This document shows, piece after piece, positions 1 to 64,000 of a DNA stretch of 64,000 nucleotides. Origin of the DNA: Elephas maximus indicus (Eukaryota > Chordata > Mammalia > Proboscidea > Elephantidae); the NCBI RefSeq assembly GCF_024166365.1, contig NC_064822.1, forward strand, positions 142,110,823 through 142,174,822. The letters run 5' to 3'. The translations under genes and the position numbers were made by a program. Below the pieces are notes generated by a model. That model worked only from the letters and a program-made list of their open reading frames with translations. It did not search any database and had not been told where the DNA came from. Each line of letters starts with the position of its first letter. Position 1 is the stretch's first letter.

Positions 1-345
1 TCTTGATAGAGTGATCCTTTTATCATTATAAAATGTCCTTCTTCGTCTCTAGTAATAATTTTTGTCTTGAGGTCTGTTTTGTCACTCCAGCTCTCTTCTG
101 ATTGTTGTTTCCATGGCCTAAATGTTTTTCCATTTAGTTTTCCTTGAAACTAAAATGTGTCTTTTGCAGAAAGCTTATCATTGGATCATGTTTTTTTAAT
201 CCATTCTGTCAATCTCTGCCTTTAATAGGAGTGTTTAAGCCATTTGTATTTAACATAATTACTAATAAGGTGGTATTTATATCTGCCATTTTGCTTGTTT
301 TCTATATGTCATATCTTTTTTGTTTGCCTTTGTAGTAGCTTTGAA
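1..345 (-). mobile_element. Old L1 fragment at window edge
   Basis: Antisense L1 sequence covering the start of ORF2 and the region just upstream. It can be aligned by eye to the same part of the younger L1 at about 10,630-10,940: both contain 'ttttatcattat' followed by 'tgtccttctt', then the 'tgtctcttgtaggcagcat'-like block and the 'catttacatt' block. It is heavily diverged and has no open frame. The left end runs out of the window. Confidence 0.7.
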
Positions 346-3014
346 CTCCAGTTTTTGTCTTCTAGCTCCATCAGATTGCCAAAAGCTCTAAACCACAACT
401 TTCAAATCAAGCTCTTACCTCCGTTATGCTTGTGGATAGGCAAATACCTCACAAAAGGAAAAGCAGCAGAGAATGTTGCACTCACCTCAATGCATTTTCC
501 TTTTCTCTGAGATTGTGGCCCCTCAAGTCCTGACTGCCTTGGTTGATCTCTAATCTTTCAACTTTTGTGTGTGTGTGTGCGTATTTTATACAGCATTTAT
601 AGGTGTTCTCAGGGGGAGAGTTGATCTAATATAAGCATATTTGTCATAGCCAGAAGCAGAAATATCCATTCACAGTTTTTTAATCATAAAAATTGGGATG
701 CTAACTAGTCATCATATACCTTGGAAGTGAAGAGGTTTATACACAGGTTATTTCTGGTGATACATGTTTATTATAAGGGTATTTGGGAATGTGAGGGAAA
801 TAAGATGCCTTGGCAGCATGGTTGCTAATTACTCTGTCTTGTTTTGCCAGCCTAACCCTAGCATTTTTACACATATGAGGTTGCCTAAATATAATTTCCT
901 CAACAGTTATAGTTTATATACAGAGGCAAAATGTTCCAAAAGGAAACTTAATTGATAGAAATTTTACTTTCTTGCTCTGAAATTGCTCATTCTTAAAAGG
1001 ATATGGATAATGAAATTGCCAAACAAGAATAAGAAGGGAGAATGAGATCCAAGGGACCTAGTAATACACTAACTCATCACCTGCTAATTAGCCACAAATT
1101 GGCCCTAATTTAGAGAGTGTTTCTTCTCTCAAACATAAAAATTTGGCCTCTACTTATTTTATCTATTAATACTCAATATTTCTGGCCTACAAAAACTGCT
1201 TTGAGATTGTACAAAGGCTTTCATTTTTAACCTCCACAGTGCCTTGAATATAGCAGATGATTAAAAAAAAAAATCTGTTGAATGAGTAAATGTTAGGTAA
1301 TTAGTGCACCCTGTGTGGCTTTGCAATGTTGCGATATCTGTTGAAGCAACTAAAGGCTTTAGTTAGTCTGACATATGCATCAGTTTTAAAAAATGATGAA
1401 TATGGGTAGTTTCAAAATGTCATATTACTATAAAAATATGTTTAAGGATTGCTAACAATTGGATTTATACTGGAATTATCAATCATTATGGTTTTTTTCA
1501 CTCTATCTTCTATTTTTCTCCCTACAGAAACAGCCAAAAGACACTATGATCCTCTAAATCTGTTATTCGTTAACAATGCTTATTTTGAGGTTAAGAACAT
1601 TTCAAAGGCCTCAAATTGCTGACTTTCAGATGTTTCAGTCTCTGGCTGATTTTTTTTTTTTTTCCAGGTTGCAATGTTAGGAATAAAGACCTGAATTATT
1701 TATGTGTTACTCCGCACGTGATAAGAAAAAAGTAGAAAAATTTTAAGAGTTTGGAAAAATGTTTGTAAAAACAGCTCCTTTGTCTTCATTCTCTAAACTC
1801 TTTAGTTATTCATTTGCTTCGAACCATTGTAAATAAAAGAAACGCAAATAATCCCAGAAATGCAAATACTATATAATTCATCTTGAAATCAGTTAGTAGA
1901 CACTTAATAAATGCTGTTGAATGAATGAATAAACTTTAGAGAGGATTTTCTTTGGAATTTTAGCGTGGCTATCTGGCTTTAGAGTTCAGAATTGGTAGAT
2001 TTAATTACTGATATATGAATTACAGATTTAGGAAGAAATGTTTCACAAAACATACCTGAGATTTTTATTTGAAATAAGAAAATATTAATATTAACATTAA
2101 TATGTACCACTGTAAATGTTTTAGAATTTTAAGAAAATCAAAAAATGAAATGCTATTCAGTTGATACTTATTGTTCTACTTGTTCACTGAGAGGAATGTT
2201 AGAATCAGTTGTAAGCAACATTAGACATCACATAACATAGGACTCTCAAATTGGTGACTAGCAGGCTGAGGATGGCCCCAGGCAGGTTTTGCTTCACCAG
2301 CACATGACTTTCCCTTTTTGTTTGTTTTGTTTTTTAATGTGATTTTAGACCTTTTAAAAGGGTCAAGCACCCAGTTCTGTAAATTCCTAAACTCTATATT
2401 ATCTCCCAGGATTTTCTTCCAGCTGCCTTGAATATTTTCCTACCTTCCTGGTCCCTGAGGTTATTTGAGCACTGAATTTTAGTTCAAGCCTTTATTTTAC
2501 AGATTAGGCCCAGAGCGGTTAAGTAGATATGATGTGTTCATGTTAACAGTATCTTTAGGGCAGGGGTTCTCAAATTAAGCCATATAAATTTCCAGTCCTT
2601 GAGGGATCCTCCAGATGGATTAGAGGCTGGCTTCTCACAGTGTTGTATAGGCAATAGCCAGTGTGCTAGGCTCTCTCAGGCTACAAGGAAGAGCTTAGTA
2701 TAAAGAGTATACTGGGTCTGTCTGGTGATGGGGATTTATCATAAGGATGTTCAGGAAAGTAAGGAAAACAAGAAAGCAAGGCAGCAGTTGAAAGATCAGG
2801 CCTCAGAAACTAAAACCTAGTTTTAAATACAACAGCAGATTCAGTAATCTTCCATTCTCATGACTCATCAGTTCCTGTTTCTCTCTATAGTTTTCCTTAC
2901 TAGTCTACTACTCCTGGTATATCTTGCCTTAAAAGTCCAGGAGAAAAAGATCTAATTGATTCAGTTGCCAAAATACAGTATCACTTTCCTCCATGGGTTG
3001 AATTCTTACCTCAA
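346..3014. other. No gene seen; AT-rich, old repeat traces
   Basis: No ORF with recognisable content. A short (GT)n tract lies at 565-581. Weak L2/MIR-like tails are visible: one near 1,230-1,295 with 'ttgaatgagtaaatg' and one near 1,890-1,935 with 'taaatgctgttgaatgaatg'. Poly-T runs occur near 1,650. The sequence near 350-530 may continue the L1 fragment on its left, but I cannot place it. The remainder looks single copy. Confidence 0.5.
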
Positions 3015-3436
3015 GTTTGGATCAGTAGTTTTCAAACTTTTTGACCACAACCCACAGTAATAAATATATTTTGCACTATGATCTTATGCATATACCAAAC
3101 AAAAACCAAACCCAGTGCTGTCGAGTCGATTCCGACTCATAGTGACCCTATAGGACAGAGTAGAACTGCCCCCACAGAGTTTCCAAGGAGCACCTGGCGG
3201 ATTCGAACTGCCAACCCTTTGCTTAGCAGCCGTAGCACTTAACCACTACACCACCAGGGTTTCCCTTATGCATATAGTTTCTTAAAATAATACTTAACTG
3301 TAGTACATGAGATGCACTGACATTTTATGTTCTTAATCCTATCCTATTCCATACTGCTCTATTCATTAAAAAAATTGCTGGTTGTGACTCATTAAAGTGA
3401 TTTCATAACTGCAACTTAAAAAAACAATGGTTTAAA
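3015..3436 (+). mobile_element. hAT-like non-autonomous DNA transposon, split by an AfroSINE
   Basis: The left part starts with 'agtagttttcaaactttttg' and the right part contains 'ggttgtgactcattaaagtg' and 'gatttcat', ending near 'aacaatggttt'. This resembles the inverted terminal organisation of Charlie/MER-type hAT relics. The AfroSINE at 3,095-3,264 interrupts it. The exact family was not identified. Confidence 0.45.
3095..3264 (-). mobile_element. AfroSINE, short form, with target-site duplication
   Basis: Complete minus-strand copy. On the plus strand it starts with the tail complement ('gagtcgattccgactcatag') and ends at the tRNA-like head ('aaccactacaccaccagggt'). It is flanked by a perfect 12-bp direct repeat, cttatgcatata, at 3,083-3,094 and 3,265-3,276. 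It lacks the roughly 45-bp central segment seen in the long copies. The perfect duplication suggests a relatively young insertion. Confidence 0.9.
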
Positions 3437-3596
3437 TCAGTGCTTCTCAAACTTTAATCTATGTGCACGTCACCCAGGAATCTTGTAAAGTAGATTTTGA
3501 TTCCATAGGTCTGAAATTTTACATTTCTAACAAACTGGCAAGTGATGCTAGTGCCACTGTGAGATCACACTTTCAGAAGCAAAACTGTATATAATT
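3437..3596 (+). mobile_element. MER5A-like hAT-Charlie MITE
   Basis: Starts 'cagtgcttctcaaactttaa' and continues through 'cacccaggaatcttg' and 'acatttctaacaa' to 'cacactttcagaagcaaaactg'. This is the order of blocks in MER5A, a non-autonomous Charlie-derived element. It has no coding capacity. Confidence 0.65.
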
Positions 3597-3720
3597 GTCT
3601 TTGGTTCTTGTGGCCCAATTTCTGGTTTAATAATCAGCCAAGGCTAGGATCTTCAAATCTTAAAATAAAGCATGAAGATCTACACATCAAGATCTTTGGT
3701 CACTTTGTTGAGAAAGGGGC

Positions 3721-4136
3721 TGTTATAGATTGTATTCCCCCCAAAAGGTATATTGAAGTCTCAATGCCCCAGTACCTGTGAATGTGACCTTATTTGGAAA
3801 TAGGGTCTCTGAAGTTTTATCAGTTAATATGAGGTCACACCAGAGTACGGTAGGTTGTAATCCCATCTGAGGGTTATCTTTATAAAAGAGGAGAAGAGAC
3901 ACAGAGAAACAGAGACAGGGCCACATGAAGAAGCACCTGTAAGTCACATAATGCCAAGAAATGCCTGTGGCTACCAGAAACCTTAGAGCCTTCTGAGAGA
4001 ACATGGCTCTGACGATACTCCGAATTTGGACTTCTAGCCTCCACAACTGTGAGGCAATACATTTCAGTTCTTATTAGATACCCAATTTGTGGTGCTTTTT
4101 TTTTTTTTTTAATAGCTGCCCTAGGAAGCTAATACA
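3721..4136 (+). mobile_element. Solo LTR of the ERVL-MaLR type (MST/MLT1-like)
   Basis: Begins TGTTATAGATTG and ends near AAGCTAATACA. Internal blocks fit a MaLR LTR: 'gaatgtgaccttatttggaa', 'atgaggtcacacc', 'tctagcctccacaactgtga' and 'ggcaatacatttc'. No retroviral internal sequence adjoins it, so it is a solo LTR left by recombination. A poly-T stretch near the 3' end is a local expansion. It has no coding potential. Confidence 0.75.
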
Positions 4137-4204
4137 GGGGGCTGTGGCTTTGGTAGCCATTTAGGGCAATATAGACTTTTACCTAGTACAATGACATTTA
4201 GTTT

Positions 4205-5145
4205 AGGTTTTAAAGACTAATAAATTCACTTAATAAATATTTATTTATTGAGTACTTACTAATTACACTTACAGTTCCAGGTATAGTGAATAAAATAAAG
4301 TCCTCTTTGAATTTTACATTTGCGGGGGGAGGGGGCAATTAAATATAGTATTTTTTAGGTACTTTTTTTTTTTTTTTTTAGTAAGTAGAATTAAGAAATA
4401 TAAAAAAGGGTAAGGAGACAGATAATGGCAGTGTGGGACATTGGACGTTTCTAGTTAGGCATTGAGGCAAAGTCTCAGTGGGCCAGAGACATTTGACTGA
4501 GACCTGATTGAAGGGAGGGAACCATGAGAAGATTTGGAGGAAGGACAATCCAGACAAAGGGAACAGCAAGTACACAGGCACTGAGGTGGGACAAAACTGG
4601 TGATGCTGGAAGGTTCCGCTAAAAGGTATTTTTTGCACAGAGATGAATAGGTAGAAAGAGAAGTAAAACATCAGGTCAGTTAGTAAGCAACCCTCATCAT
4701 ATAGACCATAAGGCTAAGGTAATTTTGGATTTTATTTAAAGGGATATGGGAAATACAGGAGGAGTTTTGTTTGCTTGGTTGGTTGGTTTTTCACTGTGGT
4801 AAATATATACGTAAGAAAACATTTGCCATCTAACCATTCTTCACATGTACAATTCAGTGGCATTAATTACATTTATTATGTTCACTCATCATCATTATTC
4901 ATTTCCAGGTTTTTCATCACCCTACACCGAAGCTAAGTGTCCCCTAAGCAGTGAGCCTCTTTTTTCCTCTACTTCCTGCCTGTCTATAGTAGGGTTTTGA
5001 GCAGAAAAATGGCATGAAATTTCAGTTTTGAATGACCACTCTGATAGATATGTGGCAAATTAACTACAGAAGGACAAGGATAGAAGTATATTGGTCAGGT
5101 TAGTATTTTGGTCAGTGAGTTATTGCAATAGCCCATATCGAAATC
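4205..5145 (-). mobile_element. L2 LINE 3' region, interrupted
   Basis: Antisense L2: 'tatttattgagtacttact' is the complement of the L2 terminus, followed by 'gggaacagcaagtacacagg' and, after the interruption, 'ccactctgatagatatgtgg' and 'gagttattgcaatagccc'. It is split at about 4,765-4,992 by an unrelated L1-like segment containing 'ggtaaatatatacgtaagaa' and 'tacaattcagtggcattaa'. Non-coding and ancient. Confidence 0.6.
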
Positions 5146-5830
5146 GACTCATTGTTTCTGCTGATAGACTTGTGCCCATTTATTTTTAGAATGGGGACAA
5201 GTTAAAATATTTTATATTGCTGAAGTGCTACAAGAATGAAAATATGGAGATATTCATTTATATTAACAGCTTTTTTGATAATTGACACCTAATAATACAA
5301 GATGCTAAATTCAATAAAAGGTAAGCCACTGAAAAATATGTAATAGATAGCCCCATTCTTCTGTAAACCCCGTTTCCCCGGTGAGCCCCAGTACAGCAAT
5401 AGTTTGACCTCCATATCCCAATGTCCAGATACCAGAGTAGAAAATACCATCTATCTAGAATAATCAGGTATTTTATGTGCTGAGAGCAACTCAAGCAGTA
5501 GGACCTGAATGTGCTCTTGGTTTAAATAATACAGTAATTCATAATGGTTGCAAGAACCATCCCCTTCATCTCTCATAAGTGATGACTTTCTTCTTCTCAC
5601 CTCTCCATCCCAAATCTGATTGTCCTGCATTTTTTCTTATTTCCTGTATTTTACTAAATTTAGAATGTCATCTTGTAGATGATGCACCATTATTTATTGT
5701 TATCATAGAGAAAGAAAAAAAATGTTGTCAACATTGAATATAAAATAGATCTCAATTTCAAAGATGTTAAAATGTGGTAAAAAAATGTGCTTCTTAGAAT
5801 TGATGAAATATGTATTTTCATCACCATTCC
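5146..5830. other. No gene seen; single-copy-like
   Basis: AT-rich sequence without a supported ORF, RNA gene or clear repeat. Several poly-A runs occur around 5,710-5,780. Confidence 0.4.
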
Positions 5831-6130
5831 CCCAATCAAAACCTCAGAGATTATCAGTAGCTCTCTGAACTCCTACATCTTATTGATAACCAGCCCTTGG
5901 AGTTTCTATTTCCCAAATCTTGTAAATTCCTCTTCTATCTCCCATTTGTAAAAACTCTTACCTGTTCTAGCCTGGATAACTTCATTAACCTCTAAGTCAT
6001 TCTCCACATTAAAACCAGAATGATTTTCCAAAATGTAAATCTGATGATTACACAATTGTATTAAAATCATTCATTTTTCTCTAGTTTGCCTCACCATAAT
6101 GTAAACATACATTGTAATCTTGTCTCTGCC
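5831..6130 (+). mobile_element. L2 fragment, left of the L1#1 insertion
   Basis: Blocks such as 'ccagaatgattttccaaaat' and 'gtaaatctgatgattacaca' match the plus-strand L2 3' domain. The L2 resumes at about 12,655 after L1#1, so L1#1 landed inside it. Confidence 0.5.
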
Positions 6131-7132
6131 TTTTTTTTTTTATTAACTTTTATTAAGCTTCAAGTGAACGTTTACAAATCCAATCAGTCTGTCACATACA
6201 AGTTTACATACATCTTACTCCGTACTCCCACCTGCTCTTCCCCTACTGAGTCAGCCCTTTCAGTCTCTCCTTTCGTGACAATTTTGCCAGCTTCCCTCTC
6301 TCTCTATCCTCCCATCCCCCCACCAGACAAGAGCTGCCAACACACTCTCAAGTGTCCACCTGATATAATTAGCTCACTCTTCATCAGTATCTCTCTCCCA
6401 CCCGCTGACCAGTCCCTTTCATGTCTGATGAGTTGTCTTCGGGGATGGTTCCTGTCCTGTGCCGACAGAAGGTCTCGGGAGCATGGCCGCCGGGATTCCT
6501 CTAGTCTCAGTCAGACCATTAAGTATGGTCTTTTTATGAGAATTTGGGGTCTGCATCCCACTGATCTCCTGTTCCCTCAGGAGTTGTCTGTTGTGCTCCC
6601 TGTCAGGGCAGTCATCGATTGTGGCCGGGCACCAACTAGTTCTTCTGGTCTCAGGGTGATGTAGGTCTCTGGTTCATGTGGCCCTTTCTGTCTCTTGGGC
6701 TCCTAGTTGTCGTGTGACCTTGGTGTTCTTCATTTTCCTTTGCTCCAGGTGGGTTGAGACTAATTGATGCATCTTAGATGGCCGCTTGTTAGCATTTAAG
6801 ACCCCAGATGCCACATTTCAAAGTGGGATGCAGAATGTTTTCATAATAGAATTATTTTGCCAATTGACATAGAAGTCCCCTCAAACCATTTTCCCCAGAC
6901 CCCCGCCCCTGCTCCGCTGACCTTTGAAGCATTCATTTTATCCCGGAAACTTCTTTGCTTTTGGTCCAGTCCAATTGAGCTCACCTTCCATGAATTGAGT
7001 GTTGTCTTTCCCTTCACCCAAAGCAGTTCTTATCTACTGATTAATCAATAAAAAACCCTCTCCCTCCCTCCCTCCCCCCTTCGTAACCACCAAAGTATGT
7101 GTTCTTCTCAGTTTTTACTATTTCTCAAGATC

Positions 7133-10100
7133 TTATAATAGTGGTCTTATACAATATTTGTCCTTTTGCCTCTGACTCATTTCGCTCAGCATAATGCCTT
7201 CCAGGTTCCTCCATGTTATGAAATGTTTCACAGATTCGTCACTGTTCTTTATCGATGCGTAGTATTCCATTGTGTGAATATACCACAATTTATTTACCCA
7301 TTCATCCGTTGATGGACACCTTGGTTGCTTCCAGCTTTTTGCTATTGTAAACAGAGCTGCAATAAACATGGGTGTGCATATATCTGTTTGTGTGAAGGCT
7401 CTTGTATCTCTAGGGTATATTCCGAGGAGTGGGATTTCTGGGTTGTATGGTAGTTCTATTTCTAACTGTTTAAGATAACGCCAGATAGATTTCCAAAGTG
7501 GTTGTACCATTTTACATTCCCACCAGCAGTGTATGAGTTCCAATCTCTCCACAGCCTCTCCAACATTTATTATTTTGTGTTTTTTGGATTAATGCCAGCC
7601 TTGTTGGTGTGAGATGGAATCTCATCGTAGTTTTAATTTGCATTTCTCTAATGGCTAATGATCGAGAGCATTTTCTCATGTATCTGTTGGCTGCCTGAAT
7701 ATCTTCTTTAGTGAAATGTGTGTTCATATCCTTTGCCCACTTCTTGATTGGGTTGTTTGTCTTTTTGTGGTTGAGTTTTGACAGAATCATGTAGATTTTA
7801 GAGATCAGGCGCTGGTCTGAGATGTCATAGCTGAAAATTCTTTCCCAGTCTGTAGGTGGTCTTTTTACTCTTCTGGTGAAGTCTTTAGATGAGCATAGAT
7901 GTTTGATTTTTAGGAGCTCCCAGTTATCGGGTTTCTCTTCATCATTTTTGGTAATGTTTTGTATTCTGTTTATGCCTTGAATTAGGGCTCCTAGGGTTGT
8001 CTCTATTTTTTCTTCCATGATCTTTATCGTTTTAGTCTTTATGTTTAGGTCTTTGATCCACTTGGAGTTAGTTTTTGTGCATGGTGTGAGGTATGGGTCC
8101 TGTTTCATTCTTTTGCAAATGGATATCCAGTTATGCCAGCACCATTTGTTAAAAAGACTATCTTTTCCCCAATTTACTGACACTGGTCCTTTGTCAAATA
8201 TCAGCTGCTCATACGTGGATGGATTTATATCTGGGTTCTCAATTCTGTTCCATTGGTCTATGTGCCTGTTGTTGTACCAGTACCAGGCTGTTTTGACTAC
8301 TGTGGCTGTATAATAGGTTCTGAAATCAGGTAGAGTGAGGCCTTTCACTTTCTTCTTCTTTTTCAGTAATGCTTTTCTTATCCGGGGCTTCTTTCCCTTC
8401 CATATGAAATTGGTGATTTGTTTCTCTATCCCCTTAAAATATGACATTGGAATTTGGATCAGAAGTGCGTTAAATGTATAAATGGCTTTTGGTAGAATAG
8501 ACATTTTTACTATGTTAAGTCTTCCTATCCATGAGCAAGGTATGTTTTTCCACTTAAGTATGTCCTTTTGAATTTCTTGTAGTAGAGCTTTGTAGTTTTC
8601 TTTGTATAGGTCTTTTACATCCTTGGTAAGATTTATTCCTAAGTATTTTATCTTCTTGGGGGCTACTGTGAATGGTATTGATTTGGTTATTTCCTCTTCG
8701 GTGTTCTTTTTGTTGATGTAGAGGAATCCAAGTGATTTTTGTATGTTTATTTTATAACCTGAGACTCTACCAAACTCTTCTATTAGTTTCAGTAGGTTTC
8801 TGGAGGATTCCTTAGGGTTTTCTGTGTATAAGATCATGTCATCTGCAAAGAGTGATAACTTTACTTCCTCCTTGCCAATGCGGATACCCTTTATTTCTTT
8901 GTCTAGCCTAATTGCCCTGGCTAAGACTTCAAGTACGATGTTGAATAAGAGTGGTGATAAAGGGCATCCTTGTCTGGTTCCCGTTCTCAAGGGAAATGCT
9001 TTCAGGTTCTCTCCATTTAGAGTGATATTGGCTGTTGGCTTTGCATAGATGCCCTTTATTATGTTGAGGAATTTTCCTTCAATTCCTATTTTGGTAAGAG
9101 TTTTTATCATAAATGGGTGTTGGACTTTGTCAAATGCCTTTTCTGCATCAATTGATAAGATCATGTGGTTTTTATCTTTTGTTTTATTTATGTGATGGAT
9201 TACATTAATGGTTTTTCTGATATTAAACCAGCTTTGCATACCTGGTATAAATCCCACTTGATCATGGTGAATTATTTTTTTGATGTGTTGTTGGATTCTA
9301 TTGGCTAGAATTTTGTTGAGGATTTTTGCATCTACGTTCATGAGAGATATAGGTCTGTAATTTTGTTTTTATGTAATGTCTTTACCTGGTTTTGGTATCA
9401 GGGAGATGGTGGCTTCATAGAATGAGTTGGGTAGTATTCCGTCCTTTTCTATGCTTTGAAATACCTTCAGTAGTAGTGGTGTTAACTCTTCTCTGAAAGT
9501 TTGGTAGAACTCTGCAGTGAAGCCATCCGGGCCAGGGCTTTTTTTTGTTGGGAGTTTTTTTATTACCGTTTCAATGTCTTTTTTTGTTATGGGTCTATTT
9601 AGTTGTTCTACTTCTGAATGTGTTAGTTTAGGTAGGTAGTGTTTTTCCAAGAATTCATCCATTTCTTCTAGGTCTTCAAATTTGCTGGAGTACAATTTTT
9701 CGTAGTAATCTGATATGATTCTTTTAATTTCATTTGGTTCTGTTGTGATGTGGTCCTTCTCGTTTCTTATTCGGGTTATTTGTTTCCTTTCCTGTATTTC
9801 TTTAGTCAGTCTAGCCAATGGTTTATCAATTCTGTTAATTTTTTCGAAGAACCAGCTTTTGGCTTTCTTAATTCTTTCAATTGTTTTTCTGTTCTCTAAT
9901 TCATTTAGTTCAGCTCTAATTTTTATTATTTGTTTTCTTCTGGTGCCTGATGGGTTCTTTTGTTGCTCACTTTCTATTTGTTCAAGTTGTAGGGACAGTT
10001 CTCTGCTTTTGGCTCTTTCTTCTTTTTGTATGTGTGCATTTATCGATATAAATTGGCCTCTGAGCACTGCTTTTGCTGTGTCCCAGAGGTTTTGATAGGA

Positions 10101-10942
10101 AGTATTTTCATTCTCGTTGCATTCTATGAATTTCCTTATTCCCTCCTTGATGTCTTCTATAACCCAGTCTTTTTTCAGGAGAGTATTGTTCATTTTCCAA
10201 GTATTTGATTTCTTTTCCCTAGTTTTTCTGTTATTGATTTCTAGTTTTATTGCCTTGTGGTCTGAGAAGATGCTTTGTAATATTTCGATGTTTTGGACTC
10301 TGAAAAGGTTTGTTTTATGACCTAATATGTGGTCTATTCTAGAGAATGTTCCATGTGTCCTAGAAAAAAAAGTGTACTTTGCAGCAGTTGGGTGGAGAGT
10401 TCTGTATAAGTCAATGAGGTCAAGTTGGTTGATTGTTGTAATTAGATCTTCCGTGTCTCTATTGAGCTTCTTACTGGATGTCCTGTCCTCCGAAAGTGGT
10501 GTGTTGAAGTCTCCTACTATAATTGTGGAGGTGTCTATCTCACTTTTCAATTCTGTTAAAATTTGATTTATGTATCTTGCAGCCCTGTCATTGGGTGCAT
10601 AAATATTTAATATGGTTATGTCTTCCTGATCAATTGTCCCTTTTATCATTATATAGTGTCCTTCTTTATCCTTTGTGGTGGATTTAAGTCTAACGTCTAT
10701 CTTGTCAGAAATTAATATTGCTACTTCTCTTCTTTTTTGCTTATTGTTTGCTTGATATATTTTTTTCATCCTTTGAGTTTTAGTTTGTTTGTGTCTCTAA
10801 GTCTAAGGCGTGTCTCTTGTAGGCAGCATATAGATGGATCGTGTTTCTTTATCCAGTCCGTGACTCTCTGTCTCTTTATTGGTGCATTTAGTCCATTTAC
10901 ATTCAGCGTAATTATAGATAAATAAGTTTTTAGTGTTGTCAT
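7133..10942 (-). pseudogene. L1#1 ORF2 (endonuclease/reverse transcriptase), disabled
   Basis: ORF2 would make the L1 endonuclease/reverse transcriptase that nicks target DNA and primes cDNA synthesis. Starting from the ATG at 10,942 the order is N-terminal AP-endonuclease (DFNTPLS and SDHKAI blocks), reverse transcriptase with FADD ([15 protein letters not shown]) and a C-terminal cysteine motif ([10 protein letters not shown]). Three lesions are visible against L1#2: a one-base loss near 10,767 at the A7 tract about 60 codons in, a nonsense codon at 9,369-9,371 at the start of the reverse transcriptase, and a two-base deletion near 7,534-7,536 inside the cysteine motif. One codon is also missing near 10,490 (LSEDR versus LSEKDR). 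The copy cannot make a full ORF2 protein. Confidence 0.92.
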
Positions 10943-11193
10943 TTTGATGCCTTTTCATGTGTGTTGTTGGCAATTTCATTTTTCCACATACTTTTTTGTG
11001 CTGAGACGTTTTTCTTAGTAAATTGTGAGATCCTCATTTTCATAGTGTTTGACTTTATGTTAGTTGAGTCGTTACGTTTTTCTTGAGTTATGGAGTTGTT
11101 ATACCTTTTTGTGGTTACCTTATTATTTACCCCTATTTTTCTAAGTAAAAACCTAACTTGTATCGTTCTATATCGCCTTGTATCACTCTCCAT
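10939..11193 (-). other. Inter-ORF small open frame overlapping the ORF2 start
   Basis: An 84-residue open frame starting at the ATG at 11,193 (MESDTRRYRTIQVRF...) and ending ...NNTHEKASK. Its TGA overlaps the ORF2 ATG as ATGA. The same frame is open in L1#2 (88 residues), where a 12-base length difference preserves the frame. It is basic and rich in Lys, Asn, Thr and Ser, with no recognised domain. The amino-acid differences between the copies are mostly nonsynonymous, which argues against strong constraint. Function unknown, possibly none. Confidence 0.35.
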
Positions 11194-11395
11194 CTGGCAG
11201 TTCAATGCCTCCTGTATTTAGTCCCTCTTTTTGATTATTGTGATCTTTTACCTATTGACTTCCATGATTCCCTGTTATGTGTATTATTATTATTATTTTT
11301 AATTAATCTTAATTTGTTTGTTTTTGTGATTTCCCTATTTGAGTTGATATCAGGACATTCTGTTTTGTGACCTTGTATTGTGCTGGTATCTGATA

Positions 11396-12406
11396 TTATT
11401 GGTTTTCTGACCAAAAAATATCCTTTAGTATTTCTTGTAGCTTTGGTTTGGTTTTTGCTAATTCTCTAAACTTGTGTTTATCTGTAAATATCTTAATTTC
11501 GCCTTCATATTTCAGAGAGAGTTTTGCTGGATATGCGATCCTTGGCTGGCAGTTTTTCTCCTTCAGTGCTCTGTATATGTCATCCCATTCCCTTCTTGCC
11601 TGCATGGTTTCTGCTGAGTAGTCTGAACTTATTCTTATTGATTCTCCCTTGAAGGAAACCTTTCTTTTCTCCCTGGCTGCTTTTAAAATTTTCTGTTTAT
11701 CTTTGGTTTTGGCGAGTTTGATGATAATATGTCTTGGTGTTTTTCTTTTTGGGTCAATCTTAAATGGGGTTCGATGAGCATCTTGGATAGATATCCTTTC
11801 GTCTTTCATGATGTCAGGGAAGTTTTGTGTCAGGAGTTCTTCAACTATTTTCTCTGTGTTTTCTGTCCCCCCTCCCTGTTCTGGGACTCCAATCACACGC
11901 AAGTTATCCTTCTTGATAGAGTCCCACATGATTCTTAGGGTTTCTTCATTTTTTAAAATTCTTTGTTTTTTTTCAGCTATGTTGGTGTTGATTCCCTGGT
12001 CCTCCAGATGTCCCAGTCTGCATTCTAATTGCTCGAGTCTGCTCCTCTGACTTCCTATTGCATTGTCTAATTCTGTAATTTTATTGTTAATCTTTTGGAT
12101 TTCTACATGCTGTCTCTCTATGGATTCTTGCAACTTATTAATTTTTCCAGTATGTTCTTGAATAATCTTTTCGAGTTCTTCAACAGTTTTATCAGTGTGT
12201 TCCTTGGCTTTTTGTGCAGTTTGCCTTATTTCGTTTGTGATGTCTTGAAGCATTCTGTAAATTAGTTTTTTATATTCTGTATCTGATAATTCCAGGATTG
12301 TATCTTCATTTGGGAAAGATTTTGATTCTTTTGTTTGGGGGGTTGGAGAAGCTGTCATGGTCTGCTTCTTTATGTGGTTTGATATGGACTGCTGTCTCCG
12401 AGCCAT
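11396..12406 (-). CDS. L1#1 ORF1 protein (ORF1p), intact frame
   Basis: 336 residues with ATG at 12,406 (MARRQQSISNHIKK). ORF1p is the trimeric RNA-binding chaperone that packages L1 RNA into ribonucleoprotein particles. Visible are a polar N-terminus (TASPTPQTKESKSFPN), a long heptad-rich coiled coil (about residues 50-150: KTVEELEKIIQEHTGKINKL), then the RRM and C-terminal domain with 'RVIGVPEQGG', 'IQDAHRT', 'PRHIIIKLAKTKDKQKIL', 'FKGESIRISSDYSAETMQAR' and 'FREFAKTKPKLQEILKD'-like ends. The usual family length is about 335-370. The frame remains open upstream of the ATG across the 5'-UTR junction but has no further ATG there. Open does not mean expressed. Confidence 0.88.
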   Translation of the reverse strand: MARRQQSISNHIKKQTMTASPTPQTKESKSFPNEDTILELSDTEYKKLIYRMLQDITNEIRQTAQKAKEHTDKTVEELEKIIQEHTGKINKLQESIERQHVEIQKINNKITELDNAIGSQRSRLEQLECRLGHLEDQGINTNIAEKKQRILKNEETLRIMWDSIKKDNLRVIGVPEQGGGTENTEKIVEELLTQNFPDIMKDERISIQDAHRTPFKIDPKRKTPRHIIIKLAKTKDKQKILKAAREKRKVSFKGESIRISSDYSAETMQARREWDDIYRALKEKNCQPRIAYPAKLSLKYEGEIKIFTDKHKFRELAKTKPKLQEILKDIFWSENQ

Positions 12407-12641
12407 CACTGGGAAACTTGTTTTTCCAGAAAATCCGCTGACTGGTACGCTGGCTCCAGGCTCTGAAAACAATCGCTGCCTCTCCGTATTTGTTTGTTTT
12501 CCGTCTCTAAATCTGTGTTTGTTGTTCAGGGTTCGTAGATTGTTATGTACGTGATCGATTCACTTGTTTTTCCGAGTCTTTGTTGCAAGAGGGATCCGCG
12601 GTAGCGTCCACCTAGTCTGCCATCTTGGCCCCGCCCCCCCG
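12407..12641 (-). promoter_or_regulatory. L1#1 short 5' UTR with splice-like junction
   Basis: Only about 235 bp separate the L1 5' end from ORF1. The 31 bp next to ORF1 (12,407-12,437) match L1#2 up to 57,801. The remaining 204 bp (12,438-12,641) match L1#2 from 58,630 to 58,830. The intervening 828 bp of L1#2 are absent. In sense orientation the junction reads ACCAGTCAG|CGGATTTT. The YY1-type motif is kept but the GC-rich monomers are lost. Confidence 0.88.
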
Positions 12642-12654
12642 CCTCCTTTTTAAG

Positions 12655-13060
12655 TAGGTTCAGGTACATACAAACACACTAGTATGGAAAGATTTTGTTC
12701 CTTCTTTTTTTTTTGCTAGTGGCTTCCTCTGCCCCCTTTTCTGCCTGGAAAATGTCTGCTTATCCTTTAAGAATGAGCTCACAAATGTTGCCTCCTTGAC
12801 CCCACCTGTGTTTACTCCCAAAGGTATTAGCACTTACTCCTCCTTAGTAGTTGACTTATAGGTTCCTACTTTAGCCTTCATCTTATGTTATAATTATTTG
12901 TGATTCTGAATTGTGAATCATTCAAAATGAATGACCATATTCTGTACATTTTCATATCCTTTAGCACCTAGCATTGGTCTTGGCACACGAGCAGACCCTT
13001 AGCAAATGTTTTCCAGGTAAATAAATAATGTGAAATTGAAAAAGAACCATTAATAAATAA
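12655..13060 (+). mobile_element. L2 3' end, right of L1#1
   Basis: Contains 'tctgcctggaaaatgtctgc', 'tatcctttaagaatgagctc', 'tagcacctagcattgg' and a terminal 'aaataaataa'-like end, the order of the L2 3' end on the plus strand. It continues the L2 on the far side of L1#1. Confidence 0.7.
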
Positions 13061-14235
13061 AATGAAATCTAGAAGTTATAAAATATCTATCACTCTGACT
13101 TCAAAGAGGGAGTTTGGGCCAAAGAAAAAACCTTGTCCCTCTCACTTTCCTCAGCCCCAAATAAAAGTCCACTAGTGTTTTTTTTTTTAGTGTTGTGTGG
13201 GGTCCTAGAGCACAATGAAAATCTGATCTGCAAACTTTTTGTGCCTGCAGTGTTCCCTGAATCTACATTTGTGATGCAGAGCAACCCTGGGTGACCACAG
13301 AATTTGGGGATGCCATTTCACCTGCCACCTTCATATTCAAGAAAAGGAGACTGGATTTACAAGCAGTTGATCCATATGGCTTTTCATTTGGAATTATTCT
13401 ATGAACTATTGACCACCATTTCAAAAAATCATAATTGCTAATTAGCAAAGACAGTCAGCGATAATGTGAATGAGCAATGGCCCCTGGTAAGATTTTTGTA
13501 TAACTCTCCCTCAAGGACAAATAATCAGAAACCAGAAAATTCCAGAGAAAGCTTAATAGTTCAATATGTAAAATTCTTCTAGGGCCAAGGTGATGATTAT
13601 TTTCCATTTCACATCTTTCTACACTTTAGCACGTCATAGAGTGCCAGTACTTTGTGGGGTACTTAATACATGTTGATTGAAAAATGTTGAAAGGAGAAAC
13701 CTACTTTGAAATTTTTTCCAGCTCTATTTTTGCCTTAGGCTTGTTTTTTTCAAACCTAAATAAATAACGGGGAAAACATACTCATTAGTCTCTAAACCAC
13801 TAATATCATAACTTATTACCCTGTTACCCTGTGTTATGACAATAAATGTATAAAGTGGTGTTCAAAAGGTAGAAGGTCAGAAAACAATAGGCCTGTATTA
13901 CAGGGAAAGCGAGCCCCAATTCCTTATGTGTTAGTATTCTAGTTGTTTTGGCTATAGAGTTGTAAGAGGTTTGAACAGTAAGAGAGAGTACAAGAGCTAT
14001 TAAAGTAGTCCAAGGAGGGGAAAAAAGTTATTCTGAGAAACACGAGTTACATTATGTGGAGCCATGAGACACTGCCATGTCGTAGGTCAAAAAATGGGTG
14101 AATATCAGCAATCTCGTATGGTTCAACCCAATAGCAAAAGGGAAAATTGGAGAAAAATATTTCTAAAAGTGCATGCCGTATTAGTGCTCTGCAGGATTCC
14201 ACAGAAATGAACATGGCCCTTCAGTATCAGTATCA
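13061..14235. other. No gene seen; weak L2 tail only
   Basis: Nothing coding is supported. A short L2-like terminus lies near 13,600-13,690 ('acttaatacatgttgattga'). Poly-T at 13,177-13,190. Confidence 0.4.
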
Positions 14236-14505
14236 GCTGTGGCTGTATAGCGTATTAGTTAAGAAAGGAATTTTGGAGTTAGAATTCCGTTAATTGAATC
14301 CTGCCTACAAAATTAACTGTGTGATCTTGGGGAAGTTACTTAATTTCTTCTGCATCAGTTTTGTTTTTTTTTTTTTTTTACCTACAAAAGGGGAAAATAA
14401 TAATGCTTATCTCATTGATTTTTTTGTGAGCATTAAATGGAATAAAACTGTAATGAGCCTAGACCTGTGCCTGGCACATACCAAGTTCCCAGAAGAAGAA
14501 TGATA
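14236..14505 (+). mobile_element. MIR SINE
   Basis: MIR core and tail: 'gtgtgatcttggggaagtta', 'cttaatttcttctgcatcag', 'aaaggggaaaataataatg' and 'ctgtgcctggcacatacc'. An internal poly-T run has been inserted. Confidence 0.75.
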
Positions 14506-14617
14506 TTATTTCTCTCAGTCCTCTTCAAGCAGAAAGGAAATCATAAAGCTAGCAGCTGTTCATGTAGGGGACAAGTAAGAATGAGGAGCTCCTGATTATT
14601 TTTAAAGATTTACTAGG

Positions 14618-14840
14618 AGAGATCAGGCTTTGAGGTCAGATTTGGGTTTAACTTGCGGGGAATTAATTTGCCTTTTCTAAGCATCACCTTTTTCATCTGT
14701 AAAATGGTCAAAAAATTGTACCTAATTCATGTGGTTGTTGTGAGGAGAAAATAAAAATATGTAATATCCTTAATGAAGAACCTGCCAAGTTCTTAATATA
14801 TGGTAGCTATTGCTATTGATAATAATCATCTAAATTGACC
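14618..14840 (+). mobile_element. MIR SINE
   Basis: Blocks 'tttgaggtcagatttgggtt', 'tttttcatctgtaaaatggt' and 'tgtggttgttgtgaggagaa' in MIR order. Diverged and non-coding. Confidence 0.7.
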
Positions 14841-14862
14841 CAGATGGTACAAATATATCTTC

Positions 14863-15022
14863 CTACCCAACCCACTGCCGTCGAGTCTATTCCAACGCTT
14901 AGTGACCCATTAGGACAGAGTAGAACTGCCCTGTGGGGTTTCCAAGGAATGGCTGGTAGATTCAAACTGCCGACCTTTTGGTTAGTAGCTGAATGCTTAA
15001 CTACTGTGCCACCTAAGTTTCC
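14863..15022 (-). mobile_element. AfroSINE, short form
   Basis: Complement of tail 'actgccgtcgagtctattcc' at the left, 'gacagagtagaactgccctg' in the middle, and tRNA-like head complement 'gaatgcttaactactgtgcc' at the right. More diverged than the 3.1 kb copy. Confidence 0.85.
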
Positions 15023-16234
15023 TAAAATTATCCAATTCAAAAAGTTTAAAATGTCATTTCACAAATTTATCCTTGAAAATTCTGTAATAAAATGTCATTA
15101 TCTAGCTAATTTTTAAAAAGGCAAATCGCAACTTTATAAAATATATCAATTTAGACTCAGAGTAGGAATACACTCCATTTTATATAAATTCAAGTGTATG
15201 AACAATGTTGCTATTTCAAAATGTATACAATATAGAAACATTGAAAATATTACTCAATGTCTTATAAAATCACAATATCTAGCTGTAAAGTTCTAGGGCA
15301 GAAAAGTGTGAGAGAATGAAACAAACTTTTTAACATTCAGGTAAATAAATTTTGTTGGTCATTATGATGAAGGGGAGGCCAAAAAAAAAAAAAAAAAGGC
15401 GTTGACAGAGGTTCCATATATCTGTAGGGGTAGCTCATAGTCTGTTCCCCTTTTTATATCTCTGTACATCTCTACACAGTGGTGTTTTGATTCATAGGCT
15501 TCAACTCTTAGGAAATATTCTTCCAACCAGAATGTTCTTACAAATGACGTAGTTTAAAAGGTGGGGAAGAAAGATCAAGAACATTTACCGAAATTAACTT
15601 GGAAAATTTGGGAAAGAAACAACATGAACAAGATCAGCTCAGACTGAGTCTTCAAATAGTTGTGAGAAGTATTTGTTTAGAAAGACACTCCTAGGGATTC
15701 ATATGTTCAAAGACAAAATGAATTCAAAGATGATATCATTGCTAGCATTTGATTAATGGAAAGGACAACATTAATGGTTATAGGAAAAGTGCTTTTGTGT
15801 AACCTGAAAAGGTAGAAATTGATATACGACTTCAAAACACTTCATGGACCAGGAATGTATTTTCCCCTCAGGCTTGAGCACTTTAAAGCCACATAAAATA
15901 TTTCACATCTTGTGATTCATATAGTTCAGGCACACCTTACATCACACTCACTTAAAGAACAGTATCTGTCTCCACACATCACCTCCCACAGAGACGCTGA
16001 GGAACATGAAGGCAAACGACACTGTCGGGAGCAGGATCTTCATTTCTATACTAAATACTTTTGTTCATTTCTTGTTTGATATCTCTATACCTTACTTTGA
16101 AGTTTCTGCATTCAATATTTATATCCATCTGTCTGTCTATCAGTCTGCAACAGTTTAGTTTTGGTTGAACTAGGCAGATGGTGCCTGGAGGACCCTTCTA
16201 CATATATTTGTCTTGATTTCTAAAGGAATGAGTC
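15023..16234. other. No gene seen; single-copy-like
   Basis: No supported ORF or RNA gene. A poly-A run is at 15,380-15,398. Otherwise AT-rich sequence with no recognised repeat. Confidence 0.4.
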
Positions 16235-16455
16235 ATTATGGCAGAGTGGTTAAAGTTCAGTTTTTGGTTTCAGAAAGCACTGGATCAAATTCAAGTCCTG
16301 GATTATTTACTTTAAGTCTTTAAGGTTTAGTTTCCTAATTTGTAAAGTAGATATAATAAATGTAGTAATTGTACTTACTACAATTGGTGGTTGAGAGCGT
16401 TTGTTGCATGCAAAACACGACAAAGTGTCTGAAACATAGTAAAAGTTAAATACAT
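16235..16455 (+). mobile_element. MIR SINE
   Basis: 'ggcagagtggttaaagttca' (tRNA-like head), 'tggatcaaattcaagtcctg' and 'tttcctaatttgtaaagtag' are the MIR landmarks in order. Confidence 0.75.
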
Positions 16456-17028
16456 GATAATTCTTTGTGAACCATTTATTAGACACTATATGAAGAGTTA
16501 TAGGACATATGATACCATTCACTTATTAGAATGGGAACTCAAGTTCTTGCATCATGAAGTATCTTTAAACTATAATGATCTCTTCTGCATCTAACATTAA
16601 TCACATACTTTGAGACACCTTCATTATATTTCTGTGGAAGGTAGAGATTATTGTCTCCAAGTGTGAGATAAAAAGACCAGAATTGAGACTTCTGCTTTTG
16701 GGAAGATACACATACTTTACCCACCTCCTCACACTAAGTACAAGTTAAAGTGCTGGAGTATCTCAAATATATATATAGGCTCTGTAAGGTGGAGAAGAGA
16801 AGTAAGACCAACCAGGGCCCAAGGAATAACACAGTGATGAATTTCTGGGGTTTTCCTTTTGCCTCATATATCCTGAACTGTGTGCTGGAGAACCCTGTAG
16901 CTTAGAAACACCAACAGGACAGACAAAAAAAAAAAAAGGCCTGCTGTCTCTAACCAAAGGACCAGGAAGGGGATAGCATAGCAAGACAGAAAATTTTAAG
17001 ACAATAAGTATTCTACTCAATCCAAACA

Positions 17029-17062
<34 letters not shown>
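17029..17062 (+). repeat. (CA)n microsatellite
   Basis: About 17 CA dinucleotides inside the L1M 5' UTR. Likely length-polymorphic. Confidence 0.95.
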
Positions 17063-17067
<5 letters not shown>

Positions 17068-20000
17068 CTGTGGTTCTCCCTCCACTTGCACTAGCAAAGG
17101 CAAAATTGGGAGCCTAGACTTCCACCTTCCCAGGCTGAAATAGAGAGCCCCAACTGTCCTGCCAGTGTGGTGGGAGAGAAAGGTTAAGTAGGTAGAATTT
17201 TCATAACCATTAGGCAGTAATGAGCCACAAACACACTCTGAGATGGCAGTACACACCATGTGGGGAGACTAGACTTCCACCACACCTGGCCATTATGAGG
17301 TATTCCTTCTCTTTCCCACTGTGGTGGTGCCAGAGGAGGTCTAGTGAAGAGTCAGAACTTTTACCACTGCCTAGCAATAATGAGGCCATCCCCATCCCCC
17401 AGTGGAAGCCACATGAGGAGCAATAATGAGGATTCTTATCCCCTCCACACCAGGAAGATATCAGTGAGACGTGGTAGGGAGCTGGAACTTGTACCTCCAC
17501 CCAGCAGTAATGGGGAGCCCCCCACCTCAGGTGTCAATGAAGGCTGAGTGGGGAACCTGGACTTTTACTCCCACCTGGCAGTAAGAAGGTGGCGTCTCCC
17601 CATCCCTCATCTAGTCCTCTGCTAGAGTGGTGTCAAAGGAAGCCAGCAAAAAATACAGGTTTAATAAGATTGAGTCTCTTAATACCCTAAATGTCCAGGT
17701 TTCAATAAAAAGAAATCACTAATCATATGAAGAACCAGAAGGATCTCAAACTGAATGACAAAAAGAAAATCAATAGGTGCGACACTAAAATGACAGAGAA
17801 TTTAGAATTATTTGGTAAAGATTTTAAAGCAACCACTATAAAAATGATTCAATGAGCAATTACAAACATGCTTGAAACAACTGAAAAATAGAAAGTCTCA
17901 GCAAAGAAATAGGAGACAATAGGAAAAATAGAACAATAGTAAGAATCAACTGGAAATTTTAGAACTAAAGTACAATAACTGAAATAAACTCAACAGATTG
18001 GCCCAACAGCAGGTGGAAAAGACAAAGAAAGGGAATTAGTGAATTGGATAAGAGAATGATAGAAATTACAAAATCTGAATAATCAAGGAAAAATAGACTG
18101 ACAAAAATGAATACAGGCTCAGGGAACTGTGGGTCTATTACAAAAGCTCTCATATTTGTGTCATCAGAGTTTGGAGGGAAAGGATAAAGAGGTACTCAAA
18201 GAAAGAATGACTGAAAACTTTTCAAATTTGACAAGACATAAACCTACAGATTCAAGAAGATGAGAGAACCCCAGGCAGGATAAACCAAAAGAAACCTACA
18301 ACAAGACACATCATAGTAAAACTTCTGAAAACTGAAGACAAATATATATATATTTGAAAGCATCAAGAGAGAAACGACACCTTACCTGTAGGAAATAACC
18401 AATTTAAATGACAGTGGATTTCTCATGAGAAATCATGCACAGCAGAAAGAAGTGGTGCAACCTTTTTTCAAGTGCTGAAAGAAAAGAACTATTGACCCAT
18501 AATCCAGTGAAACTATCTTGCAGAAATGAAGGTGCAATAGAGACATTCTCAGAGAAAAAGAAAACTAAGAGAAGTGTTGCTAGAAGAATGGCTAATGGAA
18601 GTTCTCGAAAGAAAATGATAGAAGAAGGAAACTTGAAACATCAAGAAGGAAAAGAGACCACAATAAGTAAAATGTGGGTAAATACAATAGACTCTCCTTT
18701 CCCTGTTAAGTTTCCTAAATTGTTTGATGGTTGAAGCAAAAGTTATAACACTGTCTGATGTGGTTTTAAATGTAAGTAGAGGAATAGTTAATACAACTAT
18801 ATTATAGATGGTGGAGTATAAAGGGACATAAAGAGAGGTAATATTCTATACATTCAAACTGGTAAAATAATGACACTGATAGACTGTGATAACTTATAGT
18901 ATACATAATATAATATCTACAGCAGCCACTTAAAGCTATATGAGGAGTTATACTAAAAAAAAAAAACTATAGATAAATCAAAGTAGAATTTTAAAAAACG
19001 TTCAGGTAACCCACAGGAAGGCAAGAAAAGGAAAACAACAAAGCCAAACAAAAAATTAAAATGGCAGACTTAAAATCTAAAATATCAGTAATAACATTAA
19101 ATATAAACGGTCTAAAATACCAACTAAAAGACAGATTTGGGCAGAGCAAAAAAAAAAAAAAAAAAAACAAACTACCAGAGAGTAATATTATAAATGAAAA
19201 AAAGGCCAATTCACCAAGAAGACATAGCAATACTAAATGTGTATGCACAAAACATCAGCACTACAAAATATGTGAAGCAAAAACTGATAGAACTGAAATT
19301 CACAGTTGTAGTTGAAGATATCAACATTAATAGAACACTCAGCACACAGCAGCAGGATACACATTCTTTTCAAGTGCTCATGGAAAATATTCCAAGATAA
19401 ACATATCCTGGACCAGAAAATAGACGTCAATAGATTTAAAAAAACTGAAATCACATAGAGTGTGCTCTTTAACCACAATAGAATCAAAGTAGAAACCAAT
19501 AACAGAAAGATAATAGGAAAATCTCAAAACACTTAGAAGCTGAACAATACACTTCCAAATAATTCATTGATCAGTGAGAAGTCTCAACGGAAATCAATAA
19601 ATATATTGAACCGAGTGAAAACAAAGAAACAACATATAGAAATTTGTGGAACACAGATAAAGCAGTGCTGAGAGGGAAATTTTAAGTACTGAGTGCATAC
19701 AATAGAAAAGAAGAAAACTCAAAAATCAATAATCTATGCCCCCACCTCAGGAGCCTAAAATGGAAGAGCAAAATAAAACCAAAGCAAGCAGAAGGAAAGA
19801 AATAATAAAGGTAACAGTAGAAATCAATGAAATTTAAGCTGAAAAAAAAATCTAGAGAATCAATGAAACAAATGCCTGTTTCTTTAAAAAGCTCAATCAA
19901 ATCTCTAGTAAAACAGAAAGAAGACACAAGTGCTAACAAAAGGAATGGAAAAGGAGATATCAGTACAGACCCTGCAGACATCAGTAAGGGAATAATGAGC

Positions 20001-20154
20001 ACAACTCTACACATATAACTTTGACGACTAAGATGAAATGGACAAATTCCTTGAAAAATGCAAACCATCACAACTTACCCAATATGAAGTACATAATTTG
20101 AATAGCCATGGAACTGTTAAGGAAACTGAATTCATAATTTAAAAACTCAAAAAA

Positions 20155-20469
20155 ATGAATCTCCAGGCTCAGATAGTATCATTGGAGAATTTTAACCAAA
20201 ATTTAAGAAAAACAAGCCAATTATACACAATCTCTTATCTCTTTGAGAAAATAGAAGAGAAGGAAACAGTTCCTAATTTATTTTATGAAGCTACTTTTAC
20301 CTTGATACCAAAACTAAAGACAATACAAAAAAGAAAGAAAGAAAACTACAGACCAATATCCTTCATGAATATACAGACAAAAATTCTTAATAAAATATTA
20401 GCAAATCAAATTCAGCAGTATATAAAGAATTACACACCATGGCCAAGTGGGTTTATTCCGGGGATGTAA
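20155..20469 (+). pseudogene. L1M ORF2 relic, start of the reverse transcriptase
   Basis: A short open piece of the old L1 ORF2, with residues [33 protein letters not shown] and the end [13 protein letters not shown]. These match the segment of L1#2 ORF2 around its [14 protein letters not shown] and QVGFIPGM blocks. It ends where the local foldback begins. Surrounding ORF2 sequence is frameshifted, so it is a relic. Confidence 0.85.
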
Positions 20470-20512
20470 GGGTGGATATTGAACCATCCTTACATCCCTG
20501 GAATAAATCCAC
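20447..20512. repeat. Small inverted repeat (foldback) inside L1M ORF2
   Basis: Left arm 20,447-20,471 and right arm 20,488-20,512 are reverse complements over 25 bp with two mismatches, separated by a 16-base loop. Normal L1 has this segment once, so it is a local inverted duplication. Confidence 0.85.
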
Positions 20513-21644
20513 TTGAAAATCAATCAATGTAATCCACAGTATTAATGTGTAAAATGGAAAAAACCTACATGATTATATCAGTGTAGAAAAAAGCTTTGAA
20601 AAAAGTCAAGACCCATTCACAGTAACAACTCTCAGGAAAATAGAAACAGAGAGGAACTTCCTCAACACAATGAAGAGCATCTTAAAAAACCTACAGGAAA
20701 TATTATACTTAATTGTGAAAGACTGAATGCTTTCCTCCTAAGAATGGTAATAAATCAAGAATGTCTGGCCTCACCCTTCTTATGCGACATAGTGCTGGAA
20801 TTTCTACCCAGTGCAATAAAGCAAGAAAAGGAAATAAAAGGCTTACATTAGAAAGGAAGAAATAAAATGGACCCTATTTGCAGATGAATAGCTGTTTACA
20901 AAATTCCAAGGAATCTACAAAAAAACTCCTATAATTGAGTTCAGCAAGGTCACAGGATACAAGACAAACATACAAAAATCAACTGCACTTCTATCTACTG
21001 ACAATTATTATGTGGATACCAAAGTAAAAAATGCAATAAAATTTACAGTTGTTTAAAAAAAATTGAAGTATGTAGGGGTAATCTCATAAAACATGTTCAG
21101 AGCTTCTATGCTGAAAACTATAAAACACTGATATTCCCCAAATATATATGCAGGTTTGATGCAATTTCTATGAAAATCCCAGCAAGAGTTTTGTAGATGT
21201 AGATAAGATTACTCTGAAATTTATATAGAAAGGCAAAAGAACTAAAATAGCTAAAACAATATTGAAAATGAATGAAGTGGGAGAATTAGTCCACCCAATT
21301 TCAGGATTTATTATATAGCTACATTATTCAGGACAGTGTGGTACTGGTGAAGGTACAGACGCATAGATCAATGGAACAAAATAGAAAGTCCAGAAACACC
21401 CACAGAAATGTGCCCAACTAACTTTTGGAGACAAACTTTCATATATGTAGTTTTATGTATATAATGTATCATGACACCATATAGAACGAACATTTCCTCT
21501 TATTTTATACATTTAGATGTGTACCCAACTAATTTTTGATAAAGGTAAAAATGTAATTCAATGGAAGAAAAATGAAAATGTAATTCAACGGAAGAAAAAT
21601 AGCCTTTAAAAAAATGGTGCTGAAACAGTAGGACACTCATAAGA

Positions 21645-21666
21645 ACAAACAAACAAACAAACAAAC
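21645..21666 (+). repeat. (AAAC)n microsatellite
   Basis: Five tandem AAAC-type units inside the L1M ORF2 relic. Confidence 0.9.
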
Positions 21667-22220
21667 CCTGAATCTCAACATAACACTCACATCTTACCCA
21701 AAAATTAATTCAGAATGGATCATGGACACAAATGTAAAATGGAAATGTACAAAACTTTTAGAAAATCTTTAAGTTCTAGAGCTAGGCAGAGTTCTTAGAC
21801 TTGACCATGAAAACATGATCCATTAAAGGAAAATTGAACAACTGAACTTCATCAAAATGAAAAACTTTTGTTCTATGAAAAACCTTGTTAACAGAATGAA
21901 AAGACAAGCTACATATTGGGAAAAAATATGTGGTAACCACATATGTGACAAAAGAATAGCATATAGAATATATAAAGAACTCTTAAAACTCCACGGTGAA
22001 ACAACAGATCTGATTAGAAAATGGGCAAAAGACATGGACATATTTCACCAAACAGGATAAGTTGTTAGGAGCAGTTGAGTTGGTTTTGATCCATAGTGAC
22101 CCTGTGTACAACAGAATGAAACATTTCCCGGTCCTGCGCCATCCTCATTATGCTTATGCTTGAGCCCATTTTTGCAGTCACTGTGTGAGTCCATCTCATT
22201 GAGGGTCGTCCCCTTTTTCA

Positions 22221-22679
22221 CTAATCTTCTACTTTACCAAGCATCATGTCCTTCTCCAGGGACTGGTCACTCCTGCTAATATGTTCAAAGTATGGGAGAC
22301 ATAGTCTTACCATCCTTGCTTTTAAGGAACATGCTGGTTGTACTTCGTCTAAGACAGGTTTGTTCGTTCTTTTGGCAGTCTGTGTTATTTTCAATATTCT
22401 TCTCCAACACCACAATTCAAAGGCATCAATTCTTCTATGGTCTTCTTTATTCATTGTCCAGCTTTCACATGCACAGGAGGTGACTGAAAATGCCATGGCC
22501 TGGGTCAGGCACACTTTAGTCTTTAAAATGACATCTTTGCCTTTCAACACTTTAAAGAGGCCTTTTGCAGCAAATTTGCCCAATGCAATGTGTTGTTTGA
22601 CTGCTGCTTCTGTGATGTTGATTATAGACCTGAGTAAAATGAAATTGTTGACAACGTCAATCTTTTCTCCACTTATCAT
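22221..22679 (-). pseudogene. RTE ORF, C-terminal domain relic
   Basis: A 150-residue open stretch holding the region downstream of the RTE reverse transcriptase core: 'NGEKI'-like start, 'CESWTMNKEDHRRIDAFELWC' block, 'WRRILKITQTAKRTN' and 'LEKDMMLGKVED'. These blocks are characteristic of the C-terminal part of RTE/BovB proteins and recur at 23,058 and 59,773. It has lost contact with its upstream frame and cannot be functional alone. Confidence 0.8.
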
Positions 22680-22792
22680 GATGTTCCTTACTGGTCCAGT
22701 TGTAAGGATTTTTATTCTCTTTATGTTGAGGTGTTATCCATACTGAAGGCTGTGGTCTCTGATCTTCATTCAGTAAGTGCTTCAAATCCTCT

Positions 22793-22906
22793 TCACTTTC
22801 AGCAAGAAATGTTGTATCATCTACATAATGTCACTTTCAGCAAGAAAGGTTGTATCATCTACATAATGTCACTTTCAGCAAGAAAGGTTGTATCAGCTAC
22901 ATAATG
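22793..22906. repeat. 38-bp unit tandemly repeated three times
   Basis: Units at 22,793-22,830, 22,831-22,868 and 22,869-22,906 differ at only two or three positions. In RTE sense each covers the reverse transcriptase active-site codons (Tyr-Val-Asp-Asp; the third is Tyr-Val-Ala-Asp). An RTE normally has this segment once. Confidence 0.93.
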
Positions 22907-23057
22907 CAGGTTGTTAATGAGTCGTTCTCAAATCCTGATGCTCTATTCTTCTTCATATAGTTTAGCTTCTCAGATTAGTTGTTCAGCATACAGATTGAAT
23001 AAGTATGGTGAAAGGATACAACCCTGATGCACACCTTTCTTGATTGTAAACACTTGA

Positions 23058-23633
23058 TTGAAGCACTTACTAATGAAGATGAAAGACCACAGCCTTCAGT
23101 GTGGATTATGCCTCAACATAAAGAAAACAAAAATCCTTACAGGTGGACCAATAAGCAACATTGTGATAAATGGAGAAAAGATTGAAGTTGTCAAGGATTT
23201 CACTTTACTTGGATCCACAATCAACACCCATGGAAGCAGCAGCCAAGAAATCAAACGATGCATTGCTTTGGGCAAACCTGCTGCAAAAGACCTCTTCAAA
23301 GTGTTAAAAATCAAATATGTCACCTTTAAGACTAAAGTGCGCCAGACCCAAGCTATGGTGTTTTCAATCGCGTCATACGCATGTGAAAGCTGGATAATGA
23401 ATAAGGAAGACCAAAGAAGAATTGATGCCTTTGAATTGTGGTGTTGGAGAAGAATATTGAATACACCATGGACTGCCAAAAGAATGAACAAATCTGTCTT
23501 GGAAGAAGTACAACCAGAATGCTCCTCAGAAGCAAGGATGGCGAGACTACATCTCACATACTTTGGACAAGTCATCAGGAGGAATCAGCCCCTGGAGAAA
23601 GACGTCATGGTTGGTAAAGAAGAGGGTCAGTGA
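23058..23633 (+). pseudogene. RTE ORF, C-terminal relic of the inserted copy
   Basis: 191 residues in one open frame: KHLLMKMKDHSLQCGLCLN, KKTKILTGGPISNIVINGEK, then SYACESWIMNKEDQRRIDAF and LEEVQPECSSEARMARLHLT. This is the segment just downstream of the reverse transcriptase active site through the C-terminal end. It is longer and less damaged than the minus-strand copy at 22,221-22,679, consistent with later insertion. The catalytic part is missing. Confidence 0.85.
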
Positions 23634-23751
23634 AAAAGAGGAAGACCCTCAATGAGATGAATTGACACAGTGGCTCCAACAACGGGCTCAAGCCTAATGA
23701 TTGTGAGAATGGCGGAGGACCAGGCAGTGTTTTGTTCTGTTGTACATAGAG

Positions 23752-23860
23752 TCGGTTAGATAGACAGATAGCTAGATAAATAGATGGGTGGATGGATGGA
23801 TGGATGGGCAGTCAGACAAATAAATGATAGATGATAACTAGGTAGATAGACAGACATGAG
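23752..23860 (+). repeat. (TAGA)n/(TGGA)n tail of the RTE
   Basis: Imperfect tandem tetranucleotides ('gatagacagatagctagata', 'tggatggatggatggatggg') directly after the RTE 3' end. RTE elements typically end in short tandem repeats rather than poly-A. Confidence 0.85.
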
Positions 23861-23911
23861 CCCTTGTGGCACAGTGGTTAAGAGTTTGGCTGCTAACCAA
23901 AAGGCTGCAAG
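23861..23911 (+). mobile_element. AfroSINE head fragment
   Basis: Only the tRNA-like 5' part remains: 'gagcccttgtggcacagtgg', 'ttaagagtttggctgctaac' and 'caaaagg'. It then joins RTE sequence directly. The 3' two thirds are missing, so it is unusually truncated at the 3' side. Confidence 0.8.
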
Positions 23912-24906
23912 GTTGTGTCATCTGCATAACGCAGGTTGTTAATGAGGCTTCCTCCAACCCTGATGCCCCATCCTTCTTCATATAGTCCAAGTTTTCAGAT
24001 TATTTGCTCAGCATACAGATTGAATAGGTATAGTGAAAGGATACAAACCTGAAGCACACCTTTCCTGACTTTAAACCACTCAGTATCCCCTTGTTCTGTC
24101 CTAACAACTGCCTCTTGATCTATGTATGGGTTCCTCATGAGCACAATTAAGTGTTCTAGAATTCCCATTCTTTGTAATGTTATCCGTAATTTGTTATGAT
24201 CCACACAGTTGACTGCCTTTGCATGGTCAATAAAACACACGTAAACATCCTTCTGATATTCTCTGTTTCAGCCAGGATCCATCTGACATCAGCAATGATA
24301 TCCCTGGTTCCACATCCTCTTCTGAATCCGGCCTCAATTTCTGGCAGTTCCATATCAATATACTGCTGCAGCCAGTTTTGAATGATCTTCAGCAAAATTT
24401 TGCTTGCATGTGATATTAATGATATTGTTCGATAATTTCTGCATCTGGTTGGATCACCTTTCTTGGGAATAGGCACAAATATGGATCTCTTTCAGCTGGT
24501 TGACCAGGTAGGTGTCTTCCAAATTTCTCAGCATACTCAAGTGAGCACTTCCAGTGCTGCATCCATTTGTTGAAACATCTCAATTGATTCCATCAATTCT
24601 TGGAACCTTGTCTTTTGCCAGTGCCTTTTTTTTCAGTGCAGCTTGGGCTTCTTCCTTCAGTACCATCGATTCCTGATCATATGCTACCTCCTGAAATGTC
24701 TGAACGTTGACTAATTCTTTTTGGCATAACGAATCTGTGTATTCCTTCCATCTTCTTTTGAGGTTTCCTGTGTCGTTTAACATTTTCCCTGTAGAGTCCT
24801 CCACTGTTAAATTTGAGGCTAGAATTTTTTTCTTCAGTTCTTTCAGCTTGAGAAATGCTGAGCATGCTCTTCCCATTTGGTTTTCTATCTCCAGCTCTTT
24901 GCACAT
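23912..24906 (-). pseudogene. RTE reverse transcriptase relic
   Basis: Broken frames carrying successive reverse transcriptase blocks: KALAKDKVPRIDGIN (24,580-24,906), MPIPKKGDPTRCRNYRTISL, ASKILLKIIQNWLQQYID and EIEAGFRRGCGTRDIIADVR (24,180-24,476), and CFIDHAKAVNCVDHNKLRIT with LSLYLFNLYAEQII (23,995-24,240). The catalytic Tyr-Ala-Asp-Asp codons are preserved at 23,917-23,928. At least two frame breaks occur between these pieces. Confidence 0.85.
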
Positions 24907-25135
24907 GCCATTATAATACTTTACTTTGTCTTCTTGAGCCGCCCTTTGAAATCTTCTGTTCAGTTCTTTTACTTCATCAATTCTTCCTTTTGCTTCAGCT
25001 GCTCCACGTTCGAGAGGAAATTTCAGTCTCCTCTGACATCCATCCTGGTCTTTTCTTTCTTTCCTGTCTTTTCAATGACCTCTTGCTTTCTTCATGTATG
25101 ATGTCCTTGATGTCATTCCACAACTCATCTGGTCT

Positions 25136-25959
25136 TCAGTCATTAGCGTTCAATGCGTCAAATCTTTTCTTGAGATGGTCTCTAAATTTAGGTGGGATAT
25201 ACTCATGGTTGTATCTTGGCTGTCGTGGACTTGCTCTGATTTTCTTCAGTTTCAGCTTGAACTTGCATATGAGCAACTGATGGTCTGTTCCACAGTGGGC
25301 CCCTGGCCTTGTTCTGACTGATGATATTGAGCTTTTCCATTGTCTCTTTCCACAGATGCAGTCGATTTGATTCCTGTGTATTCCATCTGGTGAGGTCCAT
25401 GTGTATAGTCGCCGTTTATGTTGGTGAAAGAAGGTATTTGCAATGAAGAAGTCATTGGTCTTGCAAAATTCTGTCATTCAATCTCTGGTATTGTTTCTTC
25501 ACCAAGGCCATATTTTCCCACTACTGATCCTTCTTCTTTGTTTCCAACTTTCGCATTCCAATCGCCAGTAATTATCAATGCATCTTGATTGCATGTTTGA
25601 TCAATTTCATACTGCAGAGGCTGATAAAAATCTTCAATTTCTTCATCTTTGGCCTTAGTGGTTGGTGCGTAAATTTGAATAATAGTCATATTAACTGGTT
25701 TTCCTTGTAGGTGTATGGATATTATCCTATCACGGACAGCGTTGTACTTCAGGATAGATCTTGAAATGTTCTTTTTGACGATGAAATTAATGCCATTCCT
25801 CTTCAAGTTGTCATTCCCAGCATAGTACGCTATATGATTGTCCAACTCAAAACGGCCCATACCAGTCCATTTCAGCTCACTAATGCCTAGGATATCGATG
25901 TTTAAGTGTTCCATTTCATTTTTTCCAATTTTCTTAGATTCATACTTCATATATTCCAC
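25136..25959 (-). pseudogene. RTE AP-like endonuclease relic
   Basis: Two abutting open pieces with the N-terminal endonuclease of RTE: LNIDILGISELKWTGMGRFE, YYAGNDNLKRNGINFIVKKN, NMTIIQIYAPTTKAKDEEIE and ITGDWNAKVGNKEEGSVVGK (25,474-25,959), then NDFFIANTFFHQHKRRLYTW, TSPDGIHRNQIDCIC and GTDHQLLICKFKLKLKKI (25,136-25,477). The GDWNAKVG and DHQLL motifs are the expected metal- and DNA-binding blocks. A nonsense codon separates the two pieces. Confidence 0.87.
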
Positions 25960-26397
25960 GTTCCCATGATTAATGGATGTTTGCAGCTTTTTTTTTTCTC
26001 ATTTTGAGTCATGCCACATCAGCAAATGAAGGTCCTGAAAGCTTTACTCCATCCATCTCATTAACGCTGACTGTACTTTGAGGAGGCAGCTCTTCCTCGG
26101 TCGTCTTTTGAGTGCCTTCCAACCTGGGGGGCTCATCTCCCGGCACTATATCAGACAGTGTTCTGCTGGTATTCATAAGGATTTCACTGGCTAATTCTTT
26201 TCAGAAGTAGACCACCAAATCCTTCTTCCTAGTCTGTCTTAGTTCGGAAGCTCCAGTAAAACCTGTCCACGGTGGGTTACCCTGCTGGTAATTGAATACT
26301 GGTGGCAAAGCTTCTAGCATCATAGCAACATGAAAGCTACCACAGTACAAAAAACTGAAAGATGGGTGGGGAAAGAGGATATACAGTTGAAAAATAA

Positions 26398-26878
26398 GCA
26401 CATGAAAAGATTTTTTAAATTGTACTTTAGATGAAGGTTTACAGGGCAAATTAATTTCTCATTAAACAATTAATACACACATTGTTTTATGACATTGGTT
26501 GCAACCCCTCGATATGTCAACACTCTCCCCTTCTTGAACTTGGGTTCCCGTCACCAGCTTTTTTGTCCCCCCCCCCCGCCTTCTTGTCCTTGCCCCCGGG
26601 CTGGTGTGCCCGTTTAGTCTCTTTTTTTTTTTTTTTATGGGCCTATGTAATCTTTGACTGAAGGGTGAGCCTCAGGAGTGACTTCATTGCTGAGTTAAAA
26701 GGGTGTCTGTGGGACATATGCTTCAGGTTTGTCCAGTCAATATCAGACCAGTAGGTCTGGTCATTTTTTTTTATTTTTATGAGTTAAAATATTGTTCTAC
26801 ATTTTTCTCCAGCTCTGTCTGGGACCCTGTATTGTGATCCCTGTCAGAGCGGTTGGTGGTGGCACATGAAAAGATTTT
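26398..26878 (-). mobile_element. 5'-truncated L1 3' end with 17-bp target duplication
   Basis: L1 3'-UTR sequence (26,415-26,861; 'gatgaaggtttacagggcaa', 'attaatttctcattaaacaa') flanked by perfect 17-bp direct repeats of gcacatgaaaagatttt at 26,398-26,414 and 26,862-26,878. The target is the L1M ORF2 end, which continues on the right ('caccattagccattggggaa'). A poly-C and a poly-T tract lie inside. Confidence 0.92.
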
Positions 26879-27628
26879 AAACACCATTAGCCATTGGGGA
26901 AATGCAAATTAAAATCACAATGAGATACACTTATCAGAATGGCTTAAATAAAAAACTAAAAATAATGACCACACAAAATTCTGAAGACGATGTAGAAAAA
27001 CTGGCTGACTCCTACACTGATGGTAGGAATGTAAAATGGTATAGCCACAATGGAAAAGTTTGGCAGTTTCTTAAAAAACTAAACATACAACTATGACATG
27101 ACCCAGCAATTGCACTTATCTCAGAGAGATTAAAGTTTATGTTTACACAAAAATCTGTATATAAATTTTTATAGCAGCTTTATTCACAATAAGCAAAACT
27201 GGAAAAAAAGCAACTTTATTTGTAGTAGCCAAAACTGGAAACATCCCAGATGTCCTTCAACTGGTGATAGTTTAAAATACTATCGTACATCAATACCATG
27301 GAATACTATTCAGCAATAAAAAAGGACAACTTCTTGTTACATGCAACGATCTGGCTGAATCCAGAGAATATGCTGTGTAAAAATGCAAATCCCAAAAGGT
27401 TACATATTATATAACTCCATTTATATAACATTCTTGAAATGAAAAAAAAAAAAATTATAGAAATAGAGAACAAATTAGTAGTTCCCAGAGGCTTAGTAAG
27501 GGGTGGGTGGAAGCATGCGTGACTAGAGAAAGGTAACATACGGATTTCTTGTGGTGTTAGGATTGTCCTGTATCTTGACTGTAATAATGTCAATATCCTA
27601 GTTGTGATGTACTATTATCTTTTAAGAG
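26879..27628 (+). mobile_element. Ancient L1M, second segment (end of ORF2 and 3' UTR)
   Basis: Continues the L1M interrupted at 22,064: 'aatgcaaattaaaatcacaa', 'tgacccagcaattgcactta', 'tggaatactattcagcaata' and 3'-UTR blocks 'tagttcccagaggcttagta'. It stops at 'tgtactattatc', where the minus-strand L1 begins, and resumes at 33,033. Confidence 0.85.
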
Positions 27629-27942
27629 CTTTTTTTAAAAAATTTTTTTATTGTGTTTTAGTGAAAATTTACAGCACACATTAGTTTCTCATTCCAAAAT
27701 TTATACACAAATTTTATTGTGATATTGATTTCAATCCCTGCTATGTGTCAGCACTTTCCCCCTTTCCCTTTACACCCTGGGTTCCCCACATCCATTTGTC
27801 CAGGTTTCCTGTCCCCTTTTGCCTTCTTGTCTTTGCTTTTGAGAAGGTGGTGTCCCTTTTGTTTCATATACTTGACTGAACTAAGAAGCATGTTCCTCAT
27901 GAGTGTTATTGTTTGTTTTATAGCCCTGTCTAATCTTTGGCT

Positions 27943-28108
27943 TGAAAATCCTGGTGGCATAGTGGTTAAGTGCTAAGGCTGCTAATCAAAGGGTCGGCAG
28001 TTCGAATCCGCCAGGCGCTCCTTGGAAACTCTATGGGGCAGTTCTACTCTGTCCTATAGGGTCACTATGAGTCAGAATTGACTCGACGGCACTGGGTTTG
28101 GTTTTGGT
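27943..28108 (+). mobile_element. AfroSINE, short form, with target duplication
   Basis: Full plus-strand copy from 'gaaaatcctggtggcatagt' through boxB-like 'ggcagttcgaatcc' to tail 'tcgacggcactgggtttggt'. A 12-bp repeat, taatctttggct, flanks it at 27,931-27,942 and 28,109-28,120. Confidence 0.92.
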
Positions 28109-29304
28109 TAATCTTTGGCTGAAAAGTGGACTCTGGTAATGGCTTTAGTTATGAGTTAGCAGGGTGTCTGGGGGCCATAGTCTCAGGGGTTCCTCCAGTA
28201 TCTGTTAGACCAGTAAGTCTGGTCTTTTGTTATGAATTTGAATTTTGTTCTACATTTTTGTCTTGTTTTGTCCTGAACCCTCTATTGTGATCCCTCTCAG
28301 TGGGATTGGTGGTGGTAGCTAGGCTCAGGCTGCTGGAGGCTATGGTTCATGTGGTCCATTAGTCCTTTGGACTAATATTTTCTTTGTGTCTTTGGTTTTC
28401 TTTATTATCCTTTACTCTGAACGTGCTGGGACCAATAATGTATCTTAGGTGGCCGCTCACAAGCTTTTAGGAACCCAGACTCTACTCACCGAAGTAGGAT
28501 GTAGAACATTTTCTTTATAAACTATGTTATCCCAATTGACCTATATACCTTCTGAGACCATGGTCCCCAGCCCTCAGCCTCAGTAACTCAGTCCCTCAAG
28601 GTTTTTGGATGTGTCTAGGAAGCTTCTTTGACTTTGCTTTGGTCAAGCTGTGCTGACTCCCCCATATTGTGTGTTGTCTTTCCCTTCACCAAAGTTAACA
28701 TTTGTCTACTATCTAGTTAGTGATTTCCCCTTTCCATCCCTCCCCTTCCTCGTAACCATCAAAGATTGTTTTTTTCTGTGTGTAAATCTTTTCTTGGGTT
28801 TTTATAATAGCGGTCTCATACAATATTTGTCCTTTTGTGATTGACTCGTCGCTCAGCATAATGTCCTCCAGATTCATCCATGCTGTGAGATGTTTTGCAG
28901 TTTCACATTGTTGTTTATTGTTGCACAGTATTCCATTGTATGTATTATAATTTGTTTATCCATTTGTTGATGGGCACTTAGGTTGTTTCCATATTTTTGC
29001 TATTGTAAATAATGCTGCAAAGAACATGGGTGTGCGTATGTCTATTCATGTGAAGGCTCTGATTTCTCTAGGATATATTTATTCCTAGGAGTAGGACTGC
29101 TGGATTGTATGGTATTGAGGAGCAATATAATTTTGCACAATGGTTGTACCATTTTTCATTCCTACCAGCAGTGCCTAAGAGTTCCAATCTCCCTGCAACC
29201 TCTTCAACATTTGTTATTTTCTGTTGTTTGGTCTTGTGCCAGTAATGTCGGAGTGAGATGATATCTCAATGTAGTTCTGATGTGCATGTCTGTAATGGCT
29301 AATG

Positions 29305-29468
29305 AGGAGCCCTGGTGGCGCAGTGATTAAGAGCTTGGATGCTAACCAAAAGATCTGCAGTTTGAGTCCACCAATCACTCCTTGGAAACCTATGGGGCAG
29401 TTCTACTTTGCCCTATAGAGTTGCTATGAGTCAGAATCAACTCGACAGCAATGGATTTGATTTATTGG
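29305..29468 (+). mobile_element. AfroSINE, short form, with target duplication
   Basis: 'ggagccctggtggcgcagtg' to 'actcgacagcaatggatttg'. Flanking repeats aatggctaatga (29,293-29,304) and aatgactaatga (29,469-29,480) differ at one position. Confidence 0.92.
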
Positions 29469-29486
29469 AATGACTAATGATAGCAC

Positions 29487-32007
29487 TTATTTTCTCATGT
29501 GTCTGTTTGCCTCCAGAATTTCTTCTTTAGTGAAGTGTCTGTTCATATTTTTTGCCAATTTTTTAATTGGATTATTTGTCTTTTTGTTATTGAGGTGTCC
29601 AAGTATTCTACAAATTTTAGACATAAATTTTCCCGTCTTTAGGTTCTCTTTTTGCTCTTTTGGTGAAGTCTTTCTTTTGATGAGCATAAGTGTTTAATTT
29701 TTAGGTGCTCCCTGTTATCTAGTACTCTTCTAGTGTTTGTGCATTTTTAGGTATGGTTTGCACTATATTTATGCCATATATTATGGCTCCCAGTGTTGTT
29801 CCTATTTTTTCTTCCATGAGCTTTATAACTTTAGGTTTTATATTTAGGTCTTTGATCCATTTTGAGTTAGTTTTGTGTATGGTGTGACATATGGGTCCTG
29901 TTTCATTTTTTTGCAGATGGACATCCAGTTCATTAAAAAGACTGTCTTTTCCCCATTTCATGGGCTTTGGTCCTTCGTCAAAGATCAGCTGACCATAGGT
30001 GTATGGATTTACACCTGGGTTCTCAGCTTTGTTCCATTGGTCTATGTGTCTGTCATTGTAACAGTACCAGGCTGCTTTGACCACCATGGCTGTAGGTTCT
30101 GAGATCAGGTAGTGTGAGGCCTCTTACTTTGTTCTTTTTCTTCAGCAATGCTTTGCTTATTCCTTTTTCTTTCCATTTCGTTAAAAGAATGCTGTTGGTT
30201 TTTAGATCGGGATTGCATTATATCTATAGATCTCTTTGGGTAGAATTGACATTTTCACAGTGTTGAGTCTTCCTATCCCTGAGCATGGTATGTTTGTCCA
30301 TTTATGTAGGTCTCTTCTGGTTTCTTGTAATAGTGTTTTGTAGTTTTCTCTGTATAGATCTTTTACATCCCTGGTTAATTTATTTCTAAGTATTTTATCT
30401 TTTTAGGGGCTATTATAAATGGCATTGCTTTCCTGATATCTCTTTCAAAACTCTCTTTGTTGCTGTACAGGAATCTGATTTTTGTATGCTGATTTTGTAT
30501 CCTGCTACTCTGCTGAATCTTTCTATTATTTACAGTAGTTTTCTTGTGGAATCTTTAGGGTTCTCTATGTATAGGATCACATCATCTATGAATGGGAATA
30601 GTTTTACTTCTTCCTTTCTATTTTGGATGCCTTTTTTCTTGCCTTATTGCTCTAGCTAGGACTTCCAGCACAGTGTTGAATAAGAGATGATAAAGGGCAT
30701 CCTTGTCTTATTCCCCTTCTCAGGGGAAATGCTTTCAGCCTCTCTCCACTGAGAATGATGTTGACTCTTGGTTTTGTATTAAAAAAACAAACCAAACTCA
30801 CTGCCATTGAGTCGATTCTGACTCATAGTGACCCTGTAGGACAGAGTAGAACTGCCCCACAGAGTTTCCAAGGAGAACCTGGTGGATTTGAACTGCAGAC
30901 CTTTGGGTTAGCAGCTGTAGTTTTTAACCACTACACCACCAGGGTTTCCTAGTTTTGTACAGATGTCCTTTATTATGTTGAGGAATTTCCCTTGTATTCC
31001 TATTTTATCAAGAGTTTTTATCAGGAATGGGTGTTGGAATTTATCAAATGCCTTTTCTGCATCAATTGAGATGATCACGTGATTCTTTTCTTTTGTTCTA
31101 TATGTGGTAGATTATGTTGATTGATATTCTAATGTTGAACTACCCTTGTGTACCTAGTATGAATCCCACTTGTTCATAGTGTTTTGTTTTTTTTTTTAAC
31201 GATGCTGAATTCTACTGGCTAGAATTCTGAGAGTTTTTGCATCTGTATTTATGAGAGATATTAGTCTGAAATTTCCTTTTTTGGAGGTGTCTGCCTGGCT
31301 TTGGTATCAGGGTTATGCTGTCTTCATAGAATGAATTTGGGAATATTCCTTCATTTTCTATGCTCTGAAATAATTTGAGTAGTATTGGTGTGAATTCTTC
31401 TCTGAATGTTTGGTAGAATTCTCCAGTGAAGCTGTCCAGGCCAGGGCTTTTTTTTGTTGTTGGGAGTTTTCTTTTTATATTACCTCTTCAATCTTTTCTC
31501 TTGTCATGGGTCTGTTCAGATTTTGTATCTCAGCTTATGTTAGTTTAGGTAGGTAGTGTGTTTCTAGAAATTTGTCCATTTACTCCAGGATTTCAAATTT
31601 GTTGGAGTACAATTTTTCATTGCTTTGTGTCATGATCCTTATTTCATTTGCATCTGTTGTAATGTCTTGCATCTCATTTCTTATTTCAGTTATTTGCTTC
31701 CTCTTCTGTTTTCGTTTTGTCAACTTGGCCAATGGTTTGTCAATTTTCTTGATCTCTTCAAAAACCAACTTTTGGTCTTGTTAGTTTTTCTTCTGTGTTT
31801 CTGTTCTCTATCATTTATTTCTGCTATCACCTTTATTCTTTCCTTTCTTCTAGTGCCTGTGGTCTTCTCTTGGTGTTCTTTTTCTATTTGCTTGAGTTGT
31901 AAGGCTAACATTTGATTTTGGCCCATTCTTATTTGATGTGTGCATTTATTGCTATAAATTGACCTTTCAGCACCAAAGGTTTTGATATGATGTGTTTTCA
32001 TTCTCAT
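29487..32007 (-). pseudogene. ORF2 relic of the older L1
   Basis: Several short open pieces in different frames: [20 protein letters not shown] (29,487-29,687), VVKAAWYCYNDRHIDQWNKA with [20 protein letters not shown] (29,719-30,087), IRNEMQDITTDANEIRIM (31,580-31,768) and RKERIKVIAEINDREQKH (31,720-32,007). The order matches ORF2 of L1#2 from the C-terminal part to the linker between endonuclease and reverse transcriptase. Many frameshifts and three SINE insertions make it non-functional. Confidence 0.85.
30779..30951 (-). mobile_element. AfroSINE, short form
   Basis: 'cattgagtcgattctgactc' (tail complement) to 'aaccactacaccaccagggt' (head complement). Short repeats gttttgta at 30,771-30,778 and 30,952-30,959 probably mark the target duplication. 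Confidence 0.9.
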
Positions 32008-33032
32008 TTCATTCTAGGAATCTTTTATTCCCTCTTGATTTCTTCTATTACCCCATTGTTTTTAAGCAAGGTGTTACTCATTTTCCATATATTTGATTTT
32101 TTTTCTCCTTGATCTTCCCGTTAGTGATTCCACTTTTATCATGTTGTGATCAGAGAGAATGCTTTGTATTATTTTGATGTTTTTGATTTTATCGAGGGTT
32201 GCTTTGTGGTCTAAAATGTGGTCTATTCTGGAGAACATTCCATGTGCATTGGAAAAGAATGTACACTTTGCTTCTGTTGGGTGGAGTGTTTTATGTATGT
32301 CTATGGGGTCAAGTTGGTTGATTTGGGCCTTTAGATCTTCTGTATCTTTGTTGGTTTTCTTTCTAGATCCTGTCCTTTATTGAGAGTAGTGGTGTGTTGA
32401 CGTCTCAACTATTACTGTGGAACTATCTTTTTCTCTTTTCAGTGCTGTTAGAGTTTGTTTTATGTATTTTGGACCCCAGTCATTGGGTGTGTAGATATTT
32501 ATTAAGTTTATGTCTTCTTGGTGGATTATCCCTTTAATTGATTATATAATGTCCTTCCTTGTCTTTTATGATATATTTTGCCTTAAAGTTTATTTTATGA
32601 GATTAGTATTGCTACTTCTGTTTTGGTTGCTGTTTGCTTGATATATGTATTTTTTATCCTTTGGCATAGACCGGGGGGCTGGCAGGAAGGCGAGGAGATA
32701 TTGTATGGGGCAGGTGGTCTGTCTCCTGTTGGGAGCTCCCTGAAGTTGCCTTCCCATACTCCCTGTGCAGGGTCATTGCTGACTATGTTCCAACACAGTG
32801 ATGCTATGCCATGTTATTTGACAGGGGAGCTCCACTCCATCTCTCTCGGTTCTCTGTTTTCCATCAGTTTCTTCTTCCTTTCGGTGTTTGACCTAGTTCT
32901 TTATTCCTTCTTTTTATGTTCAGGGTTCCAGGATTGAAGTTTGTATCTGTTTTAGTTTTTCAGGTCTTTGCTGCAGAGGGATGGCACGGTGCATCTGTCT
33001 ACGTTGCTATATTGGCTCCACCTCTCCTGTAC

Positions 33033-33167
33033 TGTACTATGATTTTGCAAGATGTTACCATTGGGGGAAATTGAATAAATGGTATATGGGATCTCCCTGT
33101 ATTATTTTTTACAACTGCATGTGAATCTACAATTTTCTCATCATAAAAAGCTTAATTGAAAAAAAAG
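33033..33167 (+). mobile_element. Ancient L1M, terminal 3' segment
   Basis: 'gattttgcaagatgttacca', 'ttgggggaaattgaataaat' and 'tgtgaatctacaattttctc' followed by an A-rich tail at 33,150-33,167. These are the last blocks of an L1M 3' UTR and complete the element begun at 16.7 kb. Confidence 0.85.
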
Positions 33168-33268
33168 ACCAGAAATCCTGTGTTCTGATGCTATGTCTAA
33201 GTGATTATTAAAAAGACATAAATTACTTAGCTTTAGTTTACTCATCTGTAAAGTGGAGGAAATAAGAG
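33168..33268 (+). mobile_element. MIR fragment
   Basis: 'cttagctttagtttactcat' and 'ctgtaaagtggaggaaataa' correspond to the MIR tail. Confidence 0.6.
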
Positions 33269-33524
33269 TTGTAGAGTAAGACCTGTGAAAGCCAGAAACT
33301 GTTAAGGTAGAAACCTGTCATAGAAGCAAAACTCGAATATTTTCCACTAAAACAAGTGATAGACAAGTGGTAAGACTGCACCTTGTCAAAGGAGGAAAAG
33401 CTGCAGGACCCAGAAAAACAATGAGTGGAGTTTTGGCTCTCACAGATTTCACTGTACTATGTACCTCATGTAATTTGGCAAATTACGTGGAAAAATGGTT
33501 AAGAATTTGCATATAATGCTAACT
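33269..33524. other. No gene seen
   Basis: Short single-copy-like interval with no repeat or ORF recognised. Confidence 0.4.
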
Positions 33525-33860
33525 ACATGCAGTCCCTGGGTTACGAACAGGATCCATTCCTGTGTCTTTAAGTTGTTAAGTTGAATTCGTAGGTAAGTTG
33601 GAACAGGTGCATTTGGTTCTCATTTAGCCTTACTTTGGTGCGAGAAAAGGCTCAAAAGCCTTTCCAATGATTTCCAAACTTCATATGCAGCAAGCGAAGG
33701 TGATTATGATGAAAAATTTGTTGCCAGTAGGGGTTGGTTCAATCATTTTAAAATGAAGACAAATTTACGTACCATTAAACGGCAAGTAAGAGTTGTCGTT
33801 AGTAACCTGTAACCCGGTTACTGCCTGTACTTGGGGTCACAAGACTCCTGGAGCAGAAGG
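33525..33860 (+). mobile_element. Tigger-like DNA transposon fragment
   Basis: Terminal block 'gcagtccctgggttacgaac' followed by 'gaattcgtaggtaagttgga'. An internal stretch (33,715-33,800) reads in translation as VASRGWFNHFKMKTNLR, the SRGWFxRFK block of the CENP-B-like DNA-binding region of pogo/Tigger transposases. Frames are broken. A reverse copy lies at 39,664-40,096. Confidence 0.65.
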
Positions 33861-34079
33861 AACCTAGTAATTTTATGTATCACTTGTCTCCAAATTATGC
33901 TATAGGGGCCACAAGTTAAACACTGGGGAGGTGGTGGGAAGCTGAGCAGGAGCTTCTTGTCTGTACTCCCTCCAACTTCCAATCTCTATTCCCCTGCACC
34001 CTCATCCTTATTTCCATCTATTTTCTGTATTAGAAATCTGTGGGGTTTTGTGATAAAGTGTTTTTTAGTTAGTTGTGAA

Positions 34080-34215
34080 AACAACTCTTCGAATCCCAAT
34101 CTGCCATTGTACAGATCAGAAGACTAGGAACCAGAGAGGTTTAGTGATTTACTCAAGACACTGAGATAGTGGAGCTGAGAACAGAACCAGGGCTATTGAC
34201 CTTCAGTCCAGTGTT
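34080..34215 (-). mobile_element. MIR fragment (antisense)
   Basis: 'tgtacagatcagaagactag', 'ccagagaggtttagtgattt' and 'actcaagacactgag' match the MIR core complement. Confidence 0.65.
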
Positions 34216-36005
34216 TCCCCACCTCCCCTATTTTTTATTTTGATTGATTTATCAACATTTTTGTCAAGGACACAAATGGCTTCTTAAGCAGCTAGTAATT
34301 TGTCAAGGTAATAACCTTGTTATTTATTGTTGTTTTTATTAGAGGTATGGTTTTTACAAAGTTTTCCTAAGCAGATGAGTAAAATTTATAGATATGTTGG
34401 TAGTGGTTGTATCAGATATTTTTTATGGGTGGTTAGAATTCAAGGATTATCTTAATCATTTTTTAGTGTACATATTTGGAAAAAGCTTGTTGGTGCCACC
34501 TAGTGGTTTGAGTGATATATATTTCCAATAGTACTAATTCAGAACATTTTAGATCTCTTTTGCTAATGATAATTCAATTATTAACAGTCATTGATAACTA
34601 GCTTAGTCACTTTATGATATTTTATGTGAAAATTTCTTTTCAGAATACAAAGGAGGTGGCTCATTTTTGGTTTTGCTATAAAGTTTATCTCTGCTAATTA
34701 AAATATTTCTTCTTTATAAAGCAAATTTCTTAATAAATTTTTTGCAGGCCCAAATTTTTTGTTAATTACAACTTAATCTTAAATTATAATAGTGAACTCT
34801 TATTTAGTAGATAGGCTTAGGATCTCTGTAAAATTAATAATCAGGTTAGAGTGGATACTTAAAAATGCCTTCTTTTACTCAATCAGGTATTAACCTGTGT
34901 AAGAAATTTTGTAAGCATATGAAAGACTAATGTCATCAGGGCTTCAATTAGAATTCAGTGCACAATGTGATCATTAGAAGGTTTTTAAATCTTCGATGAA
35001 CATACATTTGAAATGAACATTTATGTCTTTCAATGAAAACTTACACTTAGCAAATATAATCCTTGTTCTCGCATCAAAACAATTATCTGAGCAGACCAAA
35101 CCAATTTCTACAACTATTGGATATTTAAACTGTTAATTACACCTATACTCTCACCATATAACAATTTTCTTTCTCTCATAAGGGGTCATGAAAGTAGTGA
35201 ATCATAAAATAATTTGTTTGCCCAAGGTGTTATTCACTTTAGAAATTGCTAGTCCTCTGGGTTGGCCCACTTATCAAAGCTATTTTCAGAACAGTTATGA
35301 CAATGATGACTAAATACTCAAGTACCTGAAAGATATTTGGTAGACAAGGAAAGGGGAAGTTGTTAACAAGTCTGTAAAGTGAAGGTGAATAAACCTAAGA
35401 ATAGCACTGTACAATAGCAGCCATTGAGAGGAATGGGACCAGTGACAGAAAGAGAAGAAAAAGACATTTCAGGAACAGAGGTGAGGTACAATTGTAGCAA
35501 AAGAGAAAAAGGTCTGAGATAATGTTTGAGAGGGCTGAAAAAGTCTAGCTAACAAGAGAAATTTGGAAAACAAATATAAATGCCCATTTAAAACTTTCAA
35601 TCTATACAAATTATGTTTTCAGTTGTTCCAATATTTTTTACTAGAAGCATATTTTCAGACTGCCAATTCAAAAAAAGACTTATTAAGAAAACATGACAAA
35701 AATACAACTCATCTTCAAGGGCTAGGATCAGAGATGAGGTTATGGGCACTACTCATTAGTCATGCCAGGAATTAAATTCTTCATGTAAATTATACTGACA
35801 AATTGACACCTGTTTTATCCTAAAACAAACAAAACCTAAACAATAGACCACCGTCAGAATTCTCCAGGTAAAATGGTTCAGACTGCATGTTGAAGACAGG
35901 TGGGAACAGAATAGGTTTGAAGGAAAAGTACATGAAGCCATTATTTTGACTTCTTGAAGCTACATAAGGTGGAATGAATACTTGACTCACACAGATATTA
36001 TTCTG
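34216..36005. other. No gene seen; single-copy-like
   Basis: AT-rich interval without recognised repeats, RNA genes or credible ORFs. Short open stretches (for example 35,563-35,775) show no domain and look like chance frames. Confidence 0.4.
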
Positions 36006-36165
36006 ATGCTGGCTTCACTGCTTACGCCCTAAACTCTCGACTTCAATTTCTTCCCTTGTAAACCAGGAAGGAATCATAAAGCCTCTCATGGTTGTTGTGA
36101 GGATTAAATCACATAATGTACATAAGGTGCTTATTAATGCTTGGCACACATAATGGGCGATCGTG
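36006..36165 (+). mobile_element. MIR fragment
   Basis: 'aatttcttcccttgtaaacc', 'tggttgttgtgaggattaaa' and 'gcttggcacacataatgg' in MIR order. Confidence 0.75.
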
Positions 36166-36892
36166 AAATGTTCATTTATTTTTCCTTGGCTTAGATGGGA
36201 CGTTATCTTTTTCCTAAGATAATATTTAGTAGGGCAATCAACAAAGATTTCAAAGTTCTTTCCCATGGTCTTTTGGTTTCACTGGCAGCACAGACTCGCA
36301 TTGGCAAAGACATCATAAGCTGTTTCTCATAAGTTTCACGTAAAATTCTTAATGCCCAAAGAATCTATTATTATGTAATTATAACTTGTAGATTTTGTGC
36401 CTGGGGATACATATTTTAAAATCCTAATGATTACAAGATAGTGAAACTAACTTGTTACATTTTAACTTGAGGTTGTAAACTCGTTAGCTTGGAGCCAACA
36501 TACAACATTTTAAAGAATAAGAGGGTAATAAATATGTGGAATATAAAATGAATATTTCTATATTTCTATTTTTAGGATCAATATCAACTAAATGAGAAAT
36601 GCTGGTGGTTTCTATAGAAATTTTAACACCATGATTTGAGAAAACATCCTTGCTTTTTACTAACATCTGCAAAGATACATAAGTGAATACAGGTGATAAT
36701 TTTTAAGTTACGGATCCATTCAAGACTCACTACCTCTCCCAATGTTATTACTGTCTCCAAACCAGAAATATAAACATGTAACAAATAAAATATCACTACT
36801 AATATGTAGTGTCTATATTTGGGATGCATAGCAACTAATACACATTCTTGCATTAATAAATTATGCTTATAGACACATCCATTGTTAACTCC
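36166..36892. other. No gene seen; single-copy-like
   Basis: AT-rich sequence with no recognised feature. Confidence 0.4.
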
Positions 36893-37090
36893 ATAAGCCC
36901 TGGTGCACAACGGTTAAGTGCCTGGCTGCTAACCAAAAGGTTGGCAGTTTGAACCCACCAGTGACTCCTCTGGAAAAAAGGCCTGGTGATCTGCTCCCAT
37001 AAAGATTACAGGCTAGGAAACCCTATGGGGCAGTTCTACTCTGTCCTAAAGCGTGGCTATGAATCAGAATTCACTCAACAGCACACAATA
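36893..37090 (+). mobile_element. AfroSINE, long form
   Basis: 'taagccctggtgcacaacgg' to 'caacagcacacaataacaat'. It keeps the central segment 'ggcctggtgatctgctccca' and 'taaagattacaggctaggaa' that is missing from the short copies. This indicates an older subfamily. Confidence 0.9.
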
Positions 37091-37480
37091 ACAATGTTGC
37101 TAACTTAGTGGTTTATTGATTAACTTAGCAAAAAAAAAAAAAAAAAAGACTGTCATACTGGTAAAGTGTAAACTGAGCCCTTTAAAAAAAAAAAACTCAT
37201 CTCACTATATTTAAAGTAAAATTATAACAGAAAGTTTTTTAAAATTGAAAACTTTGAGTACTAATTATGTGTAAGAAGTAGTACTTAAGTAGAACTATAT
37301 AGCTTTGCATTTGAAATCTTGCTTAAGATTTCCCTTGCTAGACTTCTGAATTTTTTTTGTGTCCTTATTTTTATCACTAGAATTCAACCAGATTCTTTTA
37401 AAAATGAAAAGTCCATCAAGTATTGTTTTTGCTATTTGCAAATTTCTATTTCTTATTTATTTACGCTTATGATTGTTCAG
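37091..37480. other. No gene seen; poly-A tracts
   Basis: A-runs at about 37,130-37,148 and 37,181-37,195 within single-copy-like sequence. Confidence 0.4.
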
Positions 37481-37640
37481 GAGTCCTGGTAGCGTAGTGA
37501 TTAAGAGCTTGGCTGCTAACCAAAATGTTGACAGTTCGAATCCACTAGCCATTCTTTGGAAACTCTGTGGGGCAGTTCTACTCTGTCCTGTAGGGAGGTT
37601 ATGAGTCAAAATCAACTTGAGGGCAACAGATTTTTGTTGT
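37481..37640 (+). mobile_element. AfroSINE, short form
   Basis: 'ggagtcctggtagcgtagtg', 'ttaagagcttggctgctaac' and tail 'caacttgagggcaacagatt' ending in (GTT)n. The (GTT)n tail resembles RTE termini. Confidence 0.9.
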
Positions 37641-37831
37641 TGTTATCATCGTTCTATTTATTTATTTATTCACTTAGTTTTCGGTATGTATGGGGAGTTT
37701 TGGATTTGCCTGTCTCTCTGATGCATATATTCTAACCAAGGCTGCAGAAGAAACACTTTGCAAGTGTATGTCTTTAACTATTATGGACAGTCATCTGAAC
37801 TTACCCTCGGTGTATTTACAGTCCCCCTCAG

Positions 37832-38002
37832 TGGGGCCCTGGTTGCACAGTGGTTAAGCATTAGGCTGCTAACCAAAAGGTCGGCAGTTTGAAACCACCG
37901 TCCATTCCTTAGAAGTCCTATGGGGCAGTTCTAATCTGTCCTAAACAGTCGCTGAGTCAGAATCAACTCGAAGTCAAGGGGTTTGGTTTGGCTTTTGGTT
38001 TT
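37832..38002 (+). mobile_element. AfroSINE, short form
   Basis: 'ggggccctggttgcacagtg' to 'caaggggtttggtttggctt'. A few bases of the tail core are missing ('cagtcgctgagtcagaatca'). Confidence 0.9.
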
Positions 38003-38056
38003 CTTACACAATACTTTTTTCTTCCTAGCTCAGGGGAACAAGTATGGAAATGAATA

Positions 38057-38278
38057 TTAAAAAAAAAAAACAACCCAAACCAGTTGCCCTTGAGTCCACT
38101 CTGACTCATAGTAACTCTACAGGACAGAGTAAAACTGCCCCATAGGGTTTCCAAGGCTGTAAATCTTTACAGAAGCAGACTGCCATGCCACATCTCTCCT
38201 TTGGTGTGGCTGGTAGATTCAAACTGCTGACATTTAGGTTACCAGCTGAGCACTTAACCACTGCACCACCAGGGCTCT
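38057..38278 (-). mobile_element. AfroSINE, long form, with target duplication
   Basis: Minus-strand copy keeping the central segment ('aaatctttacagaagcagac', 'ctttggtgtggctggtagat'). Flanked by ggaaatgaata (38,046-38,056) and ggaaatgagta (38,279-38,289). Confidence 0.9.
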
Positions 38279-38289
38279 GGAAATGAGTA

Positions 38290-39060
38290 TCCCCGCATCC
38301 AGACCTACAGACAAGAGGACATGTGCAGGTTGAGCCCCACTAGCATGTATATGCAGGCCCTGAAGGTACAAGAATGGATAGGCTTTTTCACATTTGTGAT
38401 TTTTAAGTTGTTAGCACCTGTCTTCCAGGGTTTCCTTTTGCTCTTCCTTTCCTTATTTATGTCTTTGACATTCTAGCCAATTTACCTGACGGTTTAGCTG
38501 TAGTAACTGATTACTCAACAAACTCTTTAGCCACCAACCTCTGACTTGACAAGGAGAGGCTACAAGACGAATTCTAATTATGTGGTGCTTACTAAGTCTT
38601 TGTATTAATATTTATAAATGATAAAATGCTTCATTAAACACAGGTCTTGTGTTAGTATTTCTTTAAATTCAATGATTATCTTTTTTTTTCTTTTACTGAA
38701 AACATTTTGTTTCCTATCATATTACACATATTGTTCTTTTATGCTTAAAATGCCCTCTAGCTAGAATGAGTTCAACTTGCACAACTGTAAAGGGAATAAA
38801 TGACTCATTTCAGGGCCTCAGACAAAAGTAAGATATGCTGTTCATTTATGGTCTGGTGGAAGAAACTGATCTGCTCCTAATTATAACTACTGTGAGAGAA
38901 GCACAAAGCAGTGCTGTGGGAGCCCAAGGAAAACAAGATTTCAGGGAAAGGAGTGCCATTTTGGCTGAGTCTTGAAAGCTGCATAGGGGAAACAAGGTAT
39001 ACTGTGGGCAAAGGCATGGAAAGTCTGGGGCCTGTTCTGACAGCCACAAATATGGTAGTG
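38290..39060. other. No gene seen
   Basis: Single-copy-like. No supported coding frame or RNA gene. Confidence 0.4.
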
Positions 39061-39070
39061 TGGATAGAGC

Positions 39071-39242
39071 ATATTGTATGCCATTGAGTTGATTTCGACT
39101 TATAGTAATCCTGTAGGATAGAGTAGAACTGCTCTATACAGTTTCCTAGGCTATAATCTTTATGGGAGCAGATTGCCAGGGCTTTCCTTTCCAGGTGCTG
39201 TTGGTGGGTTCAAACTGCCAATCATGGCGCTGCCAGGGCTCC
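39071..39242 (-). mobile_element. AfroSINE, long form, with target duplication
   Basis: 'tgagttgatttcgacttata', the central segment 'ataatctttatgggagcaga' and 'gcgctgccagggctcc'. Repeats tggatagagc (39,061-39,070) and tggatggagc (39,243-39,252) flank it. Diverged. Confidence 0.85.
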
Positions 39243-39435
39243 TGGATGGAGCTCAGAGGTTGAAGAAGTAGGCCTGGCACAGTGCCTGATATATACCAGA
39301 AGCTGAGTCAATGATGAAAAATAAGAGGATATATATTATGTCATTCCTTTGCTCCCAGGACTTTACACTGGTCCATGAGGACCTGTGTTACTTGCCCTCG
39401 TACCTCTCTCACCTAATTTCTTACCACTCTTCACC

Positions 39436-39554
39436 CTGGCTGCACGGTGGTTAAGAGTTCAGCTACTAACCAAAAGGTCGGCAGTTCAAAACCACCAGCC
39501 GCTCCTTGGAAACCCTATGGGGTTATGAATCGGAACCGACTCAATGGCAAGGGG
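39436..39554 (+). mobile_element. AfroSINE with internal deletion
   Basis: 'ctggctgcacggtggttaag' to 'aaccgactcaatggcaaggg'. It lacks about 25 bp between 'ccctatggggt' and 'tatgaatcgg'. Flanked by tcttcacc at 39,428-39,435 and 39,555-39,562. Confidence 0.85.
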
Positions 39555-39663
39555 TCTTCACCGGGCTAGTTCTGCTCTAGCCCACTGTCTCTTTCCTTTT
39601 TCCTAAAGCAAGCTAAATTCAGTCCTCCTTCAGGGATTTGCATTTCCCACCACTAGTTCCTTT

Positions 39664-40096
39664 CAGATACAGGCAGTCTCAGGATAAGGAACAAAAAGGA
39701 ATGTCTCTGACTCAAGGACAACTTGTGCTTGCCCTTTAACGTTATGTAAATTTGCCCTCACTTTGAAAGGATCAAACCAATCCCTACTGAAACCAAATTC
39801 TCATCACAATCACCTTCACTTGATGCAATCTGCTATTCAAGATTCCAACTCTTAGCGACTCTACAATACTGAGTAGAACTGCCACATAGGGTTTTCAAGG
39901 AGCGAGCGCCTGGGGGATTCAAACTGCCAAAAGTTTGGTTAGGAGCTGTAGTTCTTAACCACTATACCACCAGGGTTTCCTTTCTTGCACTAAAGTAAGG
40001 CTAAATAACAACAGTGCGCACTTGTTTGGACTTAACTACAAATTCTTAAAGACACACTCAGGAATGGATCTTGTTTGTAACCCAGGGACTGCATGT
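39664..40096 (-). mobile_element. Tigger-like fragment, antisense, split by an AfroSINE
   Basis: Reverse complement of the 33,525-33,860 element: 'ttgtttgtaacccagggact' at the right end, 'taaggctaaataacaac' next to it, and 'gaaaggatcaaaccaatccc' and 'catcacaatcaccttcactt' further left. The AfroSINE at 39,838-39,980 interrupts it. Confidence 0.65.
39838..39980 (-). mobile_element. AfroSINE, short form, truncated tail
   Basis: 'gtagaactgccacatagggt' to 'ttaaccactataccaccagg'. The SINE tail is largely degraded at the left. It sits within the Tigger fragment. Confidence 0.8.
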
Positions 40097-40207
40097 ATTC
40101 ACACAGCTCTTTCTCTCACTTGCCTCAGGTCTCTGGCCACCTCATCTCGAATAGTTATTCCCATTCCCCCCAGTTACTACTTTGATTTTCTTTGTAATAA
40201 TTATCAC

Positions 40208-40363
40208 CGCCTTACAGTAAATTGGAAACCCTGGTGGTGTAGTGCTAACCAAGAAGTCGGCAGTTCAAATCTGCCAGGCGCTCCTTGGAAGCTCTATGGG
40301 GCAGTTCTACTCTGTCCTATAGGGTCGCTATGAGTCGGAATTGACTCGATGGCACTGGGTTTC
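40208..40363 (+). mobile_element. AfroSINE, short form
   Basis: 'ggaaaccctggtggtgtagt' followed directly by 'gctaaccaagaagtcggcag' (a small head deletion), tail 'ttgactcgatggcactgggt'. The tail is well preserved, suggesting a young copy. Confidence 0.9.
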
Positions 40364-40734
40364 TGGATTTTACCTTAAATTATTTATTGGTTAATATTCT
40401 ATCTTCCCCTACTAGGCTTTAAGTTGTCTCTGAATGATAGGGACTTCATCTTTTTACCATTGCATATCTGATGTCTTGCACATAGTAGGTCTCAATAAAT
40501 TTGGGGGGGAAAGAGAGAATGAGAGACCAATTGGTGGAGGGCTTTGAAAACTCTGTCCAATTACTCTGCAGGACATTGTCCCAGTAGTCATAATGTTTAT
40601 CCATCTCTGGGTTTATAAATGGATCCTCCATAAATGTTTATTACCCTTTCCTTCATTAAATAGGAATATATTAAATATTTAATACATATTAATAATTATG
40701 TATGAGGAAGAAGCAAAAGAAATAAGCAGATAAT

Positions 40735-41870
40735 TCTTTAAGTCAACAAATATTTGTTGAGGACTTATTATTGTCAGGTGCTGGGCTAGATGCTGGGAGT
40801 ATAGCAATGAACAAGATAGATTTACCCTCACAAAGCTTATAGTCAAGTAGGGAGAGTTACAGTGAAGTATAACGAGTATTTTTGTGTGTAGCAGAGTAGG
40901 GACTCTTGTTTAGGAGATGAGAGCTTCCTAGAGGAAAGGATTTCAAGCTGAAGCCTGAGAAGTGAGCTAGTCAAACAAAAGGGAGAGTAAAGAGTTTCTG
41001 GGAATGAGGAAACAAAAGAAAGTCCAGGGCAAAAGGCATGGAGAGTAGGAAAAAATCAAAGTTTGGTATGCATGGAGCCTCTAAATTTCTAGTATTCTAA
41101 AAATCCAGGTGGGGAGGTAAGACATAGACATTTAGGACCGGTAAATAAGAGTGCAATGGACGATAGGAAAGAGGCCAGAGGTTTTTTCACTTGGTGAAAC
41201 AGACTGTTAATTCAACAGAAAAGGAGAAAAATGAGTGTGAGATGAAATTACATGCAAGCCCTTAAGGAGATGTGATGTGAGCACGGACTTGGAAAGGTGA
41301 TTGGATGTGGCTAGGTAGCCAGAGAGGGGACAAGTCTTCTAATTAGGAGCACAGGTGTTTTGGGGAGTAGAAACAGTATTTTGGGAAACAGAACGCATTA
41401 CACATAGTAGGTATTCAGTAAATATTTGCTTAGAGTGTTAAAGTAAGAGAGGGGTGAGTGGTAAGATCTAGTGCTCAGTTATAAAAGTTCGCCCTTGAAA
41501 ACAAGCCTGAGGAATTTGAACTTTATCTTGATAACGACTGGGAAATAATGAAAGTAAAATGTCAGGGAATAATGAAATCAGTAACAAATATTTATTGAGC
41601 ACCTGCCAGGCACTACTAAGTGACAATACAGCACTGAATAAAACAAAGTCCCTACCCTCACGGAGGTTACATTATGGATGAAAACATTAGGTGATAAAGG
41701 TATGCAAGGTAAACTAGGTAAGAAGGTTAGCACTCAGGGCTAGGAGAAAGGGATGCACATGAAACATATTTTGAAAGTAGGGAAAAAGGATTTGGGCAGT
41801 GATTGGATATGGTGAATAAAGGCAAGGCAAAAGTTTTGGATGTCTGCTTTTTTTTCTACCTTCTGGTCTG
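40735..41870 (-). mobile_element. L2 LINE fragments, antisense
   Basis: At least two L2 terminus complements in this interval: 'aacaaatatttgttgaggac' (40,745) and 'aaatatttattgagcacctg' (41,587), each followed by 'caatgaacaagatag'- or 'actgaataaaacaaag'-type blocks and 'aggcatggagagtagg'-type sequence. Probably two overlapping old L2 copies; boundaries are approximate. Confidence 0.55.
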
Positions 41871-43060
41871 TTTACCCTCACTATTGAGAATGTGATAGGA
41901 TTACTTAGTCTGCTGTTAAGACTTCTAAGAAATTGAGTATTGACCGAAGCTTGATATTTTTAAGTTATTAAAAATCTTAATTTATTTTATAAGCAACATT
42001 ACAACAATGAAAATTATGAGAGCATGAATTCTCTCAATCTCTATGTTACATCAGTCATGAACTGTGTTAAGAAATCATTTGCAGTAACAGTTGAAATAGA
42101 ATCAGTGCTTTGCACATAGTAGGCATTCAGTATTTGCTAAGTGAATGGACGAGGTTTTATAATTATTTACTTTAGTAAGCTAGAGCAGAATTGATTTTTT
42201 TCTCATAATAATGTTCCTCTTGCTTATTTGAATTTTAATACACTTTCATAATAGGAGAGAAAAATGGGGAGGGATGTTACTGCAGGCTAAAAGGAAATTT
42301 CCCATTAACCTACAGTTTGCCTTATTTTTTTTTATATACCAGAGCCCACTATCTAGGAATTCCATGGGAATGTGAAAATCACCCATTATATGTGTCCCAG
42401 GCCTTAAAAATCAGCCCCAAATCACTCTACAAATCAGCGGTTATCCCTTTCCTATATCCCTTTCTAAACTTGCATACAAATGCATACATATTAATTGTAG
42501 TCATTATTTTATGTAATATAAAGTCTGAGCTTTTAAATAAAATATTCAAGGTTATCTATGGCAGATTCTTTCACTATATGAGGTGATCCAGCAGGTTTAC
42601 AACCTAGCATTTGGCAGTGGGTTGAGGCTAATGGCCTTTGTACATGGTAAAGTTTCATTGTTTCTTTACACTTTCCGAGCACCTCCCACCCCTGCAAGAC
42701 CATTCTTGCTCCACCCAACAGGTGACCCAAAAATGACTCATGTTCTTCACACACACACCTTGCGCCTAACTTACACACTTCCTATCATCTGGGATGCCTC
42801 TCAATTCCATGCAAATCACACCTATTAAAAAATAAAACATTTAATTATAAAGATAAATATCTTCTTAAAGAAAATTTGGAAGATAAAAGGAAAATATCAC
42901 CTATAAAGCTACTCCCTAACACAAAGTATTATATTTTGGTTCATTTGTTCTCGTCATTTTTTAAAGCTAGCTTTTGAATTATAAAATACAGCAGTTTTGT
43001 TTCTACAAGAGTATGCATTGGACTAAGCCTCTTGCAGGTAATAATTATAAATTGGACCAA
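41871..43060. other. No gene seen; minor L2 tail
   Basis: AT-rich sequence. A short L2-type terminus is near 42,108-42,150 ('gcacatagtaggcattcagt'). A poly-A tract is at 43,060-43,072. No gene supported. Confidence 0.4.
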
Positions 43061-44290
43061 AAAAAAAAAAGAGCGTTATCAAACACAGGCACAAACTGGT
43101 GGGGACTCAACCCTTGAAATAAGGGAATCGTACTTTGGGAGATGGAAGCTTAAACAGATTTACGCCTACGGGCATTCCCTAGCAGAGGACAACTAGAACT
43201 CAGGCTGCAGTCTTATTGGCTTGAGGTATCAAAGGGCAGAAGTTGGGACTACCACAACTGTAAATTGAAAGGCAGTTCTGGAAATGAGAAAGCCATAGAG
43301 AATGAGAGTCCCAAAATCTGTACACCAACTTTCTTCAAATTCTTGCCTGACCCCTGAGTTGCATACACGTGATCTCAAAGGAGCCTAGTGGAAAGCAAAA
43401 GATAGAAAACGCTGAGCAGAAATTTCAGTTGTTGCCTGCCTCAGGAGAGGTAGCGTTTGGGGTTTGAATCCTACCAAGCCTGAGGGCCCTGATAGATACC
43501 TCAAGCTGTCAATAAATGTCCGATAGGAGACACACCTTTGTAGTAAAGACTGTTTCCTAGGACTAAGAATTTGCTCTAAAACTAAGGGTAAAATTGAGAT
43601 AGAGCTATCCAAACAAAATTTAAAAAGCAAGCTTACACAATTTCAAGATCATCAACCAGTAATTTAAATGTCTGTTAGAATGAAAACCAATTTTACTGGG
43701 AGGATGATTAATTAATGTATTATCCATAATGTCTAGTATAAAAAAAAAGGAAAAGAAGAATTGGACCCCATCGTTAGGAGAAAAAGTCAATAGGAACAGT
43801 CCCTGAAATGACCCATATGCTGGTATTAGAAACAAGGATTTTAAAGCAGTTATTACAAATATTTTCAAAGACTTAAAGGAAAAGATAGTCATAATAAGTC
43901 ACAGATGGGGGACTCTCAGATGAAAAATTAGAACTATAAAGAACTAAAATGGAATTCTAGAACTAAAAAGTATAATATCCAAAATGAAAAATTATCTGAT
44001 GGGCTTACCACCAGATTAGAGATGGCAAAAGGGTCAGTGAACTTGAAGACAGATTAATAGAAAATATCCAATATGAATATTTAAAGAACGAAGAAAAACG
44101 GACAGAACCTTAGTAAGCTGAGCAAGCAGCCTAACAAGTATGCAATTGGAATCCTAGAGGGAGAGGGGAAAAATAATGTAACAGGGGAAAAGAAATATTT
44201 GAAGGATTATGGATGAAATTTCCCAACTTTGGTGAAAAATATTAACTTACAGTTGAAAGAATCTCATTGAACTTCTCAAAATAAACTATC
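43061..44290 (+). mobile_element. Old L1M/HAL1-type fragment (5' UTR and ORF1 relic)
   Basis: 'aaggattttaaagcagttat', 'gaacttgaagacagattaat' and 'gaaatttcccaactttggtg' are ORF1-region blocks of old L1M/HAL1. The upstream 5'-UTR-like assignment (43,061-43,640) is weaker. No open frame. Confidence 0.55.
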
Positions 44291-45505
44291 TGTATCAAGC
44301 ATTGCTTTCTAGGGGAAACTCAGGGTAAGACACTAAGCACTAGAAATGGCACCAAAACAGAGCCTCAGGATGATTCAGAATTGTTAATCCATCAGAGAGA
44401 CCCTCTTACTGGTGGTAAGTGGGAGTGATGATAACCTCTGGCCTCTAGGAGCATTACAGTGATCAAGACTGACTAGCTAGAAGATAAAGCATTAGCTCAT
44501 GTGATCAGCGTTGTACAGGACAATGTTAATTATGACTGTGGAGTTCAGTGGCTTTTGTTAATGGCTTTAGAAACTTTGAGAAAAGAAGAAAACGACAAAG
44601 GTTGGCCAATTAATTCAGAACACTCTTCAAGAGTTAGAAGCCCTCTATCTATTTAAAGATACCTTTATCATGCATAGTCACAGGGCAATTTGGGCTGAAA
44701 ATCAGGCCCAGGATTTTATTGTAAGACTAGTAGATTGTATTTACAACCTTGACAGGTCTCCTATGTCAGTTAGGGCCCTGATAGGAAAAGAGTGGAATCC
44801 TAAGACCTGGAGTGGGAACATCTAGGTGGACAGGACTGAAAATCATGAATCCCCAGATTCTCGTGAGCATACCAGGTTGACTGAAATAGCTTCCTTCTCT
44901 TTGCTAGAGAATAGCATTCTTTACTTGAGGATCCTGAAAACCTTTACCTGAATCTCATGCTTCTCAAGTGATGCTTATCCTCCTCAATATCTACCTCAAG
45001 CCCCTCATTGCATTTAGAACAATAACTAGGATCAGGACACAAAACCAGCCAAACAGAGCTATATACTCCCTAGTTTAGGAGGAAATAACACATTCCTTCT
45101 TACTACCTACCTTGTATATACCAACAGAAACCAGGGAAACCTGTGGGAGTGGATTTGAAGGGTGTTGGTTATGTGGAAGGGAAGAATTTAAGATTGAAAT
45201 CAGGGAGAACTGATTGACATGGGAGTAATTTCCTGTGATTCAGGATTCAGTGACCAGGAAAGGACTCTTAGAGCTGGTCCTAATGTTGCTAAGATGATTC
45301 CTTGAAACTTGGACTTGATAATGGCCCACTTAATAGTACCAGCCGGAAATGCCAGAACTGCCTTCATACTGTCTTCATGGGGTAAGAAAGCTCAGGGAGG
45401 AGGAAATTTTTATAATATTCCAGAAAACTAGGGCTTCTAACCAGTTTGTTCTGCAATGAACTGATTCGAAGCCCTGCAGAAAACTCACTAGCTATGTTTT
45501 TAGGG
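44291..45505 (+). mobile_element. ERVL-type endogenous retrovirus internal fragment
   Basis: Non-coding relic resembling the gag-side internal region of ERVL/MaLR-related elements: 'ggttggccaattaattcaga', 'tgtcagttagggccctgata', 'gaatccccagattctcgtga' and 'catttagaacaataactagg'. Many stops, no open frame and no adjacent LTR identified. The family assignment is tentative. Confidence 0.5.
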
Positions 45506-45589
45506 AGAGTCCAAAGGACACATCCAAACATATAAAAATTCCATTTGCTCTACATTCTCACTGACACTTAAGTTTTGTAATTTTTTCTT

Positions 45590-45992
45590 TAGTTTTTATT
45601 GTGCTTTAAGTGAAAGTTTACAAATCAAGTCAGACTCTCATACAAAAATTTATAAACACCTTGCTGTATACTCCTAATTGGTCTCCCCCTAACGAGACAG
45701 CTCGCTCCTTCCCGCCTCTATTTCTTTTCCTGTCCGTTCGGCCAGCTTCTGACCCTCTCTACCCTCTTGTCTCCCCTTCAGACAGGAGATGCCAACATAG
45801 TCTCATGTGACTACTTGATTCAAGAAGCTCATTCTTCACCAGTATCATTGTCCATCCCATAGTCTAGTCCAATCCCTGTCTGAAGAGTTAGCTTTAGGAA
45901 TGGTTCCTGTCTTGGGCTAACAAAAGGTCTGGGTACCATGACCTCTGGAATCATTCCAGTCCCAGTCAGACCATTAAGTCTGGCCTTTTTCA
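45590..45992 (-). mobile_element. 5'-truncated L1 3' end inside the L1M
   Basis: 'tttattgtgctttaagtgaa', 'gtttacaaatcaagtcagac' and 'cagaccattaagtctggcct' match the L1#1 3' UTR at about 6,140-6,540 but are more diverged. Short similar flanks ('agttttgtaattttt' and 'agttctgtaatattttt') suggest the target duplication. Confidence 0.85.
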
Positions 45993-46264
45993 GTTCTGTA
46001 ATATTTTTAAAAAGTTTGTCAATCTAGTGGCTGTGAAATATCTCATTGTTGTTTTAATTTGCATTTCATTAATAATGAGGTTGTACATGAGGCTGTATCA
46101 TCATTTGTATGTTTATCAGCCTTTCCAGGTTTCCTCTTCTGTTCATATCTTTCAGCATATTCATAGTTCATATTTTGGAACTAATCCTGTAACTAATAGG
46201 TTATGTACCTTGTAAATATCCTCTCCCATTGCTGTTGAACTGCCAGGTGTCAAACTGGTCAATT

Positions 46265-46790
46265 AGGTTTACAAATCAAACAGAAAATATCAAGACTTTT
46301 ATTTGTTCGCTGTTACTGTGACAATAATGCAGGTAAGAGGCAAAAGAGAAAGGCACTGGCTTCTCAGTGTTCCATTTTCCCCCACAGAACAACACCAGAC
46401 AAGGGTCAGGTGACATGTAGTACAACTGGGAAATCACCTTGCTGTGGAGGAGCCCTGAACAAAAGCCCCTTGCCTTTTTACGGAATGGAGGGGGAGCAAA
46501 GGGGGAAGGGTTAAGACTGGAAAAGTGCTGAGCAGTGAAAAGTGCCTCAGCTGAGGACTCCAATAAAAATGGAAGCACCTGGGTGAGCTATGAATGCAGC
46601 TAGGGATATAAACATGGGTGTGGGGGGTACACGGTGGGGATGGGATGGGGCGGGGGTGGGGACTCGGTCCCTGATTGCAACTCCCTCCACAAAGCTACAA
46701 TGCACTGGGTGTGCATGAAGTCTGGTATAGGGAGGGCAGCTTCTCCCCATGAAGCCTGCCCGGCATAGCCTTATAATTGCCTATGATTGG
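46265..46790 (-). pseudogene. GC-rich block, possible 3'-UTR retrocopy (origin not recognised)
   Basis: About 520 bp of G+C-richer sequence breaks the AT-rich L1M. On the minus strand it ends with AATAAA (complement at 46,298-46,303), about 20 nt before the boundary, as expected for a polyadenylated mRNA 3' end. No poly-A tail or clear target duplication is seen, and I do not recognise the parent. The open frames here (100 and 67 codons) show no domain. Confidence 0.3.
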
Positions 46791-47789
46791 GCCTGAAGGA
46801 TTACACAAGGATTTTGGTCTAGAGTTGGCCTCTTCAATTATGTGAATTGTTGTTTCACTTTGTATATGTATTTAATTTTAATGTAATCAAGTGTATCAAA
46901 TTTTTTATATGGTTTAATTTTTGAGTTTTAAAATTTTTTACTTTACCATTAGATCAAAGAGATAGCTTCCTACATTTTATTAAAAATTTTAAGATTTTGC
47001 TTTTCATATTGAGGCCTATAACTTTCCTGGAATTTCTGCATATGGGGTGGGGTAATTATTTTTTATGTAGATAACCAGCTTTCCCAACAATTCTTTCCCT
47101 AATGATTTTTAATACTACATTTGCCATTTATTAAGTTCCCATGTAAGTCTGGGTTTATTTCGTAGCTCTGTGTTCTTCTCCATTTATTTTTCTATTCTTG
47201 AGCAAATGCAACAGTTTTAAAATACTGTGGTTTTATAATGTCTTGTTAGTTCACAGGGTAAAATTTCACCTTATTCTGAGTGTTCAAAATTGCCTTGGCT
47301 ATTTTTGGCACTTAGCTCACCCATACAATTTTTTTTTTTATCCCAGGACTCAAAATCTTAACCTCTGAGCAATAATGTTGTCCTTAAATCCCTCATTTTC
47401 TACTTTTTTAATTGGTCTTGTACCCTGAGGTGTTGCTAAATTCTTAGTTCTTGTAGTTGTTTTGTATACTTTGGAATTTTCAATGTAAATATTGTATCAT
47501 CTGCAAATACAGTTGTATTTCCTTTCCAATATGTCTTTTGTTTATTTTGCCTTAACACACTAGCTGGAGCCTCCAGTATGATGTTAAATGGAAGGGGTAG
47601 GGGGGCATCTACTACTTGTACCTGATCTTAGGGGGAAAGCATTCAATATTTCACCATTAGATTAGCTGTAGGCTTTTAATTGATGCCCTTTACCAGACTG
47701 AGGAAGTTTCTTTCTATTCCTAATTTCCTCCTATCCAGTTTGCAGAGTTGCTGATGTGGCACGATGGCGCAGGATGGTGCTGATGTGAG

Positions 47790-47878
47790 GATGGCACAGG
47801 ACCAGGCAGTGTTTTGTTCTGTTGTGCACAGGGTCACTATGAGTCAAAACCGACACTTAACAACGGTTTGCTTAGAGT
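47790..47878 (+). mobile_element. RTE 3'-end fragment
   Basis: 'aggaccaggcagtgttttgt' and 'tctgttgtgcacagggtcac' match the RTE 3' end at 23,715-23,755, followed by the SINE-like 'tatgagtcaaaaccgac'. Confidence 0.75.
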
Positions 47879-48439
47879 TTTAAATTATGAATGGGTGTTT
47901 TATTTTGTTAAATGCTTTTTCTGCATCTATTGAAATGATTGTTTTCTGCTTTTATTCTGTTAATACGGTGAATTACATTGGTTTTCAAATGTATAAACCA
48001 CATTTGGTTATGATGACTTACCTTTTTATATATTGCTTGACTTCATGGGCATTATTGTGTTAAAGTTTTTTTGTATCCAAATTAATGAGGGGTATTGGCC
48101 TTTAATTATCTTTTCTTGTAAAATGTATTAGGTTTTGGTATCAGGGTTATGCTGGCCTCATAAAATATATTGGGAAGTGTTCCCTTCTCTGTTTTCTGAT
48201 TTTGAAAACCTTATTTCTTCCTTAATTTTTGATAGGTATTCATCCTGGAAGCCATCTGGGCCTTTAGTTTCTGTGAATTACAGCTAGTCTAAAATCTGTC
48301 CTTGATAAAGGTTGTACACTACGTCAGCTTGGCTAAGTTGGAATTACACTTCAAAGAATCCCTCAGTAATAGTCTTTGAAAAATGTGAGTTAAAAACAGA
48401 AACAAAACCCTTAAATTCAACTCGGTCCAAATGATCTAG

Positions 48440-48700
48440 ATTTGAAAACTACAGGCCAGTAGTTCTCAATTTTAGCTTGTATCATAATCACTTAAAGGTT
48501 TATTTTGTTCATAGTACCTGTTACCTCCTAAAATAATGTATAATTGTTTATTTCCAATTTCCCTGCTTCTTGAATGTAACCTCCCCAAAGCAGGGATTTT
48601 ATTATTTTTGTCTCTTTGGCATATGCATGTATCTCCACCACCATAAAAAGTGCCTAAACATATTAAGTGCTAACAAGAACTTGCTGAATGACAGATGATG
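48440..48700 (+). mobile_element. MER5-like piece followed by an L2 3' end
   Basis: 'ccagtagttctcaattttag' (48,456) begins a MER5-like terminus. From about 48,505 L2 blocks follow: 'taacctccccaaagcaggga' and 'gtgcctaaacatattaagtg'. Both diverged. Confidence 0.5.
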
Positions 48701-50814
48701 TCTGCAGGAATTAGAATTTTATATTTAGTATCTTAAAATAAAAGATTTCCTTAAAAATCTAGACACTAGCCAAAATTTTTCTTCTAAAAAAATATATATG
48801 TCACAATTTAATTATTCAGATTTACTCTTTCCTCTTTAAGACATTCACTAAATACCTACTATGTGCAGGCATTGTGCTACGTGCTGAAAAAGAAGACTCT
48901 GTCCTTTCAAGAATATCCTAATATAGGAAAAAGCTTTAAAAAAAAAAGTTTTTTAAGCCAGAAAAACAAGATGTGTGGGGTCAGGTATGTAAAAAAAATT
49001 GACTAAAATTAGCTCCCTTCCCTTCTGACTCTCCCACTACAAGTCTCAGTAAAGCAAGCAGTAGACACGTGGTGCAGGATAGCATGCTGTTAAGACTGAG
49101 ATGGGCCAGAATTTAGCTTTCAGACAAAAGGGATCACAGATTATAAAACTCTTATGCAGAAGACCATTATGTAACAGTTAGTCTGACCTACAGACTGATA
49201 AATAGCCCAGATGATGTCAGCATACTTTATGAGAAGCATTATGTAAACCTTATAAGCTGCCAAAATTAGTGATAATCCTGACATTCTAACAACTAAAAAT
49301 TTTAGTTAAAACAGGAAATATTTAGTAATTAACACTATTAAAATATTTACTAGCCCACACTTATCACCACCTTTACTGTGGCAAACACATTTTGTATGTC
49401 ACATCAATAAACTACCCTCAAAATATATTTGCTGCTTTTTGTATTTCCTTCTCTCTCCCTCTCTGGTAACAGAAATTGGGATTTGTAAATGGATCAGACT
49501 CACAGGAGTAGCGGGTCAGTGTTCCTGGAATCCTTCAGGGCAGATATGGTGGTAAGGTCACATAGGTGAAGTTTCTCCTTCCCAAAGTTTGAAGAGTCCT
49601 TCAAAATCCACCTCTTAAATCGTTCTCCCTTTCTGGTCTCAGAGTGAAAAATTAGGTTTATGGTAACTGGGTAAATAATTCCATAATTTTGCTTTAATAT
49701 ATTCTACAAAGAAATAATACTGTAAGCTCTTTTAATGCTAGATTATCCGGAAACACCATTTATAGACATTCATCAAAAGATCTCTGATTAGCAAAAGTTA
49801 CATTCCAAGTTATCTTTTATAAGAGCCATAAGGTTAATGTTAATTTCTTCAAAGTAATAATAATTAGATTTGTTGAGAATCTACCCACTTAGATCCAAGA
49901 AATATACTTGTAAAATGGTGAAACCAGAGTTTACACCCAGATCTAACTGAAGCCAAAGCTTTTTCTACCATGTCAAGTGTTCAAATAAACAGTGCCTTGT
50001 GGGTTGTGCTAAGGTGCTTTATGTATCTACAAATTTTGATATGAAGTTTGCGAAAATGTTTTAGATTTTATTTAAAAACCGTAATAAAAAACTTTACTCA
50101 AATGTATACAAAATTGGAAAAATTAATGCACTCACTTGCACTGCCAAGTTATTTTTGTGTGGGGCTTAAACTAACATTTGTGTACTAATATTTGATTTTG
50201 GCATTGTTGAGGAAGGTAGTACCGTATTTAAAATTCAGGCCAACACATAATCACTCACATAAAATGGTACACTACTACAGTATGTTATAAAAAAAGCACA
50301 TTTAATAATAAAAGCGCAGGTCAGGTGCATCTGCTCAGCATGTTCTGGTCATAACCTAAGGACTATACAGTAACAAGTGAGGGTGTGATGCTGCTGTCAT
50401 GACACTTCTTACAGAGTGCTTAAGTTTTGAGTACTTTATTGGGACAGAAGCCAAATCTATGAATTATCGTAAACACAAATTTAGTCTGTATTCTATATTG
50501 GGATTCCACGTTTTCACTGGCAAAAAATCTATTAAAGCCACAGCACTATCAGCCTGTCTTAATAGAAATACAAAAGGTTCTTGGGTATTAAGTGGCTTAG
50601 AGCTCTGGTCATCAATTTAAAAATCCATTTCTAAAGAATGCAAAAATAACTTCTTTTTCACATGGGTTATTATGAAAATCTTTTACAAACTTATGATAGA
50701 CTATTGGGCACAGACAGAATTTGCACCATGGAATCACCTGGCTGCTTGAGCACTAGAGCATTTGTCAATCTAAAAATAAAAAAAACCCTTACAGGGCAAA
50801 GTGGTATTTAGTAA
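48701..50814. other. No gene seen; largely single-copy-like
   Basis: One antisense L2 tail near 48,840-48,885 ('cactaaatacctactatgtg'). Otherwise AT-rich sequence with no recognised repeat, RNA gene or coding frame. Confidence 0.4.
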
Positions 50815-51456
50815 GGGAGTTCTGTTGTTGTTAGTTGCTGTTGAGTCAGTTCTGACTCATAGTAATCCTCTGTACAAGAGAATGAAACAGTGCCTGGTCC
50901 TGCCCCATCCTCCCAATCATTGCTATGTTTGGGCCCACTGTTGTAGCCACTATGTCAACCGTCTCATTGGGGGTCTTCCTCTTTTTCGCTGACTCTCTAC
51001 TTCAGCAAGCATGATGTCCTTCTACTGATAACACATCCAAAGTACATAAGAAATCTCGCCACCCTCGCTTCCAAGGAGCACTCTAGCTATACTTCTTCCA
51101 AGAAAAACTTGTTCATTGTCCTGACAGTCCATGGTATATTCAATACTCTTTGCCAACACCATAATTCAAACGCACCTTCTTTGGTCTTCCTTATTCACTG
51201 TCCAGCTTTCCCATGGATATGAGATGACTGAAAATATCATGGCTTGGGTCAGGCACACCTTACTCCTCAAAGTGACATTTTCGTTTCCAACACTTTAAAG
51301 AGGACTTTTGCAACAGATCTGCCCAATAAAATGCATCTTTTGATTTCTTGACTGCTGCTTCCATGGGCGTTGATTGTGGATCCAAGTAAAATGAAATCCT
51401 TGACAACTTCAACCTTTTCTCCATTTATTGTGATGTTGCTTACTGGTCCAGTTGTG

Positions 51457-51465
51457 AGGAATTTT
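51457..51465 (+). repeat. Target-site duplication of L1#2, left copy
   Basis: AGGAATTTT, repeated exactly at 58,831-58,839. The RTE at 22.7 kb shows the uninterrupted site, confirming that L1#2 was inserted here. Confidence 0.93.
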
Positions 51466-52477
51466 TTTTTTTTTTTTTTTTATAATAACTTTTATTAAGC
51501 TTCAAGTGAACGTTTACAAATCCAATCAGTCTGTCACATATAAGTTTACATACATCTCACTCCCTACTCCCACTTACTCTCCCCGTCTTGAGTCAGCCCT
51601 TTCAGGCTCTCCTTTCTTGACAATTTTGCCGGCTTCCCTCTCTCTCTATCCTCCCATCCCCCCTCCAGGCAAGAGTTGCCAACACAATCTCAAGTGTCCA
51701 CCTGATATAATTAGCTCACTCTTCATCAGCATCTCTCTCCCACCCGCTGACCAGTCCCTTTCATTTCTGAAGAGTTGTCTTCGGGGATGGTTCCTGTCCT
51801 GTGTCAGCTGAAGGTCTGGGGAGCATGGCCGCCGGGATTCCTCCAGTCTCAGTCAGACCATTAAGTTTGGTCTTGTTATGAGAATTTGGGGTCTGCATCC
51901 CACTGATCTCCTGCTCCCTCAGGGGTCCTCTGCTGAGCTCCCTGTCAGGGCAGTCATCGATTGTGGCCGGGCACCAACTAGTTCTTCTGGTCTCAGGATG
52001 ATGTAGGTCTCTGGTTCATGTGGCCCTTTCTGTCTCTTGGGCTCTTAGTTGTCATGTGGGCTTGGTGTTCTTCATTTTCCTTTGCTCCAGGTGGGTTGAG
52101 ACCAATTGCTGCATCTTAGATGGCTGCTTGTTAGCATTTAAGACCCCAGACGCCACATTTCGAAGTGGGATGCAGAATGATTTCATAATAGAATTATTTT
52201 GCCAATTGACTTAGAAGTCCCCGCAAACCATGTTCCCCAGACCCCCGCGCTTGCTCCGCTGACCTTTGAAGCATTCATTTTATCCCGGAAACTTCTTTGC
52301 TTTTGGTCCAGTCCAATTGAGCTGACCTTCCATGTATTGAGTGTTGTCTTTCCCTTCACCTAAAGCAGTTCTTATCTACTGATTAATCAATAAAAAACCC
52401 TCTCCCACCCTCCCTCCCTCCCCCCCTCGTAACCACAAAAGTATGTGTTCTTCTCAGGTTTACTATTTCTCAAGATC

Positions 52478-55400
52478 TTATAATAGTGGTCTTATACAAT
52501 ATTTGTCCTTTTGCCTCTGACTAATTTCGCTCAGCATAATGCCTTCCAGGTTCCTCCATGTTATGAAATGTTTCAGAGATTCGTCACTGTTCTTTATCGA
52601 TGCGTAGTATTCCATTGTGTGAATATACCACAATTTATTTACCCATTCATCCGTTGATGGACACCTTGGTTGCTTCCAACTTTTTGCTATTGTAAACAGA
52701 GCTGCAATAAACATGGGTGTGCATATATCTGTTTGTATGAAGGCTCTTGTATCTCTAGGGTATATTCCTAGGAGTGGGATTTCTGGGTTGTATGGTAGTT
52801 CTATTTCTAACTGTTTAAGATAACGCCAGATAGATTTCCAAAGTGGTTGTACCATTTTACATTCCCACCAGCAGTGTATGAGAGTTCCAATCTCTCCGCA
52901 GCCTCTCCAACATTTATTATTTTGTGTTTTTTGGATTAATGCCAGCCTTGCTGGTGTGAGATGGAATCTCATCGTAGTTTTAATTTGCATTTCTCTAATG
53001 GCTAATGATCGAGAGCATTTTCTCATGTATCTGTTGGCTGCCTGAATATCTTCTTTAGTGAAATGTGTGTTCATATCCTTTGCCCACTTCTTGATTGGGT
53101 TGTTTGTCTTTTTGTGGTTGAGTTTTGACAGAATCATGTAGATTTTAGAGATCAGGCGCTGGTCGGAGATGTCATAGCTGAAAATTCTTTCCCAATCTGT
53201 AGGTGGTCTTTTTACTCTTTTGGTGAAGTCTTTAGATGAGCATAGGTGTTTGATTTTTAGGAGCTCCCAGTTATCGGGTTTCTCTTCATCATTTTTGGTA
53301 ATGTTTTGTATTCTGTTTATACCTTGTATTAGGGCTCCTAGGGTTGTCCCAATTTTTTCTTCCATGATCTTTATCGTTTTAGTCTTTATGTTTAGGTCTT
53401 TGATCCACTTGGAGTTAGTTTTTGTGCATGGTGTGAGGTATGGGTCCTGTTTCATTTTTTTGCAAATGGATATCCAGTTATGCCAGCACCATTTGTTAAA
53501 AAGGCTATCTTTTCCCCAGTTAATTGACACTGGTCCTTTGTCAAATATCAGCTGCTCATACGTGGATGGATCTATGTCTGGGTTCTCAATTCTGTTCCAT
53601 TGGTCTATGTGTCTGTTGTTGTACCAATACCAGGCTGTTTTGACTACTGTGGCTGTATAATAGTTTCTGAAGTCAGGTAAGGTGAGGCCTCCCACTTTCT
53701 TCTTCTTTTTCAGTAGTGCTTTGCTTATCCGGGGCTTCTTTCCGTTCCATATGAAATTGGTGATTTGTTTCTCTATCCCCTTAAAATATGACATTGGAAT
53801 TTGGATCGGAAGTGCGTTAAATGTATAGATGGCTTTTGGTAGAATAGACATTTTTACTATGTTAAGTCTTCCTATCCATGAGCAAGGTATGTTTTTCCAC
53901 TTAAGTATGTCCTTTTGAATTTCTTGTAGTAGAGCTTTGTAGTTTTCTTTGTATAGGTCTTTTACATCCTTGGTAAGATTTATTCCTAAGTATCTTATCT
54001 TCTTGGGGGCTATTGTGAATGGTATTGATTTGGTTATTTCCTCTTCGGTGTTCTTTTTGTTGATGTAGAGGAATCCAAGTGATTTTTGTATGTTTATTTT
54101 ATAACCTGAGACTCTGCCAAACTCTTCTATTAGTTTCAGTAGTTTTCTGGAGGATTCCTTAGGGTTTTCTGTGTATATAATCATGTCATCTGCAAATAGT
54201 GATAACTTTACTTCTTCCTTGCCAATCCGGATACCTTTTATTTCTTTGTCTAGCCTGATTGCCCTGGCTAAGACTTCCAACACGATGTTGAATAAGAGCG
54301 GTGATAAAGGGCATCCTTGTCTGGTTCCCGTTCTCAAGGGAAATGCTTTCAGGTTCTCTCCATTTAGAGTGACATTGGCTGTTGGCTTTGCATAGATGCC
54401 CTTTATTATGTTGAGGAATTTTCCTTCAATTCCTATTTTGGTAAGAGTTTTTATCATGAATGGGTGTTGGACTTTGTCAAATGCCTTTTCTGCATCAATT
54501 GATAAGATCATGTGGTTTTTGTCTTTTGTTTTATTTATGTGATGGATTACATTAATGGTTTTTCTGATATTAAACCAGCCTTGCATACCTGGTATAAATC
54601 CCACTTGATCAGGGTGAATTATTTTTTTGATGTGTTGTTGGATTCTATTGGCTAGAATTTTGTTGAGGATTTTTGCATCAATGTTCATGAGGGATATAGG
54701 TCTATAATTTTCTTTTTTTGTAATGTCTTTACCTGGTTTTGGTATCAGGGAGATGGTGGCTTCATAGAATGAGTTGGGTAGTATTCCGTCATTTTCTATG
54801 CTTTGGAATACCTTTAGTAGTAGTGGTGTTAACTCTTCTCTGAAAATTTGGTAGAACTCTGCAGTGAAGCCGTCCGGGCCGGGACTTTTTTTTGTTGGGA
54901 GTTTTTTGATTACCGTTTCAATCTCTTTTTTTGTTATGGGTCTATTTAGTTGTTCTACTTCTGAATGTGTTAGTTTAGGTAGGTAGTGTTTTTCCAGGAA
55001 TTCATCCATTTCTTCTAGGTTTTCAAATTTGTTAGAGTACAATTTTTCATAATAATCTGAAATGATTCTTTTAATTTCATTTGGTTCTGTTGTGATGTGG
55101 TCCTTCTCATTTCTTATTCGGGTTATTTGTTTCCTTTCCTGTATTTCTTTAGTCAGTCTAGCCAATGGTTTATCAATTTTGTTAATTTTTTCAAAGAACC
55201 AGCTTTTGGCTTTGTTAATTCTTTCAATTGTTTTTCTGTTCTCTAATTCATTTAGTTCAGCTCTAATTTTTATTATTTGTTTTCTTCTGGTGCCTGATGG
55301 ATTCTTTTGTTGCTCACTTTCTATTTGTTCAAGTTGTAGGGACAGTTCTCTGATTTTGGCTCTTTCTTCTTTTTGTATGTGTGCATTTATTGATATAAAT

Positions 55401-56294
55401 TGGCCTCTGAGCACTGCTTTTGCTGTGTCCCAGAGGTTTTGATAGGAAGTATTTTCATTCTCGTTGCTTTCTATGAATTTCCTTATTCCCTCCTTGATGT
55501 CTTCTATAACCCAGTCTTTTTTCAGGAGGGTATTGTTCATTTTCCAAGTATTTGATTTCTTTTCCCTCGTTTTTCTGTTATTGATCTCTAGTTTTATTGC
55601 CTTGTGATCTGAGAAGATGCTTTGTAATATTTCGATGTTTTGGACTCTGCAAAGGTTTGTTTTATGTCCTAATATGTGGTCTATTCTAGAGAATGTTCCA
55701 TGTGCGCTGGAAAAAAAAGTATATTTTGCAGCAGTTGGGTGGAGAGTTCTGTATAAGTCAATGAGGTCAAGTTGGTTGATTGTTGTAATTAGATCTTCCG
55801 TGTCTCTATTGAGCTTCTTGCTGGATGTCCTGTCCTTCTCCGAAAGTGGTGTGTTGAAGTCTCCTACTATAATTGTGGAGGTATCTATCTCGCTTTTCAG
55901 TTCTGTTAAAATTTGATTTATGTATCTTGCAGCCCTGTCATTGGGTGCGTAAATATTTAATATGGTTATGTCTTCCTGATCAATTGTCCCTTTTATCATT
56001 ATATAGTGTCCTTCTTTATCCTTTGTGGTGGATTTAAGTCTAAAGTCTATTTTGTCAGAAATTAATATTGCTACTCCTCTTCTTTTTTGCTTATTGTTTG
56101 CTTGATATACTTTTTTTCCATCCTTTGAGTTTTAGTTTATTTGAGTCTCTAAGTCTAAGGTGTGTCTCTTGTAGGCAGCATATAGATGGATCGTGTTTCT
56201 TTATCCAGTCTGTGACTCTCTGTCTCTTTATTGGTGCATTTAGTCCATTTACATTCAGGGTAATTATAGATAAGTAAGTTTTTAGTGCTGTCAT
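52478..56294 (-). pseudogene. L1#2 ORF2 (endonuclease/reverse transcriptase), one frameshift
   Basis: The ATG at 56,294 starts the endonuclease (TYLSIITLNVNGLNAPI, CCLQETHL). After about 66 codons the frame is lost at an A7 tract (56,110-56,117) carrying one extra base. The remaining about 1,200 codons are open: endonuclease DFNTPLS and SDHKAI, reverse transcriptase with [28 protein letters not shown] and catalytic FADD (54,185-54,196), then the cysteine motif [19 protein letters not shown] and the C-terminal end at 52,478. Expected total is about 1,271 residues, normal for L1 ORF2. It is disabled as it stands by this single lesion, unless that is an assembly error. Confidence 0.93.
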
Positions 56295-56557
56295 TTTGAT
56301 GCCTTTTTATGTGTGTTGTTGACAATTTCATTTTTCCACATACTTTTTTGTGCTGAGGCGTTTTTCTTAGTAAATTGTGAGATCCTCATTTTCATAGTGT
56401 TTGACTTTATGTTAGTTGAGTCGTTACGTTTTTCTTGGTTTTTGTCTTGAGTTATAGAGTTGTTATACCTTTTTGTGGTTACCTCATTATATACCCCTAT
56501 TTTTCTAAGTAAAAACCTAACTTGTATTGTTCTATATCGCCTTGTATCACTCTCCAT
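56291..56557 (-). other. Inter-ORF small open frame overlapping the ORF2 start
   Basis: 88 residues from the ATG at 56,557 (MESDTRRYRTIQVRF) to ...NNTHKKASK, ending in the ATGA overlap with ORF2. Homologous to the 84-residue frame in L1#1; the length difference is four codons (DKNQ region). No domain recognised. It could be a real peptide, a reinitiation device for ORF2, or a chance frame. Confidence 0.35.
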
Positions 56558-56753
56558 ATGGCAGTTCAATGCCTCCTGTATTTAGTCCCTCTTTTTGATT
56601 ATTGTGATCTTTTACCTATTGACTTCCATGATTCCCTGTTATGTGTATTTTTTTTTTTAATTAATCTTAATTTGTTTGTTTTTGTGATTTCCCTATTTGA
56701 GTTGATATCAGGACGTTCTGTTTTGTGACCTTGTGTTGTGCTGATATCTGATA

Positions 56754-57770
56754 TTATTGGTTCTCTGACCAAACAATATCCTTTAGTATTTCTTGTAGCT
56801 TTGGTTTGGTTTTTGCAAATTCTCTAAACTTGTGTTTGTCTGTAAATATCTTAATTTCGCCTTCATATTTCAGAGAGAGTTTTGCTGGATATATGATCCT
56901 TGGCTGGCAGTTTTTCTCCTTCAGTGTTCTGTATATGTCGTCCCATTCCCTTCTTGCCTGCATGGTTTCTGCTGAGTAGTCAGAACATATTCTTATTGAT
57001 TCTCCCTTGAAGGAAACCTTTCTTTTCTCCCTGGCTGCTTTTAAAATTTTCTGTTTATCTTTGGTTTTGGTGAGTTTGATGATAATATGTCTTGGTGTTT
57101 TTCTTTTTGGATCAATCTTAAATGGGGTTCGATGAGCATCTTGGATAGATATCCTTTCGTCTTTCATGATGTCAGGGAAGTTTTCTGTCAGAAGTTCTTC
57201 AACTATTTTCTCTGTGTTTTCTGTCCCTCCTCCCTGTTCTGGGACTCCAATCACCCGCAGGTTATCCTTCTTGATAGAGTCCCACATAATTCTTAGGGTT
57301 TCTTCATTTTTTTTAATTCTTTTATCTGATTTTTTTTCAGCTATGTTGGTGTTAATTCCCTGGTCCTCCAGATGTCCCAGTCTGCATTCTAATTGCTCGA
57401 GTCTGCTCCTCTGACTTCCTATTACGTTGTCTAATTCTGTTATTTTATTGTTAATCTTTTGGATTTCTACATGTTGTCTCTCTATGGATTCTTGCAACTT
57501 ATTAATTTTTCCAGTATGTTCTTGAATAATCTTTTTGAGTTCTTCAACAGTTTTATCAGTGTGTTCCTTGGCTTTTTCTGCAGATATCCTAATTTCATTT
57601 GTGATATCATTAAGCATTCTGTAAATTAGTTTTTTATATTCTGTATCTGATAATTCCAAAATTGTATCTTCATTTGGGAAAGATTTTGATTCTTTTGTTT
57701 GGGGGGTTGGAGAAGCTGTCCCGGTCTGCTTCTTTAAGTGGTTTGATATGGATTGTTGTCTCCGAGCCAT
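56754..57770 (-). CDS. L1#2 ORF1 protein (ORF1p), intact frame
   Basis: 338 residues, ATG at 57,770 (MARRQQSISNHLKKQTGTAS). It has a polar N-terminus, a coiled coil (KTVEELKKIIQEHTGKINKL onward to about residue 150), then RRM and C-terminal domains (RVIGVPEQGGGTENTEKIVE, ISIQDAHRTPFKIDPK, PRHIIIKLTKTKDKQKILK, ESIRICSDYSAETMQARREW). It is slightly longer than the L1#1 protein because of a two-residue difference around EKKSDKRIKKNEE. ORF1p binds L1 RNA as a trimer. The upstream codon (GTG) is not a plausible start. Confidence 0.9.
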   Translation of the reverse strand: MARRQQSISNHLKKQTGTASPTPQTKESKSFPNEDTILELSDTEYKKLIYRMLNDITNEIRISAEKAKEHTDKTVEELKKIIQEHTGKINKLQESIERQHVEIQKINNKITELDNVIGSQRSRLEQLECRLGHLEDQGINTNIAEKKSDKRIKKNEETLRIMWDSIKKDNLRVIGVPEQGGGTENTEKIVEELLTENFPDIMKDERISIQDAHRTPFKIDPKRKTPRHIIIKLTKTKDKQKILKAAREKRKVSFKGESIRICSDYSAETMQARREWDDIYRTLKEKNCQPRIIYPAKLSLKYEGEIKIFTDKHKFREFAKTKPKLQEILKDIVWSENQ

Positions 57771-57801
57771 CACTGGGAAACTAGTTTTTCCAGAAAATCC
57801 G

Positions 57802-58629
57802 CTAAAAAAAAAACTGCAGTCAGATCCCTATCAGAGTTCTCCCTTTGGCTCAGGCTATTCAGATGTTAATGAAGCCGCCTGGGAAGGGTGGGGGAGGGAA
57901 CAGAGAGATAGGAGAGTAGCACCTCAGAATATAGCCAGAGTTGCTTGTCTTGCTTGGAATGACTGTTATATCTGAGATTCTCACGGGCGCGTCGCCTATG
58001 TGTGCTGGCTGTGTGGAGATTGCCCCCGGGGGGTCTGGCCCGCTGGAGTCACGGTCAGATCCTCCGCTTCCAGCCCCACGCCCAGCGTCAAGGCTCCCCT
58101 ACTGGGACGGTGCACTCTCAACTCCAAAATCAGTCGCTGCCTCCCGGGGACTTCTCGTCTCTCCAGCCGCGTGGCGTGAGAACTTCTCGTCTCTCCTGCC
58201 GCCCCCGTGAACTAGGTGGGCCCCCTCCCGGGGTTAGTTCAGATGGGTGGAGTAGCTCCCTGTGCTTGTGCCGCGACCGAGTGTCCTGGCTGGAACGCTG
58301 TTCTCCCCACTCCAATACCAGTCGCTGCCTCCCGGGGACTTCTCCTACCGGCTGCGTCCCACGCCGCCCGCGCGACCCGGCTGGTCCCCTTCCCGGGGTT
58401 AGTTCAGGGGGTGGAGCAACTCTCCGTGTTTATGGCGTACCTGCGTGCAGTCCTAATCCCTGCGGGACGGTTCCCCGGCTCGGATGCTGCTCTTTCTGCT
58501 CCAAGATCAGTCACTGCCTCCCGGGGACTTCTCCTACCGGCTGTGTCCCACGCCGCCCGTGGAACCAGCTGGTCCCCCTCCCGGGGTTAGTTCAGGGGGG
58601 TGGAGCAGGTCTCTGTGCTTGTGCCGTAC
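57802..58629 (-). other. Intron-like GT-AG segment in the L1#2 5' UTR
   Basis: In L1 sense the segment begins GTACGG after CAG (58,630) and ends with ten T then AG (57,802-57,813). A branch-like CTGAC has its A 18 nt before the acceptor AG. L1#1 lacks exactly this segment. Length 828 bp. The junction could be slid by up to two bases because of shared bases; the GT-AG placement is one of three equivalent alignments. Confidence 0.8.
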
Positions 58630-58690
58630 CTGACTGGTACGCTGGCTCCAGGCTCTGGAAACAATCGCTGCTTCCCCGTATTAGTTCGTT
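58115..58690 (-). repeat. GC-rich tandem monomers in the L1#2 5' UTR
   Basis: About three units. The anchor ctcccggggacttctc recurs at 58,141, 58,329 and 58,518 (spacing 188 and 189), with a diverged partial copy near 58,671. The second anchor tcccggggttagttcag recurs at 58,226, 58,391 and 58,579. Analogous in position to the promoter monomers of mouse L1; promoter activity here is inferred, not shown. Confidence 0.85.
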
Positions 58691-58809
58691 CTCCGTCTCT
58701 AAATCTGTGTTTGTTGTTCAGGGTTCGTAGATTGTTATGTATGTGATCGATTCACTTGTTTTTCCGTGTCTTTGTTGTAAGAGGGATCCGAGGTAGCGTC
58801 TGCCTAGTC

Positions 58810-58819
58810 CGCCATCTTG
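58810..58819 (-). promoter_or_regulatory. YY1-type site at the L1#2 5' end
   Basis: Sense CAAGATGGCG within 20 bp of the element start. In human L1 the corresponding AAGATGGC binds YY1 and positions transcription initiation. The same motif is present in L1#1. Confidence 0.65.
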
Positions 58820-58830
58820 GCTCCGCCGCC

Positions 58831-58839
58831 AGGAATTTT
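58831..58839 (+). repeat. Target-site duplication of L1#2, right copy
   Basis: AGGAATTTT, identical to 51,457-51,465. Confidence 0.93.
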
Positions 58840-59029
58840 GTTTTATGTTGAGGTGTAATCCATACTGAAGGCTGTTTAGTCTTTGATCTTCATCAGTGAG
58901 TGCTTCAAATCCTCACCACTTTCAGCAAGTAAGCTTTTAGCATCTGCATAATGCAGGCTGTTAATGAGTCTTCCTCCATTCCCCATGCCTTGTTCTTCTT
59001 CATATAATCCAGCTTCTTGTGTTATTCGC

Positions 59030-59752
59030 TCAGTATACAATCCTGACACATACCTTTCCTGACTTTAAACCACGCCATATCCCCTTGTTCTGTTCTAATG
59101 AATGCCTCCTGATCATGTACGGGTTACACATGAGCACAATTAAGAGTTCTGGAATTTCCATTCTTGGCGGTATTACCCTTAATTTGTTATGATCCACAAA
59201 GTCAAATGCCTTTACATAGTCAATAAAACACAGATAAAAATCTTTGTGGTATTTTCTTTCAGCCAAGATCTACCATTCCACATTCTCTTCTGAATCTGGC
59301 TTGAATTTCTGGCAGTTCCCTGTCAAAGTACCGCTGCAACCATTTTTGAATTATCTTAAGCAAAATTTTACTTGCATGTGGTATTAATGACGTTGTTTGA
59401 TAATTTCCGCATTATGTTCGATCACCTTTGGAATGGGCACAAATACGGATCTCTTTCAGTTGGTTGGCCAGGTAGCTGGCTTCCAAATTTCTTGGCATAG
59501 ACGAGTAAGCACCTCCAGTGCTGCATCCATTGGCTGAAACATCTCAGTTGGTATGAGGTCAATTCCCGGAGCCTTGTTTTTCGCCAATGCCTTCAGTGCA
59601 GCTTGGACTTTTTCCTTCAATACCATCGATTCTTGCTCATATGCTATCTCCTGAAATGGCTGAATGTCGGCTGATTCTTTTTGGTACAGTGACTCTGTGT
59701 ATTCATTCATTTTTCTTTTGATGCTTCTTTCGTCGTTTAATATTTTGCCCAT
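59030..59752 (-). pseudogene. RTE reverse transcriptase relic (61 kb element)
   Basis: Two open pieces: KEKVQAALKALAKNKAPGID with LIPTEMFQPMDAALEVLTRL (59,456-59,752), and YHKDFYLCFIDYVKAFDFVD with HNKLRVIPPRMEIPELLIVL (59,030-59,266). The second holds the DYVKAFDFVDH block of the polymerase fingers/palm. The active site further downstream (about 58,938-58,950) is mutated to Tyr-Ala-Asp-Ala. Frames are broken between the pieces. Confidence 0.82.
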
Positions 59753-60044
59753 TGTTGTTAGGTGCTGTTGAGTCAGTACTGACTCATAGCAACCCTATGT
59801 ACCACAGAATGAAATACTGCCTGGTCCTGTGCCATGCTCAAAATTGTTATGCTTGAGCCCATTGTTGCAGCCCATGTGTCAATCCATCTCATTGAGGGTC
59901 TTCCTCTTTTCTGCTGAACCTGTACTTTACTAAGCATGATGTCCTTCTCCAGGGACTGATCCCTCCTGACAACATGTGCCAAAGTGTGTAAGACATAGTC
60001 TCATCATCCTTGCTTCTAAGGAGCATTCTGGTTGTACTTCTTCC
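59749..60044 (-). mobile_element. 5'-truncated RTE 3' end nested in the RTE
   Basis: 'gttgttaggtgctgttgagt' (tail) to C-terminal relic 'aaggagcattctggttgtac'. Flanked by attttgc at 59,742-59,748 and 60,045-60,051, and the host RTE resumes immediately after. Confidence 0.85.
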
Positions 60045-60498
60045 ATTTTGCTCATAGAATCCTTCAAAACTGCTCGAGGCTTGAATTTTTTCTTCAGTTC
60101 TTTCAGCTTGAGAAACGCTGAATATATTCTTCCCTTTTCATTTTCTACTGCAGGTCTTTGCACATTTCATTATAATACTCCGACTTCTCAAACTGCCCTT
60201 TGAAATCTTCTATACAGCTCTTTTACTTTATAATTTTTTCCACTCGCTTTGGCTACTCTATATTCAAGAGCAACCTTCAGAGTCTCTTCTGACATCCATT
60301 TTGATCTTTTCTTTTTTTCCTGTCTTAATGATCTCTTGATTTCTTCGTGTATGATGTCCTTGATGTCATCCTACAATGTGTCTGGTCTTTGGTCATTAGT
60401 GTTCAATGCGTCACATCTATTCTTGAGATGATCTCTAAATTTAGGTAAGGTATACTCAAAGTCATGTTTTGGCTCCCGTGATCTTGTTTTAATTTTCT

Positions 60499-61121
60499 TC
60501 AGCTTCTACTTGAACTTGCAAATGAACAATTGATAGTCTGTTCCACAGTCAGACCCTGGCCGTGTTCTGGCTGATGATATTGAGCTTTTCCATTGTCCAT
60601 TTGATTTCTGTGTTTTCCATCTGGTGAGGTCCACATACCTAGTTGCTGTTTATCTTGCTGAAAAAATAAATTTGCAATGAGTAAATGGTCTTGCAAAATT
60701 CTTTAGTGTGATCTCTGGCATTGTTTCTATCACCAAGGCCCTATTTTCCAGCTACCAATTCTTCTTTGTTTTCAACTTTCGCGTTCTAGTCACCAATAAT
60801 TATCAGTGCATTTTGTCTGCATGTTTGATCAATTTCAGGCTGTAGAAACTGGTAAAAATCTTCAATTTCCTCATATTTGGCATTAGTGGTTGGTGTGTAA
60901 ATTTGAATAATAGTCATATTAACTGGTCTTCCTCCTACGCATATGGGTATTATACTATCACTGACAGCACTGTACTTAAGGCTAGATATTGAAATATTCC
61001 TTTCGATGATGAATATGACACCATTCTTCTTCAATTTGTCATTCCCAGCGTAGCAGACCATATGACTGACTGATTCAAAATGACCAATACCAGTCCATTT
61101 TAGCTCCTCAAATATAACCAA
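60499..61121 (-). pseudogene. RTE endonuclease relic (61 kb element)
   Basis: Blocks MVIFEELKWTGIGHFESVSH, VNMTIIQIYTPTTNAKYEEI and NALIIIGD (60,786-61,121), then KQQLGMWTSPDGKHRNQMDN (60,499-60,696). Same domain order as the 25 kb RTE but more damaged, with a frame break near 60,780. Confidence 0.82.
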
Positions 61122-61204
61122 GTATTTTAAGCCTAAACATACAAAATAGAGTCATATTTAACTCAGGCAATTTCATGCAAATAATTTGTTAAGGTAAGTG
61201 GAAT

Positions 61205-61400
61205 AGTGAATAAAGCTCTCAATTAATTGGAGAGAAAAAATGACAACTACCACTAAGTTGGGTAATAGCTCTGCTTTACACCAGGCTTGGGATGTTGAAA
61301 TAGTTAATTATCTGTAAACCTCAGGTTTTTCACCCGTAAAATGGAGACATACTCTACCTAGTCTGTTTTAGGGATCAAACAAGGTAACATCTTATTAAAT
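61205..61400 (+). mobile_element. MIR SINE
   Basis: 'aagttgggtaatagctctgc', 'tcaggtttttcacccgtaaa' and 'atggagacatactctaccta' in MIR order. Confidence 0.65.
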
Positions 61401-64000
61401 CAGAACTATATAAAAACAGACATGTAAGAAAAATTGAGGGTAAGGACGGGGAGAGAAGATGTATCTCTTTTCCTCTAACATACTTCCAGACTGACAAGTA
61501 CCAAGTACAGGTTCTACTAGCTATATTTTAGGATCGAATCTACTACTCCTGTTCATTTCTTTAAGTCTTGCCCTCTCTTTTCTTCATCTTTATTTAAAAT
61601 GAAAATTTAGTTGACTTTTGTGACCTAGATTTTTACTGGAATTTAAGCAGGGACACAATGGGATAGACTGGCTTAAAAGAGCTTACTTCTAATACACTTT
61701 AGAAAACTTGTAATAAAACTTCAAATTTACAGTAAAAAGAATAGAACTCATTATGTATTTTACTCTATTCCAAAAATAAAATCTTACACTTCTGGTTCTT
61801 ATACTTTTATTTTAAATGTGGTACTTTGTAATCCAGTTATTTTGTGGCATGAAATAGCAATATGACATTCTCTGTGTCACTTACCTACGAGAAAATGCCC
61901 TCTCTGTTGTTTACACCAAACTTAACTCCAGAGAACCTTTCCAAAGTGAAAGTTAACAAATGGATTTAGTTATTGAAGAACATATAATAAAATAGTGAAA
62001 TAAGTATTTCATTTTACACTTAATTTTTTTGACAATTTTCCTATGTACATTATCTCAGTTGAACATGCACACTCAGACACACAGAGACCACACCCACACA
62101 CACAGAATGTAAAGCATGGAATATCGCAGAAAAGACTGTGTATCAGGCAACATTCACCTTTGTAACCAAAGGATTTCATTAGCAAGATAGAGCAAATGGA
62201 TAGTTAATGATCATTAATGGACTTTGCTCTGAATGCTGCTTATATCAACAAGGTGAAGGGCAATCAATAAAGCTATTATGTTTGCTGGAAATACATGGTC
62301 CTAGTTTGAAGATAAGAATTTGGCTCTCTGGATATTTTCTTCTCAGAGAGTGTTAGCACTGGGAGTCATGACCAACTTAATAAGCCAGAAGAGAGTAAGT
62401 GGTAATCCTAAGGGATCAGTGAATATCTACTTTACTTTTTATATGGATACTCTCCTGGAGAGCTCTATAGACACTTTTATTTGGATCTGAAGTATTTACA
62501 TGTCAAATCCTTTTTTAACAGAGGACAAGTAACAATAATAACTATCATTCTGTGAGCATGCATGGGTAATGTATTGGAAGAAGAATAAAGCTCTATCTTT
62601 GTTGTATTAATTTGATTAAACACACACTACAAGTGCTCCACCAAAGATTCAAAATCCAAAGTGTCTCTTATCTAGTTACAGATAGGTTAGACTGGTGGTT
62701 GAACCTTGAAAAATCTAGGTTGAAAATGATCTAGTATTAAAATGTAAATTTTGCATTTCAATGGAATATTACCTCTTCATATGGATTCCCAAACCTGTCT
62801 GTAGCTTAAAAAAAGGTTTAATTTAAAAAACAAAAATGTTTATGGAAATGAAGTCTTGTGCTACAAAGCAACTGTCTTCAAGAAACTCACTGTTATCATT
62901 ATTTTTACCCACTTATTTTCATAAAAAACTAGTTCTCAGATTCTGCATACAGATAGCTTTATGTAAAATATATAAACATTTGTCCAAATTGGTACAGAAA
63001 TTGCATAAATATGGCAAATTAAGATTGCATTTACAGCTGTGCATGTACAATGCTGTGCAAATTATCACAAAATTACAATTTTAAAAATTATTCAAAGCGG
63101 TATCCAAGCAATTAGTGAAAAAATACCCATGCATAATTTAAATATCAGTTTCAAAACAAAATTTAAAATGTCTTCAGTAAAAGTTCACACATTTAAAATA
63201 GTTTTATTCATTTTATTTGTATATGTCAAAATACATTTTTATTTTCAAAATAGTGGGTTTTGCAACTAGTTTCATGCAGAAACAAGGTCTGCTCAATACT
63301 ACCAATAAAATCAATATAGCACAGTAGCTGTTCAGTTTTAGATACAAAGAATAAATAACCTAAGTACAAAACACTAAAATATTAGAAACATGTATTTAAT
63401 CATTCTTCACAGGCATCCAAACTTCACAAATATAATTCTTAGCATGCCTAACTGTTGTGCAACCAAAACATGTTGCAGTCATTCAAACTGATCAATTATC
63501 TGTATATTTTACCTCTGCAATAAGACCATGGAAATTCTCTATATTCAGACCCACCATTCATACAATCCAAATAAAACCAAAAATAAAACTTCCACAACTA
63601 TCCTTGTACCTTTAAAAATCAAGAATCCTGAGCTTGGTAGTAAGAGCATAACCTTATATCTTCATAAAACCAATCAGGAGAAAGAGGATTTAAAATCCTG
63701 CTTACCAAAACACCCTTACCCAACCCTCAAGTAATCTAATGTAGGCAGTAGAACACAATGACCTTTTAAAATGAAGGGGTACAAATTCACATTTAATACA
63801 GTATACAATACAATCAATAATACAATTAGCTACTTTAAGCTTTACAATGTACAATTTATTCAAATGGCTGAACTGTTCAGTGGTTTTTAAGGAGACAGTT
63901 ATGTGCCAGAAAGATGTAATATTTTTTGCATGGTTTAATGAAAATATAAAAGCTATTTGTCCAAATAAAAGCCATCTTCACTATGTACTCGGTTTTGCTT
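61401..64000. other. No gene identified; AT-rich, repeat-poor
   Basis: The longest stretch of the window without recognised repeats, especially 62,750-64,000. A short (CA)n-like tract is at 62,085-62,103. Several AATAAA (for example 63,966) and TTTATT motifs lie on either strand. Open frames (up to 82 codons) show no domain. It could be a 3' UTR or conserved non-coding DNA, but nothing here proves it. Confidence 0.35.

Follow-up and report, generated by a model that had tools for sequence, protein, structure and literature searches.

The closest described counterparts of the elements reported here are the spliced integrated retrotransposed elements (SpIREs) of human LINE-1. In Larson et al. 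2018 (PMC5860796), SpIREs make up 131 of 6609, or about 2%, of the annotated full-length L1PA1-L1PA6 copies, with a common donor at 98 joined to acceptors at 620, 788 and 851, as well as to one at 974 in ORF1, and splicing within the human L1 5'UTR is described there as rare and, in general, as a dead end. For mouse L1 Tf (L1spa), PMC9022269 reports, citing other work, that two monomers each have a predicted donor at the cognate position and that predicted acceptors lie in a monomer and in the tether. Alternative splicing is proposed there for 22 mouse copies, with the sites called cryptic and predicted, and mouse L1 monomers are stated to carry promoter activity. Additionally, PMC13174262 derives the RAP1GDS1-L1PA2 chimera from a human SpIRE that was mobilised again by way of the promoter of a gene. 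Among the listed titles and abstract openings of the open-licence literature, none reports spliced copies of L1 for the elephant or Afrotheria lineage.

We examined a window of 64,000 nucleotides from Elephas maximus indicus (NC_064822.1, positions 142,110,823 to 142,174,822), which carries two related elements on its minus strand, both of which we take to be L1 (LINE-1) from the usual layout of such elements, with open ORF1 and ORF2 frames and an A-tail found in the sequence. L1#1 spans about 6131-12640, with an A-tail at about 6119-6130, an open ORF1 (11396..12406) and an ORF2 interrupted into three open pieces (7133..10796). L1#2, its unspliced relative, spans about 51471-58830, with an A-tail at about 51451-51470, and both of its frames are open (52478-57770). 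The two elements are 95.9% identical over 6340 alignment columns and 92.9% identical over the 198-nt 5' leader ("exon 1", 12438..12635 in L1#1, aligned to 58630-58827 in L1#2). They share this leader and the body starting 31 nt before ORF1, and their alignment contains a single large gap, 12437/12438 against 57801...58630, with all other indels being small. The first-pass annotation had claimed that L1#1 lacks positions 57802-58629 of L1#2, including its tandem monomers, and we find that the missing segment is exactly 828 nt and consists of the monomer array and the tether. Its composition is about 61% G+C with 51 CpG dinucleotides, and that of the window is 37% G+C. Antisense to the 5'UTR of L1#2, we also observe a 255-aa stop-to-stop open frame (57963-58730, plus strand), which may be only an effect of G+C composition, although primate L1 is known to have open frames antisense to its 5'UTR.

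In the sense direction, the 828-nt segment begins CAG|GTACGG and ends ...CTGACTGCAGTTTTTTTTTTAG|CGGATTTT, while L1#1 reads ACCAGTCAG|CGGATTTT across the break, with the letters directly before it being CAGTCAG|CGGATTTT. The leader of L1#1 starts near a CCAAGATGGC-type 5' end and its last letters are ...GTACCAGTCAG, and the part beyond the break ("exon 2", 12407..12437) supplies the 31 nt ahead of the ORF1 ATG, which starts at 12406. As 2 nt (AG) are common to both sides, the break in L1#1 has three possible placements, one of which is GT...AG. The borders CAG|GTACGG and T10AG and the exon-exon junction in L1#1, which we locate at CAG|CGG between 12437 and 12438, agree with the first-pass annotation, whose details were right where we checked them.

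Next, we ranked the 36 GT and 97 AG sites of the L1#2 5'UTR using a simple matrix of splice-site frequencies. The donor at the end of the leader (D1, CAG|GTACGG, 58629..58630, minus strand) ranks first among the GT sites, followed by D2 (CAG|GTACGC, 58440..58441, minus strand), a second instance of the D1 site in the next monomer, 189 nt further along. Among the AG sites, the first rank belongs to A1 (CCCTTCCCAG|GCGGC, 57878..57879, minus strand) and the second to A2 (T10AG|CGG, 57801..57802, minus strand), the acceptor found in L1#1. A1 is 75-77 nt upstream of A2, and neither acceptor falls within a monomer or repeats a donor site. A third acceptor, A3, ranks only 22nd of the 97 AG sites in L1#2. 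All four joins of D1 and D2 with A1 and A2 are found in the host.

We searched the host genome (3.40 Gb, 64 contigs) with the DNA of the L1#1 junction region, and the best 40 of 3292 candidates are 96-100% identical across nearly the whole query; therefore, L1#1 is no singular event. With at most one mismatch, the junction patterns occur at 544 places for D1A2, 591 for D2A2, 407 for D2A1 and 115 for D1A1, and the reversed-pattern controls occur at none; chance does not explain the L1#1 junction. For the search against the unspliced form, suggested in the first-pass annotation, A2 is retained at 6582 places, a count including A1-joined copies, A1 at 9576 places and D1 at 4490, all at the same threshold. 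Summed over the four spliced classes, 1657 places are obtained, or 21% of about 7717 (6582 with A2 retained plus 1135 joined to A2), a share that is only rough because the patterns differ in length. The share also depends on the denominator, as the A1-retained count exceeds the other retained counts, and with this yardstick it becomes 15% (1657/11233). In the viral contigs, a search with exon 2 returned two 18-mer matches, and BLAST of both loci to the window gave no match; ORF1p has no relative among the viral contigs, and a longer exon-2 pattern is without match in the genome contig collection.

To these counts we add a census on contig C1 of 100 consecutive places that match exon 2 exactly, the first among 5517, which span C1:1-63.5 Mb and comprise only copies with the exact 25-base exon 2. 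Of these, 48 were classified by coordinates, 5 from 1.8-kb stretches and 47 by eye from 137-base stretches. We observe 63 unspliced copies, 31 spliced copies and 6 with another 5'UTR. Among the 63, 31 were assigned by the distance from donor to exon 2, one (L097) by 1.1 kb of upstream sequence and the other 31 only by the 131 nt preceding exon 2, and therefore some of these "unspliced" copies may be 5'-truncated further up. The 31 spliced copies comprise 11 D2A2, 8 D1A2, 7 D2A1, 2 D1A1, one with D2 joined to a third AG and 2 with an early-ending leader. Hence two donors and three AG sites account for the junctions in 29 of the 31 shortened copies (L058 being assigned by length alone), and D1 is the donor in 10 of these 29. 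By the three counts together, 15-31% of the comparable L1 copies in the host are spliced. The third AG (A3), used in L103, precedes A2 by about 11 nt (CTGACTGCAG|T9AG). In the two copies with an early-ending leader (L100 and L142), the leader ends 4 nt earlier, at GTACCAG|CGG, and we infer that they are D1 variants; no unspliced parent with this leader end was seen. At the remaining six sites (L096, L105, L107, L119, L120 and L144) a different 5'UTR, probably that of an older L1 type, is found upstream of the same A2 acceptor, which is retained.

The first-pass annotation had held that its reading would fail if L1#2 were a rare insertion or if other copies were deleted at many unrelated breakpoints, and the census speaks against both, with 63 of the 100 exon-2 sites being unspliced and 29 of the 31 shortened copies using the same sites. 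That the short 5'UTR of the L1#1 type is the original state and the L1#2 segment an insertion is consistent with the longer end branches of L1#1-type than of L1#2-type rows in the tree described below, though these rows were picked by different patterns. However, besides the unspliced majority, two unspliced copies (L061 and L097) are placed outside the young portion of the tree, the segment is bordered by splice sites that have a repeat of only 2 nt, and the A1 and D2 junctions require that the segment was already present. We reject this alternative, from the unspliced majority, the splice-site borders and the A1 and D2 junctions, as extremely improbable. Removal of the segment by DNA deletion, through microhomology or unequal exchange between monomers, would fit the 2-nt AG common to both sides of the L1#1 break, and the monomer repeats could recombine, copies with one monomer fewer (L046 and L061) being in existence. 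Nevertheless, monomer recombination cannot produce these joins because the monomer repeat does not include the acceptors, and the same breaks recur in hundreds of copies at different places and in four combinations of the same sites. From these shared, site-specific breaks, DNA deletion is very unlikely and is likewise rejected.

When reading the loci at D1 (the first 30 exact matches on C1, of the 4490 places at up to one mismatch), we find that 29 of 30 have the CCAAGATGG motif at a distance of 189-192 nt ahead of D1. One locus without exon 2 (L053) was dropped, leaving 29, among which the intron is 785-812 nt in 17, while in 2 it lacks one monomer and measures 609 or 620 nt. In a further 8 the distance from D1 to exon 2 is exactly 189 nt, corresponding to the leader plus one monomer with the end GCAG|CGG, and unspliced copies have at the point where this stretch ends a second CAG|GTA, the D1 site in the next monomer, that is, D2. 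Distances of 264 and 265 nt in the last 2 loci (L052 and L058) fit D2A1, with L052 matching that junction exactly and L058 being assigned from its length alone; a D2A1 join is visible in the letters of L095, and a D1A1 join was found in L093. D1A2 copies are without any monomer, and D2 copies retain one after the leader. Three unspliced copies differ in their array: L046 and L061 are shorter by one monomer and lack D2, and the monomers of L097 are different, with no CAGGTA within the stretch read. Since the donor sits at the start of the repeated monomer, the addition of a 189-bp monomer would have brought the second donor with it.

We then considered how often the junctions arose, using a tree built for 66 rows from 791 columns of leader and ORF1 start (bootstrap convergence 0.988 versus the 0.99 wanted). 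Loci L004-L032, picked for their likeness to L1#1, were left out, and L003 is the L1#1 locus itself. The tree contains 32 D1A2, 8 D2A2, 3 D2A1 and 1 D1A1 rows, and AU tests covering the two largest of these classes reject both a single D2A2 clade (p-value = 0.00093) and a single D1A2 clade (p-value = 0.00013); neither D2A2 nor D1A2 goes back to a single origin. The D2A2 copy L034 is identical to the unspliced L044 and to L1#2 over all 791 columns, and the letters ahead of D2 agree with the nearest unspliced copy in 9 of the 11 D2-spliced copies compared, the exceptions being L045, which is mismatched, and L039, which is off by one letter. The D1A2 rows include two loci about 260 kb apart, L071 and L072, whose 5' flanks are 99% identical and which constitute a segmental duplication; both were kept in the tree.

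The D1A2 class admits another explanation, in which one or a few spliced copies became sources and most D1A2 copies, including L1#1, are their descendants, the size of the class then being due to propagation and not to repeated splicing. Indeed, 29 of the 32 D1A2 rows form one star-like, moderately supported group (82/93), and because most rows group together, some D1A2 copies may descend from spliced parents and not from separate splicing. However, the unspliced L097 and the D1A1 copy L093 nest inside this group, three D1A2 rows (L063, L081 and L094) sit apart from it, in line with the rejected single clade, and D2A2 is clearly recurrent. Furthermore, nearly all unspliced rows come from a pattern favouring young copies, which may exaggerate the isolation of D1A2. 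We thus regard descent of most D1A2 copies from a few spliced sources as unlikely, with recurrent retrotransposition of spliced RNA being the preferred reading.

With respect to timing, the median end branch is 0.018 for D1A2, 0.007 for unspliced and 0.003 for D2A2 rows, a contrast that may partly reflect selection because D2-spliced and nearly all unspliced rows were picked by one exact pattern favouring young copies and D1A2 rows by another. D1-spliced copies, L1#1 included, look older on average and D2-spliced copies younger. The simplest reading is that the older array was spliced from D1, and that D2 arrived with a 189-bp monomer added later, after which much splicing would have proceeded via D2. 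This switch from an old to a young donor draws on the three unspliced copies that have no D2 (L046, L061 and L097), and the time order is not clean, as the D2-spliced L039 and L043 branch before L046.

Spliced copies begin at the same L1 5' end as unspliced copies. The comparison of their target duplications, also proposed in the first-pass annotation, was made on the 3' flanks of 16 spliced copies, 13 of which were testable (L047, L070 and L084 fell outside the test). In 12 of the 13, the copy's own flanks share 11-17 nt, a length reached by none of 210 mispaired controls, the sole exception being L092, without a shared flank of this kind. The 11 nt shared in L068 are A-rich, and in L090 the ends of the element are abutted by a 13-nt match, identified by eye, and not by the longest one. 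For the two elements of the window, the shared flanks are 7 nt in L1#1, a length also reached by 21 of the 210 mispaired controls, and 9 nt in L1#2, reached by 2 of the 210. As the flank match of L1#1 is only 7 nt, its probable retrotransposition is deduced from the class to which it belongs, together with the full-length 5' start and the A-tail. In the 3' flank of L047 (L148), the apparent 5' end of another L1 (CCAAGATGGCTGACTAGG) occurs soon past the A-tail, in a head-to-tail arrangement.

Taken together, L1#1 lacks a 5'UTR segment bounded by GT...AG, carries a recurrent exon-exon junction and starts at the L1 5' end, with the target duplication and A-tail of a SpIRE found at the level of its class. 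We conclude, from sequence, that L1#1 is very probably a spliced integrated retrotransposed element, produced by a recurrent and common retrotransposition of spliced L1 RNA in the host. In the proposed mechanism, transcription would start at the L1 5' end, the spliceosome would cut out the monomer and tether part of the 5'UTR from D1 to A2, and the L1 machinery would insert the spliced RNA at a new place. By analogy with human and mouse work, a copy from which the monomer segment was removed would be expected to have a weaker promoter. It is also conceivable, if rather doubtful, that splicing of the 5'UTR belongs regularly to the life cycle of L1 in the host and is no accident, in which case the donor was duplicated along with the monomers, many insertions derive from spliced RNA and some forms consisting of the leader and one monomer retain enough promoter to mobilise again.

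When comparing L1#1 and its class with the known systems, the likeness to human SpIREs that the first-pass annotation had claimed holds for the account of Larson et al. (PMC5860796): splicing takes place within the 5'UTR, from a donor near the 5' end to several acceptors, and is followed by integration elsewhere with L1 hallmarks and loss of promoter sequence. In contrast to the one common donor and the share of about 2% given there, the donor in the host is repeated with the monomer, and the spliced share of comparable copies is many times larger (PMC5860796). The RAP1GDS1-L1PA2 chimera, as presented in PMC13174262, resembles L1#1 in being a SpIRE with a gap in its 5'UTR. As in the mouse L1spa of PMC9022269, the donor occurs at the cognate place in two monomers, here as D1 and D2, whereas the 22 mouse copies compare with 1657 counted places in the host. 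Because splice products are so common here, the cost of splicing to L1 and the persistence of splice sites beside promoter-like monomers become testable from the genome alone, and L1 copies with a "short 5'UTR" may be splice products and not subfamilies. Overall, SpIRE-type copies are known in human, and the host form, judged from its letters and counts, appears to be new and unusually abundant, with apparent splice products from two donors and two main acceptors accounting for 15-31% of comparable copies, as opposed to the rare human case.
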